From assembly GCA_019454765.1 (NCBI GenBank), contig JACFNR010000009.1, positions 20,027 to 74,815 on the forward strand: a DNA stretch of 54,789 nt, given 5' to 3'. Positions 1 through 54,789 of the stretch are shown here, piece by piece. The DNA is from Trueperaceae bacterium. Its GTDB lineage: Bacteria > Deinococcota > Deinococci > Deinococcales > Trueperaceae. The first letter of the stretch is position 1. Each line of letters begins with the position of its first letter. A program made the translations under genes and the position numbers. The notes under the pieces are model-generated. The model ran no database searches. It was not told the DNA's origin and was given only the letters and a program-made list of their open reading frames with translations.

Positions 1-19
1 TCGTGGTAGAACGAGGCCC

Positions 20-634
20 GTGACGCTCACGGAACTCGAGCGCGCGGCCGCGGAGCGGCCAGCCGTGCTGCACGAACTATCCGAGAACCTCGTGTTCGGC
101 GAGGGCGACCCCGACGCCCGCCTCGTCCTCGTGGGCGAGGCGCCGGGCGAGGACGAGGACGAGAGCGGCAGGCCGTTCGTCGGACGCGCCGGACAGCTGC
201 TCGACAAGGTGTTGGCCTCGGTCGGCATCGACCGCGGCGACGTCTACATCACGAACATCGTCAAGTTCCGCCCGCCAGGCAACCGCAACCCGCGCCCGGA
301 GGAGGTCGCGGCGAGCGAGTGGGTGCTGCTCGAACAGCTCAGGATCATCAGGCCTCAGATCGTGGCGCCGCTCGGCAACGTCCCCACGCAGTACTTCCTA
401 AGGACCACGGACGGCATCAGCCGCACGCGCGGCAAGTGGTACGACTGGCACGGCATCCGGCTCTTCCCGCTGTTCCACCCCGCCTACCTGCTCCGTAACC
501 CGAGCCGCGAGCGCGGGGCCCCCAAGTGGATAACCTGGAACGACATGAAGGAGCTGAAGCGCGTGCTCGACGACCTCCCTCCGAAGGACGACGGCTTCCA
601 CCTCGACACCGCCGAGCAAGGGGCGCTGTTCTGA
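20..634 (+). CDS. Family 4-type uracil-DNA glycosylase lacking Fe-S cysteines
   Basis: Base-excision repair enzyme expected to remove uracil from DNA. The 204 residues carry the family 4 motif GEAPGEDED (39-47), the GRPFVGRAG block (50-58), a [14 protein letters not shown] block (78-91) and the second active-site motif HPAYLLRNP (153-161). Length fits the family. Known members bind a [4Fe-4S] cluster through four cysteines, two near residue 15, one in K-C-RPPGNR and one about 16 residues later. This protein contains no cysteine at all: Phe83 and Ser99 stand at the last two positions. It starts at GTG with a GAGG-like stretch upstream. The stop overlaps the presumed CTG start of the next gene. 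Family assignment is firm; activity without the cluster is inference. Confidence 0.9.
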
Positions 635-1008
635 ACGCGGGGGATGGCGGGGCCGCCGGCGACCTCGCAGCGCCGCAGGCGAGCAACGACCGGGCGCAGC
701 GCGAGGCCGGCGTGCGGCTGGTGGGGCTCATCCACGCTCTGCGGGCGTCGGCCGACGCCGCGCTCGGCGACGACAGCAGCCCCCTCCGGCTGGCGGGGCG
801 CGACGGGGTCGCCGGTCGCAAGGCCGCCAAGCGCAGCCTCGACCTGCTCGAGATGCTGGAGGTGAAGACCCTCGGCAACCTCGACGCGGCCGAACGGGAC
901 GTGCTGTGGTCGGCCCTGCGCGCCGTGCGCGCCAGGCTGGACGCGACGGCCACCGAGCTGCCGGTCCTGGACGCCACGGCCGCCGGCCTCAGGACGGACG
1001 ACGGCTGA
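631..1008 (+). CDS. DUF1844 domain protein
   Basis: Small protein of 125 residues with no known biochemical role. The stretch [11 protein letters not shown] (70-80) followed by LGNLD and [14 protein letters not shown] matches the C-terminal core of DUF1844, and residues 27-46 form the usual first helix ending near ALGDD. No ATG, GTG or TTG lies suitably upstream of the conserved core. The only sensible start is CTG at 631, which overlaps the TGA of the glycosylase gene as CTGA and has an AAGGGG stretch about six bases before it. The stop overlaps the ATG of dtd as TGATG, so the three genes look translationally coupled. The reading frame is convincing; the CTG start is inferred. Confidence 0.75.
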
Positions 1009-1460
1009 TGCGCGCGCTGGTGCAGCGCGTCGACCGCGCCGCCGTGCGCGTGGAGGGCCGCACCGTCGGTGAGATCGGCAAGGGTCTGCTCGTGCTGCTC
1101 GGGGTGCGGCCCGGGGACGACGCCCTGCTGGCGGCCCGCCTCGCAGACAAGGTGCGCAAGCTGCGCGTCTTCGAGGACGACGGCGGCAAGATGAACCTGA
1201 GCCTCGAGCAGGTCGGGGGCGCCTGCCTGGTGGTGAGCCAGTTCACCCTCTACGGCGACGCGCGGGGCGGCAACCGCCCCGGCTTCAGCGGCGCGGCCCG
1301 CCCCGAGCTGGCCGAACCGCTCTACCTCGCGTTCGTGGCGGCGCTGCGGGGCGAGGGCGTGAAAGTCGCGACCGGCGAGTTCGGTGCCATGATGGACGTC
1401 GAGCTCGTCAACTCCGGCCCGACCACGTTGTGGCTGGACAGCGACGAGCTGTTCGCCTGA
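1008..1460 (+). CDS. dtd: D-aminoacyl-tRNA deacylase (DTD)
   Basis: Hydrolyses D-aminoacyl-tRNA (for example D-Tyr-tRNA) and removes glycine mischarged on tRNA-Ala, acting as a cytosolic chirality checkpoint. The 150 residues match the family length. The N-terminal MRALVQRV strand, the SQFTLYGD motif (77-84) and the cross-subunit NSGPTT motif (135-140), which carries the Gly-cisPro element that excludes L-amino acids, are all intact. The ATG overlaps the stop of the preceding gene by one base. It is the last gene of a three-gene plus-strand cluster facing carA. Confidence 0.95.
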
Positions 1461-1508
1461 CGCGCACGGCGTAGCCGAGGCGCGAGGTGGCTGCGCCGCG
1501 CGGCCGCC

Positions 1509-1522
1509 GGCGCCGCGGCGCC
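1509..1522. terminator. GC palindrome between convergent genes
   Basis: A perfect 14-base palindrome (GGCGCC-GC-GGCGCC) sits in the 78-base gap between the dtd and carA stops. It could form part of a bidirectional terminator, but there is almost no loop and no T-run, so this is only a candidate. Confidence 0.25.
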
Positions 1523-1538
1523 CACGAACGCGTTCCGT

Positions 1539-2687
1539 TCAGCCGACGGCGGCGCGCGCGGCCGGCAGCGCCGTGGCGCCCTCGAACAGGTTCACTTCCT
1601 CGATGAACCGCCTGAAGTGGTACGAGGCGTCGTGCGGCCCCGGGCTGGCCTCGGGGTGGTACTGGACGCTGAAGACGGGGTAACGCGCGTGCGCCATCCC
1701 CTCCAGGGTCCCGTCGTTCAGGTTGACGTGAGTGGCCACGAACTGTCCACCCGGGATCGAGTCGATGTCGACGACGTAGTTGTGGTTCTGGCTGGTGATC
1801 TCGACGCCGCCGGTGACGAGGTTCTTAACCGGCGTGTTGGCGCCATGGTGGCCGTAGGCGAGCTTGTAGGTGCGGCCGCCGACGGCCAGCCCGAGCAGCT
1901 GATGGCCCATGCAGATGCCGTAGGTCGGTAGCAGGCCAAGCAGCTGCCACACGGTGTCGTGGGCGTACTTCGGGCCCGCCGGGTCGCCGGGGCCGTTCGA
2001 CAGCACCAGCCCGTACGGGTTGAGCGCCATGACCTGCGCGGCTGTGGTCTGGGCCGGCACCACGATCACCTCGGCCCCTGACTGCTCGAGCTTGTAGACG
2101 ATCGAGTGCTTGATGCCGAAGTCGACCAGCACGACCCGCGGGTGGTCCTGGAACGTCGGCCGCGCGTACGGCAGCGGCGTGGTGACCTCGGGGGTCATGT
2201 CGCGCCCGTCGATGTCCTCGTGCGCGCGCGCCTCGGCCACCAGCTCGGCCTCCAGGGCGTCGTCCGTGTGACCGTGGTAGATGACCCCCTTGACGACGCC
2301 CCCGGAGCGGAGGCGCCGCGTGAGGGCGCGCGTGTCGATCCCCTCGATGCCGACGATGCCGTGCTGCTCCATGAACGCCTGGAGGTCCTGGTTGGCACGG
2401 TGGTTGGAGGCCACGCGCGAGAACTCGCGCACGATGAAGCCCCTGGCGTAGGGGCGGTTCGACTCCATGTCGTACACGCTCACGCCGTAGTTCCCGACGT
2501 GCGGGTAGGTCATGGTGACGATCTGGCCGTTGTAGCTGGGGTCGGTCAGGATCTCCTGGTAGCCGGTCATGGACGTGTTGAACACGATCTCGCCAACGGA
2601 CTTGCCATGCGCCCCGAAGGCGTAACCGTAGTAGACGGTGCCGTCTTCGAGAGCGAGGAGCGCGGGGGGTTTGCTGAGGAGCGACAT
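1539..2687 (-). CDS. carA: Carbamoyl-phosphate synthase small subunit
   Basis: Glutaminase subunit that feeds ammonia to CarB for carbamoyl phosphate synthesis (pyrimidine and arginine pathways). The 382 residues show the N-terminal CPSase_sm domain ([15 protein letters not shown], then [17 protein letters not shown]) and a C-terminal class I amidotransferase with VLSNGPGDP, the nucleophile Cys259 in GICMGHQ, and the catalytic [10 protein letters not shown]. Family members usually have Leu where Met260 stands. The frame is open far upstream, but homology begins at the ATG at 2687, preceded by an AGGCGG element. A TACGCT hexamer ten bases before the ATG could be a -10 giving a very short leader. 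carB is not in the window. Confidence 0.95.
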
Positions 2688-2713
2688 GCCGCCTGGCAGC
2701 GTAGCAGATGCGC

Positions 2714-3697
2714 CTAGCCGGCCGCGTGCCCGGGCGCGCCCACCACCGTGAACGGCGCCACGACCGCCTCGGCGGCGACGGTCGCGTCCTCGAGGACGCT
2801 GTAGGCGCCGACCCGCGCGCCTTCCCCCACGCTGGTGCGGCCCCGCAGGACGACGCCCTGCTCGAGCACGACGTCGCGCCCGAGGGTCACGCCGTCGTCG
2901 ATGTAGGTGGTGGCGGGGTCGAGCATCGTGACGCCGGCGCGGAGCCAACGCGCCCTGACGCGTTCCCGCAAGATGGCTTCCGCGACCGCCAGCTGGGCGC
3001 GGTCGTTCACACCGAGCAGCTCGCGCTCGTCTGCGAGCAGCGTCCGCACGGGCAGACCATCCGCGAGGTAGGAGCGCGGCAGGTCCGTGATGTAGTACTC
3101 ACCCGCCGCGTTGTCGTTCTTGAGCTGCGCCGCGCGCCGCCAGACGTCGGAGTCGAACAGGTAGACGCCGGGGTTGATCTCGTGCAGCGCCCGCTGCTCC
3201 GCCGTGGCGTCCTTCTCCTCGACGATGGCGACGAGGTCGCCGCCCGGCCCCCGCACGATGCGACCCAGCCCGCTCGGGTCCTTGGTGACGCAGGTGAGCA
3301 GCGCCATGCCGCGCTCCGCCCCCAGGGTGCCGACGAGGGCGCCGAGCGTGGCGCTGGTGAGGAGGGGACCGTCGCCGTTCAGGACGAGGACCTTGCCGTC
3401 GTGGCCCGCCAGGCCGCGGCCCGCCTCGCGGAGGGCGTGCCCCGTGCCGTAGCCGGTCGCGAAGTCCTGCGTGACGAAGGTGAGGTCGCGGCCCTCGAAC
3501 CGCTCGCGCACGGCGTCGCCCGAGTACCCGACCACGACGACGGTGCGGCTGGGCCGCAGCGGCGCGGCGGCGGCCAGGATGTGCTCGAGGAGCGGCTTGC
3601 CGGCCGCCTCGTGGAGGACCTTGTGCAGCCGCGAGTTCATGCGCTTGCCCTCGCCGGCGGCGAGCACCACCACGGCGAGGTCAGCCCCGCCGCTCAC
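2714..3697 (-). CDS. GlmU-like UDP-GlcNAc pyrophosphorylase lacking the acetyltransferase domain
   Basis: N-terminal nucleotidyltransferase expected to join GlcNAc-1-P and UTP. It has the signature LAAGEGKRM (12-20), a [13 protein letters not shown] block, the NGDGPLL metal/nucleotide motif and EEKDA. Only a few left-handed beta-helix coils follow ([31 protein letters not shown]) and the protein ends at residue 327, whereas bifunctional GlmU is about 450-480 residues. The acetyl-CoA-binding second half is absent, and only 26 bases separate its stop from carA, so no frameshifted remainder is present. GTG start overlapping the lgt stop as GTGA. Acetylation of GlcN-1-P would have to come from another gene, or the substrate differs. 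Confidence 0.8.
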
Positions 3698-4695
3698 GAG
3701 CGCTTCCTCCCGCCGGTCGTCCCCTTGTGGTCGCCCGCCGAACGGCCTCGCGGACCGGGCGCCGCCCCCGCCGCGGCGGGCGCCGGCGCCGGCGCGGCGG
3801 CGCTACGCCTCAACATGAGGAGGGCCACGATGACGATGGCGACGCTGGCGACCTGCGTGATCGTGAAGAGGCCGATGCCGGCCTTGTCGAGTCCGTCCTG
3901 GAGCACCACCTGGGGCGCGAGCGGGTTGTCGCGGAACGTCTCCTCCAGCACGGAGCGCAGCACCGAGTACCACAGGACCATCTGCCAGAAGGCGTAACCG
4001 GGTCCCCGCCCGCGGCGCAACGCCCAGAGGGTCACCAGCAGCACCACCACCCCGATGACGACCCCGTAGGCCTGCGTCAGGTGGACGGGTCCGCGCACGA
4101 TCTCGGCGGTGCACTGGTGGAGGGGGATGTAGGAGCCGTCGGAGCAGACGCCCGGGAAGGCGCTCCACAGGTCGCGCCCGAACACCAGCCGTCCGAACGC
4201 GCCGAAGGTCTCCGTGCCCGGTTCGGGCCAGGTGAACCCGACGGGCCAGGCGGTGAGGCGGCCGCCCGTGTCGGTCCCGTTCATGAAGTTGCCGATGCGT
4301 CCGCCGATGATGCCAAGGCCCGCGACCGGCGACATGACGTCGAGGTAGGCCCACATGTTCAGGCGGTGCGCGCGCGAGTAGAGCCAGGTGGCGAGCATGA
4401 TCCCCAGCACGCCGCCGTGGATGCTGATGCCGCCCTGCCAGACCTTGAACACGTCGGCCACGTTGCCGCCCGGGCCGAAGAAGGCGGCGGGGCTGGTGAT
4501 CACGTACACCAGGCGCGCGCCGACGATGCCGGCGATGACCAGCCACACGGCCATGTCGAGCAGCTTCTCGGGGTCGAGGCCGCGGCGCTCGGCGTAGCGC
4601 AGGGCCAGGGCGGAGCCGGCGAGCACGCCCAGGGCGATGAGGAGGCCGTACCACCTTATGGCGAGGGGGCCAAGCTGGATCAGGATCGGGTCCAT
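3694..4695 (-). CDS. lgt: Prolipoprotein diacylglyceryl transferase
   Basis: Integral membrane enzyme transferring diacylglycerol from phosphatidylglycerol to the lipobox cysteine of prolipoproteins. The 333 residues contain about seven hydrophobic segments, the WQGGISIHGGVLG block and the signature GRIGNFMNG, in which Arg and Asn are functionally important in the family. The Glu that usually follows (NxE) is replaced here (NGTDTGG). A C-terminal tail of about 45 residues after the last helix is rich in Ala, Pro and Arg. ATG start with an AGGAG site a few bases upstream. The window also encodes a lipobox protein (the RlpA at 11450) as a likely substrate. Confidence 0.93.
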   Translation of the reverse strand: MDPILIQLGPLAIRWYGLLIALGVLAGSALALRYAERRGLDPEKLLDMAVWLVIAGIVGARLVYVITSPAAFFGPGGNVADVFKVWQGGISIHGGVLGIMLATWLYSRAHRLNMWAYLDVMSPVAGLGIIGGRIGNFMNGTDTGGRLTAWPVGFTWPEPGTETFGAFGRLVFGRDLWSAFPGVCSDGSYIPLHQCTAEIVRGPVHLTQAYGVVIGVVVLLVTLWALRRGRGPGYAFWQMVLWYSVLRSVLEETFRDNPLAPQVVLQDGLDKAGIGLFTITQVASVAIVIVALLMLRRSAAAPAPAPAAAGAAPGPRGRSAGDHKGTTGGRKRS

Positions 4696-4737
4696 GCAGC
4701 TCCTATGGGGTCGGCGCTAGCGTCGGGCGCGCACGGC

Positions 4738-5223
4738 TCAGCCCGCGAAGAAGCGCGGGAACACGAGGACGCCGATGACGACCATTATGACGAGTTTCGC
4801 CACCGTGCCGCCCAACGTGCCGACGAAGGCGCCGAGGCCGGAGCGCAGGGCGGCGGCGGGCGTGCGCCCAACGAGCAGCTCGGCCAGCACCGCGCCGATG
4901 ACGGCGCCGAAGAGGAACCCCCACGGCGGGAAGGCGATGATGCCGACGAACGAACCGACGATGCCGCCCCAGGTGCCGGCGCGACCGGCGCCGTACGCCT
5001 TGGAGCCCACCCAGGTGCCGAGGACGTCGAGGAGCTGCGACAGGACGGCGAGGAGGCCGACCTGCACCAACACGACCACGCCGAACCGCTCGAAGCCCAT
5101 GATGGCGGCCGCCGCGAGCGCTCCCAGCGCCGCCACCGGCACGCCGGGGAGGAGCGGCAGCACCACGCCGAGCGCGGCCACCGCGAAGGTGAGCAGGAAG
5201 ACGACGAAGGCGAGGATCGTCAC
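4738..5223 (-). CDS. DUF456 membrane protein
   Basis: Small membrane protein of 161 residues and unknown function. It has four to five hydrophobic segments, the LLPGVP motif near residue 26 and glycine-rich repeats such as GTWGGIVGSFVGIIAFPPWGF that are typical of DUF456 (glycine zipper-like) proteins. GTG start at 5223, preceded by TATGCT and six bases with no Shine-Dalgarno sequence, which suggests a leaderless mRNA. It lies between the MogA-like gene and lgt on the same strand. Confidence 0.85.
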   Translation of the reverse strand: MTILAFVVFLLTFAVAALGVVLPLLPGVPVAALGALAAAAIMGFERFGVVVLVQVGLLAVLSQLLDVLGTWVGSKAYGAGRAGTWGGIVGSFVGIIAFPPWGFLFGAVIGAVLAELLVGRTPAAALRSGLGAFVGTLGGTVAKLVIMVVIGVLVFPRFFAG

Positions 5224-5229
5224 CGCGCC

Positions 5230-5235
5230 AGCATA
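5230..5235 (-). promoter_or_regulatory. Leaderless-type -10 element of the DUF456 gene
   Basis: TATGCT on the minus strand, six bases before the GTG at 5223. The position puts the transcription start at or within a base or two of the start codon. No convincing -35 was seen. Confidence 0.5.
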
Positions 5236-5244
5236 AGGCCCGCG

Positions 5245-5736
5245 TCAGGTGGCGGGCGGCACGATGCGCTCCCCGCGAACCTCCTCGACCGCGAACGCGA
5301 GCGCGGTGACCACCGCCGCCAGCGCCGTGCGCGCCGAGTCCGGCGTGGCGGGCAGGTTGACGATGAGCGTGCTGCGCCTCACGCCCGCCAGGGCGCGCGA
5401 CAGCACGGCCAGCGGCTGCTCCCTGGCGAGGGCGGCGCGCATGGCCTCCGGCAACCCCCTGACCTCGCGCTCGATCACCTCGGCGGTGGCCTCCGGCGTG
5501 CGGTCGCGCAGGCCCAGGCCCACGCCGCCCGTGGTCAGGACGAGGTCCACGCCCCCCTGGTCGCACCAGACGCGCAGCTTGGCGCGGATGAGCGCCTGCT
5601 CGTCCGGGACGCTCTGGTAGTCGACCTCCACGAACGGCCCGCCCTTCAGCACCTGCCTCAGCGCTCGCGCCGTCTGGTCCTCGCCGTCGCTTGGGGCGTT
5701 GGGCCGCGTCACCGTCAAGATGGCTGTCCGCACCAT
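5245..5736 (-). CDS. MogA/MoaB-like molybdopterin-binding protein
   Basis: MoCF_biosynth-domain protein of 163 residues, probably the molybdopterin adenylyltransferase of molybdenum cofactor synthesis. It begins MVRTAILTVTRPNAPSDGEDQT, and has the TTGGVGLGLRDRTPEAT motif (family consensus TTGGTG..RDxTPEAT) and the C-terminal LPATPDSARTAL segment (usually LPGxP). The ATG at 5736 is chosen because homology starts there and because TACAGT lies exactly six bases upstream with no ribosome site, a leaderless pattern. No other Moco gene is in the window, so MogA versus MoaB cannot be decided. Confidence 0.85.
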   Translation of the reverse strand: MVRTAILTVTRPNAPSDGEDQTARALRQVLKGGPFVEVDYQSVPDEQALIRAKLRVWCDQGGVDLVLTTGGVGLGLRDRTPEATAEVIEREVRGLPEAMRAALAREQPLAVLSRALAGVRRSTLIVNLPATPDSARTALAAVVTALAFAVEEVRGERIVPPAT

Positions 5737-5742
5737 GCTCCG

Positions 5743-5748
5743 ACTGTA
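5743..5748 (-). promoter_or_regulatory. Leaderless-type -10 element of the MogA-like gene
   Basis: TACAGT on the minus strand, six bases before the ATG at 5736. Part of the divergent region between this gene and sucC. Confidence 0.5.
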
Positions 5749-5903
5749 GCCAGGGGGCGCGGCCGCGCACGCGGACATCCGCCACATCTCGCGCGGGGCG
5801 GCCCCGGCCTGATCCGTTCGCGCCGACGCCCCGGCGCGCTCCGGGGCCGCGCGGGGTGTACCTTGGGCCTAGCTCCGCGCCGCGCGGCCCGAACGGTCCA
5901 CGG

Positions 5904-5909
5904 TAGCCT
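5904..5909 (+). promoter_or_regulatory. Possible -10 element for sucC
   Basis: TAGCCT, from which transcription would start near 5916, leaving a short leader that contains the strong GGAGG site at 5933-5937 ahead of the TTG at 5943. No good -35 hexamer at 17 bases. Weak candidate in the 206-base divergent gap 5737-5942, where nothing else was recognised. Confidence 0.25.
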
Positions 5910-5942
5910 GGCGCGGCTAAGACTAGCGTCCTGGAGGTTGTC

Positions 5943-7175
5943 TTGAAGATCCACGAGTACCAAGCCAAGGAGCTGATGCAGCGGCGCGGCCTCGCCGTGC
6001 CCATCGGCCGCGTGGCGCGCACCGTAGACGAGGCCGTCGAGGCCGTCCGTCCCATCGTCGAGGCGAGCGGCAACCCGGTGGTGGTTGTGAAGTCGCAGAT
6101 CCACGCGGGCGGCCGCGGCAAGGGGCGCTTCGTCGAGCACCCCGAGGTGGCCGGCGTGAACGTCGTCACCGCCGGCGTCGCCGGCGGGGTCAAGGCCGCC
6201 GAGGAGCGCGTGCGCGAGCTCGCCAAGACCATGCTCGGTTCCACCCTGGTCACCGTGCAGACGGGCCCAGGCGGCAAGCAGGTCAACCGCCTCTACGTCG
6301 AGCAGGGCATCGACATCGCCCGCGAGCTCTACCTCTCCGTCGTCCTCGACCGCAGCACCGGCCGCAACGTCGTCATGGCGTCCACCGAGGGCGGGATGGA
6401 CATCGAGGAGGTGGCGCACGCCACCCCGGAGAAGATCCTGCGCGAGAGCGTGGACCCGGCCACGGGCCTGCTAGACTTCCAGGCGCGCCGCATGGCGTTC
6501 GCCCTCGGCTTGACGGGCGAGGCGCACAAGAACGGCGCCCGGTTCATCCGCGCCCTCGCGGCCCTCGCCACGGACCTCGACACCGACATGGTCGAGATCA
6601 ACCCGCTGGTCGTGACCAAGGGTGGGCAGGTCATGGCCCTCGACGGCAAGATGAGCTTCGACAACAACGCGCTCTTCCGTCACAAGGACCTGCTGGAGAT
6701 GCGCGACCTGACCGAGGAGGACCCCGCCGAGGTAGAGGCCGGCAAGTTCGGGCTGTCGTTCATCAAGCTCGAGGGCACGGTCGGTTGCCTGGTGAACGGC
6801 GCCGGCCTGGCCATGGCCACGATGGACACCATCAAGCAGGTGGGCGGCGAGCCCGCCAACTTCCTCGACGTCGGGGGCGGCGCCACCACCGAGAACGTCA
6901 CCGCCGCCTTCAAGATCATCACGCGCGACGCGAGCGTCAAGGGGATCTTCGTCAACATCTTCGGGGGCATCATGAAGTGCGACACGATCGCCAACGGCGT
7001 CGTGGAGGCCGTGCACCAGGTGGGCCTCAAGGTGCCGCTCGTCGTGCGGCTCGAGGGCACCAACGTGGCGCTGGGCAAGAAGATCATCGACGAGTCTGGC
7101 CTCAACGTGATCAGCGCCTCCGACATGAAGGACGGCGCCCGCAAGATCGTCGAGCTTGCCGGGGGTGCCAAGTGA
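5943..7175 (+). CDS. sucC: Succinate-CoA ligase, beta subunit
   Basis: ADP/GDP-forming succinyl-CoA synthetase beta subunit of the TCA cycle. The 410 residues start [16 protein letters not shown] and include the ATP-grasp part ([14 protein letters not shown]), the metal-binding VEINPLVVT segment near residue 220 and the ligase part with [27 protein letters not shown] and [12 protein letters not shown]. Slightly longer than the usual 385-400 residues owing to small insertions after ATP-binding strands. TTG start with a GGAGG site six bases upstream. The stop overlaps the GTG of sucD as GTGA. Confidence 0.97.
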
Positions 7176-8110
7176 GCGTCCTGGTCGACCTGAACACGCG
7201 CCTCATCGTCCAGGGCCTGGGCGAGGCGGGCAGCTTCCACACCGACAAGGCCATCGCCTACGGCACCAACGTGGTGGGGGCCGTGCGCCCCGGCAAGGGC
7301 GGCCAGAGCGTGCGCTTCGAGGGCGAGACGGACCACTCGGGCGTGCCCGGCAGGCCGGACCGTTACGCGGTCGACGTGCCGAGCTTCGACACCGTCTCGG
7401 CGGCCGTGGCCGCCACGGGAGCGAACGCCACCGTGGTGTTCGTGCCGCCGCCGTTCGCGGCCGACGCCATCATGGAGGCGGCCGAGGCCGGCGTGAAGCT
7501 CATCGTGACCATCACCGAGGGCATCCCGATCATGGACATGGTGAGGGTCAAGCGTTACCTGGAGGGCAAGCCCGTGCGGCTCGTCGGGCCCAACTGCCCC
7601 GGCGTCATCACCCCGCACCAGTGCAAGATCGGCATCATGCCCGGCTACATCCACCAGCACGGCCGCATCGGGGTCGTCAGCCGGTCGGGCACGCTGACCT
7701 ACGAGGCCGTCAAGCAGCTGACCGACGCGGGTCTGGGTCAGACCACGGCGGTAGGCATCGGCGGCGACCCGGTCAACGGCACGAACTTCATCGACGTACT
7801 CGAGCTCTTCAACGCCGACCCCGCCACCGAGGGCGTCATCATGATCGGCGAGATCGGCGGCAGCGCCGAGGAGGACGCGGCCGCCTGGATCAAGGCCAAC
7901 ATGCGCAAGCCGGTGGCGTCCTTCATCGCCGGCACCACGGCCCCGCCGGGCAAGCGCATGGGGCACGCAGGCGCCATCATCTCGGGCGGCATGGGCACGG
8001 CGGCCGACAAGATCGCGGCCCTCGAGGGCGCGGGCGTGGTGGTGGCGGCCACCCCGTCGGACATGGGCAGCGCCATGCTCGAGGCGATGCGGCGCGCCGG
8101 GCTCGCCTGA
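7172..8110 (+). CDS. sucD: Succinate-CoA ligase, alpha subunit
   Basis: Alpha subunit carrying the CoA site and the phosphorylated His. The 312 residues show [17 protein letters not shown] (the CoA-binding fingerprint, with GEAG where TGxxG is common), [20 protein letters not shown] and [14 protein letters not shown] with the catalytic His. About 15 residues longer than typical because of an insertion around 50-65. GTG start inside the sucC stop (GTGA overlap), which gives 1:1 translational coupling of the heterotetramer subunits. Confidence 0.97.
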
Positions 8111-9102
8111 GCCACCACCGCCGCGACGGCGGGTACCGGGGTCGTTTCGCGCCCTCCCCCACCGGCTACCTTCACCTGGGCAACGCCCGCACCGCGCTCG
8201 TGGCGTGGCTGCGGGCGCGCTCGTTCGGCGGCGCGTTCGTGCTGCGCGTGGAGGACATCGACGGGCCCCGTACCCGCCCGGAGGCCGTGACGGGCAACTT
8301 GGCCGAGCTCCGGTGGCTGGGCCTCGACTGGGACGAGGGGCCGGACGTCGGGGGTCCTCACGGGCCGTACCGCCAGTCGGAGCGGGGCGCCCTGTACGAG
8401 GCGGCCCTGGAGCGACTCGAGGCCGCCGGTAGGGTGTTCGAGTGCTACCTGTCGCGCAAGGACCAGGCCGACGCGGCCGGCGCGCCCCACGCCTCGCCGG
8501 GTCCCGGCGGCGAGCGCGTCTACGGCGAGGCGGAGCGCCGTCTCAACGCCCGGCTGGCCCCCGCCAGGCGGGCGGCCGGCGCCAGGCCCAGCAGGCGCTT
8601 CATGGTGCCTCACGCCGCAGTCTCGTTCACAGACGCCTGCCTCGGCCCCACCGTCGTCGACCTGACGCTGAGCTTCGGCGACTTCGTGGTGAGGCGCGCG
8701 GACGGGCTCTGGGCCTATCAGCTGGCCGTCACGGTCGACGACGCCGCCATGGGGGTGACGGAGGTGGTGCGGGGCGCCGACCTGCTGGCGAGCGCGGCGG
8801 CGCAGCTGGCGCTCTACGAGGCGCTGGGGCTGACGGCGCCAGGCTTCTGCCACACGCCGCTCCTGCTGGACGGGGCGGGCGAGCGGTTGGCGAAGCGGCG
8901 GGGCGACCTCACCCTGCACGCCCTGCGGGAGCGCGGCGTGCGGGCCGCGCGCGTGCTCGGCCTCCTCGCCCACCTGCTCGGCGTGCTGCCGGCGCCGGCC
9001 GAGCTGGCGGCCGCGGAGCTGACCGCGGCCTTCGACGTCGACCGGCACTCGTGCGCGGCGGCCCCGCTCCTCCCGGACCACCTCGACTGGCTGGTGGCGT
9101 GA
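8107..9102 (+). CDS. gluQ: Glutamyl-Q tRNA(Asp) synthetase
   Basis: Class Ic synthetase-like enzyme without an anticodon-binding domain that glutamylates queuosine-34 of tRNA-Asp. It begins near [19 protein letters not shown] (HIGH-type motif), then [24 protein letters not shown] and a KMSKS-type RLAKRRGD; 331 residues fit the family. The zinc site of E. coli YadB (CxC...Y...C) is degenerate: one Cys in FECYLSRKD and a following Tyr remain. No ATG, GTG or TTG lies between the sucD stop and the conserved start, so CTG at 8107, overlapping the sucD TGA as CTGA, is the likely start. Confidence 0.88.
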
Positions 9103-9112
9103 CCGGGGGCGC

Positions 9113-11433
<2,321 letters not shown>

Positions 11434-11449
11434 CGAGGCTGGGTCGGCG

Positions 11450-12163
11450 TCAGTCGCCGCTGAGGGCGGCCTCGGAACCGACGGTGGCGTACAGCTCGTA
11501 GCCGACGAGCAGGTCGGCAGGGCTCTCCAGGGGGAGCGCGCCCGCCACCACGCGCACCACGACGGGCTCGCCACCCTCGAGCGGCGTGAGCGCCAGGAGC
11601 GTGCCGACGGCGTGCGTGCGCGACAGGACCTCGAAGCCCCGCAGCCCGCCGGAGACACCGACGCGCACGGTGCCGGCGGGCAACGTGAGCACCTCGAGCG
11701 TCACGCGCGCCACGCCCGCCCCGACCATGCCTATCGCCTCGGCGCCGGCGCGGGAGAGGTCGATGATCCTGCCGCCCTTGAACGGACCGCGGTCGTTGAT
11801 CCGGACGACGACGTTGCGCCCGTTCGTCTCGTTCGTGACCCTGACCAGGGTGTTGAAGGGCAGCTCGCGGTGCGCGGCGGTGAGCTGGCTGGGGTCGAAC
11901 ACTTCGCCGTTGGCGGTGCGCCGACCCGCGAACCCGGGGCCGTACCACGACGCCATGCCGGTCTGCGAGCCGGGCGCGGCGCGCGCGGCGAGCGTCGCGG
12001 GTTGGGCGCCGGAAGCGCCGTTACCGTTGGTGTCGGCCCGCACGACGCCGGGGGCGCAGCCGGCCAGCGCGAGCGCCGCCAGCAGGGCGAAGGCGGCGCC
12101 GGCCGACCTGACGGCACCGGCGGCACCGCCACTGTCGAGACGAGAGAGGGCGCGCATCAGCAC
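11450..12163 (-). CDS. rlpA: RlpA-like lipoprotein, septal/cell-wall lytic transglycosylase family
   Basis: Double-psi beta-barrel protein expected to cut peptidoglycan glycan strands. A hydrophobic signal with lipobox LALAGC lies near residues 30-40. The barrel runs from ASWYGPGFAGRRTANGE through LPFNTLVRVTN to VVVRINDRGPF and IIDLSRAGAEAIG, with the conserved His and Asp. There is no SPOR domain; about 65 C-terminal residues are unassigned. GTG at 12163 is preferred because TAGCAT precedes it by five bases (leaderless pattern); ATG at 12157, two codons later, is the alternative. Confidence 0.85.
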   Translation of the reverse strand: MLMRALSRLDSGGAAGAVRSAGAAFALLAALALAGCAPGVVRADTNGNGASGAQPATLAARAAPGSQTGMASWYGPGFAGRRTANGEVFDPSQLTAAHRELPFNTLVRVTNETNGRNVVVRINDRGPFKGGRIIDLSRAGAEAIGMVGAGVARVTLEVLTLPAGTVRVGVSGGLRGFEVLSRTHAVGTLLALTPLEGGEPVVVRVVAGALPLESPADLLVGYELYATVGSEAALSGD

Positions 12164-12168
12164 CGTCA

Positions 12169-12174
12169 ATGCTA
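12169..12174 (-). promoter_or_regulatory. Leaderless-type -10 element of rlpA
   Basis: TAGCAT on the minus strand, five bases before the GTG at 12163. No ribosome site is present between it and the start. Confidence 0.45.
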
Positions 12175-12260
12175 AGCGCGCCCGTCCCTCGTTTGATGTG
12201 AGAAGCGTTAGTCGGCTCTTCCCGGCTGCTGGGGGTCCAAGACCGCGCCCCCGGCCACGT

Positions 12261-12431
12261 TCAGGCCCAGGTGCGGCGCGCCAGCTCCTTCTGGCAGACG
12301 ACGAACGCCTCGTAGTCGTCGATCTGGGCGCTGCCGTCGGTGATGGCACCCTCGCAGCGGGAGATGATCTCGCTGAGTTCCTCGTTGCTGAGGTAGCGCA
12401 CGTCCTTGCCTTGCGGTCGTTCCTGGAGCAT
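12261..12431 (-). CDS. Small acidic hypothetical protein, 56 residues
   Basis: Reads MLQERPQGKDVRYLSNEELS through ISRCEGAITDGSAQIDDYEAF to the end CQKELARRTWA. It is not recognised. The composition is balanced and helix-forming, unlike the Arg/Pro/Ala-rich shadow frames in this genome, which argues for a real gene. Two Cys residues are 21 apart, so a metal site is not evident. A weak AGGTGAAG precedes the ATG. It lies alone between rlpA and tatD with its stop 98 bases from the rlpA start. Existence is likely; function unknown. Confidence 0.55.
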   Translation of the reverse strand: MLQERPQGKDVRYLSNEELSEIISRCEGAITDGSAQIDDYEAFVVCQKELARRTWA

Positions 12432-12740
12432 CTGGTCTTCACCTGGCCTCTCTGCTTGCTCGGAATCAGCGCCCTCGCCTGGCGGTGGAGGGGCGCCCCC
12501 TTGTGGCTGAGCAGAAGGTAGCAGCGGCCCTATTACAGAAGTCTCACACCGGACTCAGGATGGCGGCCGCACCAGGGCGCGGACCACGGCGCGCGCGTGG
12601 GTGACGACGCTAACGCAGATGAGAGGCGCTCATGCTCCGCCGGCGTCTGGGGGCGTGGCGGATCCTGGCGGGTGCGGCCCGGAGCGCCGCCGCGAGCCGG
12701 GGACACGCCCGCGGGCGCCTCGCGGCGGTAACGTGCTGGC
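12432..12740. other. Intergenic region between the 56-residue ORF and tatD
   Basis: 309 bases upstream of two divergent genes. It holds the TAACGT -10 candidate of tatD at its right edge and, on the minus strand, AT-richer sequence around 12521-12545 (TAATAG, TACCTT) that may contain the promoter of the small ORF. A plus-strand ORF of about 40 codons from near 12621 overlaps the tatD start and looks random. Nothing else was recognised. Confidence 0.4.
12729..12734 (+). promoter_or_regulatory. Leaderless-type -10 element of tatD
   Basis: TAACGT, six bases before the GTG at 12741; no ribosome site between them. Confidence 0.4.
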
Positions 12741-13520
12741 GTGACCGACAGCCATTGCCATCTCGACAGGTGTGACGACCCTGCCGCCGCCGTCGATCAG
12801 TCGCTCGCCGCCATCGTCACCGTGGGCACCGACGCAGAGCGCAGCCGCGCCGCCGTGGCCGCCGCCGAACGACACCCCAACGTCTACGCGGCGGTGGGGG
12901 TGCACCCCAACGACGCGAGCCTCGCCGCCGACCCGGCGGTGCGCGCCGCCGTGGCCGAGCTGGCCAGGCACCCGCTCGTGGTGGCCATCGGCGAGACCGG
13001 CTTCGACCGCTACTGGGAGGACGAGACGCCCGCGTCGCAACTGGCGGCGTTCGAGTGGCAGCTCGAGCTGGCCCGCGACGTGGACAAGCCACTCGTCCTG
13101 CACGTGCGCGACAAGCAGGGTCAGGAGGGCGCCGCGCTCGCGGCGGCCGCCGCCCTCCGCGCCGGCGGTTACGGCAAGGGCATGCTGCACTGCTTCGGCG
13201 GCCATACCGGCCTGCTCGAGGTCGGCCTGGAGCTCGGCTGGATGGTGTCGTTCGCAGGGAACCTGACCTACAAGAGCGCGGCGGACCTGCGCAGTCTGGC
13301 CGCGCGGGTGCCCCTCGACCGGCTCCTCGTCGAGACGGACAGCCCCTACCTCGCGCCCGTTCCGCACCGCGGCAAGCCGAACGTCCCCGCCAACGTCCGC
13401 CACACGGCCGCGCTGCTCGCCCAGGTGGTCGAGGCCACCCCCACGGAGCTCGAGGCCGTGCTCGACGCCAACGCCGAGCGCTTCTTCGGCTTCGCCGCCG
13501 CGCGCGCGGCGGCGGCGTAG
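12741..13520 (+). CDS. tatD: TatD-family metal-dependent DNase
   Basis: Amidohydrolase-fold nuclease (YcfH/TatD), acting as a 3'-5' exonuclease or deoxyribonuclease in repair. The 259 residues carry the metal ligands of the family: DSHCHLD at the N-terminus, IGETGFD (catalytic Glu), LHVRD, LHCFGG and ETDSPYLAP. Length matches the family. Starts at GTG 12741 after a TANNNT-N6 element. The next gene begins 10 bases after the stop. Confidence 0.93.
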   Translation: MTDSHCHLDRCDDPAAAVDQSLAAIVTVGTDAERSRAAVAAAERHPNVYAAVGVHPNDASLAADPAVRAAVAELARHPLVVAIGETGFDRYWEDETPASQLAAFEWQLELARDVDKPLVLHVRDKQGQEGAALAAAAALRAGGYGKGMLHCFGGHTGLLEVGLELGWMVSFAGNLTYKSAADLRSLAARVPLDRLLVETDSPYLAPVPHRGKPNVPANVRHTAALLAQVVEATPTELEAVLDANAERFFGFAAARAAAA

Positions 13521-13530
13521 GGGGTCCGAC

Positions 13531-14427
13531 GTGGACGACGCACCACAGTTCGTCGACGAGTCGACCTACGTCGAGGCGCCCGGCGCGGAGCTGTTCGCGG
13601 AGCAGGTCGGGCCGGTCGCCGCCCCCGCCGTCTACTACCTGCACGGCGGCCCGGGCTACTCCAGCCACTCCTTCAAGGAGCTGATGGGCGACGACCTGGG
13701 CGCCTGGCGCATGATCTACGCCGACGTGCGCGGCGGCGGCCGGTCGTACGCCGCGGCGGGCACCGCCGCCGACCCGGCAACCCTGGCCGACGACGTGGCG
13801 ACCGTGCTCGACGCCCTAGGGGTGGGCAGCGCGGTCCTACTGGGCCACGGCTTCGGAGCGCTCATCGCCGTCCGGGCGGCGCTCGCTCACCCGGAGCGGG
13901 TGACGGGCCTCGTCCTGGTCAACCCGTGGCTGTCGCTGCCGCTCCTCGCGCGGCGGCTGCTCGCCGCCGCCGAGGTGGCGGCCGGCATCGAGGCGGCGTC
14001 GACCGCGGGCGCGGCCGACGGCGACGCCGCCGCCACCGCCGACGCCGCCTTCGCCCTCGTGAACCCCAAGGCGCTCTTCGACGCCCTCGAGTTCCCCACG
14101 CCCGCTGCCAGGCTGCGCCTCGAGCACGTCGACGCGGAGGCGCTCCTCGGGCCGCAGGAGGAGGACGCCTCCGACGAGGTGTGGCACCTCGAGGTCCTCG
14201 ACCGCCTTGGCGAGCTCGAGCTCACGGGCATCAAGACGGTGATCCTGGCGGGCGTGAACGACGGCACCTCGTACCCGGAGCAGGTCGAGGCGGCGTTGCC
14301 GCTCGTCCCCAGCGGCCTCGTCAGCCTTGTGCCGGGGGGGCACTACCCGTGGCTCGACGACCCGGAGACCTTCACCGAGGTCCTGCAGCTGGCGCTCGAT
14401 GACCTGACGGCGGACGCGGCGTCGTGA
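13531..14427 (+). CDS. Alpha/beta-hydrolase fold protein, nucleophile Ser replaced by Gly
   Basis: The 298 residues resemble proline iminopeptidase-type hydrolases: the oxyanion block LHGGPGYSS (38-45), DVRGGGRS (65-72), and a C-terminal GGHYPWLDDP with the catalytic His. The nucleophile elbow reads GHGFG (105-109) where the family has GHSFG, so position 107 is Gly (codon GGC). An Ala/Asp-rich linker occupies the lid region at about 155-178. Without the Ser nucleophile a classic esterase or peptidase reaction is not expected; a binding role or another reaction is possible. GTG start following TAGGGGG. Confidence 0.8.
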   Translation: MDDAPQFVDESTYVEAPGAELFAEQVGPVAAPAVYYLHGGPGYSSHSFKELMGDDLGAWRMIYADVRGGGRSYAAAGTAADPATLADDVATVLDALGVGSAVLLGHGFGALIAVRAALAHPERVTGLVLVNPWLSLPLLARRLLAAAEVAAGIEAASTAGAADGDAAATADAAFALVNPKALFDALEFPTPAARLRLEHVDAEALLGPQEEDASDEVWHLEVLDRLGELELTGIKTVILAGVNDGTSYPEQVEAALPLVPSGLVSLVPGGHYPWLDDPETFTEVLQLALDDLTADAAS

Positions 14428-14459
14428 ACGGCGCCCCGCCGCGCCGCGCCGGCGCGTGC

Positions 14460-14465
14460 TACCCT
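14460..14465 (+). promoter_or_regulatory. Leaderless-type -10 element of the YqeG-like gene
   Basis: TACCCT, six bases before the GTG at 14472. It supports that start over the GTG at 14424, which overlaps the previous stop. Confidence 0.45.
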
Positions 14466-14471
14466 CCGCGG

Positions 14472-14975
14472 GTGCTGCAACCCGACGAGAGGGTCGCCTC
14501 GGTGCACGAGGTCACGCCGCGCTGGCTGGCGGAGCGCGGCCTGGACGGGCTCCTCGTCGACCTCGACGACACGTTGCTCCCCGCGGCCGCCGAGCGCGTG
14601 GACGAGAGCGTCTACGCCTGGTTCCATGGGCTGAGAGAGGCGGGCGTGCGGCTGGCGATACTATCCAACGGCGAGACGGGGCGTGTCAGGGCGGTGAGCG
14701 AGGCGGCCGGCGTTCCGGCGCTGGCGCTAGCCGGCAAGCCGTTCGGCCGGGCGTTCAAGCGCGGCCTGCGCCTCATCGACCTGCCGGCCCACCGGACGGC
14801 CATGGTGGGCGACCAGTTGTTCACCGACGTGCTCGGCGCCAAGCGCGCCGGACTCAGCGCCGTCCTGGTGACGCCACTGTCGCCGGGTAAACTTCCTCAT
14901 ACCAGGCTCGCCAGGCGACTGGAAAGATGGGTGTTGGGCTGTGCGAAGCGAGGAGAGATGAGCGAGGACAGATGA
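14472..14975 (+). CDS. YqeG-like HAD-superfamily phosphatase
   Basis: HAD IIIA phosphatase of 167 residues with motif I VDLDDTLLP, motif II ILSNGE, a motif III lysine in AGKPFGRAFKRGL and motif IV MVGDQLFTDVLGAKRAG. These match YqeG/Gep4-type enzymes, related to phosphatidylglycerophosphatases; the substrate here is unknown. The GTG at 14472 is chosen over GTG 14424 because homology starts around VASVHEVTPRWL and TACCCT lies six bases upstream. The stop overlaps the pilB ATG as ATGA. Confidence 0.85.
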   Translation: MLQPDERVASVHEVTPRWLAERGLDGLLVDLDDTLLPAAAERVDESVYAWFHGLREAGVRLAILSNGETGRVRAVSEAAGVPALALAGKPFGRAFKRGLRLIDLPAHRTAMVGDQLFTDVLGAKRAGLSAVLVTPLSPGKLPHTRLARRLERWVLGCAKRGEMSEDR

Positions 14976-17635
14976 CCGTGGCCGTCCTATCGATCGGCGA
15001 CAAGAGGCTCGGGGCAGTGCTGCTCGAGCGCGGCTTCGTCACCGACGACGCATTGCAGCAAGCCATCGCGCGCCACGCGGAGGTGGGGGGTCGGCTCGCC
15101 GACATCCTCGTCAACCTCGGCATCCTCTCCGAGCAGCGCATCGCGCGGGCCGTGGAGGAGTCGATCGGCATCCCGCTCGTCAACCTGCCGCGCGTCGACA
15201 TCATGGCCGACTCCCTGGCGAAGGTGCCGGCCGAGCTGGCCGCTGAGTTGCGCGCCGTGCCGTTCGCCATCGACCAGGACCGCCTCCGTGTCGCGTTCGT
15301 CGACCCGCTCGACGCGCTCGCCATCGAGGAGGTGGAGGACGCCTCCGGTTGCCTCGTCGAGCCGTACCTCGCGCTGCAGAAGGAGATGCAGTGGGCGCTG
15401 GCCACCTACTACCCGGAGCTGGGGCTCGAGCCGCCCGTCGACCTCGAGATCGACCCGTCGCAGCGCCTCGGCAACCTGGCGGTGAGCGCCGGCTTCCTGA
15501 CGGCCGCGCAACTGAACGAGGCCATCGAGGAGCAGCAGCGCACCGGCGGCCTGTTGGGCCGCATCCTGGTGGCGCACTCGCACCTGAGTGAGGAGCAGCT
15601 CACGCGGCTCCTCGCCGAACAGTACGGGCTGCCGTTCGTGGCCGAGCTCTCCGACGAGCCGGCGACGGAGAAGCTGGCGGCCAACCTGCTCAGGCTCGAC
15701 GCCGTGCAGTTCTCGGCCGTGCCGTACCGCATGGACGGCTCGACGCTCGTGATGGCCATCGCCGACCCGCGCCGCATGGCCGACGTCGAGTCGATCGTGC
15801 CCGGCGAGGTGTCGTTCGTGGCGACCCCCGGACCCGAGGTGCAGGCGCGCATCGACGAGATGTACGCCCAGGACCAGGGCAGGTTGGGCGAGACGCTGCT
15901 CCAGAACCGCCGCCTCAAGCGGGAGCAGCTGAGGCGGGCGCTGGAGGAGCAGGCGCGGCTCGGACGCATCAAGCCGCTCGGTGAGATCCTCGTGGACCTC
16001 GGCTACGTCACGCAGTCGGACGTGGACGAGGCGCTCAACAAGCAGCGCTCCGGTGGGGGACGCCTCGAGGACACCCTCGTGCAGTCGGGCAAGATCAGCC
16101 CCGACATGCTGGCGCGCAGCCTCGCCATGCAGCTCGGCTTCGAGTTCATCGAGGAGAACACGCGCATCGACCCTTACGCGGTGAGCCTCGTGCCCGAGCC
16201 GACGGCCAGGCGCTACTCGGCCATGCCCGTGCGCCTCGACGGCGACGTGCTCGTCGTGGCCATGAAGGACCCGCGGCACGTGTTCGCCCTCGACGACATC
16301 CACCTGATCACGGGCCGCGAGATCCGCCCGGCCGTGGCCACCGAGGAGTCCCTCACGCGCATGCTCAACCGGTTCTACCGGGAGGGCACCGACATGGAGG
16401 AGCTCGCCAAGGCGGTGGTCGAGGAGGTCGGCGCCGGGGCGGCGCAGGAGTCGGAAGACACGAGCGCCATCGACGACAACGCGCTCGTCAAGGTCGTCAA
16501 CAACATCATCCGCGAAGCGATCATCAACGACATCTCCGACATCCACATCGAGCCGCGCCCCGACAAGGTCATCGTGCGCGTGCGCAAGGACGGCACCCTG
16601 CGCGAGTACATGACCATGCCGAAGGTGACCGCGCCGGCGCTGTCGTCGCGCATCAAGATCATGGGCGGGCTGAACATCGCGGAGCGGCGCCTGCCGCAGG
16701 ACGGGCGCGTCAGGTTCCGCGACAAGAACGTCGAGGTCGACCTGCGCCTCTCCACCCTGCCCACCGTGTACGGCGAGAAGTCGGTCATGCGCCTCCTGCG
16801 CAAGGCGACCGACATCCCCGAGATCGAGCAGCTCGGCTTCGCGGACTACAACTACCAGCGCTTCACGGACGTCATCCAGAAGCCGTACGGCATGTTCCTC
16901 ATCACGGGCCCCACGGGTTCGGGCAAGTCGTTCACGACCTTCTCCATCCTCAAGCGGCTGGCCACGCCGGAGGTGAACGTCACCACCATCGAGGACCCCG
17001 TCGAGTACGAGATCCCCGGCATCAACCAGACGCAGGTGAACGTCAAGGCGGGCCTCGACTTCGCGCGGGCGCTGCGCTCGTTCCTGCGCCAGGACCCGGA
17101 CATCATCATGGTCGGCGAGATCCGCGACCACGAGACGGCCAAGATCTCGATGGAGGCCGCCCTCACGGGTCACCTGCTCATCGCCACGCTGCACACCAAC
17201 GACTCCGCCGGCGCCATCACGCGCCTGCAGGAGATGGGCATCGAGCCGTTCAACGTGTCGGCGTCGCTCATCGGCGTCTTGGCGCAGCGCCTCGTCAGGC
17301 GCGTGTGCCGCGAGTGCAAGGTGGCGTCGACGCCGGACCCCGAGGTGCTCAGGCGGCTGGGTCTCACCGAGCGCGAGACGGCCGGCAAGAGCCTCTTCCG
17401 CGGCGTGGGGTGCGAGAAGTGCGGCGGCAGCGGCTACAACGGTCGTTACGCCATCCACGAGCTGCTGGTGGTCGACGACGAGATCGAGAAGGCGATCGTG
17501 CAGGAGGCGTCCACCTTCGAACTGCGCGAGTTGGCCATCAAGCGCGGCATGAAGTCGCTGCGCGACGACGGCATCAACAAGGCGTTCCAGGGGATCACCA
17601 CGCTCGAAGAGGTGCTGGCCCGCACCGCCGAGTGA
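14972..17635 (+). CDS. pilB: Type IV pilus extension ATPase PilB (Thermus PilF-like)
   Basis: Cytoplasmic hexameric motor that powers pilin assembly and, in Thermus, DNA uptake. The 887 residues consist of three N-terminal GspE/MshEN-type modules (starting near RLGAVLLERGFVTD, RLGNLAVSAGFLTAAQL and RLGETLLQNRRLKREQL with further LGEILVDLGYV), then the GspE ATPase with Walker A GPTGSGKS (646-653), Asp box, Walker B IIMVGEIRDHETA and His box LIATLHTND, and a zinc site (CREC and CEKCGGSGY). Length and triple module match T. thermophilus PilF (889 residues), whose modules bind cyclic di-GMP. ATGA overlap with the preceding gene. Confidence 0.95.
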   Translation: MTVAVLSIGDKRLGAVLLERGFVTDDALQQAIARHAEVGGRLADILVNLGILSEQRIARAVEESIGIPLVNLPRVDIMADSLAKVPAELAAELRAVPFAIDQDRLRVAFVDPLDALAIEEVEDASGCLVEPYLALQKEMQWALATYYPELGLEPPVDLEIDPSQRLGNLAVSAGFLTAAQLNEAIEEQQRTGGLLGRILVAHSHLSEEQLTRLLAEQYGLPFVAELSDEPATEKLAANLLRLDAVQFSAVPYRMDGSTLVMAIADPRRMADVESIVPGEVSFVATPGPEVQARIDEMYAQDQGRLGETLLQNRRLKREQLRRALEEQARLGRIKPLGEILVDLGYVTQSDVDEALNKQRSGGGRLEDTLVQSGKISPDMLARSLAMQLGFEFIEENTRIDPYAVSLVPEPTARRYSAMPVRLDGDVLVVAMKDPRHVFALDDIHLITGREIRPAVATEESLTRMLNRFYREGTDMEELAKAVVEEVGAGAAQESEDTSAIDDNALVKVVNNIIREAIINDISDIHIEPRPDKVIVRVRKDGTLREYMTMPKVTAPALSSRIKIMGGLNIAERRLPQDGRVRFRDKNVEVDLRLSTLPTVYGEKSVMRLLRKATDIPEIEQLGFADYNYQRFTDVIQKPYGMFLITGPTGSGKSFTTFSILKRLATPEVNVTTIEDPVEYEIPGINQTQVNVKAGLDFARALRSFLRQDPDIIMVGEIRDHETAKISMEAALTGHLLIATLHTNDSAGAITRLQEMGIEPFNVSASLIGVLAQRLVRRVCRECKVASTPDPEVLRRLGLTERETAGKSLFRGVGCEKCGGSGYNGRYAIHELLVVDDEIEKAIVQEASTFELRELAIKRGMKSLRDDGINKAFQGITTLEEVLARTAE

Positions 17636-17685
17636 CGCTAACGGGGGCGGCCGCGACGGGCGCCCGGCCGAGAGGACGATAGACG

Positions 17686-18888
17686 ATGGCAGACCAGATC
17701 CGTTCCACGCAGATCCAAGCGGACATTGTCGACCTGCTCAAGCTGGCCATCGAGCGGCGCGCCTCCGACCTGCTCCTCACCGTCGGCTTGCCCCCGATGC
17801 TGCGCCTCGACGGCGAGTGGCGCCCCACCGAGTACGAGGTGCTCACCGCCACAATGACGCGGCGCCTCATGTACGCGCTCATGGACGAGAAGAAGCAGCG
17901 GAACTTCGAGGAGCGCAAGGACCTCGACTTCTCCTTCAGCCTCTCCGGCCACGGGCGCTTCCGCGTCAACGTCTTCATGCAGCGCGGCTCGGTCGGCGGC
18001 GTCATGCGCACCATCGCCGACGAGGTGCTCACCTTCTCTGACCTCGGGTTGCCGCAGGAGGTGGCCGAGGTGGCCCGCTACCCGCGCGGGCTCGTGCTGG
18101 TGACGGGCCCAACGGGCTCCGGCAAGTCGACCACTCTCGCCACCATGCTGGACCTCATCAACACGGAGTACGCCAAGCACATCGTCACCATCGAGGACCC
18201 CATCGAGTTCTTCCACCGGCACAAGACCTCGATCGTGAACCAGCGCGAGGTGGGCGAGGACACCGCCGGCTTCCAGGCCGCGCTGCGCAGCGTGCTGCGT
18301 CAGGCCCCCGACGTCATCCTCGTGGGCGAGATGCGCGACTTCGAGACGATCGGCGCCGCCGTGACGGCCGCCGAGACCGGTCACCTCGTGATGGGCACCC
18401 TCCACACCAACACGGCGTCCGAGGCCATCGATCGCATCATCGACGTCTTCCCAGAGGCGCAGCAGGCGCAGGTGCGCGTGCAGCTCGCCAACAACCTGCA
18501 GGCCATCCTGACGCAGCAGCTCATCCCGCGCGCCAGCGGCGACGGCCGCGTGCTCGCCTACGAGTTCCTCCTGGCCACGGCGGCGGTGCGGAACCTGATC
18601 CGCGAGGGCAAGACGCACCAGATCCCGGCCCAGATCCAGATGGGCGGGCAGGCGGGCATGGTGACCATGGACGCCAGCCTCGCGGAACTCCACCTGCGGC
18701 GCGCCATCAGCTTCGAGCAGGGCCTGGCCCGCGCCGTCGACCAGAAGGAGTTCGAGCGCCTCGTCAGCACGGGCGGCCACGCGCAAGGCGCGGTGGCGCC
18801 CTCGGGCCCGCGAGCGGCCACGCCGCCCACGCCGCCCGCCGGCGGGCGCGGCGCGCCGCCCCAACTGGGCCGCAGCGGCCGCGGTTGA
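17686..18888 (+). CDS. pilT: Type IV pilus retraction ATPase
   Basis: Hexameric ATPase that depolymerises pili (twitching, DNA uptake). The 400 residues have the PAS-like N-terminal domain (ASDLLLTVGLPPMLRLDG), Walker A GPTGSGKS (141-148), Asp box EDPIEF, Walker B VILVGEMRD, His box GTLHTNTA and the AIRNLI-like segment (AAVRNLIREGKTHQ). A tail of about 35 residues rich in Ala, Pro and Gly follows the usual end. ATG preceded by GAGGA. It lies 50 bases after pilB and is probably cotranscribed. Confidence 0.95.
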   Translation: MADQIRSTQIQADIVDLLKLAIERRASDLLLTVGLPPMLRLDGEWRPTEYEVLTATMTRRLMYALMDEKKQRNFEERKDLDFSFSLSGHGRFRVNVFMQRGSVGGVMRTIADEVLTFSDLGLPQEVAEVARYPRGLVLVTGPTGSGKSTTLATMLDLINTEYAKHIVTIEDPIEFFHRHKTSIVNQREVGEDTAGFQAALRSVLRQAPDVILVGEMRDFETIGAAVTAAETGHLVMGTLHTNTASEAIDRIIDVFPEAQQAQVRVQLANNLQAILTQQLIPRASGDGRVLAYEFLLATAAVRNLIREGKTHQIPAQIQMGGQAGMVTMDASLAELHLRRAISFEQGLARAVDQKEFERLVSTGGHAQGAVAPSGPRAATPPTPPAGGRGAPPQLGRSGRG

Positions 18889-18926
18889 GGGCGCGCCGCG
18901 GCGCCGCCTCCCGCGGCGCCCCCAAC

Positions 18927-18955
18927 TTGACGCTCACCGGCGCCGCTCATATACT
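18927..18955 (+). promoter_or_regulatory. leu operon promoter
   Basis: TTGACG (18927-18932), 17 bases, TATACT (18950-18955): the best sigma-70-type promoter in the window. The leader ATG begins seven bases later, so the transcript should start at or next to it. Confidence 0.85.
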
Positions 18956-18962
18956 TCGCCGC

Positions 18963-19061
18963 ATGACCCGCTTGCGTCGGCAGAGCGTTCGGTGCGTGCG
19001 GCGGCGCCTGGCCCAGATCCAGGCGCGGGCCGTGGTGCTCCTAGCTCGGCGGGCGGCGTGA
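18963..19061 (+). CDS. leuL: leu leader peptide with Val-Val-Leu-Leu control codons
   Basis: A 32-residue ORF in the 290-base gap between pilT and leuC. It is Arg-rich, starting MTRLRRQSVRCVRRRL; codons 24-27 are GTG GTG CTC CTA (Val Val Leu Leu), including CTA, which is scarce in this GC-rich genome. Further Leu codons are at positions 4 and 16. Together with the strong hairpin 46 bases downstream this is the arrangement of a branched-chain amino-acid attenuator. No ribosome site precedes the ATG, which sits about at the predicted transcription start. Confidence 0.8.
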   Translation: MTRLRRQSVRCVRRRLAQIQARAVVLLARRAA

Positions 19062-19106
19062 GCAGGCGCTGACGCGGCCCAGCAGGCCGCAGCGACCGAT
19101 AGCTTC

Positions 19107-19140
19107 ACGACCCCCGGCCTCACCCGCGGCTGGGGGTCGT
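19107..19140 (+). terminator. leu attenuator hairpin
   Basis: ACGACCCCC (19107-19115) pairs perfectly with GGGGGTCGT (19132-19140); the stem can extend inward by four more pairs including one G-U. The pyrimidine run CCTCTTCC follows. A separate 6-bp hairpin (GCGGCC 19074-19079 / GGCCGC 19085-19090) lies between the leader stop and the terminator and may take part in an alternative fold. Position between leader and leuC fits an attenuator. Confidence 0.7.
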
Positions 19141-19178
19141 CCTCTTCCACCACGGCGGGCAGCAGACAGGAAGGTCCC

Positions 19179-20606
19179 ATGAGTCAACCCAGGAGCCTGT
19201 TCGACAAGGTGTGGGAGTCCCACACGGTGGGCCGGTTGCGCAACGGCCAGGACCAGTTCTTCATCGACACCCACCTCATCCACGAGGTCACGAGCCCCCA
19301 GGCGTTCGGGATGCTCAAGGACCTCGGCGTCAGCGTCCTCATGCCGGAGCGGACCTTCGCGACGGTCGACCACATCGTCCCCACCCACACGCGCGTCGAG
19401 CCGTTCGCCGACCCGTTGGCGGCGGCCATGATCGCGGAACTCCGCAAGAACACCGCCGCCAACGACATCACGTTCTTCGACGTGGGCGGCGGCAAGCAGG
19501 GGATCGTCCACATGGTGGGTCCCGAGCAGGGCATCACGCAGCCGGGCACGACCATCGCCTGCGGCGACTCCCACACGAGCACCCACGGCGCGTTCGGCGC
19601 CATCGCCTTCGGCATCGGCACCTCGCAGGTGCGCGACGTGCTCGCGACCCAGACCCTCGCGATGAGCAAACCGAAGCTGAGGCGCGTCGAGGTGAACGGC
19701 GCCCTCCCACCCGGCGTCTACGCCAAGGACGTGATCTTGCACATCATCCGCACGCTGGGCGTCAAGGGGGGCATCGGCTACGCGTACGAGTACGCCGGCA
19801 CGACCTTCGACGCCATGAGCATGGAGGAGCGCATGACGGTGTGCAACATGTCGATCGAGGGCGGCGCGCGCTGCGGCTACGTGAACCCGGACGACACGAC
19901 GTTCGCCTACCTCGAGGGGCGCCCGTACTCGCCGGTGGGCGCCGAGTGGGACGCGGCGGTCGCTCGGTGGCGCGCGCTGGCCTCCGAACCGGGCTGCCGT
20001 TACGACGACGTGGTCGTCTTCGACGCCGCCGACGTGCCACCGACCGTCACCTGGGGCCTCAACCCCGGCCAGGCCATAGCCATCGACGAGCTCGTGCCCA
20101 CCGTCGACGGGTCGCCGGAACACGACCGGGCCGCCGTGGCGGAGGCACTCGCGCACATGAAGCTGACGGGTGGCGCGCCCATCAAGGGCACCAAGGTCGA
20201 CGTCGCCTTCTTCGGCTCGTGCACCAACGCGCGCGTGTCCGACTTCGCCCTCGTCGCCGAGGCGATCGCCGGGCACAAGGTGCACCCGAGCGTCAAGGCC
20301 ATCGCGGTGCCCGGCTCGCACCTGGTGAAGCTCGAGTGCGAGCGGCTCGGCATCGACAAGGTGCTGAAGGAGGCCGGCTTCGAGTGGCGCGAGGCGGGCT
20401 GCAGCATGTGCCTCGCCATGAACCCGGACAAGCTCGAGGGGGACCAGCTTTGCGCCTCCTCCAGCAACCGCAACTTCAAGGGGCGCCAGGGCTCGCCGAG
20501 CGGGCGCACCGTGCTCATGAGTCCCGTCATGGTGGCCGCCGCCGCCGTGACGGGCGTGGTGGCCGACGCCCGCGAGGTGTTCGGCGCCAGGAAGGGGGTG
20601 GCCTGA
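19179..20606 (+). CDS. leuC: 3-isopropylmalate dehydratase large subunit
   Basis: Aconitase-family large subunit that isomerises 2-isopropylmalate to 3-isopropylmalate in leucine synthesis. The 475 residues show [26 protein letters not shown], the Fe-S ligand region FFGSCTNAR and the second and third cysteines in [11 protein letters not shown], plus [14 protein letters not shown]. Residues and length are standard for bacterial LeuC. ATG preceded by AGGAAGG. leuD follows with no gap (TGA then ATG). Confidence 0.97.
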
Positions 20607-21218
20607 ATGGCTCTCGCCAAGATCACCGAGGCGCGCGGCACCGCCGTGACGCTGCCGGCCGACGACATCGACACCGACCGCATCATCCCGGCCCGCTTCC
20701 TCAAGGCCGTCACCTTCGACGGCATGGGTGAGGCGCTGTTCATCGACGAGCGTTTCGCCGAGGACGGCAGCAGCAAGCACCACCCCCTCGACGACCCCCG
20801 CTTCGCGGGCGCGAGCATCATGATCACGGGCGAGAACTTCGGGTGCGGCTCCAGCCGCGAGCACGCCCCGCAGGCCATCCAGCGCGCGGGCTTCGTGGGC
20901 ATCGTGGCGGGCTCGTTCGCGGAGATCTTCTTCGGTAACGCCACCACCCTGGGGCTGGTCTGCGCCGTGGTCGACGAGGCGGGGCGCGAGGAGTTGGCAG
21001 CCGCGGTCTCCGCCGACCCGACCACCGAGGTCGTCATCGACTTGGTCGCGCAGGAGGTGCGCGCCGCCGGCCGCACCTACCCGGCACGGTTCCGGGAGTC
21101 GGCCCGCGAGGCGCTGCTGACCGGCTACTGGGATCCCATCGGCGAGCTGCTGGAGGGCGTCGAGGCCGTCAAGGCCACGGCGCGCGCCCTCGGGCACGGG
21201 GAGAGGGTGGCGCGGTGA
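20607..21218 (+). CDS. leuD: 3-isopropylmalate dehydratase small subunit
   Basis: Swivelling-domain partner of LeuC. The 203 residues contain the DDIDTDRIIPARFLK motif, GENFGCGSSREHAPQAI (substrate-binding loop) and GSFAEIFFGNA. Its ATG directly abuts the leuC stop and its own stop overlaps the GTG of leuB as GTGA, so the three subunits/enzymes are coupled. Confidence 0.97.
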   Translation: MALAKITEARGTAVTLPADDIDTDRIIPARFLKAVTFDGMGEALFIDERFAEDGSSKHHPLDDPRFAGASIMITGENFGCGSSREHAPQAIQRAGFVGIVAGSFAEIFFGNATTLGLVCAVVDEAGREELAAAVSADPTTEVVIDLVAQEVRAAGRTYPARFRESAREALLTGYWDPIGELLEGVEAVKATARALGHGERVAR

Positions 21219-22318
21219 GCTACAAGATCGCGGTCCTGCCGGGCGACTTCATCGGGCCCGAGGTGATAGACGCCACGCTCGTGGCGCTCGAGGCGCTGGG
21301 CGCGAGGCACGGCCTCGAGTTCGAGTTCGAGCGCCTGCCATTCGGCGGCAGCGCCATCGAGAGCCACGGCGAACCACTGCCGCAGGTCACGCGCGCCGCG
21401 GCGGCGGCGGCCGACGCGGTGCTCATGGGCTCGGCCGGCGGCCCGGTCGGCGATCACCCCTGGAACAGGCTCCCGCGCGAGAAGCGCGTCGAGTCGGGCA
21501 TCCTCGCCCTGCGGCGCCACCTCGAGGTGTTCGCCAACCTCCGGCCGGTCCGGGTGTTCGACGGCCTGGAACGCCTCTCGCCCCTCCGTCCGGAGCGGGC
21601 GCGCGGCACGGACCTCCTCATCATCCGCGAGCTGACCGGCGGCATCTACTTCGGCAAGCCCGCCTACGTCGAGGCGGACCGCGGCGTGAGCACAATGGTG
21701 TACGAGCGCCACGAGGTCGAGCGCATCGCGCGGGTGGCGTTCGAGACGGCGCGGAAGCGCCGCGGCCACGTGACTAACGTGGACAAGGCGAACGTGCTCG
21801 ACGTGTCGCAGTTCTGGCGCGACGTCGTGGTTGATCTGCACGCGCGGGAGTTCCCCGAGGTCGGGCTCGATCATCTCTACGTCGACAACGCCGCCATGCA
21901 GATCGTGCGCGACCCGCGGGCCTTCGACGTGCTCGTCATGGGCAACCTGTTCGGCGACATCCTCTCGGACCTTGCCGCCGTCATCCCCGGCTCGCTCGGG
22001 CTGCTCCCCTCCGCCAGCCTGGGCGGCGCCGTCGGGCTCTACGAGCCCGTTCACGGCAGCGCCCCGGACATCGCCGGCAAGGGGATAGCCAACCCGGTGG
22101 GCACGATGCTGTCGGCGGCGATGATGCTGCGCTTCGGGCTGGGCGAGCCCGACGCCGCCGACGCGCTGGAGGCGGCCGTGCAGGCGGCGCTGGCGGACGA
22201 CCCGACCACCGACCTGGGCGGCAGCCGCACCACGGCCGCCTTCACGGCAGCGGTGGTGGCAGGGCTGGCGGCTCCTCGGCGGGCGGCTCAGGCCGGGGGC
22301 GCGGCGGCACCCAGGTAA
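21215..22318 (+). CDS. leuB: 3-isopropylmalate dehydrogenase
   Basis: Oxidative decarboxylase making 2-oxoisocaproate with NAD. The 367 residues contain FANLRPVRVF, the Arg-containing IIRELTGGIYFG, the catalytic-lysine segment NVDKANVLD, the metal site GNLFGDILSDLAA and the NAD-binding EPVHGSAPDIAGKGIANP. The N-terminal loop reads LPGDFIGPEV, where the family has GDGIGPE, so Gly is replaced by Phe (codon TTC). A non-conserved Ala-rich tail ends inside the convergent permease gene; the two genes overlap by 31 bases. Confidence 0.96.
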   Translation: MSYKIAVLPGDFIGPEVIDATLVALEALGARHGLEFEFERLPFGGSAIESHGEPLPQVTRAAAAAADAVLMGSAGGPVGDHPWNRLPREKRVESGILALRRHLEVFANLRPVRVFDGLERLSPLRPERARGTDLLIIRELTGGIYFGKPAYVEADRGVSTMVYERHEVERIARVAFETARKRRGHVTNVDKANVLDVSQFWRDVVVDLHAREFPEVGLDHLYVDNAAMQIVRDPRAFDVLVMGNLFGDILSDLAAVIPGSLGLLPSASLGGAVGLYEPVHGSAPDIAGKGIANPVGTMLSAAMMLRFGLGEPDAADALEAAVQAALADDPTTDLGGSRTTAAFTAAVVAGLAAPRRAAQAGGAAAPR

Positions 22319-23841
22319 CCGCTCAGGGCGGCCGCCAGGACGAGCGCCACGGCGCAGGCGGCCGCCACGGCAAGCGTCACCTCCACCGCCAGGCTCCCGA
22401 GGGTGAGGCCACCGGCGGCCCTGGGCGCGCCGAGGGCCGCCAGCAGCGACCGCTCGCCGCGGCGCGCCCGGCCGCGGCGCGCCACGGCCAGCAGTAGCAA
22501 CGCCGCCGAGGCTGTGGCGGCCACCAGCGCCACCGTCAAGGCCGCGCGCCGGCGCGCGGCGGCGGCCGTGAGCACGCCCAGGCTGTACTCGGTCGCCGTC
22601 AGGACGCTGCCGCCGCCGGGCCGGCTCGCGAGGCGGTCGACCACCGTGGGCACGTCGCTGCCCGCCGTCAACCTCACGAAGATCGTGTCGAGCGTCCTGT
22701 CCTCGAACGCGGCGGCGTATCCCTCGAGGTCGAGGTAGGCGGCGTCGCCGCCCCCCGCCGCCTCGACCAGCGCGACCACCCTGAAACCGCGCTCGCCCGC
22801 CGCCGTGGTGAGGGGGAGCTCGTCGCCCACGCCCACCCCGAGGCGCCGTGCCAGGGGCGGTGACAGGGCGACCACGTCGCCCTCCGTCAGTCGTGCGGCG
22901 CCGGGTGCGTGACCGGACGCTCCATCGACGACCCGCAGGCGCCCGGCGCCGCCGACCGGACCGGGGTCGAGGGCCACGAGCGGTACCGCCCGCCCGAGCG
23001 AGAGCGCGGAGGCGCGCCTCAACGCGGCCGTCTCCGCCACGTCGGGGATGGCCTCCACCTCGCTCAGCGTGTCGAGCGTGAGCCGACTCCCTGCCTCGGC
23101 CGCTGCCACGCGCACGTCCCACGTGACCGCGTCGGCCACGCGCGCCTGGAGGGCCCTCGCCGTGGCCGGGGCGGCGGCGCGCAGCGCGATGACGGCGGCC
23201 AGGGTGACGGCGAGCGCGGCGACCGTGAGCGCCGCGCGCCGCTTGGCGCGCGCCAGCTCGGCGGTCGCGACCCGCACGGCAAGCGGCGCCGCGCGCGACC
23301 TCCGCGCCGCCGCGGCGGTCACCACGAAGAGCAGCTCCAGGGCGAGGGCCAGCAGCCACGTCGTGGCCGCTGCCGCAAGCAACCAGGCGGCGAGAGCCGC
23401 GCCCGGGGCGACACGCACCCCGTGCTCCTGGCCGTCGACCCGCGCCAGGGCCAGCAGCCAGCCCCCGAGGCGCGCGCCGGCGAGAAGGCCGATGGCGGCG
23501 CCGGCCACCAGCAGGACGGCCGGCGCGAGCGAGCCGGCCCAGCGCCGCGGCCCCGCCGCCGCACCCAGCGCGGCCAGCACGGCTCGCTCCGCGCCGCGCT
23601 CGCGACCGACCTCCGCCCACCAGCCGGTGGACGCCAGCGCCACCGCCACCAGCGAGATCCCGCCGGCCACGGCGGTCTCTGGGTCCAGCGCCGCCCGCGC
23701 CACCCAGCCGGCCGTCGCCAACGCCGCGCCGAACGTGGCCGTGGCGAGGGCGAGCGCCAACCCGACGGGCCGGCGCGCGTGCTGGCGCCACCCGAGCCAG
23801 GCCAGGGCGACGAGCGACCGCCCCCGCTCGGCCCGGGTCAC
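22288..23841 (-). CDS. ABC transporter permease, FtsX-like, Ala-rich
   Basis: Membrane protein of 517 residues with hydrophobic segments near 25-45, 55-75, 105-125, 150-180, 205-225 and two or three pairs after 430. The soluble part (about 250-420) has the MacB/FtsX-like order of a periplasmic domain (LTEGDVVALSPPLARRLGVGVGDE). The family match is by architecture, not by a sharp motif. GTG start 61 bases after the ATPase stop; the PadR, ATPase and permease genes form one minus-strand unit. Substrate unknown; efflux or lipoprotein/peptide handling are possible. Confidence 0.65.
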   Translation of the reverse strand: MTRAERGRSLVALAWLGWRQHARRPVGLALALATATFGAALATAGWVARAALDPETAVAGGISLVAVALASTGWWAEVGRERGAERAVLAALGAAAGPRRWAGSLAPAVLLVAGAAIGLLAGARLGGWLLALARVDGQEHGVRVAPGAALAAWLLAAAATTWLLALALELLFVVTAAAARRSRAAPLAVRVATAELARAKRRAALTVAALAVTLAAVIALRAAAPATARALQARVADAVTWDVRVAAAEAGSRLTLDTLSEVEAIPDVAETAALRRASALSLGRAVPLVALDPGPVGGAGRLRVVDGASGHAPGAARLTEGDVVALSPPLARRLGVGVGDELPLTTAAGERGFRVVALVEAAGGGDAAYLDLEGYAAAFEDRTLDTIFVRLTAGSDVPTVVDRLASRPGGGSVLTATEYSLGVLTAAAARRRAALTVALVAATASAALLLLAVARRGRARRGERSLLAALGAPRAAGGLTLGSLAVEVTLAVAAACAVALVLAAALSGYLGAAAPPA

Positions 23842-23902
23842 GCCGGCGCCGCTCCGGCCGCCGCGGTGCCCGCCTCGCGCGCGCCCGCGACGGCCGCGCC
23901 CG

Positions 23903-24613
23903 TCACGCCGCCTCCAGCGCCCCGGACCGCAGCCGGACCTCGCGGTCGGCGTGAGCGGCGACCGCCACCCGCGAGGTGGCGACCACCACCGTGCGCCCCT
24001 CGACGGACGCCAGCCGCCGCAGCCACCGCAACACGCCCTCGGCCGCCGCCGGCTCGAGCCCCTCCGTCGGCTCGTCGAGCAGCAGCACCTGGGCGCTGGT
24101 GACGCAGGCCCGCGCCACGCGCGCGAGCTGACGCGCCCCGGCGGTCGCCTCCTCGGGCGCGAGGGTCTGCGCCGCGCCGGTCACGCCGGCCAGCCGCAGC
24201 ACCTCCGCGGCGCGCTCGAGGGCGACACCGCGGGGAGCGCCGGCGAGCAGCAGCGGCAACGCCACGTTCTCGCGCAGGTCGAGCGCGTCGACGAGCGGCA
24301 TGTCGGGCAGCGCGATCCCCAGGTGCGCGAAGCGGAAACGCGCGACGGCCGCGCCACGCAGCGCACCCACGGCCACGCCGGCCACGCTCACCGTCCCGCT
24401 CGCCGGTCGCTCGAGCCCGGCGATGAGCCGCAGCAGCGCGCTCTTCCCCGCCCCGGGCAGGCCCGTCACGGCCACGAACTCGCCCGGCCGGAGCGCCAGG
24501 GTGATGCCGGGCCCGCCGGCGCCGTTGCCGGCGGCGCTCACCCCCTCGAGCCGCACCGCCGGGGCGGGGGCGACGTGGGCGCCCGGACGCGGCGGGAGGT
24601 GGGGGCGGGTCAA
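23903..24613 (-). CDS. ABC transporter ATP-binding protein with degenerate motifs
   Basis: A 236-residue ATPase of the LolD/MacB type, partner of the permease downstream. Walker A GLPGAGKS (51-58) and Walker B VLLLDEPTEGLEP (176-188) are intact. The signature LSGGQ is ATAGARQ (157-163), the Q-loop Gln is missing (GIALPDMPL), and the switch His is Ser (VVVATSR, about 214). These losses would weaken or abolish hydrolysis in a standard dimer. The start is TTG at 24613, overlapping the PadR stop as TTGA. An extension of about 18 residues precedes the domain. Confidence 0.8.
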   Translation of the reverse strand: MTRPHLPPRPGAHVAPAPAVRLEGVSAAGNGAGGPGITLALRPGEFVAVTGLPGAGKSALLRLIAGLERPASGTVSVAGVAVGALRGAAVARFRFAHLGIALPDMPLVDALDLRENVALPLLLAGAPRGVALERAAEVLRLAGVTGAAQTLAPEEATAGARQLARVARACVTSAQVLLLDEPTEGLEPAAAEGVLRWLRRLASVEGRTVVVATSRVAVAAHADREVRLRSGALEAA

Positions 24614-25182
24614 CTCGCCTCTCCCCGCCGGGCCGCCATGAGGGTCGTCTCACAGTGGTCCAACCACCGCAGGTCGGCCTCGCAGTGGAAGATGGCCGCG
24701 TCGAGCAGCAGGGTCTCCATCTCGGCGCCGCGGTCCGGCGGCGTCTGCTCCGCCCCGGGCGCCACCTCGGCCAGGTCGTTCCTGGCGCGCGTCAGCTCGC
24801 GCAGGTGGCGCGAGTAGCTGCGCCTGTGCGCCGCGACGAGCGCCAGCGACTCCTCCAGCGGCCGGTCGGTCATGACGGCGAGGCGCACGAAGAGCTCGTC
24901 GCGGAGGGGCCTGACGCGCGCCTCCCCGCCCTCGAGCCACGCCGCCAGCGCGCGGCGGCCGGGCTCGGTCACCGCGTAGACCTTGCGGTCGGGGGCGGAG
25001 TCGTGCGCCTCGACCTGATGGCTCACGAGCCCCTCGGCCTCGAGCGCGTCGAGCGACTGGTAGATCTGCCCAGGGTTGAGGCGCCAGAAGCCGCCCGTCG
25101 CCCGCTCGAACGTGCGCCTGAGCTCGTAGCCGTGCTGCGAGCGGCGAGCAAGGATGCCCAGCAGCCCGTACTTGACCGACAT
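24610..25182 (-). CDS. PadR-family transcriptional regulator
   Basis: The 190 residues begin [21 protein letters not shown], with the winged helix ([16 protein letters not shown], then [13 protein letters not shown]) and the C-terminal Vir_C/AphA-like helical dimerisation part ([20 protein letters not shown]). Such repressors usually control adjacent efflux genes; the coupled ATPase and permease are the likely targets. ATG 25182 is chosen because homology begins there and TAGAGT lies eight bases upstream; an upstream in-frame ATG at 25251 would need transcription through the ilvD promoter region. Confidence 0.9.
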
Positions 25183-25190
25183 GTGCCGCG

Positions 25191-25196
25191 ACTCTA
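25191..25196 (-). promoter_or_regulatory. -10 element of the PadR gene
   Basis: TAGAGT on the minus strand, eight bases before the ATG at 25182, so the 5' leader would be zero to two bases. Confidence 0.4.
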
Positions 25197-25244
25197 GCAC
25201 GGCGCCCTCGGACCAGAACCGGGCGCCCGCGCCAGGAGGGCGGT

Positions 25245-25252
25245 TATACAAT
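25245..25252 (+). promoter_or_regulatory. -10 element of ilvD
   Basis: TATACAAT offers TATACA or TACAAT. Transcription from it would begin around 25258, just ahead of the GGAGGAG site (25262-25268) and the ATG at 25275. It overlaps the alternative ATG at 25251 and so argues against that start. Confidence 0.5.
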
Positions 25253-25274
25253 GCCCGCTACGGAGGAGCAGCTC

Positions 25275-26969
25275 ATGCCGACCGGGAAGAACCAGCCACC
25301 CCACCAACGCCACAGCGCGGCCACCACTCAAGGTGACCAGCGCGCGCCGAACCGCGCCATGCTGCGCGCCGTCGGGTTCACGGACGCCGACTTCGACAAG
25401 CCGATCATCGGGATAGCCAACGGCCACAGCACCATCACCCCCTGCAACTCGGGCCTCGGCGACCTGTCGCTGGCGGCGGAGGCCGCCATCCGCGCGGCCG
25501 GCGGCATGCCCCAGCTGTTCGGCACCATCACCATCTCCGACGGGATCTCGATGGGCACCGAGGGCATGAAGTGCTCGCTGGTGTCGCGCGAGGTCATCGC
25601 CGACAGCATCGAGACGGTCGGGCGGGGCCAGAGCATGGACGGCATGCTGGCGGTGGGCGGCTGCGACAAGAACATGCCGGGCGCCCTCATCGCCCTGGCA
25701 CGCCTCGACATCCCCAGCATCTTCGTCTACGGCGGCACCATCAAGCCGGGCCACCACGACGGTCAGGACCTCACGATCGTCAGCGTCTTCGAGGCGGTGG
25801 GCGCGCACGCCGCCGGCCGTATGGACCTGCCGACCTTCCAGGCCATCGAGCGCTCCGCCTGCCCCGGCCCCGGCTCGTGCGGCGGCATGTACACCGCCAA
25901 CACCATGTCGTCGGCCATCGAGGCCATGGGCATGAGCCTGCCGTACTCGAGCACCATGGCGGCGGTCGACGACGAGAAGCGCGTGAGCGCCGAGGAGAGC
26001 GGCCGGGCGCTCGTCGAGCTGATCCGCAAGAACATCACGCCCCGCCAGATCATGACCAAGGAGGCGTTCGAGAACGCCATCCGCGTCATCATGGCGGTGG
26101 GGGGCAGCACCAACGCCGTCCTGCACCTCCTCGCCATCGCCCACGCCATGGACGTGCCGCTCACCATCGACGACTTCGAGGAGCTCAGGCGCACCACGCC
26201 GGTGCTCTGCGACCTGAAGCCGTCGGGGCGCTACGTGGCCACGGACCTCAACGACGTGGGCGGCATCCCGCTCGTCATGCGCATGCTCCTCGACGCCGGG
26301 TTGCTGCACGGCGACTGCCTCACCTGCACCGGCAAGACGGTGGCCGAGAACCTCGCCGACGTGTCGGGCACGCCGCCGGCGGGCCAGGACGTCGTGCACG
26401 GCTTCGACCGGCCGCTCTACCCGCACGGGCACCTGAACATCCTGCGCGGCAACCTCGCGCCCGAGGGCGCCGTCGCCAAGACCACCGGCCTGAGCCACAC
26501 GCGCATCAGCGGGCCCGCTCGCATCTACGAGAGCGAGGAGGAGTGCCTCGCCGCCATCCTTAGCGACCAGATCAGGGCCGGCGACGTCATCGTGATCCGC
26601 TACGAGGGACCCAAGGGCGGACCCGGCATGCGGGAGATGCTCTCCCCCACCAGCGCCATCATCGGCCGCGGCCTGGGCGACTCGGTCGGCCTGATCACCG
26701 ACGGGCGCTTCTCGGGCGGCACCTACGGCTTCGTGGTCGGTCACGTGGCGCCGGAGGCGGCCGTGGGTGGACCCATCGCCCTGGTCCACGAGGGCGACAC
26801 CATCACCATCGACTCGGAGCACAACCTGATCCAGCTCGAGGTCGCCGACGACGAGCTGGCGCGGCGCCGCGCCGCCTGGACGCCGCCGGCGCCCCGCTAC
26901 CAGCGCGGCGTGCTCGCGAAGTACGCCAAGCAGGTGTCGAGCGCCTCGGTGGGCGCCGTCACCGACTGA
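25275..26969 (+). CDS. ilvD: Dihydroxy-acid dehydratase
   Basis: Fe-S enzyme of valine, isoleucine and leucine synthesis. The 564 residues show [16 protein letters not shown] with the first cluster Cys, [42 protein letters not shown], and the C-terminal [18 protein letters not shown] and TDGRFSGG. The ATG at 25275 has GGAGGAG five to six bases before it; the ATG eight codons upstream lies inside the promoter. No leader peptide was seen, in contrast to the leu operon. Confidence 0.97.
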
Positions 26970-27001
26970 GGGCAGTTCGGCGCGGCCGGGAGGTCGAACG
27001 C

Positions 27002-27769
27002 ATGCGGGTCACGATATTCAACGAGTACCTTCACGAGCTGCGCAGCGAGGCCGTGAAGCGCGTGTACCCCGACGGGATCCACGCGGTGCTGGCTGAGGCG
27101 CTGAGGCGCCTCGCCGGGGCCGATGTCACCGTCGCAACGTTGCGGCAGCCGGAGCACGGCCTGAGCGCCGAGGTCATCGACGCCACCGACGTCCTCTTCT
27201 GGTGGGGGCACATGGCGCACGACGAGGTGGCCGACGAGGTCGTCGACCGCGTGCAGCGCGCCGTCCTGGGAGGGATGGGCTTCGTGGCGCTCCACTCGGC
27301 CCACTACTCGAAGCCGTTCCGGCGGCTGCTGGGCACCACCGCGTCGCTCAAGTGGCGCGAGGCCGACGAGAAGGAGCGCCTCTGGAACCTGCAGCCGGCC
27401 CACCCGCTGACGGCGGGGCTCCCCGACCACTTCGAGCTCGAGCGCGAGGAGATGTACGGCGAGCGGTTCGACGTGCCCGACCCCGACGAGCTGCTCATGC
27501 TCTCCTGGTTCCAAGGTGGCGAGGTGTTCCGCAGCCTGGCCACGTGGCGGCGCGGGCACGGCACGGTCGTCTACTTCCGCCCCGGCCACGAGACCTACCC
27601 GACCTACCACGACGCCAACGTCCAGCGCGTCCTCGCCAACGCGGCCACCTACGCAGCGGCGCGCATCAGGCGGCCCGACGCGGGCAGCCCCGAGACGCCC
27701 GCGTTGGAGCCCGTGCCGAACCCCGGCAAGGAGGCCGTGCTGCACGCCACCACGCGCTCCCAAACGTGA
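27002..27769 (+). CDS. ThuA-like domain protein
   Basis: The 255 residues match the ThuA (trehalose utilisation) class I glutamine amidotransferase-like fold: MRVTIFNEYLHE, DVLFWWGHMAHDEV, GGMGFVALHSAHYSKPFR, ELEREEMYGERF and YFRPGHETYPTYHDANVQRVLANA. ThuA proteins are linked to conversion of 3-keto-sugars or disaccharide metabolism, often beside a Gfo/Idh/MocA oxidoreductase, as here. ATG with GGGAGG eight bases upstream. The stop overlaps the next gene as GTGA. Confidence 0.88.
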   Translation: MRVTIFNEYLHELRSEAVKRVYPDGIHAVLAEALRRLAGADVTVATLRQPEHGLSAEVIDATDVLFWWGHMAHDEVADEVVDRVQRAVLGGMGFVALHSAHYSKPFRRLLGTTASLKWREADEKERLWNLQPAHPLTAGLPDHFELEREEMYGERFDVPDPDELLMLSWFQGGEVFRSLATWRRGHGTVVYFRPGHETYPTYHDANVQRVLANAATYAAARIRRPDAGSPETPALEPVPNPGKEAVLHATTRSQT

Positions 27770-28803
27770 CGACGAGCGCGAGCCGGCCCCTGCGCGCCGC
27801 CATCGTCGGGGCGGGCGGCATCTCCGCCAACCATCACGCGGGCTACGTCGAGGCGGGAGTGGAGGTGGTGGCGCTCTGCGACCCGGCGCCGGCCGCCCTC
27901 GCTGCTCGCGCCGCGGCGTGGGGCGTCGCCCGGGCCTACCCCGATTACGAGGCGATGTTCGCCGCCGGTGGCTTCGACGTGGTGAGCATCGCCGCCCCCA
28001 CCGCCGTCCATCACCCCGCCACGCTAGCGGCGGCCGCCGCCGGCGTCAGCGTGCTCGTCGAGAAGCCCATGGCGCTCGACCTGCGGCTGGCAGACGAGAT
28101 GATCGCCGCCTGCAAGGAGGCCGGGGTCGTGTTGATGGTCAACCATCAGTTGCGCTCGAGCGGCCCCGGCAGCAAGGCGCGCGAGCTGATCGCGGCAGGC
28201 GCCATCGGCCGCGTGACGCACGTGCGGCTGAGGCAGGCGCACGACTGGGGCGGCGTCGGCGTGCGACCGTCGTTCGCCACCAAGGCCTCCTCGGGCGGCG
28301 GGACCCTGCTCGACAACGGCTGCCACCTCGCCGACCTGGCCCGCTACTTCGGCGGCACCGTGGCCGAGGTATACGCGCGCGTGGCGACCCTCAAGTACGC
28401 CGTCGAGGTCGAGGACACGGCGCACGTGAGCATGACCTACTCGGACGGCTCCCTCGGCCTGATCGAGGCCGCCTGGACGGCCACGGGCTGGGAGGAGGGC
28501 TTCTGGGTGTACGGCACGGAGGGCGCCCTCGAGTGCACCAACCGCTACGGGCCGCAGAACCTGCGCCACGTCTACCGCGCCTCGCCGGGAACCGCTTGGG
28601 ACCGCACCGACGTCACCACCTTCGAGTTCACGGGCGCGCCGTCGCACACGCGCCACGTCCTGGCGTTCGTCGCCGCGGTGCGCGGGGAGGCGCCCGTGGT
28701 CTGTAGCGGCGAGGACGGCCGCGAGGCCGTGCGCCTGATCCTGGCGGCCTACGCCAGCGCCGCTGCCAACGCGCCCGTGCGGCTCGACGCGTTCGCGGGC
28801 TGA
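27766..28803 (+). CDS. Gfo/Idh/MocA-family oxidoreductase
   Basis: NAD(P)-dependent sugar or inositol dehydrogenase of 345 residues. The Rossmann fingerprint AAIVGAGGISANHHAGY lies at about 12-28, followed by SIAAPTAVHHPAT, the conserved VLVEKPMALD and a C-terminal beta-sheet domain with GGGTLLDNGCHLADLARYF, where the family has the G-x-x-x-D-x-G-x-H catalytic-type motif. GTG start within the ThuA stop. Substrate unknown; pairing with ThuA suggests a sugar or polyol. Confidence 0.9.
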   Translation: MTTSASRPLRAAIVGAGGISANHHAGYVEAGVEVVALCDPAPAALAARAAAWGVARAYPDYEAMFAAGGFDVVSIAAPTAVHHPATLAAAAAGVSVLVEKPMALDLRLADEMIAACKEAGVVLMVNHQLRSSGPGSKARELIAAGAIGRVTHVRLRQAHDWGGVGVRPSFATKASSGGGTLLDNGCHLADLARYFGGTVAEVYARVATLKYAVEVEDTAHVSMTYSDGSLGLIEAAWTATGWEEGFWVYGTEGALECTNRYGPQNLRHVYRASPGTAWDRTDVTTFEFTGAPSHTRHVLAFVAAVRGEAPVVCSGEDGREAVRLILAAYASAAANAPVRLDAFAG

Positions 28804-28826
28804 GCGTCGAAGGGGGTCATCGCATC

Positions 28827-29210
28827 ATGTCGTTCGAGGAGTTCCGCGAGATGGTCGCCGAGATGCTCGACGAGATCCCCCAGGAGTTCCTCCGCGGGCT
28901 GGGCGGCGTGCACGTGCTGCCGGAGGCGCGAGTCGAGCCCGACTACGACGACGTCTACCGCATGGGAGAGTACCTGGATCCGGGAGCGGAGGACTTCTTG
29001 GGCGCCGGCGAGGGACTCGGGCGGCACGTGGCCATCTACTACGGTTCGTTCGTCGCCATCGCGGACGGCGACCCCGACTTCGACTGGGAGGACGAGGCGT
29101 GGGAGACCCTCACCCACGAGTTGCGCCACCACGTCGAGTCCCTCGCCGGCGAGGACTGGCTCGTGCAGGACGACGTCGAGCGCGCCCGCGACTTCCCTAG
29201 GCGCCGCTGA
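28827..29210 (+). CDS. Zincin-like metallopeptidase family protein
   Basis: A 127-residue protein of the minimal MMP-like family (Zincin_1). The active site TLTHELRHHVESLAGE around residues 92-107 supplies HExxH, and the sequence is strongly acidic elsewhere. The start FEEFREMVAEMLDEIPQEF is typical of the family. ATG preceded by AAGGGG. The cellular role is unknown. Its last 14 bases overlap the end of the convergent ispE. Confidence 0.85.
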   Translation: MSFEEFREMVAEMLDEIPQEFLRGLGGVHVLPEARVEPDYDDVYRMGEYLDPGAEDFLGAGEGLGRHVAIYYGSFVAIADGDPDFDWEDEAWETLTHELRHHVESLAGEDWLVQDDVERARDFPRRR

Positions 29211-30117
29211 CCCCACCCGTCGTCGCGCCCGCCAGGGTGGCGTCGGCCAGCACCCACCAGCCCGGGTGGCGCGCCGCCAGGAGCTCCGCCGTGCGCGCCG
29301 CGTGCTCGGCACCCGTGGCCACGCCGAAGCAGGTCGGCCCGCTGCCCGACATCAGGACGCCGGCCAGCCCAGCCTCTCGCAGTGCCGTCAAGACGCCCCT
29401 TACCTCCGGTCGCAGCCGCAGGACGCCCGGCTGCAACCCGTTGGGCCAGCCCGGCTCCTCCCCCGCCGCCAACCGCTCCAGGGCGCGCTCCAGACGCAGG
29501 CGCGGCGTGAACCCCATGAGGGCCTGGTAGGCGTCGCCCGCGCTGACCGCGAAGCCGGGGTTGGCGAGCACCAGGTGCAGCCGGGGGAGGTCGAGGCTCG
29601 CGAGCCGCTCGCCCCGGCCCTTGGCGAGGGCGGCGTGAGCGGTGCCCAGCATGAAGGGGACGTCGGAGCCGAGCCGCGCCGCCAGGGCCGCGGCGTCGAC
29701 GCTGCCGGGTAAGAGTTCGGCGAGGAGCCTCAGGACGGCGCCCGCGTCTGCGGAACCGCCGCCCAGCCCGGCGCCAACGGGCACGCGCTTGTGTAGTGTC
29801 ACCGTCACGGCCGCCCCGGGCGCGGCCGGGTCCGCCGCGCGCCGCGCCGCCAGGTAGTCGGTGGCCGCGCGGTGGGCCAGGTTGGCGCCGCCGTCCGTCA
29901 GGTCGGCGGCGGGCGTGCCGCCCTCGACGCTCAACCGCAGCGTCACCACGTCCTGCGAGGCGTCGGCCACGGCCACCGTCACGTCGTCGGCCAGCCCGAC
30001 GCGCGCCATGGCAGTCTCGATCTCGTGGAAGCCGTCGCCGCGCCGCGCCAGCACGGCGAGACCCAGGTTGACCTTGGCGTGAGCCGACGCGCGGGCGCTA
30101 AAGACCTTGGCGGTCAT
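29197..30117 (-). CDS. ispE: 4-diphosphocytidyl-2-C-methyl-D-erythritol kinase
   Basis: GHMP kinase of the MEP isoprenoid pathway. The 306 residues contain AHAKVNLGLAVL, the ATP-binding VPVGAGLGGGSADAGAVLR and the C-terminal GVLMSGSGPTCFG, all hallmark motifs. The ATG overlaps the ispD stop as ATGA, so the two successive pathway enzymes are coupled. The 3' end overlaps the convergent metallopeptidase gene by 14 bases. Confidence 0.96.
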   Translation of the reverse strand: MTAKVFSARASAHAKVNLGLAVLARRGDGFHEIETAMARVGLADDVTVAVADASQDVVTLRLSVEGGTPAADLTDGGANLAHRAATDYLAARRAADPAAPGAAVTVTLHKRVPVGAGLGGGSADAGAVLRLLAELLPGSVDAAALAARLGSDVPFMLGTAHAALAKGRGERLASLDLPRLHLVLANPGFAVSAGDAYQALMGFTPRLRLERALERLAAGEEPGWPNGLQPGVLRLRPEVRGVLTALREAGLAGVLMSGSGPTCFGVATGAEHAARTAELLAARHPGWWVLADATLAGATTGGVSGA

Positions 30118-30797
30118 CCGGGCGCGCCCCGCCGTGCGCGCCAGAGCGTCAGCAGCGCCTCCCCCAACGCCAGGTCGGCCTCGGTCGTGATCTTGTGCAG
30201 GAGCGGGCTGCCCTCGACCAGGGCGACGGGCGCGCCGAGCAGTCGCACGAGGGCGGCGTCGTCGGTGGCCTCGGCGCCCGCCGTCATGGCCGCGTCGTGC
30301 GCCCGCGCCAGGAGCTCGCGCCGGAACCCCTGCGGCGTCTGCACGGCCCTCAAGGCGTCCCGCGGCACCACCGCGCCGTCGGCGACGGAGACGATGGTGT
30401 CCGCGACCGGCAGGGCGGCGGTGGCAGCGCCCACGCGCGCCACGGCCGCCACCACGCGCTCCACGACCACAGCGGGCACGAACGGCCTGGCGGCGTCGTG
30501 CACGAGCACCACGTCGGCGGTCGTGGCCGCCAGCAGCGCCCGCACCGTCGCCTGGCGGCTGCTCCCGCCGACGACCACCGTGGCGGTGTCGCCCAGCAGC
30601 TCCCGCGCCGTCGCCTCCGTGCCCGCCGGCACGGCCACGATCACCTCGTCGACGAGGTCCACAAGTGCGGTCACGGCGTGCTCGAGCAGCGTGACCCCGC
30701 CCAGCTGCACGTACGCCTTGGGGCCCAGCCCCAAGCGCACGCCGCTGCCGGCGGCCGGCAGCAGCGCCGCCAGGCGGGGGCGGCGGAGGCTCACCAC
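30114..30797 (-). CDS. ispD: 2-C-methyl-D-erythritol 4-phosphate cytidylyltransferase
   Basis: Activates MEP with CTP. The 227 residues show LAALLPAAGSGVRLGLGPKAY (CTP-binding), VVVGGSSRQATVRALL, VHDAARPFV, VQTPQGFRRELL, EATDDAALV and VEGSPLLHKITTEADLALGEAL. GTG start; a second GTG immediately upstream in frame makes the exact first codon uncertain by one. No clear promoter; TAGCCT about 45 bases upstream is a weak candidate. Confidence 0.96.
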   Translation of the reverse strand: MVSLRRPRLAALLPAAGSGVRLGLGPKAYVQLGGVTLLEHAVTALVDLVDEVIVAVPAGTEATARELLGDTATVVVGGSSRQATVRALLAATTADVVLVHDAARPFVPAVVVERVVAAVARVGAATAALPVADTIVSVADGAVVPRDALRAVQTPQGFRRELLARAHDAAMTAGAEATDDAALVRLLGAPVALVEGSPLLHKITTEADLALGEALLTLWRARRGAPG

Positions 30798-30858
30798 GAG
30801 GGTGCGCGCCTAATCGGGATGCCGAACGTCACGAGCACCAGGCTAACCCGCGCGCTCG

Positions 30859-30864
30859 TATACT
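30859..30864 (+). promoter_or_regulatory. -10 element of the PspC gene
   Basis: TATACT; transcription would start near 30871, giving a short leader that includes GGCGGAGG ahead of the GTG at 30892. No good -35. Confidence 0.45.
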
Positions 30865-30891
30865 CGCGCTGGGGGCGGAGGTGGTCCGAGG

Positions 30892-31155
30892 GTGACGGAG
30901 CGATCGAGGGTGAATGGGCGCGGCCGGAGCGCGCGCGGCCCCGCCGACGGCGTGCGCCTCCGCCGACGGCTCGAGGGGCGCGTGCTCGGTGGGGTGTGCG
31001 GCGGCATCGCCGAGCTCGTCGGCGCCGACGTCCGCACGGTGCGCGTGCTCTTCGTGCTGTCGGCGCCGCCGTCGCTCGGCACCACGTTCCTGGGCTACCT
31101 GCTGCTCTGGCTGCTGATCCCGACCGGGCCCGTCACCGCCGGCGCGGCCGACTGA
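30892..31155 (+). CDS. PspC domain protein
   Basis: The 87 residues carry one PspC domain (about 22-80): LEGRVLGGVCGGIAELVGAD, VRTVRVLFVLS and a hydrophobic segment FLGYLLLWLLIPTGP. PspC-type proteins are membrane stress sensors or anti-sigma-like partners; a stand-alone copy without pspA cannot be assigned to phage-shock control. An Arg-rich N-terminus of about 20 residues precedes the domain. GTG start with GGCGGAGG upstream. Confidence 0.88.
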   Translation: MTERSRVNGRGRSARGPADGVRLRRRLEGRVLGGVCGGIAELVGADVRTVRVLFVLSAPPSLGTTFLGYLLLWLLIPTGPVTAGAAD

Positions 31156-31235
31156 CGCTAGAGGTAGGCCGAGGCGCGGACCGGCCGCCAGGCCGGCGCC
31201 GAGCCGGGCGGACTCCCCGTCCGTCATGCAGGGCC

Positions 31236-31254
31236 GCGGGGCGCGGCGCCCCGC
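31236..31254. terminator. Bidirectional terminator candidate after PspC
   Basis: GCGGGGCG / CGCCCCGC, 8 bp with a 3-base loop, in the 100-base gap between convergent genes and ending two bases before the E2-like protein's stop. No T-run. Confidence 0.45.
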
Positions 31255-31255
31255 C

Positions 31256-33238
31256 TCAGACGAGCAGCCGGACCGGCTCCGCCAGCAGCTCCGCCACCCG
31301 CGCGAGCAGGCGGCTCCCCTGGGTCAGCGGGATGGAACCCGTGAGCGCCAGGGTGCTGCGGTAGCCGCCGACGTCCGAATCGTAGAGGATCCGCCCGAAC
31401 GTCACCGTGGGGGCGTCCACGTCGAGGAAGGCCTCGTCGAGCTCGAACGCGCTCAGGTCGACCGCCACGAGCGCGACCTCGTCCTCCTCCGTGCCGGGCG
31501 CCTCGAGCTCCTCGGCGACGGCCACGAACGAGCGCGCCGCGGCGTCGTCGACGCGGCGCAGCCTGAGTTCGCCGTCGAGCTCAGCCAGTGCGACGTGGCC
31601 GCCCGTGAGGCCCACGTCGCGAGCCGCCTTGGCCACGGCCCGCAGCAGGAACGGCGCCACGGGCAGCGGCTCCTCCCTGCCCAGCTCGAGGCCGCACGCC
31701 AGTTGCGCCGCGGCGAGCGGGCTGACGTCGAGGTTGCGCCTGAGGAGCGTGGGCGTCCTCACGACTGGCAGGGCGCCGGCGACGAGCGTCTCGGGCGCGG
31801 CGCCGACGGGAGCCGGCCCGGCGTCGTCAGGGTCGACCTCGGCCAAGGCGTCCGCGTCGTGACCGTCCAAGGCGCTGACGTCCGCCACGAACTCGGTCTC
31901 CTCCATGGCGTCGAGCTCGGGCCCATCGACGGCCTCGATGTCGGCGCGGTCGAACCCCGCCTCGTCCGACACCCCAGCTAGGCTCTCCTCCGGCGCCGCC
32001 TCGGCTCCCCGCCACCCGGAGGACGCGCCCACCACCGGGGCGTCGGCCTCCTCGGGCGCCGCCTGCCACACGGAATCGGGGTCGACCGCGCGGGCGTTAG
32101 CGGCAGCTTCGTCCCCCTGGCCCGCGAGGCCCGCGGCGTCGGCGGCAGTCTCGTCCCACTGACCCGCGAGACCCGCGGCGTCGGCGGCAGTCTCGTCCCA
32201 CTGACCCGCGAGACCCGCGGCGTCGGCGGCAGCTTCGTCCCCCTGGCCCGCGAGGTCCGTGCCGTCCACGGCCGTCTCGTCCCCGTGCCCCCCGAGACCA
32301 GCGGCGTGGGGGGCGTCCGAGGCGGCGCTCGCTGGCGCCGGAGCCTCGTCCCAGAGGGCGTCCCGTGCGTCGCCGGCGGGGTGAGGGTCGGTGGTCGCGT
32401 CGCCCTCGTCGTCTGTCTCCCAGAGGTCGGGCGCGCTCGTCGCGGCTGGGGCGTAGGGTTCGTCATCGAGCCGCAGGTCGCCCCCGAGCCAGGGGTCGCC
32501 CGCCTCGCCCTGCGAGGCGGCGGGCGCGGCCGGCTCGGCCTGCCACGCGCCGGCGCCCTCCGTCTCGGCGGGGACCGCCGGTTCCGGCGCGTGCCACGCC
32601 TCGTCGTCGGAGACGAGCAGGAGATCGTCGTCGTCGGGCGCCACGAAGGCGCGACCGTCCGAGAACGCGCCGGCCGCGTGGGCGGCGCCGTCGTGAGCGC
32701 CGGGCTCGTGCGCACCGGGCTCGTGGGCGAGGGCGTGGGGGTCGGCGGCATGGGAGTGGGCGGCCCAGGCGCCGTCGGCCAGGGGACCGCCCTCGCCGCC
32801 ACCTGGCTCGACGCCGTCCGCGAGGCCGTGGCCGCCTTCGCCCGCGGCGCCCGTCGCGGGCACGGCGGCCAGCTCGTCATCGTCGTCGAGCAGGAAGAGG
32901 TCCTCGCCGATCTCCGGGGCGGTGCCCGGGTCCGTCACCCTGCCGGGGTCGAGCCGCGCGGCGCCGCTCGCCTCGCGGGCGGCGTCCCCGGAGCCGGGCG
33001 CCCGCGAGTAGTTGCCAACGGAGTCGACGCCGACCTCGGTCCAGGACTCCATGCCCTCGGGGAGCGGCTCGGGGGTCGGGTCGAGCGCCTCCTCGCCGGC
33101 CATGACGCGCGCGAGGTAGTCGAGCACGTCACGCTCGACCACCGAGCCGTTGGGGCCGGAACCGGTGAGGCGCTGCCAATCAACGTTGTTCTGCTCGGCC
33201 AGGCGGCGGGCCAGGTGGGAGATCTCGGGTTCGCTCAC
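31256..33238 (-). CDS. E3-binding domain protein with acidic repeat linker and degenerate E2-like C-terminus
   Basis: A 660-residue protein of unusual make-up. Residues about 5-45 form a peripheral subunit-binding domain (SHLARRLAEQNNVDWQRLTG, SVVERDVLDYLARV) as in 2-oxoacid dehydrogenase E2 proteins. Some 410 residues of acidic, Ala/Asp/Glu/Gly-rich linker follow, including a tandem repeat of 14 residues (LAGQWDETAADAAG) and His-rich HEPGAHEPGAHDG. The last 190 residues resemble the end of an E2 acyltransferase domain (VTFGRILYD, LALTGSIPLTQGSRLLARV, LLAEPVRLLV), but the catalytic DHRxxDG reads SIPLTQG. No lipoyl domain. GTG start with GGAGGAG. Perhaps a non-catalytic scaffold; function unknown. 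Confidence 0.7.
   Translation of the reverse strand: MSEPEISHLARRLAEQNNVDWQRLTGSGPNGSVVERDVLDYLARVMAGEEALDPTPEPLPEGMESWTEVGVDSVGNYSRAPGSGDAAREASGAARLDPGRVTDPGTAPEIGEDLFLLDDDDELAAVPATGAAGEGGHGLADGVEPGGGEGGPLADGAWAAHSHAADPHALAHEPGAHEPGAHDGAAHAAGAFSDGRAFVAPDDDDLLLVSDDEAWHAPEPAVPAETEGAGAWQAEPAAPAASQGEAGDPWLGGDLRLDDEPYAPAATSAPDLWETDDEGDATTDPHPAGDARDALWDEAPAPASAASDAPHAAGLGGHGDETAVDGTDLAGQGDEAAADAAGLAGQWDETAADAAGLAGQWDETAADAAGLAGQGDEAAANARAVDPDSVWQAAPEEADAPVVGASSGWRGAEAAPEESLAGVSDEAGFDRADIEAVDGPELDAMEETEFVADVSALDGHDADALAEVDPDDAGPAPVGAAPETLVAGALPVVRTPTLLRRNLDVSPLAAAQLACGLELGREEPLPVAPFLLRAVAKAARDVGLTGGHVALAELDGELRLRRVDDAAARSFVAVAEELEAPGTEEDEVALVAVDLSAFELDEAFLDVDAPTVTFGRILYDSDVGGYRSTLALTGSIPLTQGSRLLARVAELLAEPVRLLV
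32119..32286 (-). repeat. 42-bp tandem repeat, four copies, coding
   Basis: Units at 32119-32160, 32161-32202, 32203-32244 and a diverged 32245-32286; degenerate copies extend on both sides (about 32077 and 32320). Each unit encodes 14 residues of the acidic linker, in frame, with units two and three almost identical. It is coding expansion, not a CRISPR. Confidence 0.9.
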
Positions 33239-33325
33239 GGGCGCTCCTCCAGGGCGGGTTGGCTGAATCCGGCGACCTGCACTTGGCGCTCCGTGCCGTC
33301 ACCCGAATGGCGCAAGATGTTGTGG

Positions 33326-33331
33326 AGTATA
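33326..33331 (-). promoter_or_regulatory. -10 element upstream of the E2-like gene
   Basis: TATACT on the minus strand, about 88 bases before the GTG at 33238, inside the 173-base gap after the PASTA gene. No -35 at 17 bases. It suggests the E2-like gene can be transcribed separately. Confidence 0.4.
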
Positions 33332-33411
33332 GCGCGCAGGACGCTCCGGCGCTTCCGGCAAATCCCACAACTTCCGGCGCCGCGCCGCGCCCGCGTGCCG
33401 CTGCCTCGCCG

Positions 33412-34716
33412 TCAGGGACGCCAGGCCTGGAAGAAGACGTCGTCGATGTAGGTCTGCAGCATCGCGCCCTCGCCGTAGACGAGGATGCTGGTGGTCACGC
33501 TCTGGCCGGCGGCCACACGCCTGTCGAGCGCCACGCGTTCCCCCTGGTCGTCGGTGACCACGAGGCGGAGCTGGTAGGGCTGCTCCAGCAGCCGCTTGAC
33601 CCCCATGTTGGTGGGGTCGAACGTGAACGGCACGAGGCGGCTGCCGTCGGAGGGCGTGCCGGCCGTGCCACCGCCGGTCCCCGTCGGGCCCTGGCCGGAC
33701 GCCGAGCCTTGCGAAGAACCCTGGCCCGCCACGCCACCCCTGCCGCCGCCGAAGAGGTCGAACGGCTCCGCCGGGGGCGCTCCGTTGACGGTGAGGAAGA
33801 CCGGCGTGCCCGGCAGCGTGTAGCCGTCGGGCACGGCGGCGACGACGCCCTCTGGCAGTCCGGCGTCGGTCACGTAGGTGACGGTGCCGACGACGAGCTG
33901 CGCCGCGCTCAGCGCGAGCTGGGCGCGCCACTGGGGCATGCCGATCACCTCCGGGACCTTCACGGCGCTGGAGGTCGACAGGGAGTACTGGACCATCACG
34001 GGCGTGCCGGGCGGCACCGCCGCGCCGGGCGCGGGCGCGGTCGCCACGACGGTGCCCGGCCGCGCGAAGGAGACGCTGGACGCGATCGTCTCGACGCGCC
34101 CGAAGCCGAGCTTCGTCAGCTCCTGCACGGCCTTGTCGAGGTCGGTCCCGACCAGGTCGGGGACGATCACCGGCTCCCGCCCGGGACCCGAGCTGACGGT
34201 CAGGTCGAGCGAGCCCCCCTCGCCGAGGCGCTGCCCGCCGCCGGGGGACTGGGCGACGACCGTGCCGGCCGGGTGGGCGCTGGGAGCGTAAGTGGTCGTG
34301 CCCAGCGGCACGTTCAGCTCGGCGGCGCGCGCCACGGCGGCCGCCTCCGCCACGCCGACGAGGTCGGGCAGCACCGCGGCCGCGGGTGGGGTGTTCACGC
34401 CCAGGTGGACGGTCCTGAGGCGTTTCACGACGGCGCCGGGTTGCGGCGACTGGGACGTGACGGTTCCCGCCTCGACGCCCTCGACGTGTTCGACGAACGT
34501 GACGGGCTCGAAGCCGAGTGCGCGCAGCTGCCTGGCGGCCTGGTCGAACGGCGTGCCGACGAGGTTGGGCAAGGCCTGCTCCGGCACGGAGAAGTACCGT
34601 GCCGCGTCGAACGCGACGATCACCGTCAACGCCACGAGGCCGACGGCCGAGGCGAGCAACCAGCCCACGGCGCGGGGGCGATGCGCCTGGTCTATGGGGG
34701 TGTGGCGCGCTGCCAT
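33412..34716 (-). CDS. Membrane-anchored protein with PASTA repeats, no kinase domain
   Basis: The 434 residues have one N-terminal membrane segment (about 17-37), then about four PASTA modules, recognisable by LPNLVGTPFDQAARQLRALGF, LPDLVGVAEAAAV, VPDLVGTDLDKAVQELTKLGF and VPEVIGMPQWRAQLAL, each followed by a GTVxxQSP-type turn. A Gly/Ser/Gln-rich linker (about 315-350) leads to an unassigned C-terminal domain of about 85 residues. PASTA modules bind peptidoglycan stem peptides, usually as sensors of Ser/Thr kinases or in PBPs, neither of which is fused here. ATG start after TAGAGT-N6, leaderless type. Confidence 0.85.
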   Translation of the reverse strand: MAARHTPIDQAHRPRAVGWLLASAVGLVALTVIVAFDAARYFSVPEQALPNLVGTPFDQAARQLRALGFEPVTFVEHVEGVEAGTVTSQSPQPGAVVKRLRTVHLGVNTPPAAAVLPDLVGVAEAAAVARAAELNVPLGTTTYAPSAHPAGTVVAQSPGGGQRLGEGGSLDLTVSSGPGREPVIVPDLVGTDLDKAVQELTKLGFGRVETIASSVSFARPGTVVATAPAPGAAVPPGTPVMVQYSLSTSSAVKVPEVIGMPQWRAQLALSAAQLVVGTVTYVTDAGLPEGVVAAVPDGYTLPGTPVFLTVNGAPPAEPFDLFGGGRGGVAGQGSSQGSASGQGPTGTGGGTAGTPSDGSRLVPFTFDPTNMGVKRLLEQPYQLRLVVTDDQGERVALDRRVAAGQSVTTSILVYGEGAMLQTYIDDVFFQAWRP

Positions 34717-34722
34717 CCGGGC

Positions 34723-34728
34723 ACTCTA
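34723..34728 (-). promoter_or_regulatory. Leaderless-type -10 element of the PASTA gene
   Basis: TAGAGT on the minus strand, six bases before the ATG at 34716; no ribosome site. Confidence 0.45.
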
Positions 34729-34860
34729 TCACGCGAGCCACGCGCCCGATGAGCGCCGAAACACGTGGCAGACGCGCAAACTCGCGCGGCGCCCGGACCC
34801 GGGCGGAGGGGCGCGCGCGCCGCCCCGGGCCCTGGTGCCCGAGGTGGGGCGGAGCGGGGC

Positions 34861-34866
34861 TAGCAT
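34861..34866 (+). promoter_or_regulatory. Leaderless-type -10 element of the 208-residue gene
   Basis: TAGCAT, five bases before the ATG at 34872. It fixes the start in a frame that is open far upstream. Confidence 0.45.
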
Positions 34867-34871
34867 GGGGC

Positions 34872-35498
34872 ATGCAGCGCGGTCACGCCACCATCCCCAG
34901 CGGCACCCTCGGCCACCTGACCCGCGCGGAGGTAGACGCCGCGTGGGAGCTGACGGCGCTATCGCGCCTGCTCGAGCTCGGCGAGCGCTGGCGCGGGCTG
35001 GCGGTCCCGGCCGGGTTCGAGGAGCGGTTCTACCGCCTCAACAGCCTGCCGCACCAGCTCCTCGCCCTGTACCGCGGCCTCGACCCGACGGACCCCGACG
35101 AGGACATCGTCGAGGAGGCGGAGCCTGCCGCCACCGCCATGGTGACGCAGCACTACCTGCTCGACGAGAGCGTCGACCTCCTCTACGACTCGCTCGATGG
35201 CGACGGCCCGACCACGGTGCGGCGGGCCGGCCGCGCGGGCGGTCACGCCGCGACCGGCCGCCGGGCAGTGTTGCTGGCGGTCAAGCGCCTCTACCGCGAC
35301 GACTGGACGACGGCGGCGGTCATGGAGCGGCTGGCAGCTACCGCCAGGCTCGGCCTGGAGGCGCGGCCCGTCCTGATCACGCCGGCGCCGGAGCGGGTCG
35401 ACCCCGCCTTGGCGACCCGGTTGGGTGCCCTGCTCGGCCAGGCCGTGCGGGCCTGGGTCGACGAGGAGGGCGCGCTCGTCCGGCTGGCGCCCGCCTGA
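34872..35498 (+). CDS. Hypothetical protein, 208 residues
   Basis: Not recognised. It starts MQRGHATIPSGTLGHLTRAEV and continues with helix-forming, acidic sequence (ERFYRLNSLPHQLLALYRGL, DPTDPDEDIVEEAEP, MVTQHYLLDESVDLLYDSL), then a basic patch (RRAGRAGGHAATGRRAVLLAVKRLYRDDW) and a C-terminal ALLGQAVRAWVDEEGALVRL. No signal peptide, membrane segment or cysteine cluster. Codon use matches its neighbours. It is monocistronic, divergent from the PASTA gene and convergent with the DUF5698 gene. The start is set by the TAGCAT-N5-ATG arrangement. Confidence 0.65.
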   Translation: MQRGHATIPSGTLGHLTRAEVDAAWELTALSRLLELGERWRGLAVPAGFEERFYRLNSLPHQLLALYRGLDPTDPDEDIVEEAEPAATAMVTQHYLLDESVDLLYDSLDGDGPTTVRRAGRAGGHAATGRRAVLLAVKRLYRDDWTTAAVMERLAATARLGLEARPVLITPAPERVDPALATRLGALLGQAVRAWVDEEGALVRLAPA

Positions 35499-35509
35499 GA
35501 GGGCCCATG

Positions 35510-35524
35510 GCGCCCGGTGGGCGC
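35510..35524. terminator. Bidirectional terminator candidate
   Basis: GCGCCC-GGT-GGGCGC, 6 bp with a 3-base loop, in the 28-base gap between two convergent genes. Confidence 0.35.
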
Positions 35525-35526
35525 GT

Positions 35527-36060
35527 TCACTTCCTGACGCTCTGGGGCGTCACCGCCGCCTTGGCCTGGGTCGTGTTCTCGAAGGTCACGAAGGCGCTCG
35601 GGTTCGTCTCGGCCAGCAGCTTGAGGGCGGCGGGGACCCGCCGGCGGGGGATGACGGAGAAGAGCACCCTGACGTCGCCGTCGCGGCCGCGAGCGTTCAG
35701 CTCGGTGACGTAGTAGCCCGCGGCGCGCAGCGCCTCCTCCACGGGAGCGGAGCCCACCGGCGTCACGACCCGCATCATCGAGTCGCCCAGAGCGAGCCAG
35801 CGCTCGATGCTCACCCCGAGCATGGTGCCCGTGGCGTACCCGGCGGCGTAGGCGACGAACTTGACGGGCGAGTCGAGGTTGGCAAGCACCTGCGCCGCCG
35901 CCACCAGCCACACGAGCGACTCGAAGAAGCCGAAGAGGCCCGCCAGGCGTCGCTGGCCGCGCACCAGGAAGCCGATGCGGAGGGTGCCGAGCGACACGTC
36001 GACGATGCGCAGCCCGAAGATGAGCAGCGCGGCGAGCGTCAGCTCCAGGACCTCGCTCAC
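35527..36060 (-). CDS. DUF5698/DUF2179 membrane protein (UPF0316-like)
   Basis: The 177 residues have three hydrophobic segments in the first 90 (LELTLAALLIFGLRIVDVSL with the characteristic RIVDVSLGTLRIGFLVRGQR, FGFFESLVWLVAAAQVL, VKFVAYAAGYATGTMLGV) and then a soluble DUF2179-like domain (APVEEALRAAGYYVTELNARG, GDVRVLFSVIPRRRVPAAL). The function is unknown. GTG start overlapping the ROK gene stop as GTGA, the last gene of the ackA unit. Confidence 0.88.
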   Translation of the reverse strand: MSEVLELTLAALLIFGLRIVDVSLGTLRIGFLVRGQRRLAGLFGFFESLVWLVAAAQVLANLDSPVKFVAYAAGYATGTMLGVSIERWLALGDSMMRVVTPVGSAPVEEALRAAGYYVTELNARGRDGDVRVLFSVIPRRRVPAALKLLAETNPSAFVTFENTTQAKAAVTPQSVRK

Positions 36061-36956
36061 TTCCGCGCCTCGAGTTCCCGCGCGGCCACCGCGGCCGCCC
36101 CGATGACGCCGGCGTTGCCGCCCAGTTTCGCGACCAGGAAGCGCGGCACGGGGTACCCCTCCAGGTAGTGCTCGGCGGCGGCCTGGACCTTGCCGAGGTA
36201 GAAGGGGCCGACCTCCGCCACGCCGCCGCCGATCACGAACGCCTCGGGGTCGATGATCTTCACGAGGTTCGCGAGGCCTATCCCCACGAAGAGCGCGCTG
36301 TTCTCGACGATGCCGAGGGCCTTCGGCTCGCCCGCCCGCGCCCGCGCGAACACCTCGCGCGTGTCCATCTCGACGCCGTAGGCGTAGCCGGCGTCGCGCG
36401 CCATGGAGCGCCCGGCAGCGATGGCCTCGAGGCTCCCCGTGTGCCCGTCCCCGCCCATGGGTCCGCCCACCAGCATGGTCATGTGGCCGATCTCGCCGGC
36501 CATGCCGTTGGCCCCCCTGAGAACCTGCTCACCCACGAATATGCCGCCGCCGATGCCGGTGGAGACCGTCACGTAGATGCTCGACGAGAACTCGCGCGCC
36601 GCCCCGTACAGGTGCTCGGCGTAGCCGGCGGCGTTGGCGTCGTTCTCGAGGACGATGGGGAGGTCGAGGAGGCGCTCGAGTTCCGCCACCAGTGGCGCGT
36701 CGTGCATCCCGGCGATGTTGGGCGCGAACACCACCTTGCGCCGCTCCTTGTCGAGTGGACCGGGCGAGCCGACGCCGATGCCGGCCACCTCGTGGCCCCG
36801 CGCCAGCAGTTGCTCGGCGGTGCCCGCCAGCGCCCGGACCACGTCCGCGAAGCCGGTCTGCGGCGTGTCGACCCTCACGGAGTCGACCACCGTGCCCTCG
36901 CGCACGACCGCCGCCAGGATCTTGGTGCCTCCCAGGTCGAGCCCTAACGTCATCAT
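36057..36956 (-). CDS. ROK-family sugar kinase lacking the zinc-binding cysteines
   Basis: Probable glucokinase of 299 residues. The N-terminal phosphate motif LGLDLGGTKI (4-13), VGSPGPLD, the catalytic Asp in LENDANAAGYAEH (about D106) and the TVSTGIGGGIF and GEIGHMT motifs (zinc His158) are present. The family zinc motif CxCGxxGCxE is replaced by MGGDGHTGSLE (167-177), with no cysteine. C-terminal AFVIGGGVAEVG is typical. ATG directly abuts the ackA stop. Fold and kinase family are clear; the metal-free site needs testing. Confidence 0.88.
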   Translation of the reverse strand: MMTLGLDLGGTKILAAVVREGTVVDSVRVDTPQTGFADVVRALAGTAEQLLARGHEVAGIGVGSPGPLDKERRKVVFAPNIAGMHDAPLVAELERLLDLPIVLENDANAAGYAEHLYGAAREFSSSIYVTVSTGIGGGIFVGEQVLRGANGMAGEIGHMTMLVGGPMGGDGHTGSLEAIAAGRSMARDAGYAYGVEMDTREVFARARAGEPKALGIVENSALFVGIGLANLVKIIDPEAFVIGGGVAEVGPFYLGKVQAAAEHYLEGYPVPRFLVAKLGGNAGVIGAAAVAARELEARK

Positions 36957-38147
36957 TCAGTTCTCCTCAGCGCCGGGTTCCGTGGGCGCGCCGTTCAGCA
37001 CCGCCACCGTTGCGCTCGCGATCATCGCTTCCTCGTCCGTCCTGATGGTCAGGACGGCGACCTTGCCTCCGGGTGGCGAGATCAAGGTCTCGCCGCGCGC
37101 GTTGCGACCCGCGTCCACTAGGACCCCCAGGAACTCGAGCCCGGCCAGGCACGCGGCGCGCGCCCAGGCGGAGTTCTCGCCTATGCCGCCGGTGAACACC
37201 ACCGCGTCGAGCCCGCCCATGGCGGCGGCGTACGCGCCCACCGTCTTGCGCACGCGGTAGGCGAACACCTCGAGGGCGGCCGCGGCCCCCTCGGCGCCCG
37301 CCGCCGCGGCCGCGCTCACGTCGCGCAGGTCGTTGGAGACGCCCGACATGCCCTTCAGGCCCGAGCCCTTGTTGAGCAGGTCGTCGACCTCGTCGACGGA
37401 CGCCCCGCCCCGCAACAGGTGCAGGATCACGCCGGGGTCGACGTCGCCGCTGCGCGTCCCCATCAACAGCCCCTCCATGGGCGTGAAGCCCATGGTGGTG
37501 TCGACGGACCTGCCGCCGGCCACGGCGGCGGCGCTGGCGCCGTTGCCGAGGTGGAGGGTCACGAGCCTGAGGTCCTCGCGCCGGCGCCCGAGGGCCTGGG
37601 CCGCCTTGCGCGAGACGTAGTCGTGGCTCGGGCCGTGGAAGCCGTAGCGCCGCACGCCGTGGCTGGTGGCGTACTCGAGCGGGAGGCCGTAGAGGTAGGC
37701 GCGGCGCGGCAAGGTGGCGTGGAAGGCCGTGTCGAAGACGGCCACGTGCCTGACGTCGGGCATGGCGCGCAGCGCGGCGCGCAGCGCGGCGAGGTTGCCG
37801 GGGTTGTGGAGGGGCGCCAGGGCCGCCAGTTCCTCGATGCCGCGCTCGACCTCGGGTGTCACGGCGGTGGCGCTCACGAAGCGCGTGCCGCCGTGCACCA
37901 CGCGGTGGCCCACGGCGTCGGGCGCGAAACCGGGCACGTGCCGCTCGAACGCCGCCAGCGCGAACTCGAAGGCGGCAGCGTGGTCCTCGAGGCGCGGCCG
38001 CTCGAGCAGCGCGAAGGAGGCGGTGGCGCTGCTCGACCCGCCGATGCGCTCCACGAGGAGCGACTCGCCGCCCGGCAGCAGCTTGGTCTTGAGGCTCGAG
38101 CTGCCCGCGTTGACGACGAGCACCTGGGGGGAGGCGGTGGGGTTCAC
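36957..38147 (-). CDS. ackA: Acetate kinase
   Basis: Interconverts acetate + ATP and acetyl phosphate. The 396 residues contain VLVVNAGSSSLKTKLL (N-terminal signature), GHRVVHGGTRF, FDTAFHATLP, YGFHGPSHDYVS, TLHLGNGASAAAV, DTTMGFTPMEGLLMGTRSGDVDPG and FTGGIGEN. GTG start at 38147, overlapping the metallophosphoesterase stop as GTGA. pta is not nearby; the following gene is a ROK sugar kinase. Confidence 0.96.
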   Translation of the reverse strand: MNPTASPQVLVVNAGSSSLKTKLLPGGESLLVERIGGSSSATASFALLERPRLEDHAAAFEFALAAFERHVPGFAPDAVGHRVVHGGTRFVSATAVTPEVERGIEELAALAPLHNPGNLAALRAALRAMPDVRHVAVFDTAFHATLPRRAYLYGLPLEYATSHGVRRYGFHGPSHDYVSRKAAQALGRRREDLRLVTLHLGNGASAAAVAGGRSVDTTMGFTPMEGLLMGTRSGDVDPGVILHLLRGGASVDEVDDLLNKGSGLKGMSGVSNDLRDVSAAAAAGAEGAAAALEVFAYRVRKTVGAYAAAMGGLDAVVFTGGIGENSAWARAACLAGLEFLGVLVDAGRNARGETLISPPGGKVAVLTIRTDEEAMIASATVAVLNGAPTEPGAEEN

Positions 38148-38884
38148 GCGGCGTTCCCGGCGCCCGACTCGGCCCCCGGGCGCACTCGGGCTCCCAGGTC
38201 GGCCACGAGGCGCGGCCTGAACCCGAGGGCGTCGGCGGCCACGAAGTGCACCGCCACGTCGTCGAGGCGCGTGAGGATGCCGTCGGGCTCGTCGCCGTGC
38301 ACGTGCCCGAACACGAGGGCGTCGGGCGCGGCCTCCCCTATCAGCCGCGTCAACTCGTTGGGTTCGAGGCGGGAGTTGGTGGGTGGGAAGTGGAGCATGA
38401 CCACGCGGTAACCGCCCTCCAGCTTCGCGGCGTGCTCCAGCGACAGGCGGAGCCGCTCGACCTCGCGTTGGTAGATCTTCAGGTCCTGCTCCGTGAAGCC
38501 GTGGCTGCCGGGGCAGACCCAGCCGCGCGTGCCGGCGACGACCACGCCGTCGATGGCCACGGCGTCGTTCTGCAAGGCCCACATGCCCCCTGGCAGGGCG
38601 CGCCTCAGCCGGCTTATGGACGGCCACCAGTAGTCGTGGTTGCCGCGGAGCAGCACCTTCCGACCGGGCAGGTCCGCGAGGGCCTCCAGGTCGACGAGTG
38701 CCTCCTCGAACCGCATGGCCCACGAGATGTCGCCCGGCACCAGGACCAGGTCGTCTTCGCCGACGGTGGCGCGCCAGCCGTCGAAGAACGCTTGGGGGTG
38801 GCCGGCCCAGCGGGGCCCGAACACGTCCATGGTCTTGGCTTGAGCTCCGGGCAGGTGGGGGTCGGCGATGGCGAACAGCCGCAT
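38144..38884 (-). CDS. Calcineurin-like metallophosphoesterase
   Basis: The 246 residues show the binuclear metal motifs: IADPHLPG (D-x-H), LVPGDISWAMRFEEAL, LLRGNHDYWW, MLHFPP and FGHVHGDEP. This resembles the stand-alone YmdB/YkuE-like or MJ0936-like predicted phosphohydrolases; the substrate is unknown. First gene of the unit with ackA, ROK and DUF5698. TAGACT lies nine bases before the ATG, giving a leader of only a few bases. Confidence 0.9.
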   Translation of the reverse strand: MRLFAIADPHLPGAQAKTMDVFGPRWAGHPQAFFDGWRATVGEDDLVLVPGDISWAMRFEEALVDLEALADLPGRKVLLRGNHDYWWPSISRLRRALPGGMWALQNDAVAIDGVVVAGTRGWVCPGSHGFTEQDLKIYQREVERLRLSLEHAAKLEGGYRVVMLHFPPTNSRLEPNELTRLIGEAAPDALVFGHVHGDEPDGILTRLDDVAVHFVAADALGFRPRLVADLGARVRPGAESGAGNAA

Positions 38885-38893
38885 CGACCTAAC

Positions 38894-38899
38894 AGTCTA
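38894..38899 (-). promoter_or_regulatory. -10 element of the metallophosphoesterase gene
   Basis: TAGACT on the minus strand, nine bases before the ATG at 38884; the leader would be about 1-3 bases. Located in the 86-base gap after folK. Confidence 0.4.
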
Positions 38900-38970
38900 C
38901 CCGGGCCGGGCGCGACCGCGGTCGGGGGTGGCGGCGAGGGCGCGGCGGCGGGGCGGTGCCGGCGCCGGGC

Positions 38971-39480
38971 TCACCACGACTCGGCGCTCCGCTCCGGCGC
39001 GTCGTCCAGGCGGCGCAGGGCGTCGACGGCGCGCCGCCCCGTGAGGGGGTGGCGCCAGGCGGGCGCGACGTCGAGCAGGGGGGCGAGCACGAACGCGCGC
39101 TCCTCGAGGCGGGGGTGCGGCAGGCGCAGGGGCCCGCCGAGGCGGACGGCGCCGGCCACGTCGAGCAGGTCGAGGTCGATGAGCCGCGGCCCCCACCGTT
39201 CGCGCCGCAGCCGACCGAGCCGCGCCTCGATGCCGAGGAGCTCGGCGAGCAGCGCCTCCTCGCGCCCCAGCCACGCCCCGGCGCGGAGGGCAACCACCGC
39301 GTTCAGGTAGTCGGGTTGCCCGGGCGGCCCGCCGACCGCGGGGCAGGCGTAGATGCGGGAACGCGCGGCCACCGGCGCGAGGCGCTCGAGCTCCTCGGCG
39401 GCCGCGCGGAGTTGCGCCGCCCTGTCGCCAAGGTTGGCGCCGAGCGCCACGTACGCGGTGGGCTCCGAAGGTAAACTCAC
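38971..39480 (-). CDS. folK: 6-hydroxymethyl-7,8-dihydropterin pyrophosphokinase
   Basis: Pyrophosphorylates the pterin in folate synthesis. The 169 residues include YVALGANLGDRAAQLRAA, the ATP/Mg motif RWGPRLIDLDLLDV and the PHPRLEERAFVLAPLLDV block. GTG start at 39480 overlapping the folB stop as GTGA. Last of the folP-folB-folK set. Confidence 0.95.
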   Translation of the reverse strand: MSLPSEPTAYVALGANLGDRAAQLRAAAEELERLAPVAARSRIYACPAVGGPPGQPDYLNAVVALRAGAWLGREEALLAELLGIEARLGRLRRERWGPRLIDLDLLDVAGAVRLGGPLRLPHPRLEERAFVLAPLLDVAPAWRHPLTGRRAVDALRRLDDAPERSAESW

Positions 39481-39929
39481 CGCTCGCCGCCCGGTCGCGG
39501 GGTCGACGTCGCGGCTCGGCCTCTGACCACCTGCACGTACACGTCGCGGAACACGCCTGGCAGGGGGGCGTGCGGCTTGTGGACGGTCACGCGCACGACG
39601 TCGACGAGTGGCTCGGTCCCGAGGACCTCGAGGGCGATGGCGTGCGCCAACGCCTCGATCAGCTTGAAGCGCGGGCCGGTCACGGCGCGCTCGACCAGCC
39701 GGTAGACGCGGCCGTAGTCGACGGTGCGCCTGATGCTGTCGTCGCCGGTGAGGGTGAGCTCGCACTCGACGTCGACCACGAAGCGGGCGCCCAGCCGCTC
39801 CTCCTCGTCGTACACCCCGTGGACGCCGAAGAACTCCATGCCGGCGAGGACGATCCGGTCGCGCCCCGAGGCGCGGTCGCGCCCCGAGTCGGGGTCGCGC
39901 CCCGAGTCGCGGTCGCGCCTCGCCGTCAC
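39477..39929 (-). CDS. folB: Dihydroneopterin aldolase with repeat-encoded N-terminal extension
   Basis: Converts dihydroneopterin to 6-hydroxymethyl-dihydropterin. The core starts DRIVLAGMEFFGVHGVYDEE (catalytic Glu region) and includes TVDYGRVYRLVE, LIEALAHAIA and VTVHKPHAPLPG. Before the core are about 25 residues of RDRDSGRDPDSGRDRASG, encoded by an 18-bp tandem repeat. No ATG is available at the core, so the GTG at 39929, overlapping the folP stop as GTGA, is the start. 150 residues against about 120 in the family. Confidence 0.92.
   Translation of the reverse strand: MTARRDRDSGRDPDSGRDRASGRDRIVLAGMEFFGVHGVYDEEERLGARFVVDVECELTLTGDDSIRRTVDYGRVYRLVERAVTGPRFKLIEALAHAIALEVLGTEPLVDVVRVTVHKPHAPLPGVFRDVYVQVVRGRAATSTPRPGGER
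39856..39927 (-). repeat. 18-bp tandem repeat, four copies, at the folB N-terminus
   Basis: Units 39856-39873, 39874-39891, 39892-39909 and a diverged 39910-39927. Each encodes six residues of an R-D-x-x-S-G type, starting right at the folB GTG. Confidence 0.85.
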
Positions 39930-40774
39930 GCCGCCTCCCCCTCGCCGAGAACGGCCGCCCAGGCCGCCAGCGCCTGCGCGTGCGCCGCGACGTCGTGCAC
40001 GCGGAGCAGGGCGGCGCCCGCAGCCGCGGCCCACAGGTGGACGGCCAGCGTGCCTGGCAGGCGCGCGGCCGGCTCGGCGACGCCCGTCACGCGCCCGATG
40101 AACGACTTGCGCGACGCGCCCACCATGACCGGGTGGCCGTGGGCCGCCAGCCTGCCCGTCGCGCGGACGAGCGCCAGGTTGTGCCCGAGCTCCTTGCCGA
40201 ACCCCAGGCCGGGGTCGATGACGACGGCGGGGACACCGGCCGCCAGCGCCGCGGCGGCCCGCTCGAGCAGGAAGGCCTCGACCTCGCTCACGACGTCCGC
40301 GTAGCGCGGCGCGCGCTGCATGGTGGCGGGCTCGCCCTGCATGTGCATGGCCACGGCGGGGGCGCCGGCGGCGGCGCACGCCTCCAGCATGGCCGCGTCG
40401 CGGAGCCCGCCCACGTCGTTCACCAGCTGCGCCCCCGCTTCGAGCGCGGCCGCCGCGACCTCGGGCTTGCGGGTGTCGACGCTCACGACGACGCCGGCGG
40501 CGGTCAACCCCTCGATCACGTCCACGACGCGGGCCAGCTCCTCGCCCAGCGGGACGCTCGCCGCGCCGGGCCGGGTGGACTCGCCGCCCACGTCGACGAT
40601 GAGGGCGCCCTCGTCGCGCAGGCGCAGTCCGGCCGCCACTGCCTCGGCGGTGGTCGGCTGCCGGCCGCTCTCCGAGAAGCTGTCCGGGGTGACGTTCAGC
40701 ACCCCGACGAGGCCCGCCCCGCGCCAGCTGAGCGCGCCGCGCGGGAGCGGCAGCGTGTGATGGGCGGCGGTCAC
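39926..40774 (-). CDS. folP: Dihydropteroate synthase
   Basis: Condenses hydroxymethyl-dihydropterin pyrophosphate with p-aminobenzoate; the sulfonamide target. The 282 residues contain [15 protein letters not shown], the [11 protein letters not shown] loop, [42 protein letters not shown] and [12 protein letters not shown] start overlapping the wecB stop as GTGA. Confidence 0.96.
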
Positions 40775-41946
40775 GTGTCGCCCCCGTAGACCCAGTCGGC
40801 CGGGCGGGGCGCCAGGCCGAAGCGCCAGGCCACCGCCTGCGCCACCCGCTGGGCGGCGCGGCCGTCGCCGTACGGGTTGGGCCTGGCGCGCATGGCGGCC
40901 AGCGCTCCCGGGTCCGCCAGCAGGGCGTCGAGTCCCGCCCGGACCTCCGCCGGGTCGTTGCCGAGGAGCCTGAGCACGCCGGCATCGACGCCCTCCGGGC
41001 GCTCCGTCACGTTGCGCAGCACGGCGACCGGCACGCCGAGCGCCGCACCCTCCTCCTGGAGCCCGCCGGAATCGGTGATCACCAGTTCCGAGGCCGCGAG
41101 CAGCGCGAGCATGCTCAGGTAGTCGTACGGGTCGTCGAGGCGCACGTTGGGCACCCGCGCCAGCGCGGGCGTGACCGCCTCCCGCACCGCGGGGTTGAGG
41201 TGGACCGGGTAGACGAACGTGAGCTGGGGGTGGGCGCGGGCCACGTCCGCCAGGGCCGCCGCCAGGCCGGCCATGACGGGGAGGTTCTCGCGGCGGTGCA
41301 TCGTCACCGCCACGAACGGCCCGGGGCCCAGGTGCGGCGGCAGCGTGGCCAGGGGGCGCATGAACCGCACGGCGTCGACGGCCGTGTTGCCCGTAACCAC
41401 CATGGCGCCCTCGCCCTTGCCCTCGGCGAGGAGGTGGCTCTTGGCGAGGGCCGTCGGCGGCAGGTCGAGGTCCGTGACGACGTCGGTGAGGCGCCGGTTC
41501 GCCTCCTCGGGGAACGGTTGCGTCAGGTCGAACGAGCGCAGCCCCGCCTCGACGTGGGCCACCGGGATCCCCTCGAGGAAGGCGGCGAGGGCGACGGCGA
41601 ACGTGGTGGTCGTGTCGCCGTGCACGAGCACGTAGTCGGCCGCTAGGGCGCGCAGGGCAGCGGCGGCGGCGGGCACGATGCGGCCGACGAGGTCCGCCGG
41701 GGTCTGGCGGTCGGCCATCACGCCAAGGTCGGCGTCGGGCGCCAGGCCGAAGGTGCGCAGCGAGTCCGCGAGCTGCTCGCGGTGCTGGCCGGTGACGAGG
41801 GTGAGCGGCGTCAGCTCCGGGAGGTCGCGCAGGGCGGCCACCACCGGCGCCATCTTGTTGGCCTCAGGCCGCGTGCCGAACGCTGCCACCACGCGGGGCC
41901 GCGCGCCGCCACTGGCCGGCAACGGCGCGGGGTGCCGCCCCGTCAC
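40771..41946 (-). CDS. wecB: UDP-N-acetylglucosamine 2-epimerase (non-hydrolysing)
   Basis: Makes UDP-ManNAc for envelope polymers. The 391 residues show [80 protein letters not shown] and [19 protein letters not shown] short extension of about 18 residues precedes the core. GTG start coupled to the upstream WecA-like gene by GTGA; the two make a likely glycan-priming pair, followed directly by folate genes. Confidence 0.95.
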
Positions 41947-43043
41947 ACGGGGTTCCCGGCGTGCCGCACCTCCGCCAGCCGCACGAGCGACACGACGGCG
42001 ATCGCCACGACCGTGACGACCAGGGTGAGGAGCGTAAGCACCGGTGGCGTGCTGGAGAGCAGCATGCCGAGCACGCCGAGGACGAGGGTGGCGCCCCACA
42101 GCAGGACGACGGTGAGGCGCTTGGAGCCGGAACGGACGCGGATGAGGTCGTGGATGTGGTCGTTGGAGGCGAGCGCCGGGGACGAGCCGCGCCGCAGCCG
42201 CCTGAGGGTGACCTGGGTGATGTTGACGACGGGCAACGCCAGCACGAGGATGGGCGCCACCACCGAGATGGCGGCCGTGACCTTTAGCGCGCCAAGCACG
42301 CTCACCGCGGCGAGAACGTAGCCGAGGAGGTAGGCGCCGGAGTCGCCCATGATGATGGTGGCCGGCCCGAAGTTGTAGCGCAGGAAGCCGAGCGCGGAAC
42401 CCGCCAGCGCCGCCAGTATGAGGACGGCGGCGCCCCGGTCGTCGAACTGGAGCGCCACCGCCAGCAGGCTCATGCTGGAGATGGCCGCGATGCCGCTCGA
42501 CAGGCCGTCCAGGCCGTCGATGAAGTTGAAGGCGTTCGTGAAGCCCACCACCCACAGGACGGTCACGGCCACGGCGAGCGTCTCGGGGATGAACAGGAAC
42601 GAGGCGCTCCCGAAGTAGTCGGTCACGAAGCCGATGCGCACCCCGTTCGCCACGAGGATGCCGGCCGCCACGACCTGGGTGGCCAGGCGCAGCGCCGGCG
42701 GCACCTCCCACATGTCGTCGATGAAGCCGACGAGGGTCATGAGGGCGCCGCCGAGGGCGATGGCGAGCAGCTCGACGCGGTACTCGTCGATGAGCTGCGG
42801 CGCCACGAGGCTGCCCGCGAGCACGGCGAGGAGGAAGCCGCCGAGGATGGCGATGCCGCCGATGTTGGGGAGCGCCCCGGCGTGCTGCCTCACGCCGCTG
42901 CCGTGAGCGCCGCCGCCCGCCTGGACCGCCCCAATGCGAGCGGCGAAGTCGCGGACGCGCGGCACCAACCAGAGCACGCTCGCGAGCGCGACCGTGAAGG
43001 AGGCGGCGGCCAGGGGCAGGAAGACGAGGAGGGTGGGTCGCAC
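41943..43043 (-). CDS. WecA/TagO-like polyprenyl-phosphate GlcNAc-1-phosphate transferase
   Basis: Polytopic membrane enzyme (MraY/WecA family, 366 residues, about 10-11 hydrophobic segments) that starts lipid-linked glycan synthesis. It has [13 protein letters not shown], the Asp pair in [52 protein letters not shown] and the late cytoplasmic loop [10 protein letters not shown] (HIHHxL in many members). GTG at 43043 is preferred because TAGACT lies seven bases upstream; a GTG at 43061 lies upstream of that hexamer. Confidence 0.9.
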
Positions 43044-43050
43044 GCCGCTC

Positions 43051-43056
43051 AGTCTA
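43051..43056 (-). promoter_or_regulatory. Leaderless-type -10 element of the WecA-like gene
   Basis: TAGACT on the minus strand, seven bases before the GTG at 43043; fixes the start against an in-frame GTG at 43061. It would drive the wecA-wecB-fol unit. Confidence 0.45.
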
Positions 43057-43118
43057 CCCACGTCCGCATGGCGCTCATGAGCGTGGGGTACGTGCCGCTG
43101 AGCGCCACGCCGCGCCGG

Positions 43119-43745
43119 TCAGCGCGTGCCGTAGAGCCTGTCGCCCGCGTCTCCGAGGCCGGGAACGATGTAGCCGTGCTCGTTCAGGCGCTCGTCGAGC
43201 GCCGCGACGATGATGTCGACGTCGGGGTGGGCGTCCTCGACCGTCTTGACCCCCTCGGGGGCGGCGATGATGCAGAGGAGCCGCACGCGCGTGGCCCCCT
43301 TGTCCTTCAGGAGCTGGATGGCCGCCGCCGCGCTGCCCCCGGTGGCGAGCATCGGGTCGAGGACGAACACGTCGCGCTCCCCCACGTCGCTGGGGAGCTT
43401 CGAGTAGTACTGCACGGGCTTGAGCGTCTCCGGGTCGCGGTAGAGGCCGATGTGCCCGACGCGCGCCGTGGGCACGAGGCTGAGGATGCCGTCGACCATC
43501 ACGAGGCCGGCGCGGAGGATGCCGATGAGCGCCAGCTTCTTGCCGGCGAGCCGCTTGACCTTGGCGAGGGCGACCGGCGTCTCGACGGTGGCGTCCTCCA
43601 GCTCGAGGTCGCGCATGGCGTCGAAGGCCATCAGCATGGTGAGCTCCTGGCACAGGGCGCGGAACTCGCGCACGCTCGTCTCCTTGTCGCGCAGGATGGA
43701 GAGCTTGTGCTGCACGAGCGGGTGATCGACTATCGTGACGGCCAT
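43119..43745 (-). CDS. upp: Uracil phosphoribosyltransferase
   Basis: Pyrimidine salvage enzyme forming UMP from uracil and PRPP. The 208 residues carry [52 protein letters not shown], the PRPP loop [14 protein letters not shown] and the C-terminal uracil-binding [19 protein letters not shown] with AAAGGAA about eight bases upstream. tRNA-Ser lies upstream on the same strand with a terminator between; read-through is possible. Confidence 0.97.
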
Positions 43746-43817
43746 CGCGTCGTTCCTTTCGTGGCGCCAAGGCGCGCCCGCGCGGCGGCGAAGCTCACGC
43801 AGGCGCGGGCATGAGAA

Positions 43818-43841
43818 GAGGGCCGCTTAGCAGCGGCCCTC
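43818..43841 (-). terminator. tRNA-Ser terminator
   Basis: A 10-bp perfect stem (GAGGGCCGCT / AGCGGCCCTC) with a 4-base loop, followed on the minus strand by TTCTCAT. It lies directly after the tRNA 3' end. Confidence 0.7.
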
Positions 43842-43843
43842 GG

Positions 43844-43936
<93 letters not shown>

Positions 43937-43984
43937 GGACTGGCGCGGGGCCGGGCGACAGTCCCGGGCACCGCAGGCCCGAGG

Positions 43985-44013
43985 AGTATACCGTACGGGC
44001 GCCCGGCTGACGA
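43985..44013 (-). promoter_or_regulatory. tRNA-Ser promoter
   Basis: TCGTCA (44013-44008), 17 bases, TATACT (43990-43985) on the minus strand, starting transcription about 40 bases before the tRNA. Confidence 0.6.
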
Positions 44014-44034
44014 GTGGCGCGCGGCCATGCTCCC

Positions 44035-44063
44035 TTGACGCGCCCCGCTGGGTTTCATACACT
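44035..44063 (+). promoter_or_regulatory. tRNA-Gln promoter
   Basis: TTGACG (44035-44040), 17 bases, TACACT (44058-44063), about 45 bases before the first tRNA-Gln. Confidence 0.75.
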
Positions 44064-44114
44064 CCCAGGTGCGCTGCGGGTCGCCGCCCACGCGCGACCG
44101 CCCGCCTCTCCCGG

Positions 44115-44188
44115 TGGCCCATCGTCTAATGGCAGGACAACGGATTCTGGTTCCGTCGGTCTAGGTTCGAGTCCTAGTGGGCCAGCCA
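44115..44188 (+). tRNA. tRNA-Gln (anticodon CTG)
   Basis: 74 bases with encoded CCA. Acceptor TGGCCCA/TGGGCCA, anticodon stem ACGGA/TCCGT around TTCTGGT (CTG, reading CAG), T-arm CTAGGTTCGAGTCCTAG. Confidence 0.95.
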
Positions 44189-44275
44189 AACGCGTCACCC
44201 GCGCCACGCGCGGTCGCCGACCAGCAGCGGGGTGGCGAGGGCGGCACGTCACGGGCGGCGCCCCTAGCGCCACGT

Positions 44276-44349
44276 TGGCCCATCGTCTAATGGCAGGACA
44301 CCCGGTTTTGGTCCGGTCGGTCGGAGTTCGAGTCTCTGTGGGCCAGCCA
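44276..44349 (+). tRNA. tRNA-Gln (anticodon TTG)
   Basis: 74 bases with encoded CCA, the same acceptor and D-arm as the first copy. Anticodon loop TTTTGGT (TTG, reading CAA). The stem CCCGG/CCGGT has one C-U mismatch at its outer pair. T-arm CGGAGTTCGAGTCTCTG with one G-U. Lies 87 bases after the first copy, probably in the same transcript. Confidence 0.93.
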
Positions 44350-44355
44350 GTCACC

Positions 44356-44395
44356 CTCCCGTCGGTCACCGCTTCCAGCGGGCGGCCGACGGGAG
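44356..44395 (+). terminator. Terminator after the tRNA-Gln pair
   Basis: CTCCCGTCGG (44356-44365) pairs perfectly with CCGACGGGAG (44386-44395), with an inner CCGCT/AGCGG hairpin. It separates the tRNAs from the convergent dehydrogenase gene. Confidence 0.65.
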
Positions 44396-44438
44396 TGCCC
44401 TTCTGGCGGTGCCAGGCCGGGGCCGGTGGCGGCGCCCT

Positions 44439-45299
44439 TCACCCCCTGCCGGGGTAGTCGTAGAACCCGCGGCCCGTCTTGCGGCCGAGGCGGCCCGCCT
44501 CGACGAGCTTGCGCAGGCGCGGCGTCGCCAGGAAGCGCTCCCCCAACGCCCCCTGCAAGGACTCCGCGATCAGGAGCATGGTGTCGAGCCCGACGTAGTC
44601 GGCCAGCTCGAGCGGCCCCATGGGGTGGTTGAGGCCGAGCTTCACGGCGCGGTCGATGTCCTCGGCCGTGGCCACGCCCTCCTCCAGCATCCGCATGGCC
44701 TCGAGGAGGAGCGCGGCGAGGGCGCGGGTGGTGACGAAGCCTGGGCCGTCCTTGACGGTGACGGTCTCCTTGCCGCACCCGGCCGCCAACGCCAGCGTGG
44801 TCGCCACGGTCTCGTCGCTCGTCTGCACGGCGCGCACGACCTCGACGAGCGTCATGCGCTCGGGCGGGTTGAACCAGTGCATGCCGATGACGCGGTCCGG
44901 TCGCTTGGTGGCGCCGGCGATGGCGGTGATCGACAGCTCGCTCGTGTTGCTGGCGAGGACGGCGTGGGGCGGCGCGAGGTCGTCGAGCTCGCCGAACAGG
45001 CGGCGCTTGAGGTCGAGGAGCTCCGGCACCGCCTCGATCACGAAGTCGGCGCCCGTGACGGCGGTGGCCAGGTCCGTCGTGGTCGTCAGCCGTCCCGCCG
45101 CCACCGCCTCCGCCGCCCGCTTGTGCGCGCGTTCACGAGCGGCGGCGAGGGCCGCGTCGCTCGTGTCGAAGAGCCTCACGGCGTGGCCGGCCACGAGCAG
45201 CATGGTGGCGATGCCGCTGCCCATGGTGCCGGCGCCCGCAACGGCGACGGTTCGCGCCGCCTGCTGGTCGCCTGGTGCGTCGGGTCGGGTGGTTGGCAT
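44439..45299 (-). CDS. 3-hydroxyacyl-CoA (3-hydroxybutyryl-CoA) dehydrogenase
   Basis: NAD-dependent enzyme of fatty-acid or butanoate metabolism. The 286 residues have the Rossmann motif VAVAGAGTMGSGIA, FVIEAVPE, LASNTSELSIT, the catalytic His in GMHWFNPPERM, VKDGPGFVTTRAL (family usually has N before R) and LGLNHPMGPLELADYVGLD. The C-terminus GRLGRKTGRGFYDYP is typical of Hbd/PaaH. ATG with GGAAGGGG upstream. Which acyl chain it uses cannot be told. Confidence 0.93.
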   Translation of the reverse strand: MPTTRPDAPGDQQAARTVAVAGAGTMGSGIATMLLVAGHAVRLFDTSDAALAAARERAHKRAAEAVAAGRLTTTTDLATAVTGADFVIEAVPELLDLKRRLFGELDDLAPPHAVLASNTSELSITAIAGATKRPDRVIGMHWFNPPERMTLVEVVRAVQTSDETVATTLALAAGCGKETVTVKDGPGFVTTRALAALLLEAMRMLEEGVATAEDIDRAVKLGLNHPMGPLELADYVGLDTMLLIAESLQGALGERFLATPRLRKLVEAGRLGRKTGRGFYDYPGRG

Positions 45300-45330
45300 G
45301 CGTTCCCCTTCCGGGTGGCGCCCGCGCCGG

Positions 45331-46158
45331 TCAGGCCGGGGCGGGGGCGTAGAGGTCGTAGCGGACGGTCCGCCCCGTAAGGCTACCGCTGGGCGCCACC
45401 TCCCCGAGCGGCGGCGCCCTCAGCGCGCGCTTGACGACCACGCGCCGGGTGGCGGCGGCGCGCGCCGCCCTCAGCAGCTCGGCTCCTTCGCCGGCGGCGA
45501 CCGCGGCGGGCGCCACCAGCACGGCCCGCAGGGCCGCCATCTCCTTGGGAGGCAGCGCCGTGCCGCCGGTGGCGGGGAACATCGGGTCGAGGTAGACGAC
45601 CTCGGCGCCGCGGGCGGCGGATAGGTGGGCGCGGGCGTCGACGAGCACGAGGCTCACGCGCTCGGCGGCCGCGCGCGCGGCGGCACCCAGGGCGCCGCCG
45701 CGCGCACGGTCGAGGGCGTCCTCGAGCAGGGCGGCGAAGAGCGGCTCGCGCTCGAGCATCGTCACGGCGTGCCCCAGCGCGGCGAGGTGGAAGCCGTCGG
45801 CTCCGAGCCCGGCGGTGGCGTCCACCACGGTGGGGGGTCCGCCCTGACGGTTGGTCAGCGCGGCCCGCGCCAGCAGGTCGCGGCCCGGCAGCGCACCACC
45901 GGCGAGGCGACCGGCCGCCGCCGAGACGCGCCGCCCGGCGGCCGTCACGAGCGTCAGGCCGGCAGCGCCGACCTCGAGCACGTTCGCCCCTGGGGGTGGG
46001 CCGGCCGCGCCGGGGGCCGTGCCGGGGGCCGCACCGGGGGCCGCGCTCACGAGGCGGGCGTCGAGCCGTGCCGCCCAGCGCTCGGCCGCCGCGGCGTCGG
46101 CCGACGTCACGGCCCGCACCACCAGCGGGCCGCGGCGGCGTGGAGGCTGGTCGGTCAC
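45331..46158 (-). CDS. RsmJ-like class I SAM methyltransferase
   Basis: The 275 residues resemble RsmJ, which methylates G1516 of 16S rRNA in E. coli: VVDATAGLGADGFHLAALGH (SAM motif I), LEREPLFAALLEDALDRA, VYLDPMFPATGG (catalytic DPMFP) and VVVKRALRAPPLG. An Ala/Gly/Pro low-complexity insert (APGAAPGTAPGAAG, about 40-55) interrupts the N-terminal part. GTG start seven bases after TAGCAT, leaderless type. Confidence 0.85.
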   Translation of the reverse strand: MTDQPPRRRGPLVVRAVTSADAAAAERWAARLDARLVSAAPGAAPGTAPGAAGPPPGANVLEVGAAGLTLVTAAGRRVSAAAGRLAGGALPGRDLLARAALTNRQGGPPTVVDATAGLGADGFHLAALGHAVTMLEREPLFAALLEDALDRARGGALGAAARAAAERVSLVLVDARAHLSAARGAEVVYLDPMFPATGGTALPPKEMAALRAVLVAPAAVAAGEGAELLRAARAAATRRVVVKRALRAPPLGEVAPSGSLTGRTVRYDLYAPAPA

Positions 46159-46165
46159 GGCTCAG

Positions 46166-46171
46166 ATGCTA
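46166..46171 (-). promoter_or_regulatory. Leaderless-type -10 element of the RsmJ-like gene
   Basis: TAGCAT on the minus strand, seven bases before the GTG at 46158. Confidence 0.45.
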
Positions 46172-46375
46172 CCGCCCCCCGGCGCGCGCCAGGCCGCGGG
46201 CGGGCGCCGGCGCCCGCCGGCGACCGGGCCGAGGCTCGCTTCGTGCTACGATTCCTCGGACACACGGCGGTTATGGCTACGAATCGAAGCGTTCGTGGCC
46301 CGCCGGCCTTCGATGCGGAGGGGCACCAACCACTACGCCTACGCATCGCAAGTCGAGCCCAAGGGAGGGCGGAAC

Positions 46376-47704
46376 GTGAGCAACACACGGAGCAACCAGG
46401 AACTGGCGAGACGGCGCAAGGCGGCCGTCACCCCCGCCGCGCAGAGCGTTCACCCGATCTACCCGGTCCGCGCCAAGGGCAGCCACGTGTGGGACGCAGA
46501 CGGCAAGAAGTACCTCGACTTCTCGAGCGGCATAGCCGTCATGAACCTCGGCCACTCGCACCCGAAGGTGCTGGCTGCCGTCAAGCAGTCGGTGGACGAG
46601 TTCCAACACCTGTGCTTCGCCGTCGGCATGCACCCGTCGTACGTCGAGCTCGCCGAGCGACTCAACCGCCTCGCGCCCGGCCCCACCCCCAAGAAGACGT
46701 TCCTCGTGAACTCCGGCGCGGAGGCGGTCGAGAACACCGTCAAGATCGCGCGCGCCTACACCAAGCGCGCCGGCATCGTCGCCTTCACCCACGCGTTCCA
46801 CGGCCGCACCTACATGGCCATGTCGCTAACCAACAAGGCGAACCCCTACAAGACGGGCTTCGTGCTGCGGGCGGCCGAGGTGTACCGCGCCGAGTACCCC
46901 TACCACTTCAGGAACCCGTGGGGCGCCGCCACGCCGGAGGAGACGGGCGAGGCCGCCCTGCGGGCCCTCAAGGACCAGGTCAAGTACTCGATCGGCGAGT
47001 CCGAGGTGGCCGCCTTCCTCATCGAGCCGGTTGCCGGCGAGGGCGGCTTCATCCCCGCGCCGCGCAGCTTCCTGGCCGGGCTGCGCGACTACGCCACCAA
47101 GATCGGCGCGCTGTGGATAGACGACGAGGTCCAGGCCGGCATCGGCCGCACCGGCAAGATGTGGGCGGTCGACCACTACGGCCTCGAGCCCGACCTGGTG
47201 GCCACCGCCAAGGGGCTCGGCTCGGGCTTCCCGATCGCGGCCGCCATCGGCAAGGCCCACATCATGGACGCCCTCGAACCGGGCATGCTGGGCACGACCT
47301 TCGGCGGGAACCCGACGAGCTGCGCGGCCGCCATCGCCACCCTCGACGCGCTGGAGGCCGAGGGCGTCATCGCCCACTCCGCGCGCCTCGGCGAGGTGGC
47401 GCGGCGGCGCCTCGTGGCCCTACAGGGCAAGCACCCGGCCATCGGCGAGGTCCGCGGCCAGGGAATAATGCTCGGCCTCGAGTTCGTGGGCGCGGACGGG
47501 CGCACGCCGGACGCGGGCACCGTGACGGCCGTGGTGGAGGCCGCCCGCGCCGCGGGCCTCATCCTCCTGTCAACCGGGACGTACGGCAACGTCATCCGCC
47601 TCCTGCCGCCGCTCAACATCAGCGAGGACGAGCTGCTCGAGGGGCTCGCCATCCTGGAGCGCGTCGTGGCGCAGGTGCTCTCGGATCGGGCGGTCGTCGC
47701 CTGA
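46376..47704 (+). CDS. Class III aminotransferase (GabT/ArgD-like)
   Basis: PLP transaminase of 442 residues. It has SHVWDADGKKYLDFSSGIAV, FLVNSGAEAVENTVKIA, the FHGRTYMAMSLT block, LWIDDEVQAGIGRTGK and the PLP-lysine segment LVATAKGLGSGFPIAA, then TTFGGNPTSCAAA. The DEVQxGxGRTGKMWA...EPDL wording fits 4-aminobutyrate aminotransferases better than acetylornithine ones, but the substrate is not certain. GTG at 46376 has AAGGGAGG eight bases upstream; an ATG at 46313 without such a site is the alternative. A 16-base palindrome (46201-46216) lies in the upstream gap. Confidence 0.88.
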   Translation: MSNTRSNQELARRRKAAVTPAAQSVHPIYPVRAKGSHVWDADGKKYLDFSSGIAVMNLGHSHPKVLAAVKQSVDEFQHLCFAVGMHPSYVELAERLNRLAPGPTPKKTFLVNSGAEAVENTVKIARAYTKRAGIVAFTHAFHGRTYMAMSLTNKANPYKTGFVLRAAEVYRAEYPYHFRNPWGAATPEETGEAALRALKDQVKYSIGESEVAAFLIEPVAGEGGFIPAPRSFLAGLRDYATKIGALWIDDEVQAGIGRTGKMWAVDHYGLEPDLVATAKGLGSGFPIAAAIGKAHIMDALEPGMLGTTFGGNPTSCAAAIATLDALEAEGVIAHSARLGEVARRRLVALQGKHPAIGEVRGQGIMLGLEFVGADGRTPDAGTVTAVVEAARAAGLILLSTGTYGNVIRLLPPLNISEDELLEGLAILERVVAQVLSDRAVVA

Positions 47705-47736
47705 CCCGAGGCGCAGGTCACAGGGCGTGAGCGGGC

Positions 47737-47762
47737 GCGCGGGCCGAGGTCGGCCCCCGCGC
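47737..47762. terminator. Bidirectional terminator candidate
   Basis: GCGCGGGCCG / CGGCCCCCGCGC, about 10 pairs with a two-base bulge and a four-base loop, between the convergent aminotransferase and sulfurtransferase genes. Confidence 0.4.
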
Positions 47763-47763
47763 C

Positions 47764-48642
47764 TCACGGTTCGCGGCCCCGCGTGATGGGCGCCCCGACC
47801 AGGTTGCCCCACTCCGTCCACGAGCCGTCGTAGTTGCGCACCCGCGGGTAGCCCAGCAGGTAGCGGAGCACGAACCAGGTGTGGCTCGAGCGCTCCGCGA
47901 TGCGGCAGTACGCCACGACGTCGTGGTGACGCGAGACGCCGGCGCCCTCGTAGACGGCGGCCAGCTCGGCGGCGCTCTTGAAGGTGCCGTCGGCGTTGGC
48001 GGCCAGCGACCACGGCACGCTCACCGCCCCGGGGATGTGCCCGCCGCGCAGCGCGCCCTCCTGGGGGTAGTCCGGCATGTGCAGCCGCTCCCCCGTGTAC
48101 TCGGCCTCGGAGCGCACGTCGACGAGGGCGCCGCGCCCCCGGGCGACGCTCAAGAGGTGCTTCATCACGTCGGGCGCGAACGCCCGGATCGACGCGTCCT
48201 GGTACGACGGCGCGTAGCTGCCGCGCGCCACGGGCGGCACCGCCGTCTCCAGCGGCCGCCCCTCCGCCACCCACTTCTGGCGGCCGCCGTTCATGAGCCG
48301 CACGTCTCGGTGGCCGCAGTACTTGAAGAACCAGAAGGCGTAGGCGGCCCACCAGTTCGACTTGTCGCCGTACAGGATCACGGTGGTGTCGTTGCCGACG
48401 CCCTTGGCCTCCATCAGGGCGGCGAAGCCCGCGGGCCCCACGAAGTCGCGCACGTCGGCGCGCTGCAGTTCGGTCAGCCAGTCGAGCTTGAGGGCGCCAG
48501 GCACGTGGCCCTGGTGGTAGAGGAGCACGTCCTCGTCGACCTCGAAGACGCGCAGGTCGGGTCTGGTCAGGTTCGCCGCCACCCAGTCGGTGTCGACCAG
48601 CACCTCGGGGTGGGCGTAGGTTCGTGCTGCGGAGTCGTCCAT
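47764..48642 (-). CDS. Thiosulfate/3-mercaptopyruvate sulfurtransferase, two rhodanese domains
   Basis: The 292 residues form an inactive N-terminal rhodanese domain ([31 protein letters not shown]) and a catalytic C-terminal one ([25 protein letters not shown]) with the active Cys in [14 protein letters not shown]. That loop (CRxxERSS) matches thiosulfate sulfurtransferases of the CysA type. ATG 48642 is preferred because GGAGGAAGG precedes it; an ATG seven codons earlier overlaps the -10 element TAGCAT. Confidence 0.92.
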
Positions 48643-48661
48643 GCCTTCCTCCGTTCCCCGC

Positions 48662-48667
48662 ATGCTA
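48662..48667 (-). promoter_or_regulatory. -10 element of the sulfurtransferase gene
   Basis: TAGCAT on the minus strand, 19 bases before the ATG at 48642, leaving a short leader with the GGAGGAAGG site. Confidence 0.4.
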
Positions 48668-48692
48668 CCCGCGCCCCGCGGCCAGCTGCGCG

Positions 48693-48722
48693 TTCCGCCT
48701 TGCGCAGCGGCGGGGCTATACT
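48693..48722 (+). promoter_or_regulatory. Leaderless promoter of rpe
   Basis: TTCCGC (48693-48698), 18 bases, TATACT (48717-48722), then six bases to the GTG at 48729. Confidence 0.6.
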
Positions 48723-48728
48723 CACCGG

Positions 48729-49403
48729 GTGCCCAAGGTGAGACTCGCCCCCTCCATCCTCTCCGCCGACTTCGGGCGGCTGGCGGAGGCGGTGGCGGCG
48801 GTGGGCGCCGCCGGCGCCGACCGCGTTCACGTCGACGTCATGGACGGTCACTTCGTCCCCAACATCACCATCGGGCCCGCCGTGGTGGCGGCCCTCAAGC
48901 GCAACACCGACCTGCCGCTCGACGTCCACCTGATGATCGAGGCGCCGGAGCGGTACGTTACGAGCTTCGTCGACGCCGGCGCCGACTGGGTGACGGTCCA
49001 CGCGGAGGCGAGCGTTCACTTGCACCGCCTCCTCGCCCAGGTCCGCGACACGGGCGCCAAGGTCGGCCTGGCCCTCAACCCGCTCACGCCCCTCGCCGTG
49101 CTGGAGCTGGCGCTCCCCTACCTCGACCAGGCCCTGATCATGAGCGTCAACCCCGGCTTCGGGGGCCAGGCGTTCATCCCCGCCTCCGTCGGGCGCGTCG
49201 AGACGGTCAAGCGCATGCGCGACCGCATGAACCCGAACTGCCTCATCGAGGTGGACGGCGGCGTGAGCGTGAAGACCGCGCCGGCCCTGGCGGCGGCGGG
49301 CGCCGACGTGCTGGTGGCGGGCAGCGCCGTGTTCGGCGGCCACGGCACGGTCGCCGAGAACATGGCCGCGCTGCGCGTTGCGGCCAACCCCGAACCAGAG
49401 TGA
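48729..49403 (+). CDS. rpe: Ribulose-phosphate 3-epimerase
   Basis: Pentose phosphate enzyme interconverting ribulose-5-P and xylulose-5-P. The 224 residues show [67 protein letters not shown] and VAGSAVFG, all standard. The frame is open upstream, but GTG at 48729, six bases after TATACT and directly before the conserved KVRLAPSIL, is the start; there is no ribosome site. Confidence 0.96.
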
Positions 49404-49424
49404 GAGTCGGCTGACGGGGGCCGC

Positions 49425-50375
49425 TCAGGCGGCGTGGAAGCGGCCGAGGCTCCGGAAGCGCTCGTAGCGCGAGGCCAGCAGCTCCTCGGGGGTGAGGGGC
49501 GCGAGCCGCTCCAGCTCCTCCAGCAGCGCGTCCTTCACGAGGCCGATGGCGGCCTCGCGGTCGTTGTGGGCCGCCCCGAGCGGCTCGTCTATCACGCGGT
49601 CCACCACGCCCAGCCCCACCAGGTCGCGCGCGGTCAGGCGCAGCGCCTCGGCGGCCTTCTCGGCCTCACCCGCGTCGCGCCACAGGATGGCGGCGCACGA
49701 CTCCGGGCTGATCACCGAGTAGATGGCGTTCTCGAGGATGAGGACGCGGTTGGCCACGCCTATGGCGAGCGCGCCGCCGGAGCCCCCCTCACCGATGACC
49801 ACGCTGACGGCCGGCACGGTCAGGAGGCTCATGCGCCGGATGCTCTCGGCGATCACCCACGCCTGCCCCTGCTCCTCCGCCGCCAACCCGGGGTAGGCGC
49901 CGGGCGTGTCGATGAGCGTCACGACCGGCAGGCGGAACTTGTCGGCCAGGTCGAAGATGCGCATGGCCTTGCGGTAGCCGCTCGGGTGGCTCATGCCGAA
50001 GTTGCGGTGGATGTTCTCCTTGGTGTCGCGCCCCTTCTGCTGGGCTATCACCGCCACGCTCACGCCCCCGAGCCGCGCCAGGCCGGCCACGATGGCGGGG
50101 TCGTCGCCCAGGGTCCGGTCGCCGTGCAGCTCCGTGAAGCCCTCGAAGGCGTGCTGGAGGTAGTCGAGGCCCGTCGGTCGGCCGGGCGCCCGCGCGACCT
50201 GCACCCGCTGCCAGCGCGACAGGCCGGCGTAGGTATCGCGCTTCAGGCGGTCGAGCCGGCTCTGCAACGCCTCGATCTCGCTGCCGAGGTCGAGCTGCTG
50301 CTCCTCGGCGTAGGTCCGCATGTCGCGGATCTTGAGCTCCAGGTCGTCGATCGGCTTCTCAAACGGCAGCGACAC
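49425..50375 (-). CDS. accA: Acetyl-CoA carboxylase carboxyltransferase alpha subunit
   Basis: Transfers CO2 from carboxybiotin to acetyl-CoA with AccD. The 316 residues show the N-terminal coiled coil ([18 protein letters not shown]), [61 protein letters not shown] and [16 protein letters not shown] start lies 16 bases inside the 3' end of accD, so the subunits are coupled. Confidence 0.97.
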
Positions 50376-51246
50376 GGCTCACCTCTTGGGCGGGCAGCGG
50401 CAGGCCGCCCGCGAGGAGCGTCAGGACCTCGACCAGGCGCCCCTTCAAGGCGCGGCGGTCGACGACGTCGTCGACCATCCCCTTCTGAAGCAGGAACTCG
50501 GCGCGCTGGAAGCCGTCGGGGAGGTCCTGCCTGATGGTCTGCTGGATGACGCGCGGGCCCGCGAACGAGATGAGCGCGCCGGGCTCGGCGAAGATGACGT
50601 CGCCCAGCGTGGCGAACGACGCCGTCACGCCCCCGGTGGTGGGGTCGCTGAGGACGCTGACGTAGGGTAGGCGGCGCTTGGCGAGCGCCTGCAGGGCCAT
50701 GGTCGTCTTGGCCATCTGCATGAGCGACAGGGCGCCCTCCTGCATGCGCGCCCCGCCCGAGGCGGTCACCGCCACGAGGGCGCGCTCCTCGGCCGCCGCC
50801 CGCTCGGCCGCCCGGGCGATCTCCTCGCCAACCACCGAGCCCATCGAGCCGGCCATGAAGAAGAAGTCCATCACCACCAGCGCCACCGGCCGGCCGCCCA
50901 TCTCGCCCGAGCCGGTGACGATGGCGTCGGGCCGCCCCTGCTTCTGCTGAGCCTTCTCGAGGCGCTCCACGTACGGCTGGGCGTCCTCGAAGTCGAGCGG
51001 GTTCTCGGGCACGATGCCGCCCGACCACTGCTCGAAGGTCCCCTCGTCGATGAGCAGCGCCGTGCGCGCCTCGACCGGCATGCGGTAATGGTGCCCGCAC
51101 TCGGGGCAGATGTAGGTGTTGGCTACCAGGTCCTTGCGGTAGATCTGGGCGTGGCAGTTCTCGCACTTGAGCCACAGGCCCGCGGGGCTGTTGTCGTCCT
51201 CGGTCTTGGTGGGGCGGCTCCTACGGAACCAACGCTCAAGCGCCAT
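50359..51246 (-). CDS. accD: Acetyl-CoA carboxylase carboxyltransferase beta subunit
   Basis: The 295 residues start with a basic stretch and then a zinc ribbon [15 protein letters not shown] / [13 protein letters not shown] (C-x2-C-x15-C-x2-C), followed by the crotonase fold with [41 protein letters not shown] and [23 protein letters not shown] with GGAGCGG upstream; a -10-like TATCAT lies about 73 bases upstream. accD precedes accA and overlaps it by 17 bases. Confidence 0.97.
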
Positions 51247-51318
51247 CGCCGCTCCAGGGCCGCGCGCCCTTCGCGCCGCGACGGGTTGCAGTGGTGAGAC
51301 AACGGACGGGCACGCCGC

Positions 51319-51324
51319 ATGATA
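51319..51324 (-). promoter_or_regulatory. Possible -10 element of accDA
   Basis: TATCAT on the minus strand in the 143-base gap between the bactofilin gene and accD. No -35 recognised. Confidence 0.35.
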
Positions 51325-51389
51325 GCAGCCAGGTCGCGCCCCCCGAGCGGATGCGCTTGTCCGAGCGCGTCAGCGCGCCCCGGCGGGCC

Positions 51390-51947
51390 TCACGGCTCGA
51401 CGATGAGGGCGGCCAGCTCGGCCGGCGTGTGCGCCGCCGGCGCGTCGGCCCTAGGAGTGGTCGCGGCCGTGGCGGCGCCCGTGGGCCGATCCGCCGAGGT
51501 GCTCGCGGTGGCCGCGTCCACGGGCGTGGGGTCGCTCGGCGGGTCGGTCGGCGCCCGGCCCGCCGGCGCGGCGGCCGGGGTGGCGGGCGCCGCGGTCATC
51601 TCGCTGCGGCCCGTGAAGCGCGCCCCGTCCTCGATGTCGAGGGCGGCGGCGCGCACGTCGCCCACCAGCTCGCCGCCCTTCCAGATCTCCACCTTGCCCG
51701 TCGCCTCGAGGTGGCCGGCCGTGACCCGGCCGATGATCTTGACGTGGTCGGCCCTGAGGTCGTCGCACTCGACGACCCCCGACTCGGCGACCTCGAGGAC
51801 GCCCCTCACCGTCACGTCGCCGCGCACCGTGCCGTGGACGCGCACCCGCCCCTCGGCGGTGAGCTTCCCTTCCACCACGGTGCCCTGGTGGATGTACGTG
51901 AACAGCTCCCGGGTCTCCGGCGGCTTGGCGTCTCGTCTCTTGAACAT
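51390..51947 (-). CDS. Bactofilin
   Basis: Self-polymerising cytoskeletal protein of 185 residues. The bactofilin beta-helix (about 18-118) shows the typical rungs: HQGTVVEGKLTAEGRVRVHG, VRGDVTVRGVLEVAESGVVEC, DHVKIIGRVTAGHLEATGKVE, IWKGGELVGDVRAAALDIEDGARFTG. An Ala/Thr/Pro tail of about 65 residues follows. ATG 51947 with GGAAGGAGG about four bases upstream; the long open frame beyond it is a shadow. Divergent from the SDR gene. Confidence 0.93.
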   Translation of the reverse strand: MFKRRDAKPPETRELFTYIHQGTVVEGKLTAEGRVRVHGTVRGDVTVRGVLEVAESGVVECDDLRADHVKIIGRVTAGHLEATGKVEIWKGGELVGDVRAAALDIEDGARFTGRSEMTAAPATPAAAPAGRAPTDPPSDPTPVDAATASTSADRPTGAATAATTPRADAPAAHTPAELAALIVEP

Positions 51948-51987
51948 CGGGCCTCCTTCCACGGCGGTGCGCTGTCGCCCGCACCTG

Positions 51988-52016
51988 TTGAGGGTACCCC
52001 CGGTGCGTCGTATCCT
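51988..52016 (+). promoter_or_regulatory. Leaderless promoter of the SDR-like gene
   Basis: TTGAGG (51988-51993), 17 bases, TATCCT (52011-52016), then six bases to the ATG at 52023. On the opposite strand TACCCT (51996-51991), a possible bactofilin -10, overlaps the TTGAGG element. Confidence 0.65.
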
Positions 52017-52022
52017 ACGGGA

Positions 52023-53237
52023 ATGGAGAGCGCCAAGGTCGTCCTCGTCACGAACGTCGGCGGGGGTTATGGCAGGGCCGTGGCGTTGGCGTACGGTCGG
52101 TCGCAGTACCACGTCGTGTGCGCCGACCGCGACGTGGACCTCGCGGCCAAGACGGCCGCCGAGGTCGAGGAGCTGGGGGGCCAGGCCATCCCCATCCAGA
52201 CCGACATGACCACGCAGATGGACGTGCTCGGCGCGTACCACAAGGTCATGGAGATCTTCGGCGCCCTCGGCGGCGTCGTCCACCTGGCGTCGCAGGTCAG
52301 CACAACCCCGTTCGAGGACCTGGCCGAGGGCGAGTTCCTCGAGCTCGTCGCGGAGAACGTCCGCTCGACCTACCTGGCGCTCAAGGCCGCCGCGCGGCTC
52401 CTGCCGGGCGGTTGGGTGGTCGTGGTGGCGCCGCCCACGCTGGGGGCGGTGCAGATGCACGCCGTCCGCGGCGCCCTCAGGGAGATGGTCCACGGTTTCC
52501 GCGACCGCTTCGCCCACCCGCGCGTGAACCTGGTGCTTCCCTCCCGGTCGCCGTCGGACCCGCGCCACGACCAGGCGTTGGTGCGGGCGGTGCGTTACCT
52601 GGGTTCGCCAGACTCCACCGGCGTCAGCGGTCAGGTGCTCGACGTGGAGCTGCCGCAGCCGCCCCGCATCGCCGAGAACCTGCTGCCCGAGGTGCGCGCC
52701 GCGCTCGATCTCAGCGTCAGGCAGACCGAGGACGGTTGGGCCGAGTGGGCGGACGAGGAGGAGCTCGACGACGCCGCGCTGGTGGGCGCGCCGGGCCTGC
52801 GGCGGCCGGGCAGGCGCCGGGCGGGCGGCGAAGTCCGCTGGGAGGACGCCCCGAGCGAGGGTTACGGTGCCAACGGCGCGGGCCGGCGCGGCGCCGACGA
52901 TCGCCTCGCCGCCTTGGGCGCCGGCGCGGTCGACCTGCGTGGGGCCGGCGGCTCGCTGCCCGAGGCGGACGACGACCTGGATGACTCGGGCGACTACGAC
53001 GACGACTCGGAGCTGTGGGCCGCCGACCTGGGCCTGCCGGAGGGTCCGGCCCTGCGTCACCTGGTGGCCGACGAGGAGGGCGCCGGCTGGGATCAGGCGT
53101 ACGCCTCGGGGGTGGAGCCGGCCGACGAACTGTACGGCGACCTGCGCCGCCTCGAGGGGCTGGCCGTCGCCGACGGCGACGGCCCGGCGCCGCGCGACGA
53201 CGGGGCGTGGCCGCCCGGGCCGCGCCGCCAGCCCTGA
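52023..53237 (+). CDS. SDR-fold protein lacking the catalytic triad, with a long acidic tail
   Basis: Residues 1-235 form a short-chain dehydrogenase-like Rossmann domain: VVLVTNVGGGYGRAVALAYG (cofactor loop 10-17), ADRDVDLA, QTDMTTQ with Asp61, and an N112 in ENVRSTY. The catalytic Ser is replaced in VVVVAPPTL, and the YxxxK element reads MHAVR (145-149), so neither Tyr nor Lys is present. About 170 further residues are acidic and disordered-looking (EADDDLDDSGDYDDDSEL). Nucleotide binding is plausible, oxidoreduction is not. ATG start from a leaderless promoter; nrdR follows six bases after its stop. Confidence 0.8.
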   Translation: MESAKVVLVTNVGGGYGRAVALAYGRSQYHVVCADRDVDLAAKTAAEVEELGGQAIPIQTDMTTQMDVLGAYHKVMEIFGALGGVVHLASQVSTTPFEDLAEGEFLELVAENVRSTYLALKAAARLLPGGWVVVVAPPTLGAVQMHAVRGALREMVHGFRDRFAHPRVNLVLPSRSPSDPRHDQALVRAVRYLGSPDSTGVSGQVLDVELPQPPRIAENLLPEVRAALDLSVRQTEDGWAEWADEEELDDAALVGAPGLRRPGRRRAGGEVRWEDAPSEGYGANGAGRRGADDRLAALGAGAVDLRGAGGSLPEADDDLDDSGDYDDDSELWAADLGLPEGPALRHLVADEEGAGWDQAYASGVEPADELYGDLRRLEGLAVADGDGPAPRDDGAWPPGPRRQP

Positions 53238-53243
53238 GCCCCC

Positions 53244-53702
53244 GTGCGCTGCCCGTACTGTTCCGCCGAGGACACGCGCGTGATCAACTCGCGGCCGTCC
53301 GACGAGGGCGCCGCCATAAGGCGCCGGCGCGAGTGCGTTGCGTGCTCGCGGCGCTTCACCACCTACGAGCGGGCGCAGTTCGAGGCGCTGCTGGTGCGGA
53401 AGCGCTCGGGTAGGCTCGAGGCGTTCAACCCCGACAAGCTGCTCGGCAAGCTCCGCATCGCCTGCAACAAGCGGCCGGTGGGCGAGAAGCAGTTGCGGGA
53501 GTTCGCCTACTCGTTCGAGGACGAGACGGGCACGCCGGAGATCGCCAGCGAGGAGATCGGGCGTCGCGTGCTCGAGTTCCTGCAGGAGACCGACAGCGTG
53601 GCGTACATACGCTTCCTGAGCGTGTACGGCGACTTCGAGTCGGTGGGGCGCTTCATCGAGGAGATCAAGCAGCTCAACGACAAGGAGGGCGCCAAGGAGT
53701 GA
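53244..53702 (+). CDS. nrdR: Transcriptional repressor NrdR
   Basis: Zinc-ribbon/ATP-cone repressor of ribonucleotide reductase genes that senses ATP and dATP. The 152 residues begin MRCPYCSAEDTRVINSRPSD, with RRRRECVACSRRFTTYER completing the zinc ribbon, and an ATP-cone (about 49-139: VRKRSGRLEAFNPDKLLGKL, FLQETDSVAYIRFLSVYGDFES). Canonical length. GTG start with no Shine-Dalgarno, probably translated by coupling to the SDR-like gene. No nrd gene is in the window. Confidence 0.96.
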   Translation: MRCPYCSAEDTRVINSRPSDEGAAIRRRRECVACSRRFTTYERAQFEALLVRKRSGRLEAFNPDKLLGKLRIACNKRPVGEKQLREFAYSFEDETGTPEIASEEIGRRVLEFLQETDSVAYIRFLSVYGDFESVGRFIEEIKQLNDKEGAKE

Positions 53703-53730
53703 CGGCGCGGCGGCTCGCGCGCGGCGCGCT

Positions 53731-54789
53731 TCAGGCGTCCCACGCGACAGTCGAGCCGTCCGGACCCTTGCTGACGACCAGCCGGGCGGGCAGCCTCTCG
53801 CTCAGCTCCGGCACGTGCGTGATGACACCCACCATGCGCCCCTCCTTCGTCAACGCCTCCAGCACGGCCGTTACGCTGTCGAGGGTGGCGCGGTCCAGCG
53901 TCCCGAAGCCCTCGTCGAGGAAGAGCGCGCCCAGTGACGCGTTGCCGGCGAGCGTGTCGGACAGCGCCAGCGCCAGCGCCAGGCTGGCCACGAAGCTCTC
54001 GCCGCCCGACAGGGTGCGGGCGCTGCGCAGCTCCCCGCCCGCCCAGGCGTCGGCCACCAGGTAGTCGCCGTCCAGCAGGTGCAGGTCGAAGCGGCCGTCG
54101 GTCACGAGCCTCAGGGTGGCCGAGGCGCGGCGCGCCAACCGCTGCTGCACCTGGGTCATCAGGTACTCCTGGAAGCGGTCGCCGCGGAGGTCGAGCGCCA
54201 GTTGGCGGTGCAACTCGTGCTTGGCGCGGGCCGCCTCGAGCTCGCGGCGCAGCTCGCCCTTCCGCTCCAGCCGCTCCGTGACGCTCGCGAGGCGGTGGAG
54301 CGCCGACCCGAGCTCGCCCGCCACCTCGCCCTGCCGGGCGCGGGCCGCGGCGAGTTCGGCCTCCAGGCGCGTCACGGCGGCGGGCGCGCCGCTCCCCTCG
54401 GCGTCGACCAGGGGCGGCAGGGCCGCCTGCTCGGCGCGGGCGTCGCGCTCACCGCGCGCCACCGCCTCGCTCTCCCGCTCGTGCTCCGCCACGCGGGCGG
54501 CCAACGCCTCCAGCGCCCGCTGGTCGCGCAGCGCCGCGCGCGCCTCGGCGGCGTCGGCGAAGCCGCCGGCGGCGGTGGCCGCGGCCACGGCGCTCGCGGC
54601 CGCGTCGGCGGCGACCCGCGCCTCCTCCGCCGCGAGCCTCTTGGCCGCCAGGGCGTCCGCCGCTCGCTCCGCCTCGTGGGCGGCGCGTTCGGCCGCGGCG
54701 CTCGCCATGTTCGCCGCCTCCGCGAGCGCGGCGATCTCGTCCTTGAGGGCGCGGATGGCGCCGCTCGGGTCCGCCTGGGCCGCGCCCAG
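53731..54789 (-). CDS. sbcC: SbcC-like exonuclease subunit, 3' part
   Basis: C-terminal part (about 352 residues) of an SMC-like nuclease subunit that works with SbcD on hairpins and double-strand ends. The frame is open through the right edge of the window, so the N-terminus is missing; the ATG at 54708 lies within coiled coil and is not the start. A long Ala/Glu/Arg coiled coil leads to the C-terminal ATPase half with ARTLSGGESFVASLALALAL (signature) and LFLDEGFGTLDRATLD (Walker B and D-loop), then VGVITHVPEL. Confidence 0.9.
   Translation of the reverse strand: MGAAQADPSGAIRALKDEIAALAEAANMASAAAERAAHEAERAADALAAKRLAAEEARVAADAAASAVAAATAAGGFADAAEARAALRDQRALEALAARVAEHERESEAVARGERDARAEQAALPPLVDAEGSGAPAAVTRLEAELAAARARQGEVAGELGSALHRLASVTERLERKGELRRELEAARAKHELHRQLALDLRGDRFQEYLMTQVQQRLARRASATLRLVTDGRFDLHLLDGDYLVADAWAGGELRSARTLSGGESFVASLALALALSDTLAGNASLGALFLDEGFGTLDRATLDSVTAVLEALTKEGRMVGVITHVPELSERLPARLVVSKGPDGSTVAWDA

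What the first reader, a model, noticed from the sequence alone, without database searches (positions are those of the whole stretch)
18927..19140. Leaderless leu attenuator: Val-Val-Leu-Leu leader peptide plus a strong terminator hairpin
A near-consensus TTGACG-N17-TATACT promoter stands seven bases before the ATG of a 32-codon ORF with the run GTG GTG CTC CTA, including CTA, which is scarce in this genome. A 9-bp perfect stem (extendable to 13) follows 46 bases after its stop and before leuC. This repeats the trp design independently, so leaderless attenuation may be a general strategy of this lineage. Val codons beside Leu codons suggest sensing of more than one branched-chain amino acid.
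Basis: partly seen in the sequence, partly recalled or inferred. Interest (0 to 1): 0.78.

Follow-up and report, generated by a model that had tools for sequence, protein, structure and literature searches.

The report
Leaderless leucine attenuator with conserved peptide
In front of the leucine-synthesis genes of this bacterium sits a tiny gene that most likely acts as a leucine gauge through one rare codon; the gauge recurs across most of the Deinococcus-Thermus group, and in this family part of the tiny protein itself is conserved, which such gauges do not normally need.

Summary
TTGACG-N17-TATACT-N7-ATG, a 32-codon ORF and a 13-bp terminator-like stem precede leuCDB. The same layout precedes leuC in nearly all readable Trueperaceae genomes and in three other families of the order (Thermaceae among them). 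A CTA codon is the constant: 64 of 158 Leu codons in leaders against 3 of 1244 in leuC. A region-2 arm overlapping the leader stop codon covaries with the terminator's 5' arm (0 of 5000 partner swaps as good). Before the terminator's 3' arm is made, it pairs only if the ribosome waits at CTA. Val codons are not conserved, so multi-amino-acid sensing is unsupported. Synonymous codons vary freely, nothing after CTA is conserved as protein, and no excess RNA structure explains it. The trp leader peptide is conserved likewise (RxRTPRxFKxxHQRW). I conclude: a leaderless ribosome-mediated attenuator (known kind) with a probably cis-acting nascent-peptide element (new variant). All computational; no transcript or stall was measured.

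The parts
18927..18932 (+). -35 element TTGACG
   Evidence: same element with 16-18 nt spacer in 40 relatives' leaders
18950..18955 (+). -10 element TATACT; ends 7 nt before the leader ATG, so the transcript starts at or within 1-2 nt of the ATG (inferred leaderless)
   Evidence: -10 to ATG distance 7 in 25 of 40 leaders, 6-10 in all; matches the -10-next-to-ORF pattern described for Deinococcus-Thermus (PMC12340547)
18963..19061 (+). leader ORF, 32 codons, MTRLRRQSVRCVRRRLAQIQARAVVLLARRAA
   Evidence: frame conserved, other frames not
18999..19043 (+). conserved peptide core RRRLAQIQARAVVLL, 15 codons ending in the control codon (family consensus RRRLRVIQxRQTVxL)
19041..19043 (+). control codon CTA (position 0)
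   Evidence: CTA in 25 of 26 motif leaders at exactly this position; Leu at -11 never CTA, Fisher p 1e-13
19047..19064 (+). region 2: 5' arm of predicted antiterminator, overlaps the leader stop codon TGA 19059-19061
19104..19119 (+). region 3: 3' arm of predicted antiterminator, shared with the 5' arm of the terminator
19107..19140 (+). terminator hairpin (arms 19107-19119 and 19128-19140, 13 pairs, -28.0 kcal/mol)
19141..19150 (+). weak U-tract CCTCTTCCAC
19168..19174 (+). purine-rich ribosome-binding-site-like AGGAAGG before leuC
   Evidence: sequence
19179..20606 (+). leuC (isopropylmalate dehydratase, large subunit)
20607..21218 (+). leuD, starts directly after the leuC stop
   Evidence: ORF layout; identity from operon context and sequence
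21215..22318 (+). leuB, overlaps leuD by 4 nt
   Evidence: ORF layout; identity from operon context and sequence

Best explanation
A ribosome-mediated transcription attenuator of leuCDB whose leader peptide is translated from a leaderless transcript. The ribosome loads on the 5'-terminal AUG. With Leu-tRNA plentiful it reaches the UGA, which lies inside region 2, covers it, and lets the 3:4 terminator form. When the Leu-tRNA that reads CUA runs short, it waits with CUA in the A site, leaving region 2 (starting about 8 nt further on) free to pair with the terminator's 5' arm while that arm is being made, so polymerase reads into leuC. In Trueperaceae a 15-residue core ending at the control codon is kept at the protein level; the most likely reason is that the chain touches the exit tunnel and prolongs or times the pause at a single CUA codon. 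Shown by sequence comparison: layout, CTA, peptide-level selection, covariation of arms. Inferred: start site, translation, stalling, termination, tunnel contact.
For: Layout and CTA codon recur in 32 of 35 readable Trueperaceae leuC upstreams and in f2, f3 and f4. CTA 64/158 Leu codons in leaders vs 3/1244 in leuC CDS, p 1e-62. Region 2 and terminator 5' arm covary: own partners beat 5000 of 5000 swaps, z -7.4, or -5.3 dereplicated. Before the 3' arm exists, this window has 10.4 expected 2:3 pairs with the ribosome at CTA and 0.1 at the stop; most relatives behave alike. Peptide: anchored on CTA with no motif requirement, R-14 28/30, R-13 26/30, R-12 27/30, L-11 28/30, pN/pS 0.49 for -14..-8 against about 1.0 for -7..-1 and 1.09 after CTA; all six Arg codons used at -14; no excess RNA structure (z -0.26). 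Control set: 69 leuC upstreams from other phyla, 0 with a leaderless CTA leader. CUA is the theoretically and experimentally best Leu control codon in enterics (PMC1183508).
Against: In this window the full terminator beats the antiterminator at equilibrium in every ribosome state (P 0.98-0.99; also the MFE), so the switch must be kinetic; only part of the loci switch at equilibrium. U-tract is weak in this genus. Composition-shuffle z-scores for single loci are small; only the comparison across loci is strong. Three Trueperaceae genomes (L013, L028, L047) have lost the start codon, the CTA codon or a clear leader. Four Trueperaceae leaders (L006, L008, L022, L035) lack the peptide core in register, so it is not essential. 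No expression data.
Confidence: 0.82

Rival explanations
1. Plain attenuator; the conserved peptide core is a by-product of RNA constraints (for example a hidden 1:2 hairpin or a pause hairpin in the coding region).
For: This window does hold an 8-bp hairpin inside the core, and in other genomes attenuator hairpins overlap the leader ORF.
Against: The core shows no excess structure over synonymous recodings (mean z -0.26, 26 leaders) and third positions are near random, with CGN and AGR Arg codons exchanged; the other two frames are not conserved.
Confidence: 0.15
2. The released leader peptide acts in trans (as reported for Sinorhizobium peTrpL, PMC7298713), and the cis attenuator is a second function.
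For: Protein-level conservation; short basic peptide; precedent of a trans-acting attenuator peptide.
Against: Conservation ends exactly at the control codon and the core keeps an exact 14-residue distance to it while both ends of the peptide vary in length: better explained by a chain read inside the ribosome. A trans role does not predict this register.
Confidence: 0.15
3. Not an attenuator: ordinary promoter with a chance ORF and a hairpin that serves as a weak terminator or transcript stabiliser.
For: Weak U-tract here; arginine-rich ORFs arise easily in GC-rich DNA.
Against: Conservation of start, frame, CTA, peptide and covarying arms over several families.
Confidence: 0.03
4. Val plus Leu sensing through GTG GTG CTC CTA.
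For: Position -2 is Val, Leu or Ile in 25 of 30 leaders.
Against: No particular Val codon is kept; -3 is mostly Thr; GTG GTG is confined to the window genus; leuCDB makes leucine only. The -2 preference looks like a hydrophobic residue in the chain.
Confidence: 0.04

Closest known systems
leu operon attenuator of E. coli and Salmonella (leuL)
   Same: Leader peptide before leu genes with CUA control codons; terminator and antiterminator (Carter 1986 and Bartkus 1991, cited in PMC1183508)
   Different: Enteric leader has a run of CUA codons, a 5'UTR with ribosome site and a different peptide (details from memory); here one CUA (sometimes two), no 5'UTR, and a conserved peptide core before it
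ilvBNC attenuator of Corynebacterium glutamicum
   Same: Leader start codon one nucleotide from the transcription start, i.e. a leaderless attenuator peptide already shown by experiment (PMC11857589)
   Different: Several Ile/Val/Leu codons, three-hairpin region, other phylum, no conserved 15-residue core described there
Leaderless polycysteine short ORFs of mycobacteria
   Same: Leaderless leader ORF controlling an operon (title cited in PMC13236596)
   Different: Translation attenuation, cysteine codon runs
Arrest peptides such as TnaC
   Same: Residues at fixed distance from the stall site set ribosome stalling in front of an operon (PMC8429421, PMC3902921 abstracts)
   Different: TnaC senses free Trp and stalls at its stop codon; here a starved-codon pause is expected, and no stall is shown

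Membership tests
Ribosome-mediated transcription attenuator (leu type) | Short leader ORF with codons of the regulated amino acid, before its biosynthetic operon | tested here: met
Ribosome-mediated transcription attenuator (leu type) | Control codon conserved and enriched across relatives | tested here: met
Ribosome-mediated transcription attenuator (leu type) | Intrinsic terminator between leader ORF and first gene | tested here: met
   stem in nearly all loci; U-tract weak in this window
Ribosome-mediated transcription attenuator (leu type) | Alternative antiterminator freed by a ribosome at the control codon and blocked by one at the stop | tested here: met
   covariation; pre-3'-arm folding; equilibrium fold of the window itself does not switch
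Ribosome-mediated transcription attenuator (leu type) | Leucine-dependent read-through | not testable with these tools
   needs expression data
Leaderless mRNA | -10 element 6-8 nt before the start codon | tested here: met
Leaderless mRNA | Transcription start mapped at the start codon | not testable with these tools
   no transcript data held
Arrest peptide | Amino acid sequence conserved at fixed distance from the stall codon | tested here: met
Arrest peptide | Ribosome stalling that depends on the nascent chain | not testable with these tools
   needs toeprinting or ribosome profiling
Rfam cis-regulatory families | Match to a described RNA family | tested here: not met
   only tRNAs in the window

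The most novel reading that the evidence does not exclude
Deinococcota amino-acid operons use nascent-peptide-assisted attenuation: a conserved basic stretch 11-14 residues before a single control codon (RRRL in leu leaders, RxRTPR in trp leaders) acts in the ribosome tunnel so that one rare codon is enough to sense starvation.
Probability: 0.42. Interest if true: 0.82.

Novelty: new variant of a known kind. Interest (0 to 1): 0.64.

Why it matters
Attenuator peptides are generally taken to be passive: only the control codons and the RNA matter. A leader whose peptide is conserved upstream of one control codon, with synonymous codons free, would tie classical starvation attenuation to arrest peptides. 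Theory says a single control codon gives poor sensitivity (PMC1183508), so this offers a testable way around it. It also documents an attenuator with no 5'UTR over several families of a phylum where leaderless mRNAs are common.

Tried and rejected
Rfam scan: no cis-regulatory match. NCBIfam and Pfam: no family for the leu, trp or ilv leader peptides. Valine sensing: rejected on conservation. RNA structure as cause of peptide conservation: rejected by recoding test. Single-locus shuffle z-scores for the antiterminator: uninformative in GC-rich DNA, replaced by partner swapping. Equilibrium folding of the whole leader: terminator wins in this window, so it does not by itself show a switch. A first terminator search mistook the antiterminator for the terminator in f3 leaders, corrected. 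My first peptide statistics selected leaders by a motif containing R-12 and L-11; repeated with CTA as the only anchor. Idea that leaders without the core compensate with more CTA codons: true for the four Trueperaceae leaders without it, but f3/f4 leaders with a single CTA and no core exist, so not a rule. Open-access literature searches found no report of this leu leader in Thermus or Deinococcus; older subscription papers on the Thermus leu operon could not be checked.

Full report
What is there. The stated features are present at the stated places. The promoter ends seven bases before the leader ATG, leaving no room for a ribosome site, so initiation on a leaderless transcript is inferred. 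A -10 element 6-7 bp before the ORF is a described expression pattern in Deinococcus-Thermus (PMC12340547). leuC, leuD and leuB follow without gaps.

Identity of the genome. The window is G000:C9:20027-74815. One congener is the same contig as CALMXZ010000003.1 and another family member equals REEJ01000190.1, both labelled Trueperaceae; f4 contains Thermaceae, since L087, from Meiothermus granaticius, has a similar leader.

Conservation. I read the DNA upstream of leuC in all genomes that LeuC searches brought in. A leaderless short ORF with CTA and a following hairpin is present in 32 of 35 readable Trueperaceae genomes by my count, in all f3 and f4 loci read, and in the three f2 loci read. 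In two of those f2 loci leuC itself belongs to a different lineage (about 39% identity). f5 loci lack it. Of 69 leuC upstreams from other phyla, one had a leaderless-type short ORF and none had CTA.

Control codon. CTA makes up 64 of 158 Leu codons in leaders and 3 of 1244 in leuC. In 26 motif leaders the Leu at position 0 is CTA in 25, while the equally conserved Leu at -11 is CTG, CTC, TTG or CTT and never CTA. CUA is also the enteric leu control codon, and replacing it by CUG lowers sensitivity (PMC1183508).

Switch. Region 2 begins about 8-15 nt after CTA, usually runs over the leader stop codon, and is complementary to the terminator's 5' arm. Swapping arms between species shows that own partners fit best (48 loci, z -7.4; 33 dereplicated, z -5.3; 0 of 5000). 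If the RNA is folded before the terminator's 3' arm has been made, the window has 10.4 expected 2:3 pairs with the ribosome at CTA and 0.1 with it at the stop. With the whole terminator available the window's terminator always wins at equilibrium, so here the antiterminator must act kinetically; f3 leaders and some others switch even at equilibrium. Without a ribosome the antiterminator forms in Trueperaceae but not in Thermus.

Peptide. Trueperaceae leaders share a 15-residue core that ends at CTA: RRRLRVIQxRQTVxL. Anchored on the last CTA alone, 30 leaders of 14 genera show R 28, R 26, R 27 and L 28 at -14 to -11, and I/V 25 at -8. pN/pS is 0.49 for -14..-8 (one-per-genus bootstrap 0.33-0.74) and 1.04 for -7..-1. 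Amino acid entropy is 1.71 bits against 2.95 (sd 0.03) when codon order is shuffled within leaders. After CTA the ratio is 1.09. Arg codons of both boxes replace each other. The core is not more structured than synonymous recodings. A profile of it, searched over 111 genomes of the class, gives E below 0.005 in 26 Trueperaceae genomes, at the leuC leaders wherever I checked, and no convincing hit elsewhere. Thermus and f3 leaders have too few codons before CTA (6-10) to hold it.

A second case. The trp leader in the window (9147-9239) is also leaderless, and its peptide is more conserved still: RVRTPR[SA][FY]K..HQRW in Trueperaceae, Meiothermus-type and f3 genomes, with free synonymous variation at Thr and Pro codons. 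Aligned on the first Trp codon, it has Arg at -14 and -12, as the leu leaders do. The trp set was collected with a profile and a pattern, so the invariance is partly by selection. The ilvB leaders, rich in Leu, Ile and Val codons, show no such N-terminal core.

Reading. The attenuator is well supported by comparison. The peptide conservation is well supported as a fact; that it works in the exit tunnel to strengthen a one-codon pause is inference, favoured by the fixed register to the control codon and by the lack of conservation after it. A trans-acting peptide (precedent peTrpL, PMC7298713) is the main rival.

Novelty. Leaderless attenuator peptides are known (Corynebacterium ilvBNC, PMC11857589), and so are CUA leu attenuators. 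New here, as far as the held literature shows, are the phylum-wide one- or two-codon leaderless leu attenuator and the conserved peptide core.

Noticed in passing
window 9147-9239 (+), before trpB 9389-10654: Leaderless leader [30 protein letters not shown]; the core RxRTPRxFKxxHQRW is conserved at the protein level through much of the class (75 of 111 genomes by profile), often ending W-stop, with no clear terminator after it; HQRWW codons can form the palindrome CACCAGCGCTGGTGG.
   Followed up: partly
L054 (G000:C30:24661-24700): Leaderless leader MTVSLHGTTISWGLITSSWGRAG before ilvB, with a terminator and long T run (GGCGGGGTTTCTTTTT).
   Followed up: partly
L051 (G000:C3:63937-63974): Leaderless ORF before a DAHP synthase and prephenate dehydrogenase-like pair, with TAC GGC TAT GCC TAC ... 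TTC codons; possible Tyr/Phe leader. It also has an internal SD-like site and second ATG.
   Followed up: no
leuC genes of L001-L030: leuC avoids CTA almost completely (3 of 1244 Leu codons), below the 1.6% of the window's ORFs; would fit sparing the starvation-sensitive codon in leucine-making enzymes.
   Followed up: partly
L013 (G007), L028 (G008), L047 (G014): Trueperaceae leuC upstreams where the leader has decayed: ACG in place of ATG and CTG in place of CTA in L013, no CTA leader in the other two.
   Followed up: no
L057-L086: LeuC proteins of Verrucomicrobiota (Opitutae) are 70-75% identical to the window's LeuC, as close as Thermaceae; possible old gene transfer of leuC without the leader.
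   Followed up: no
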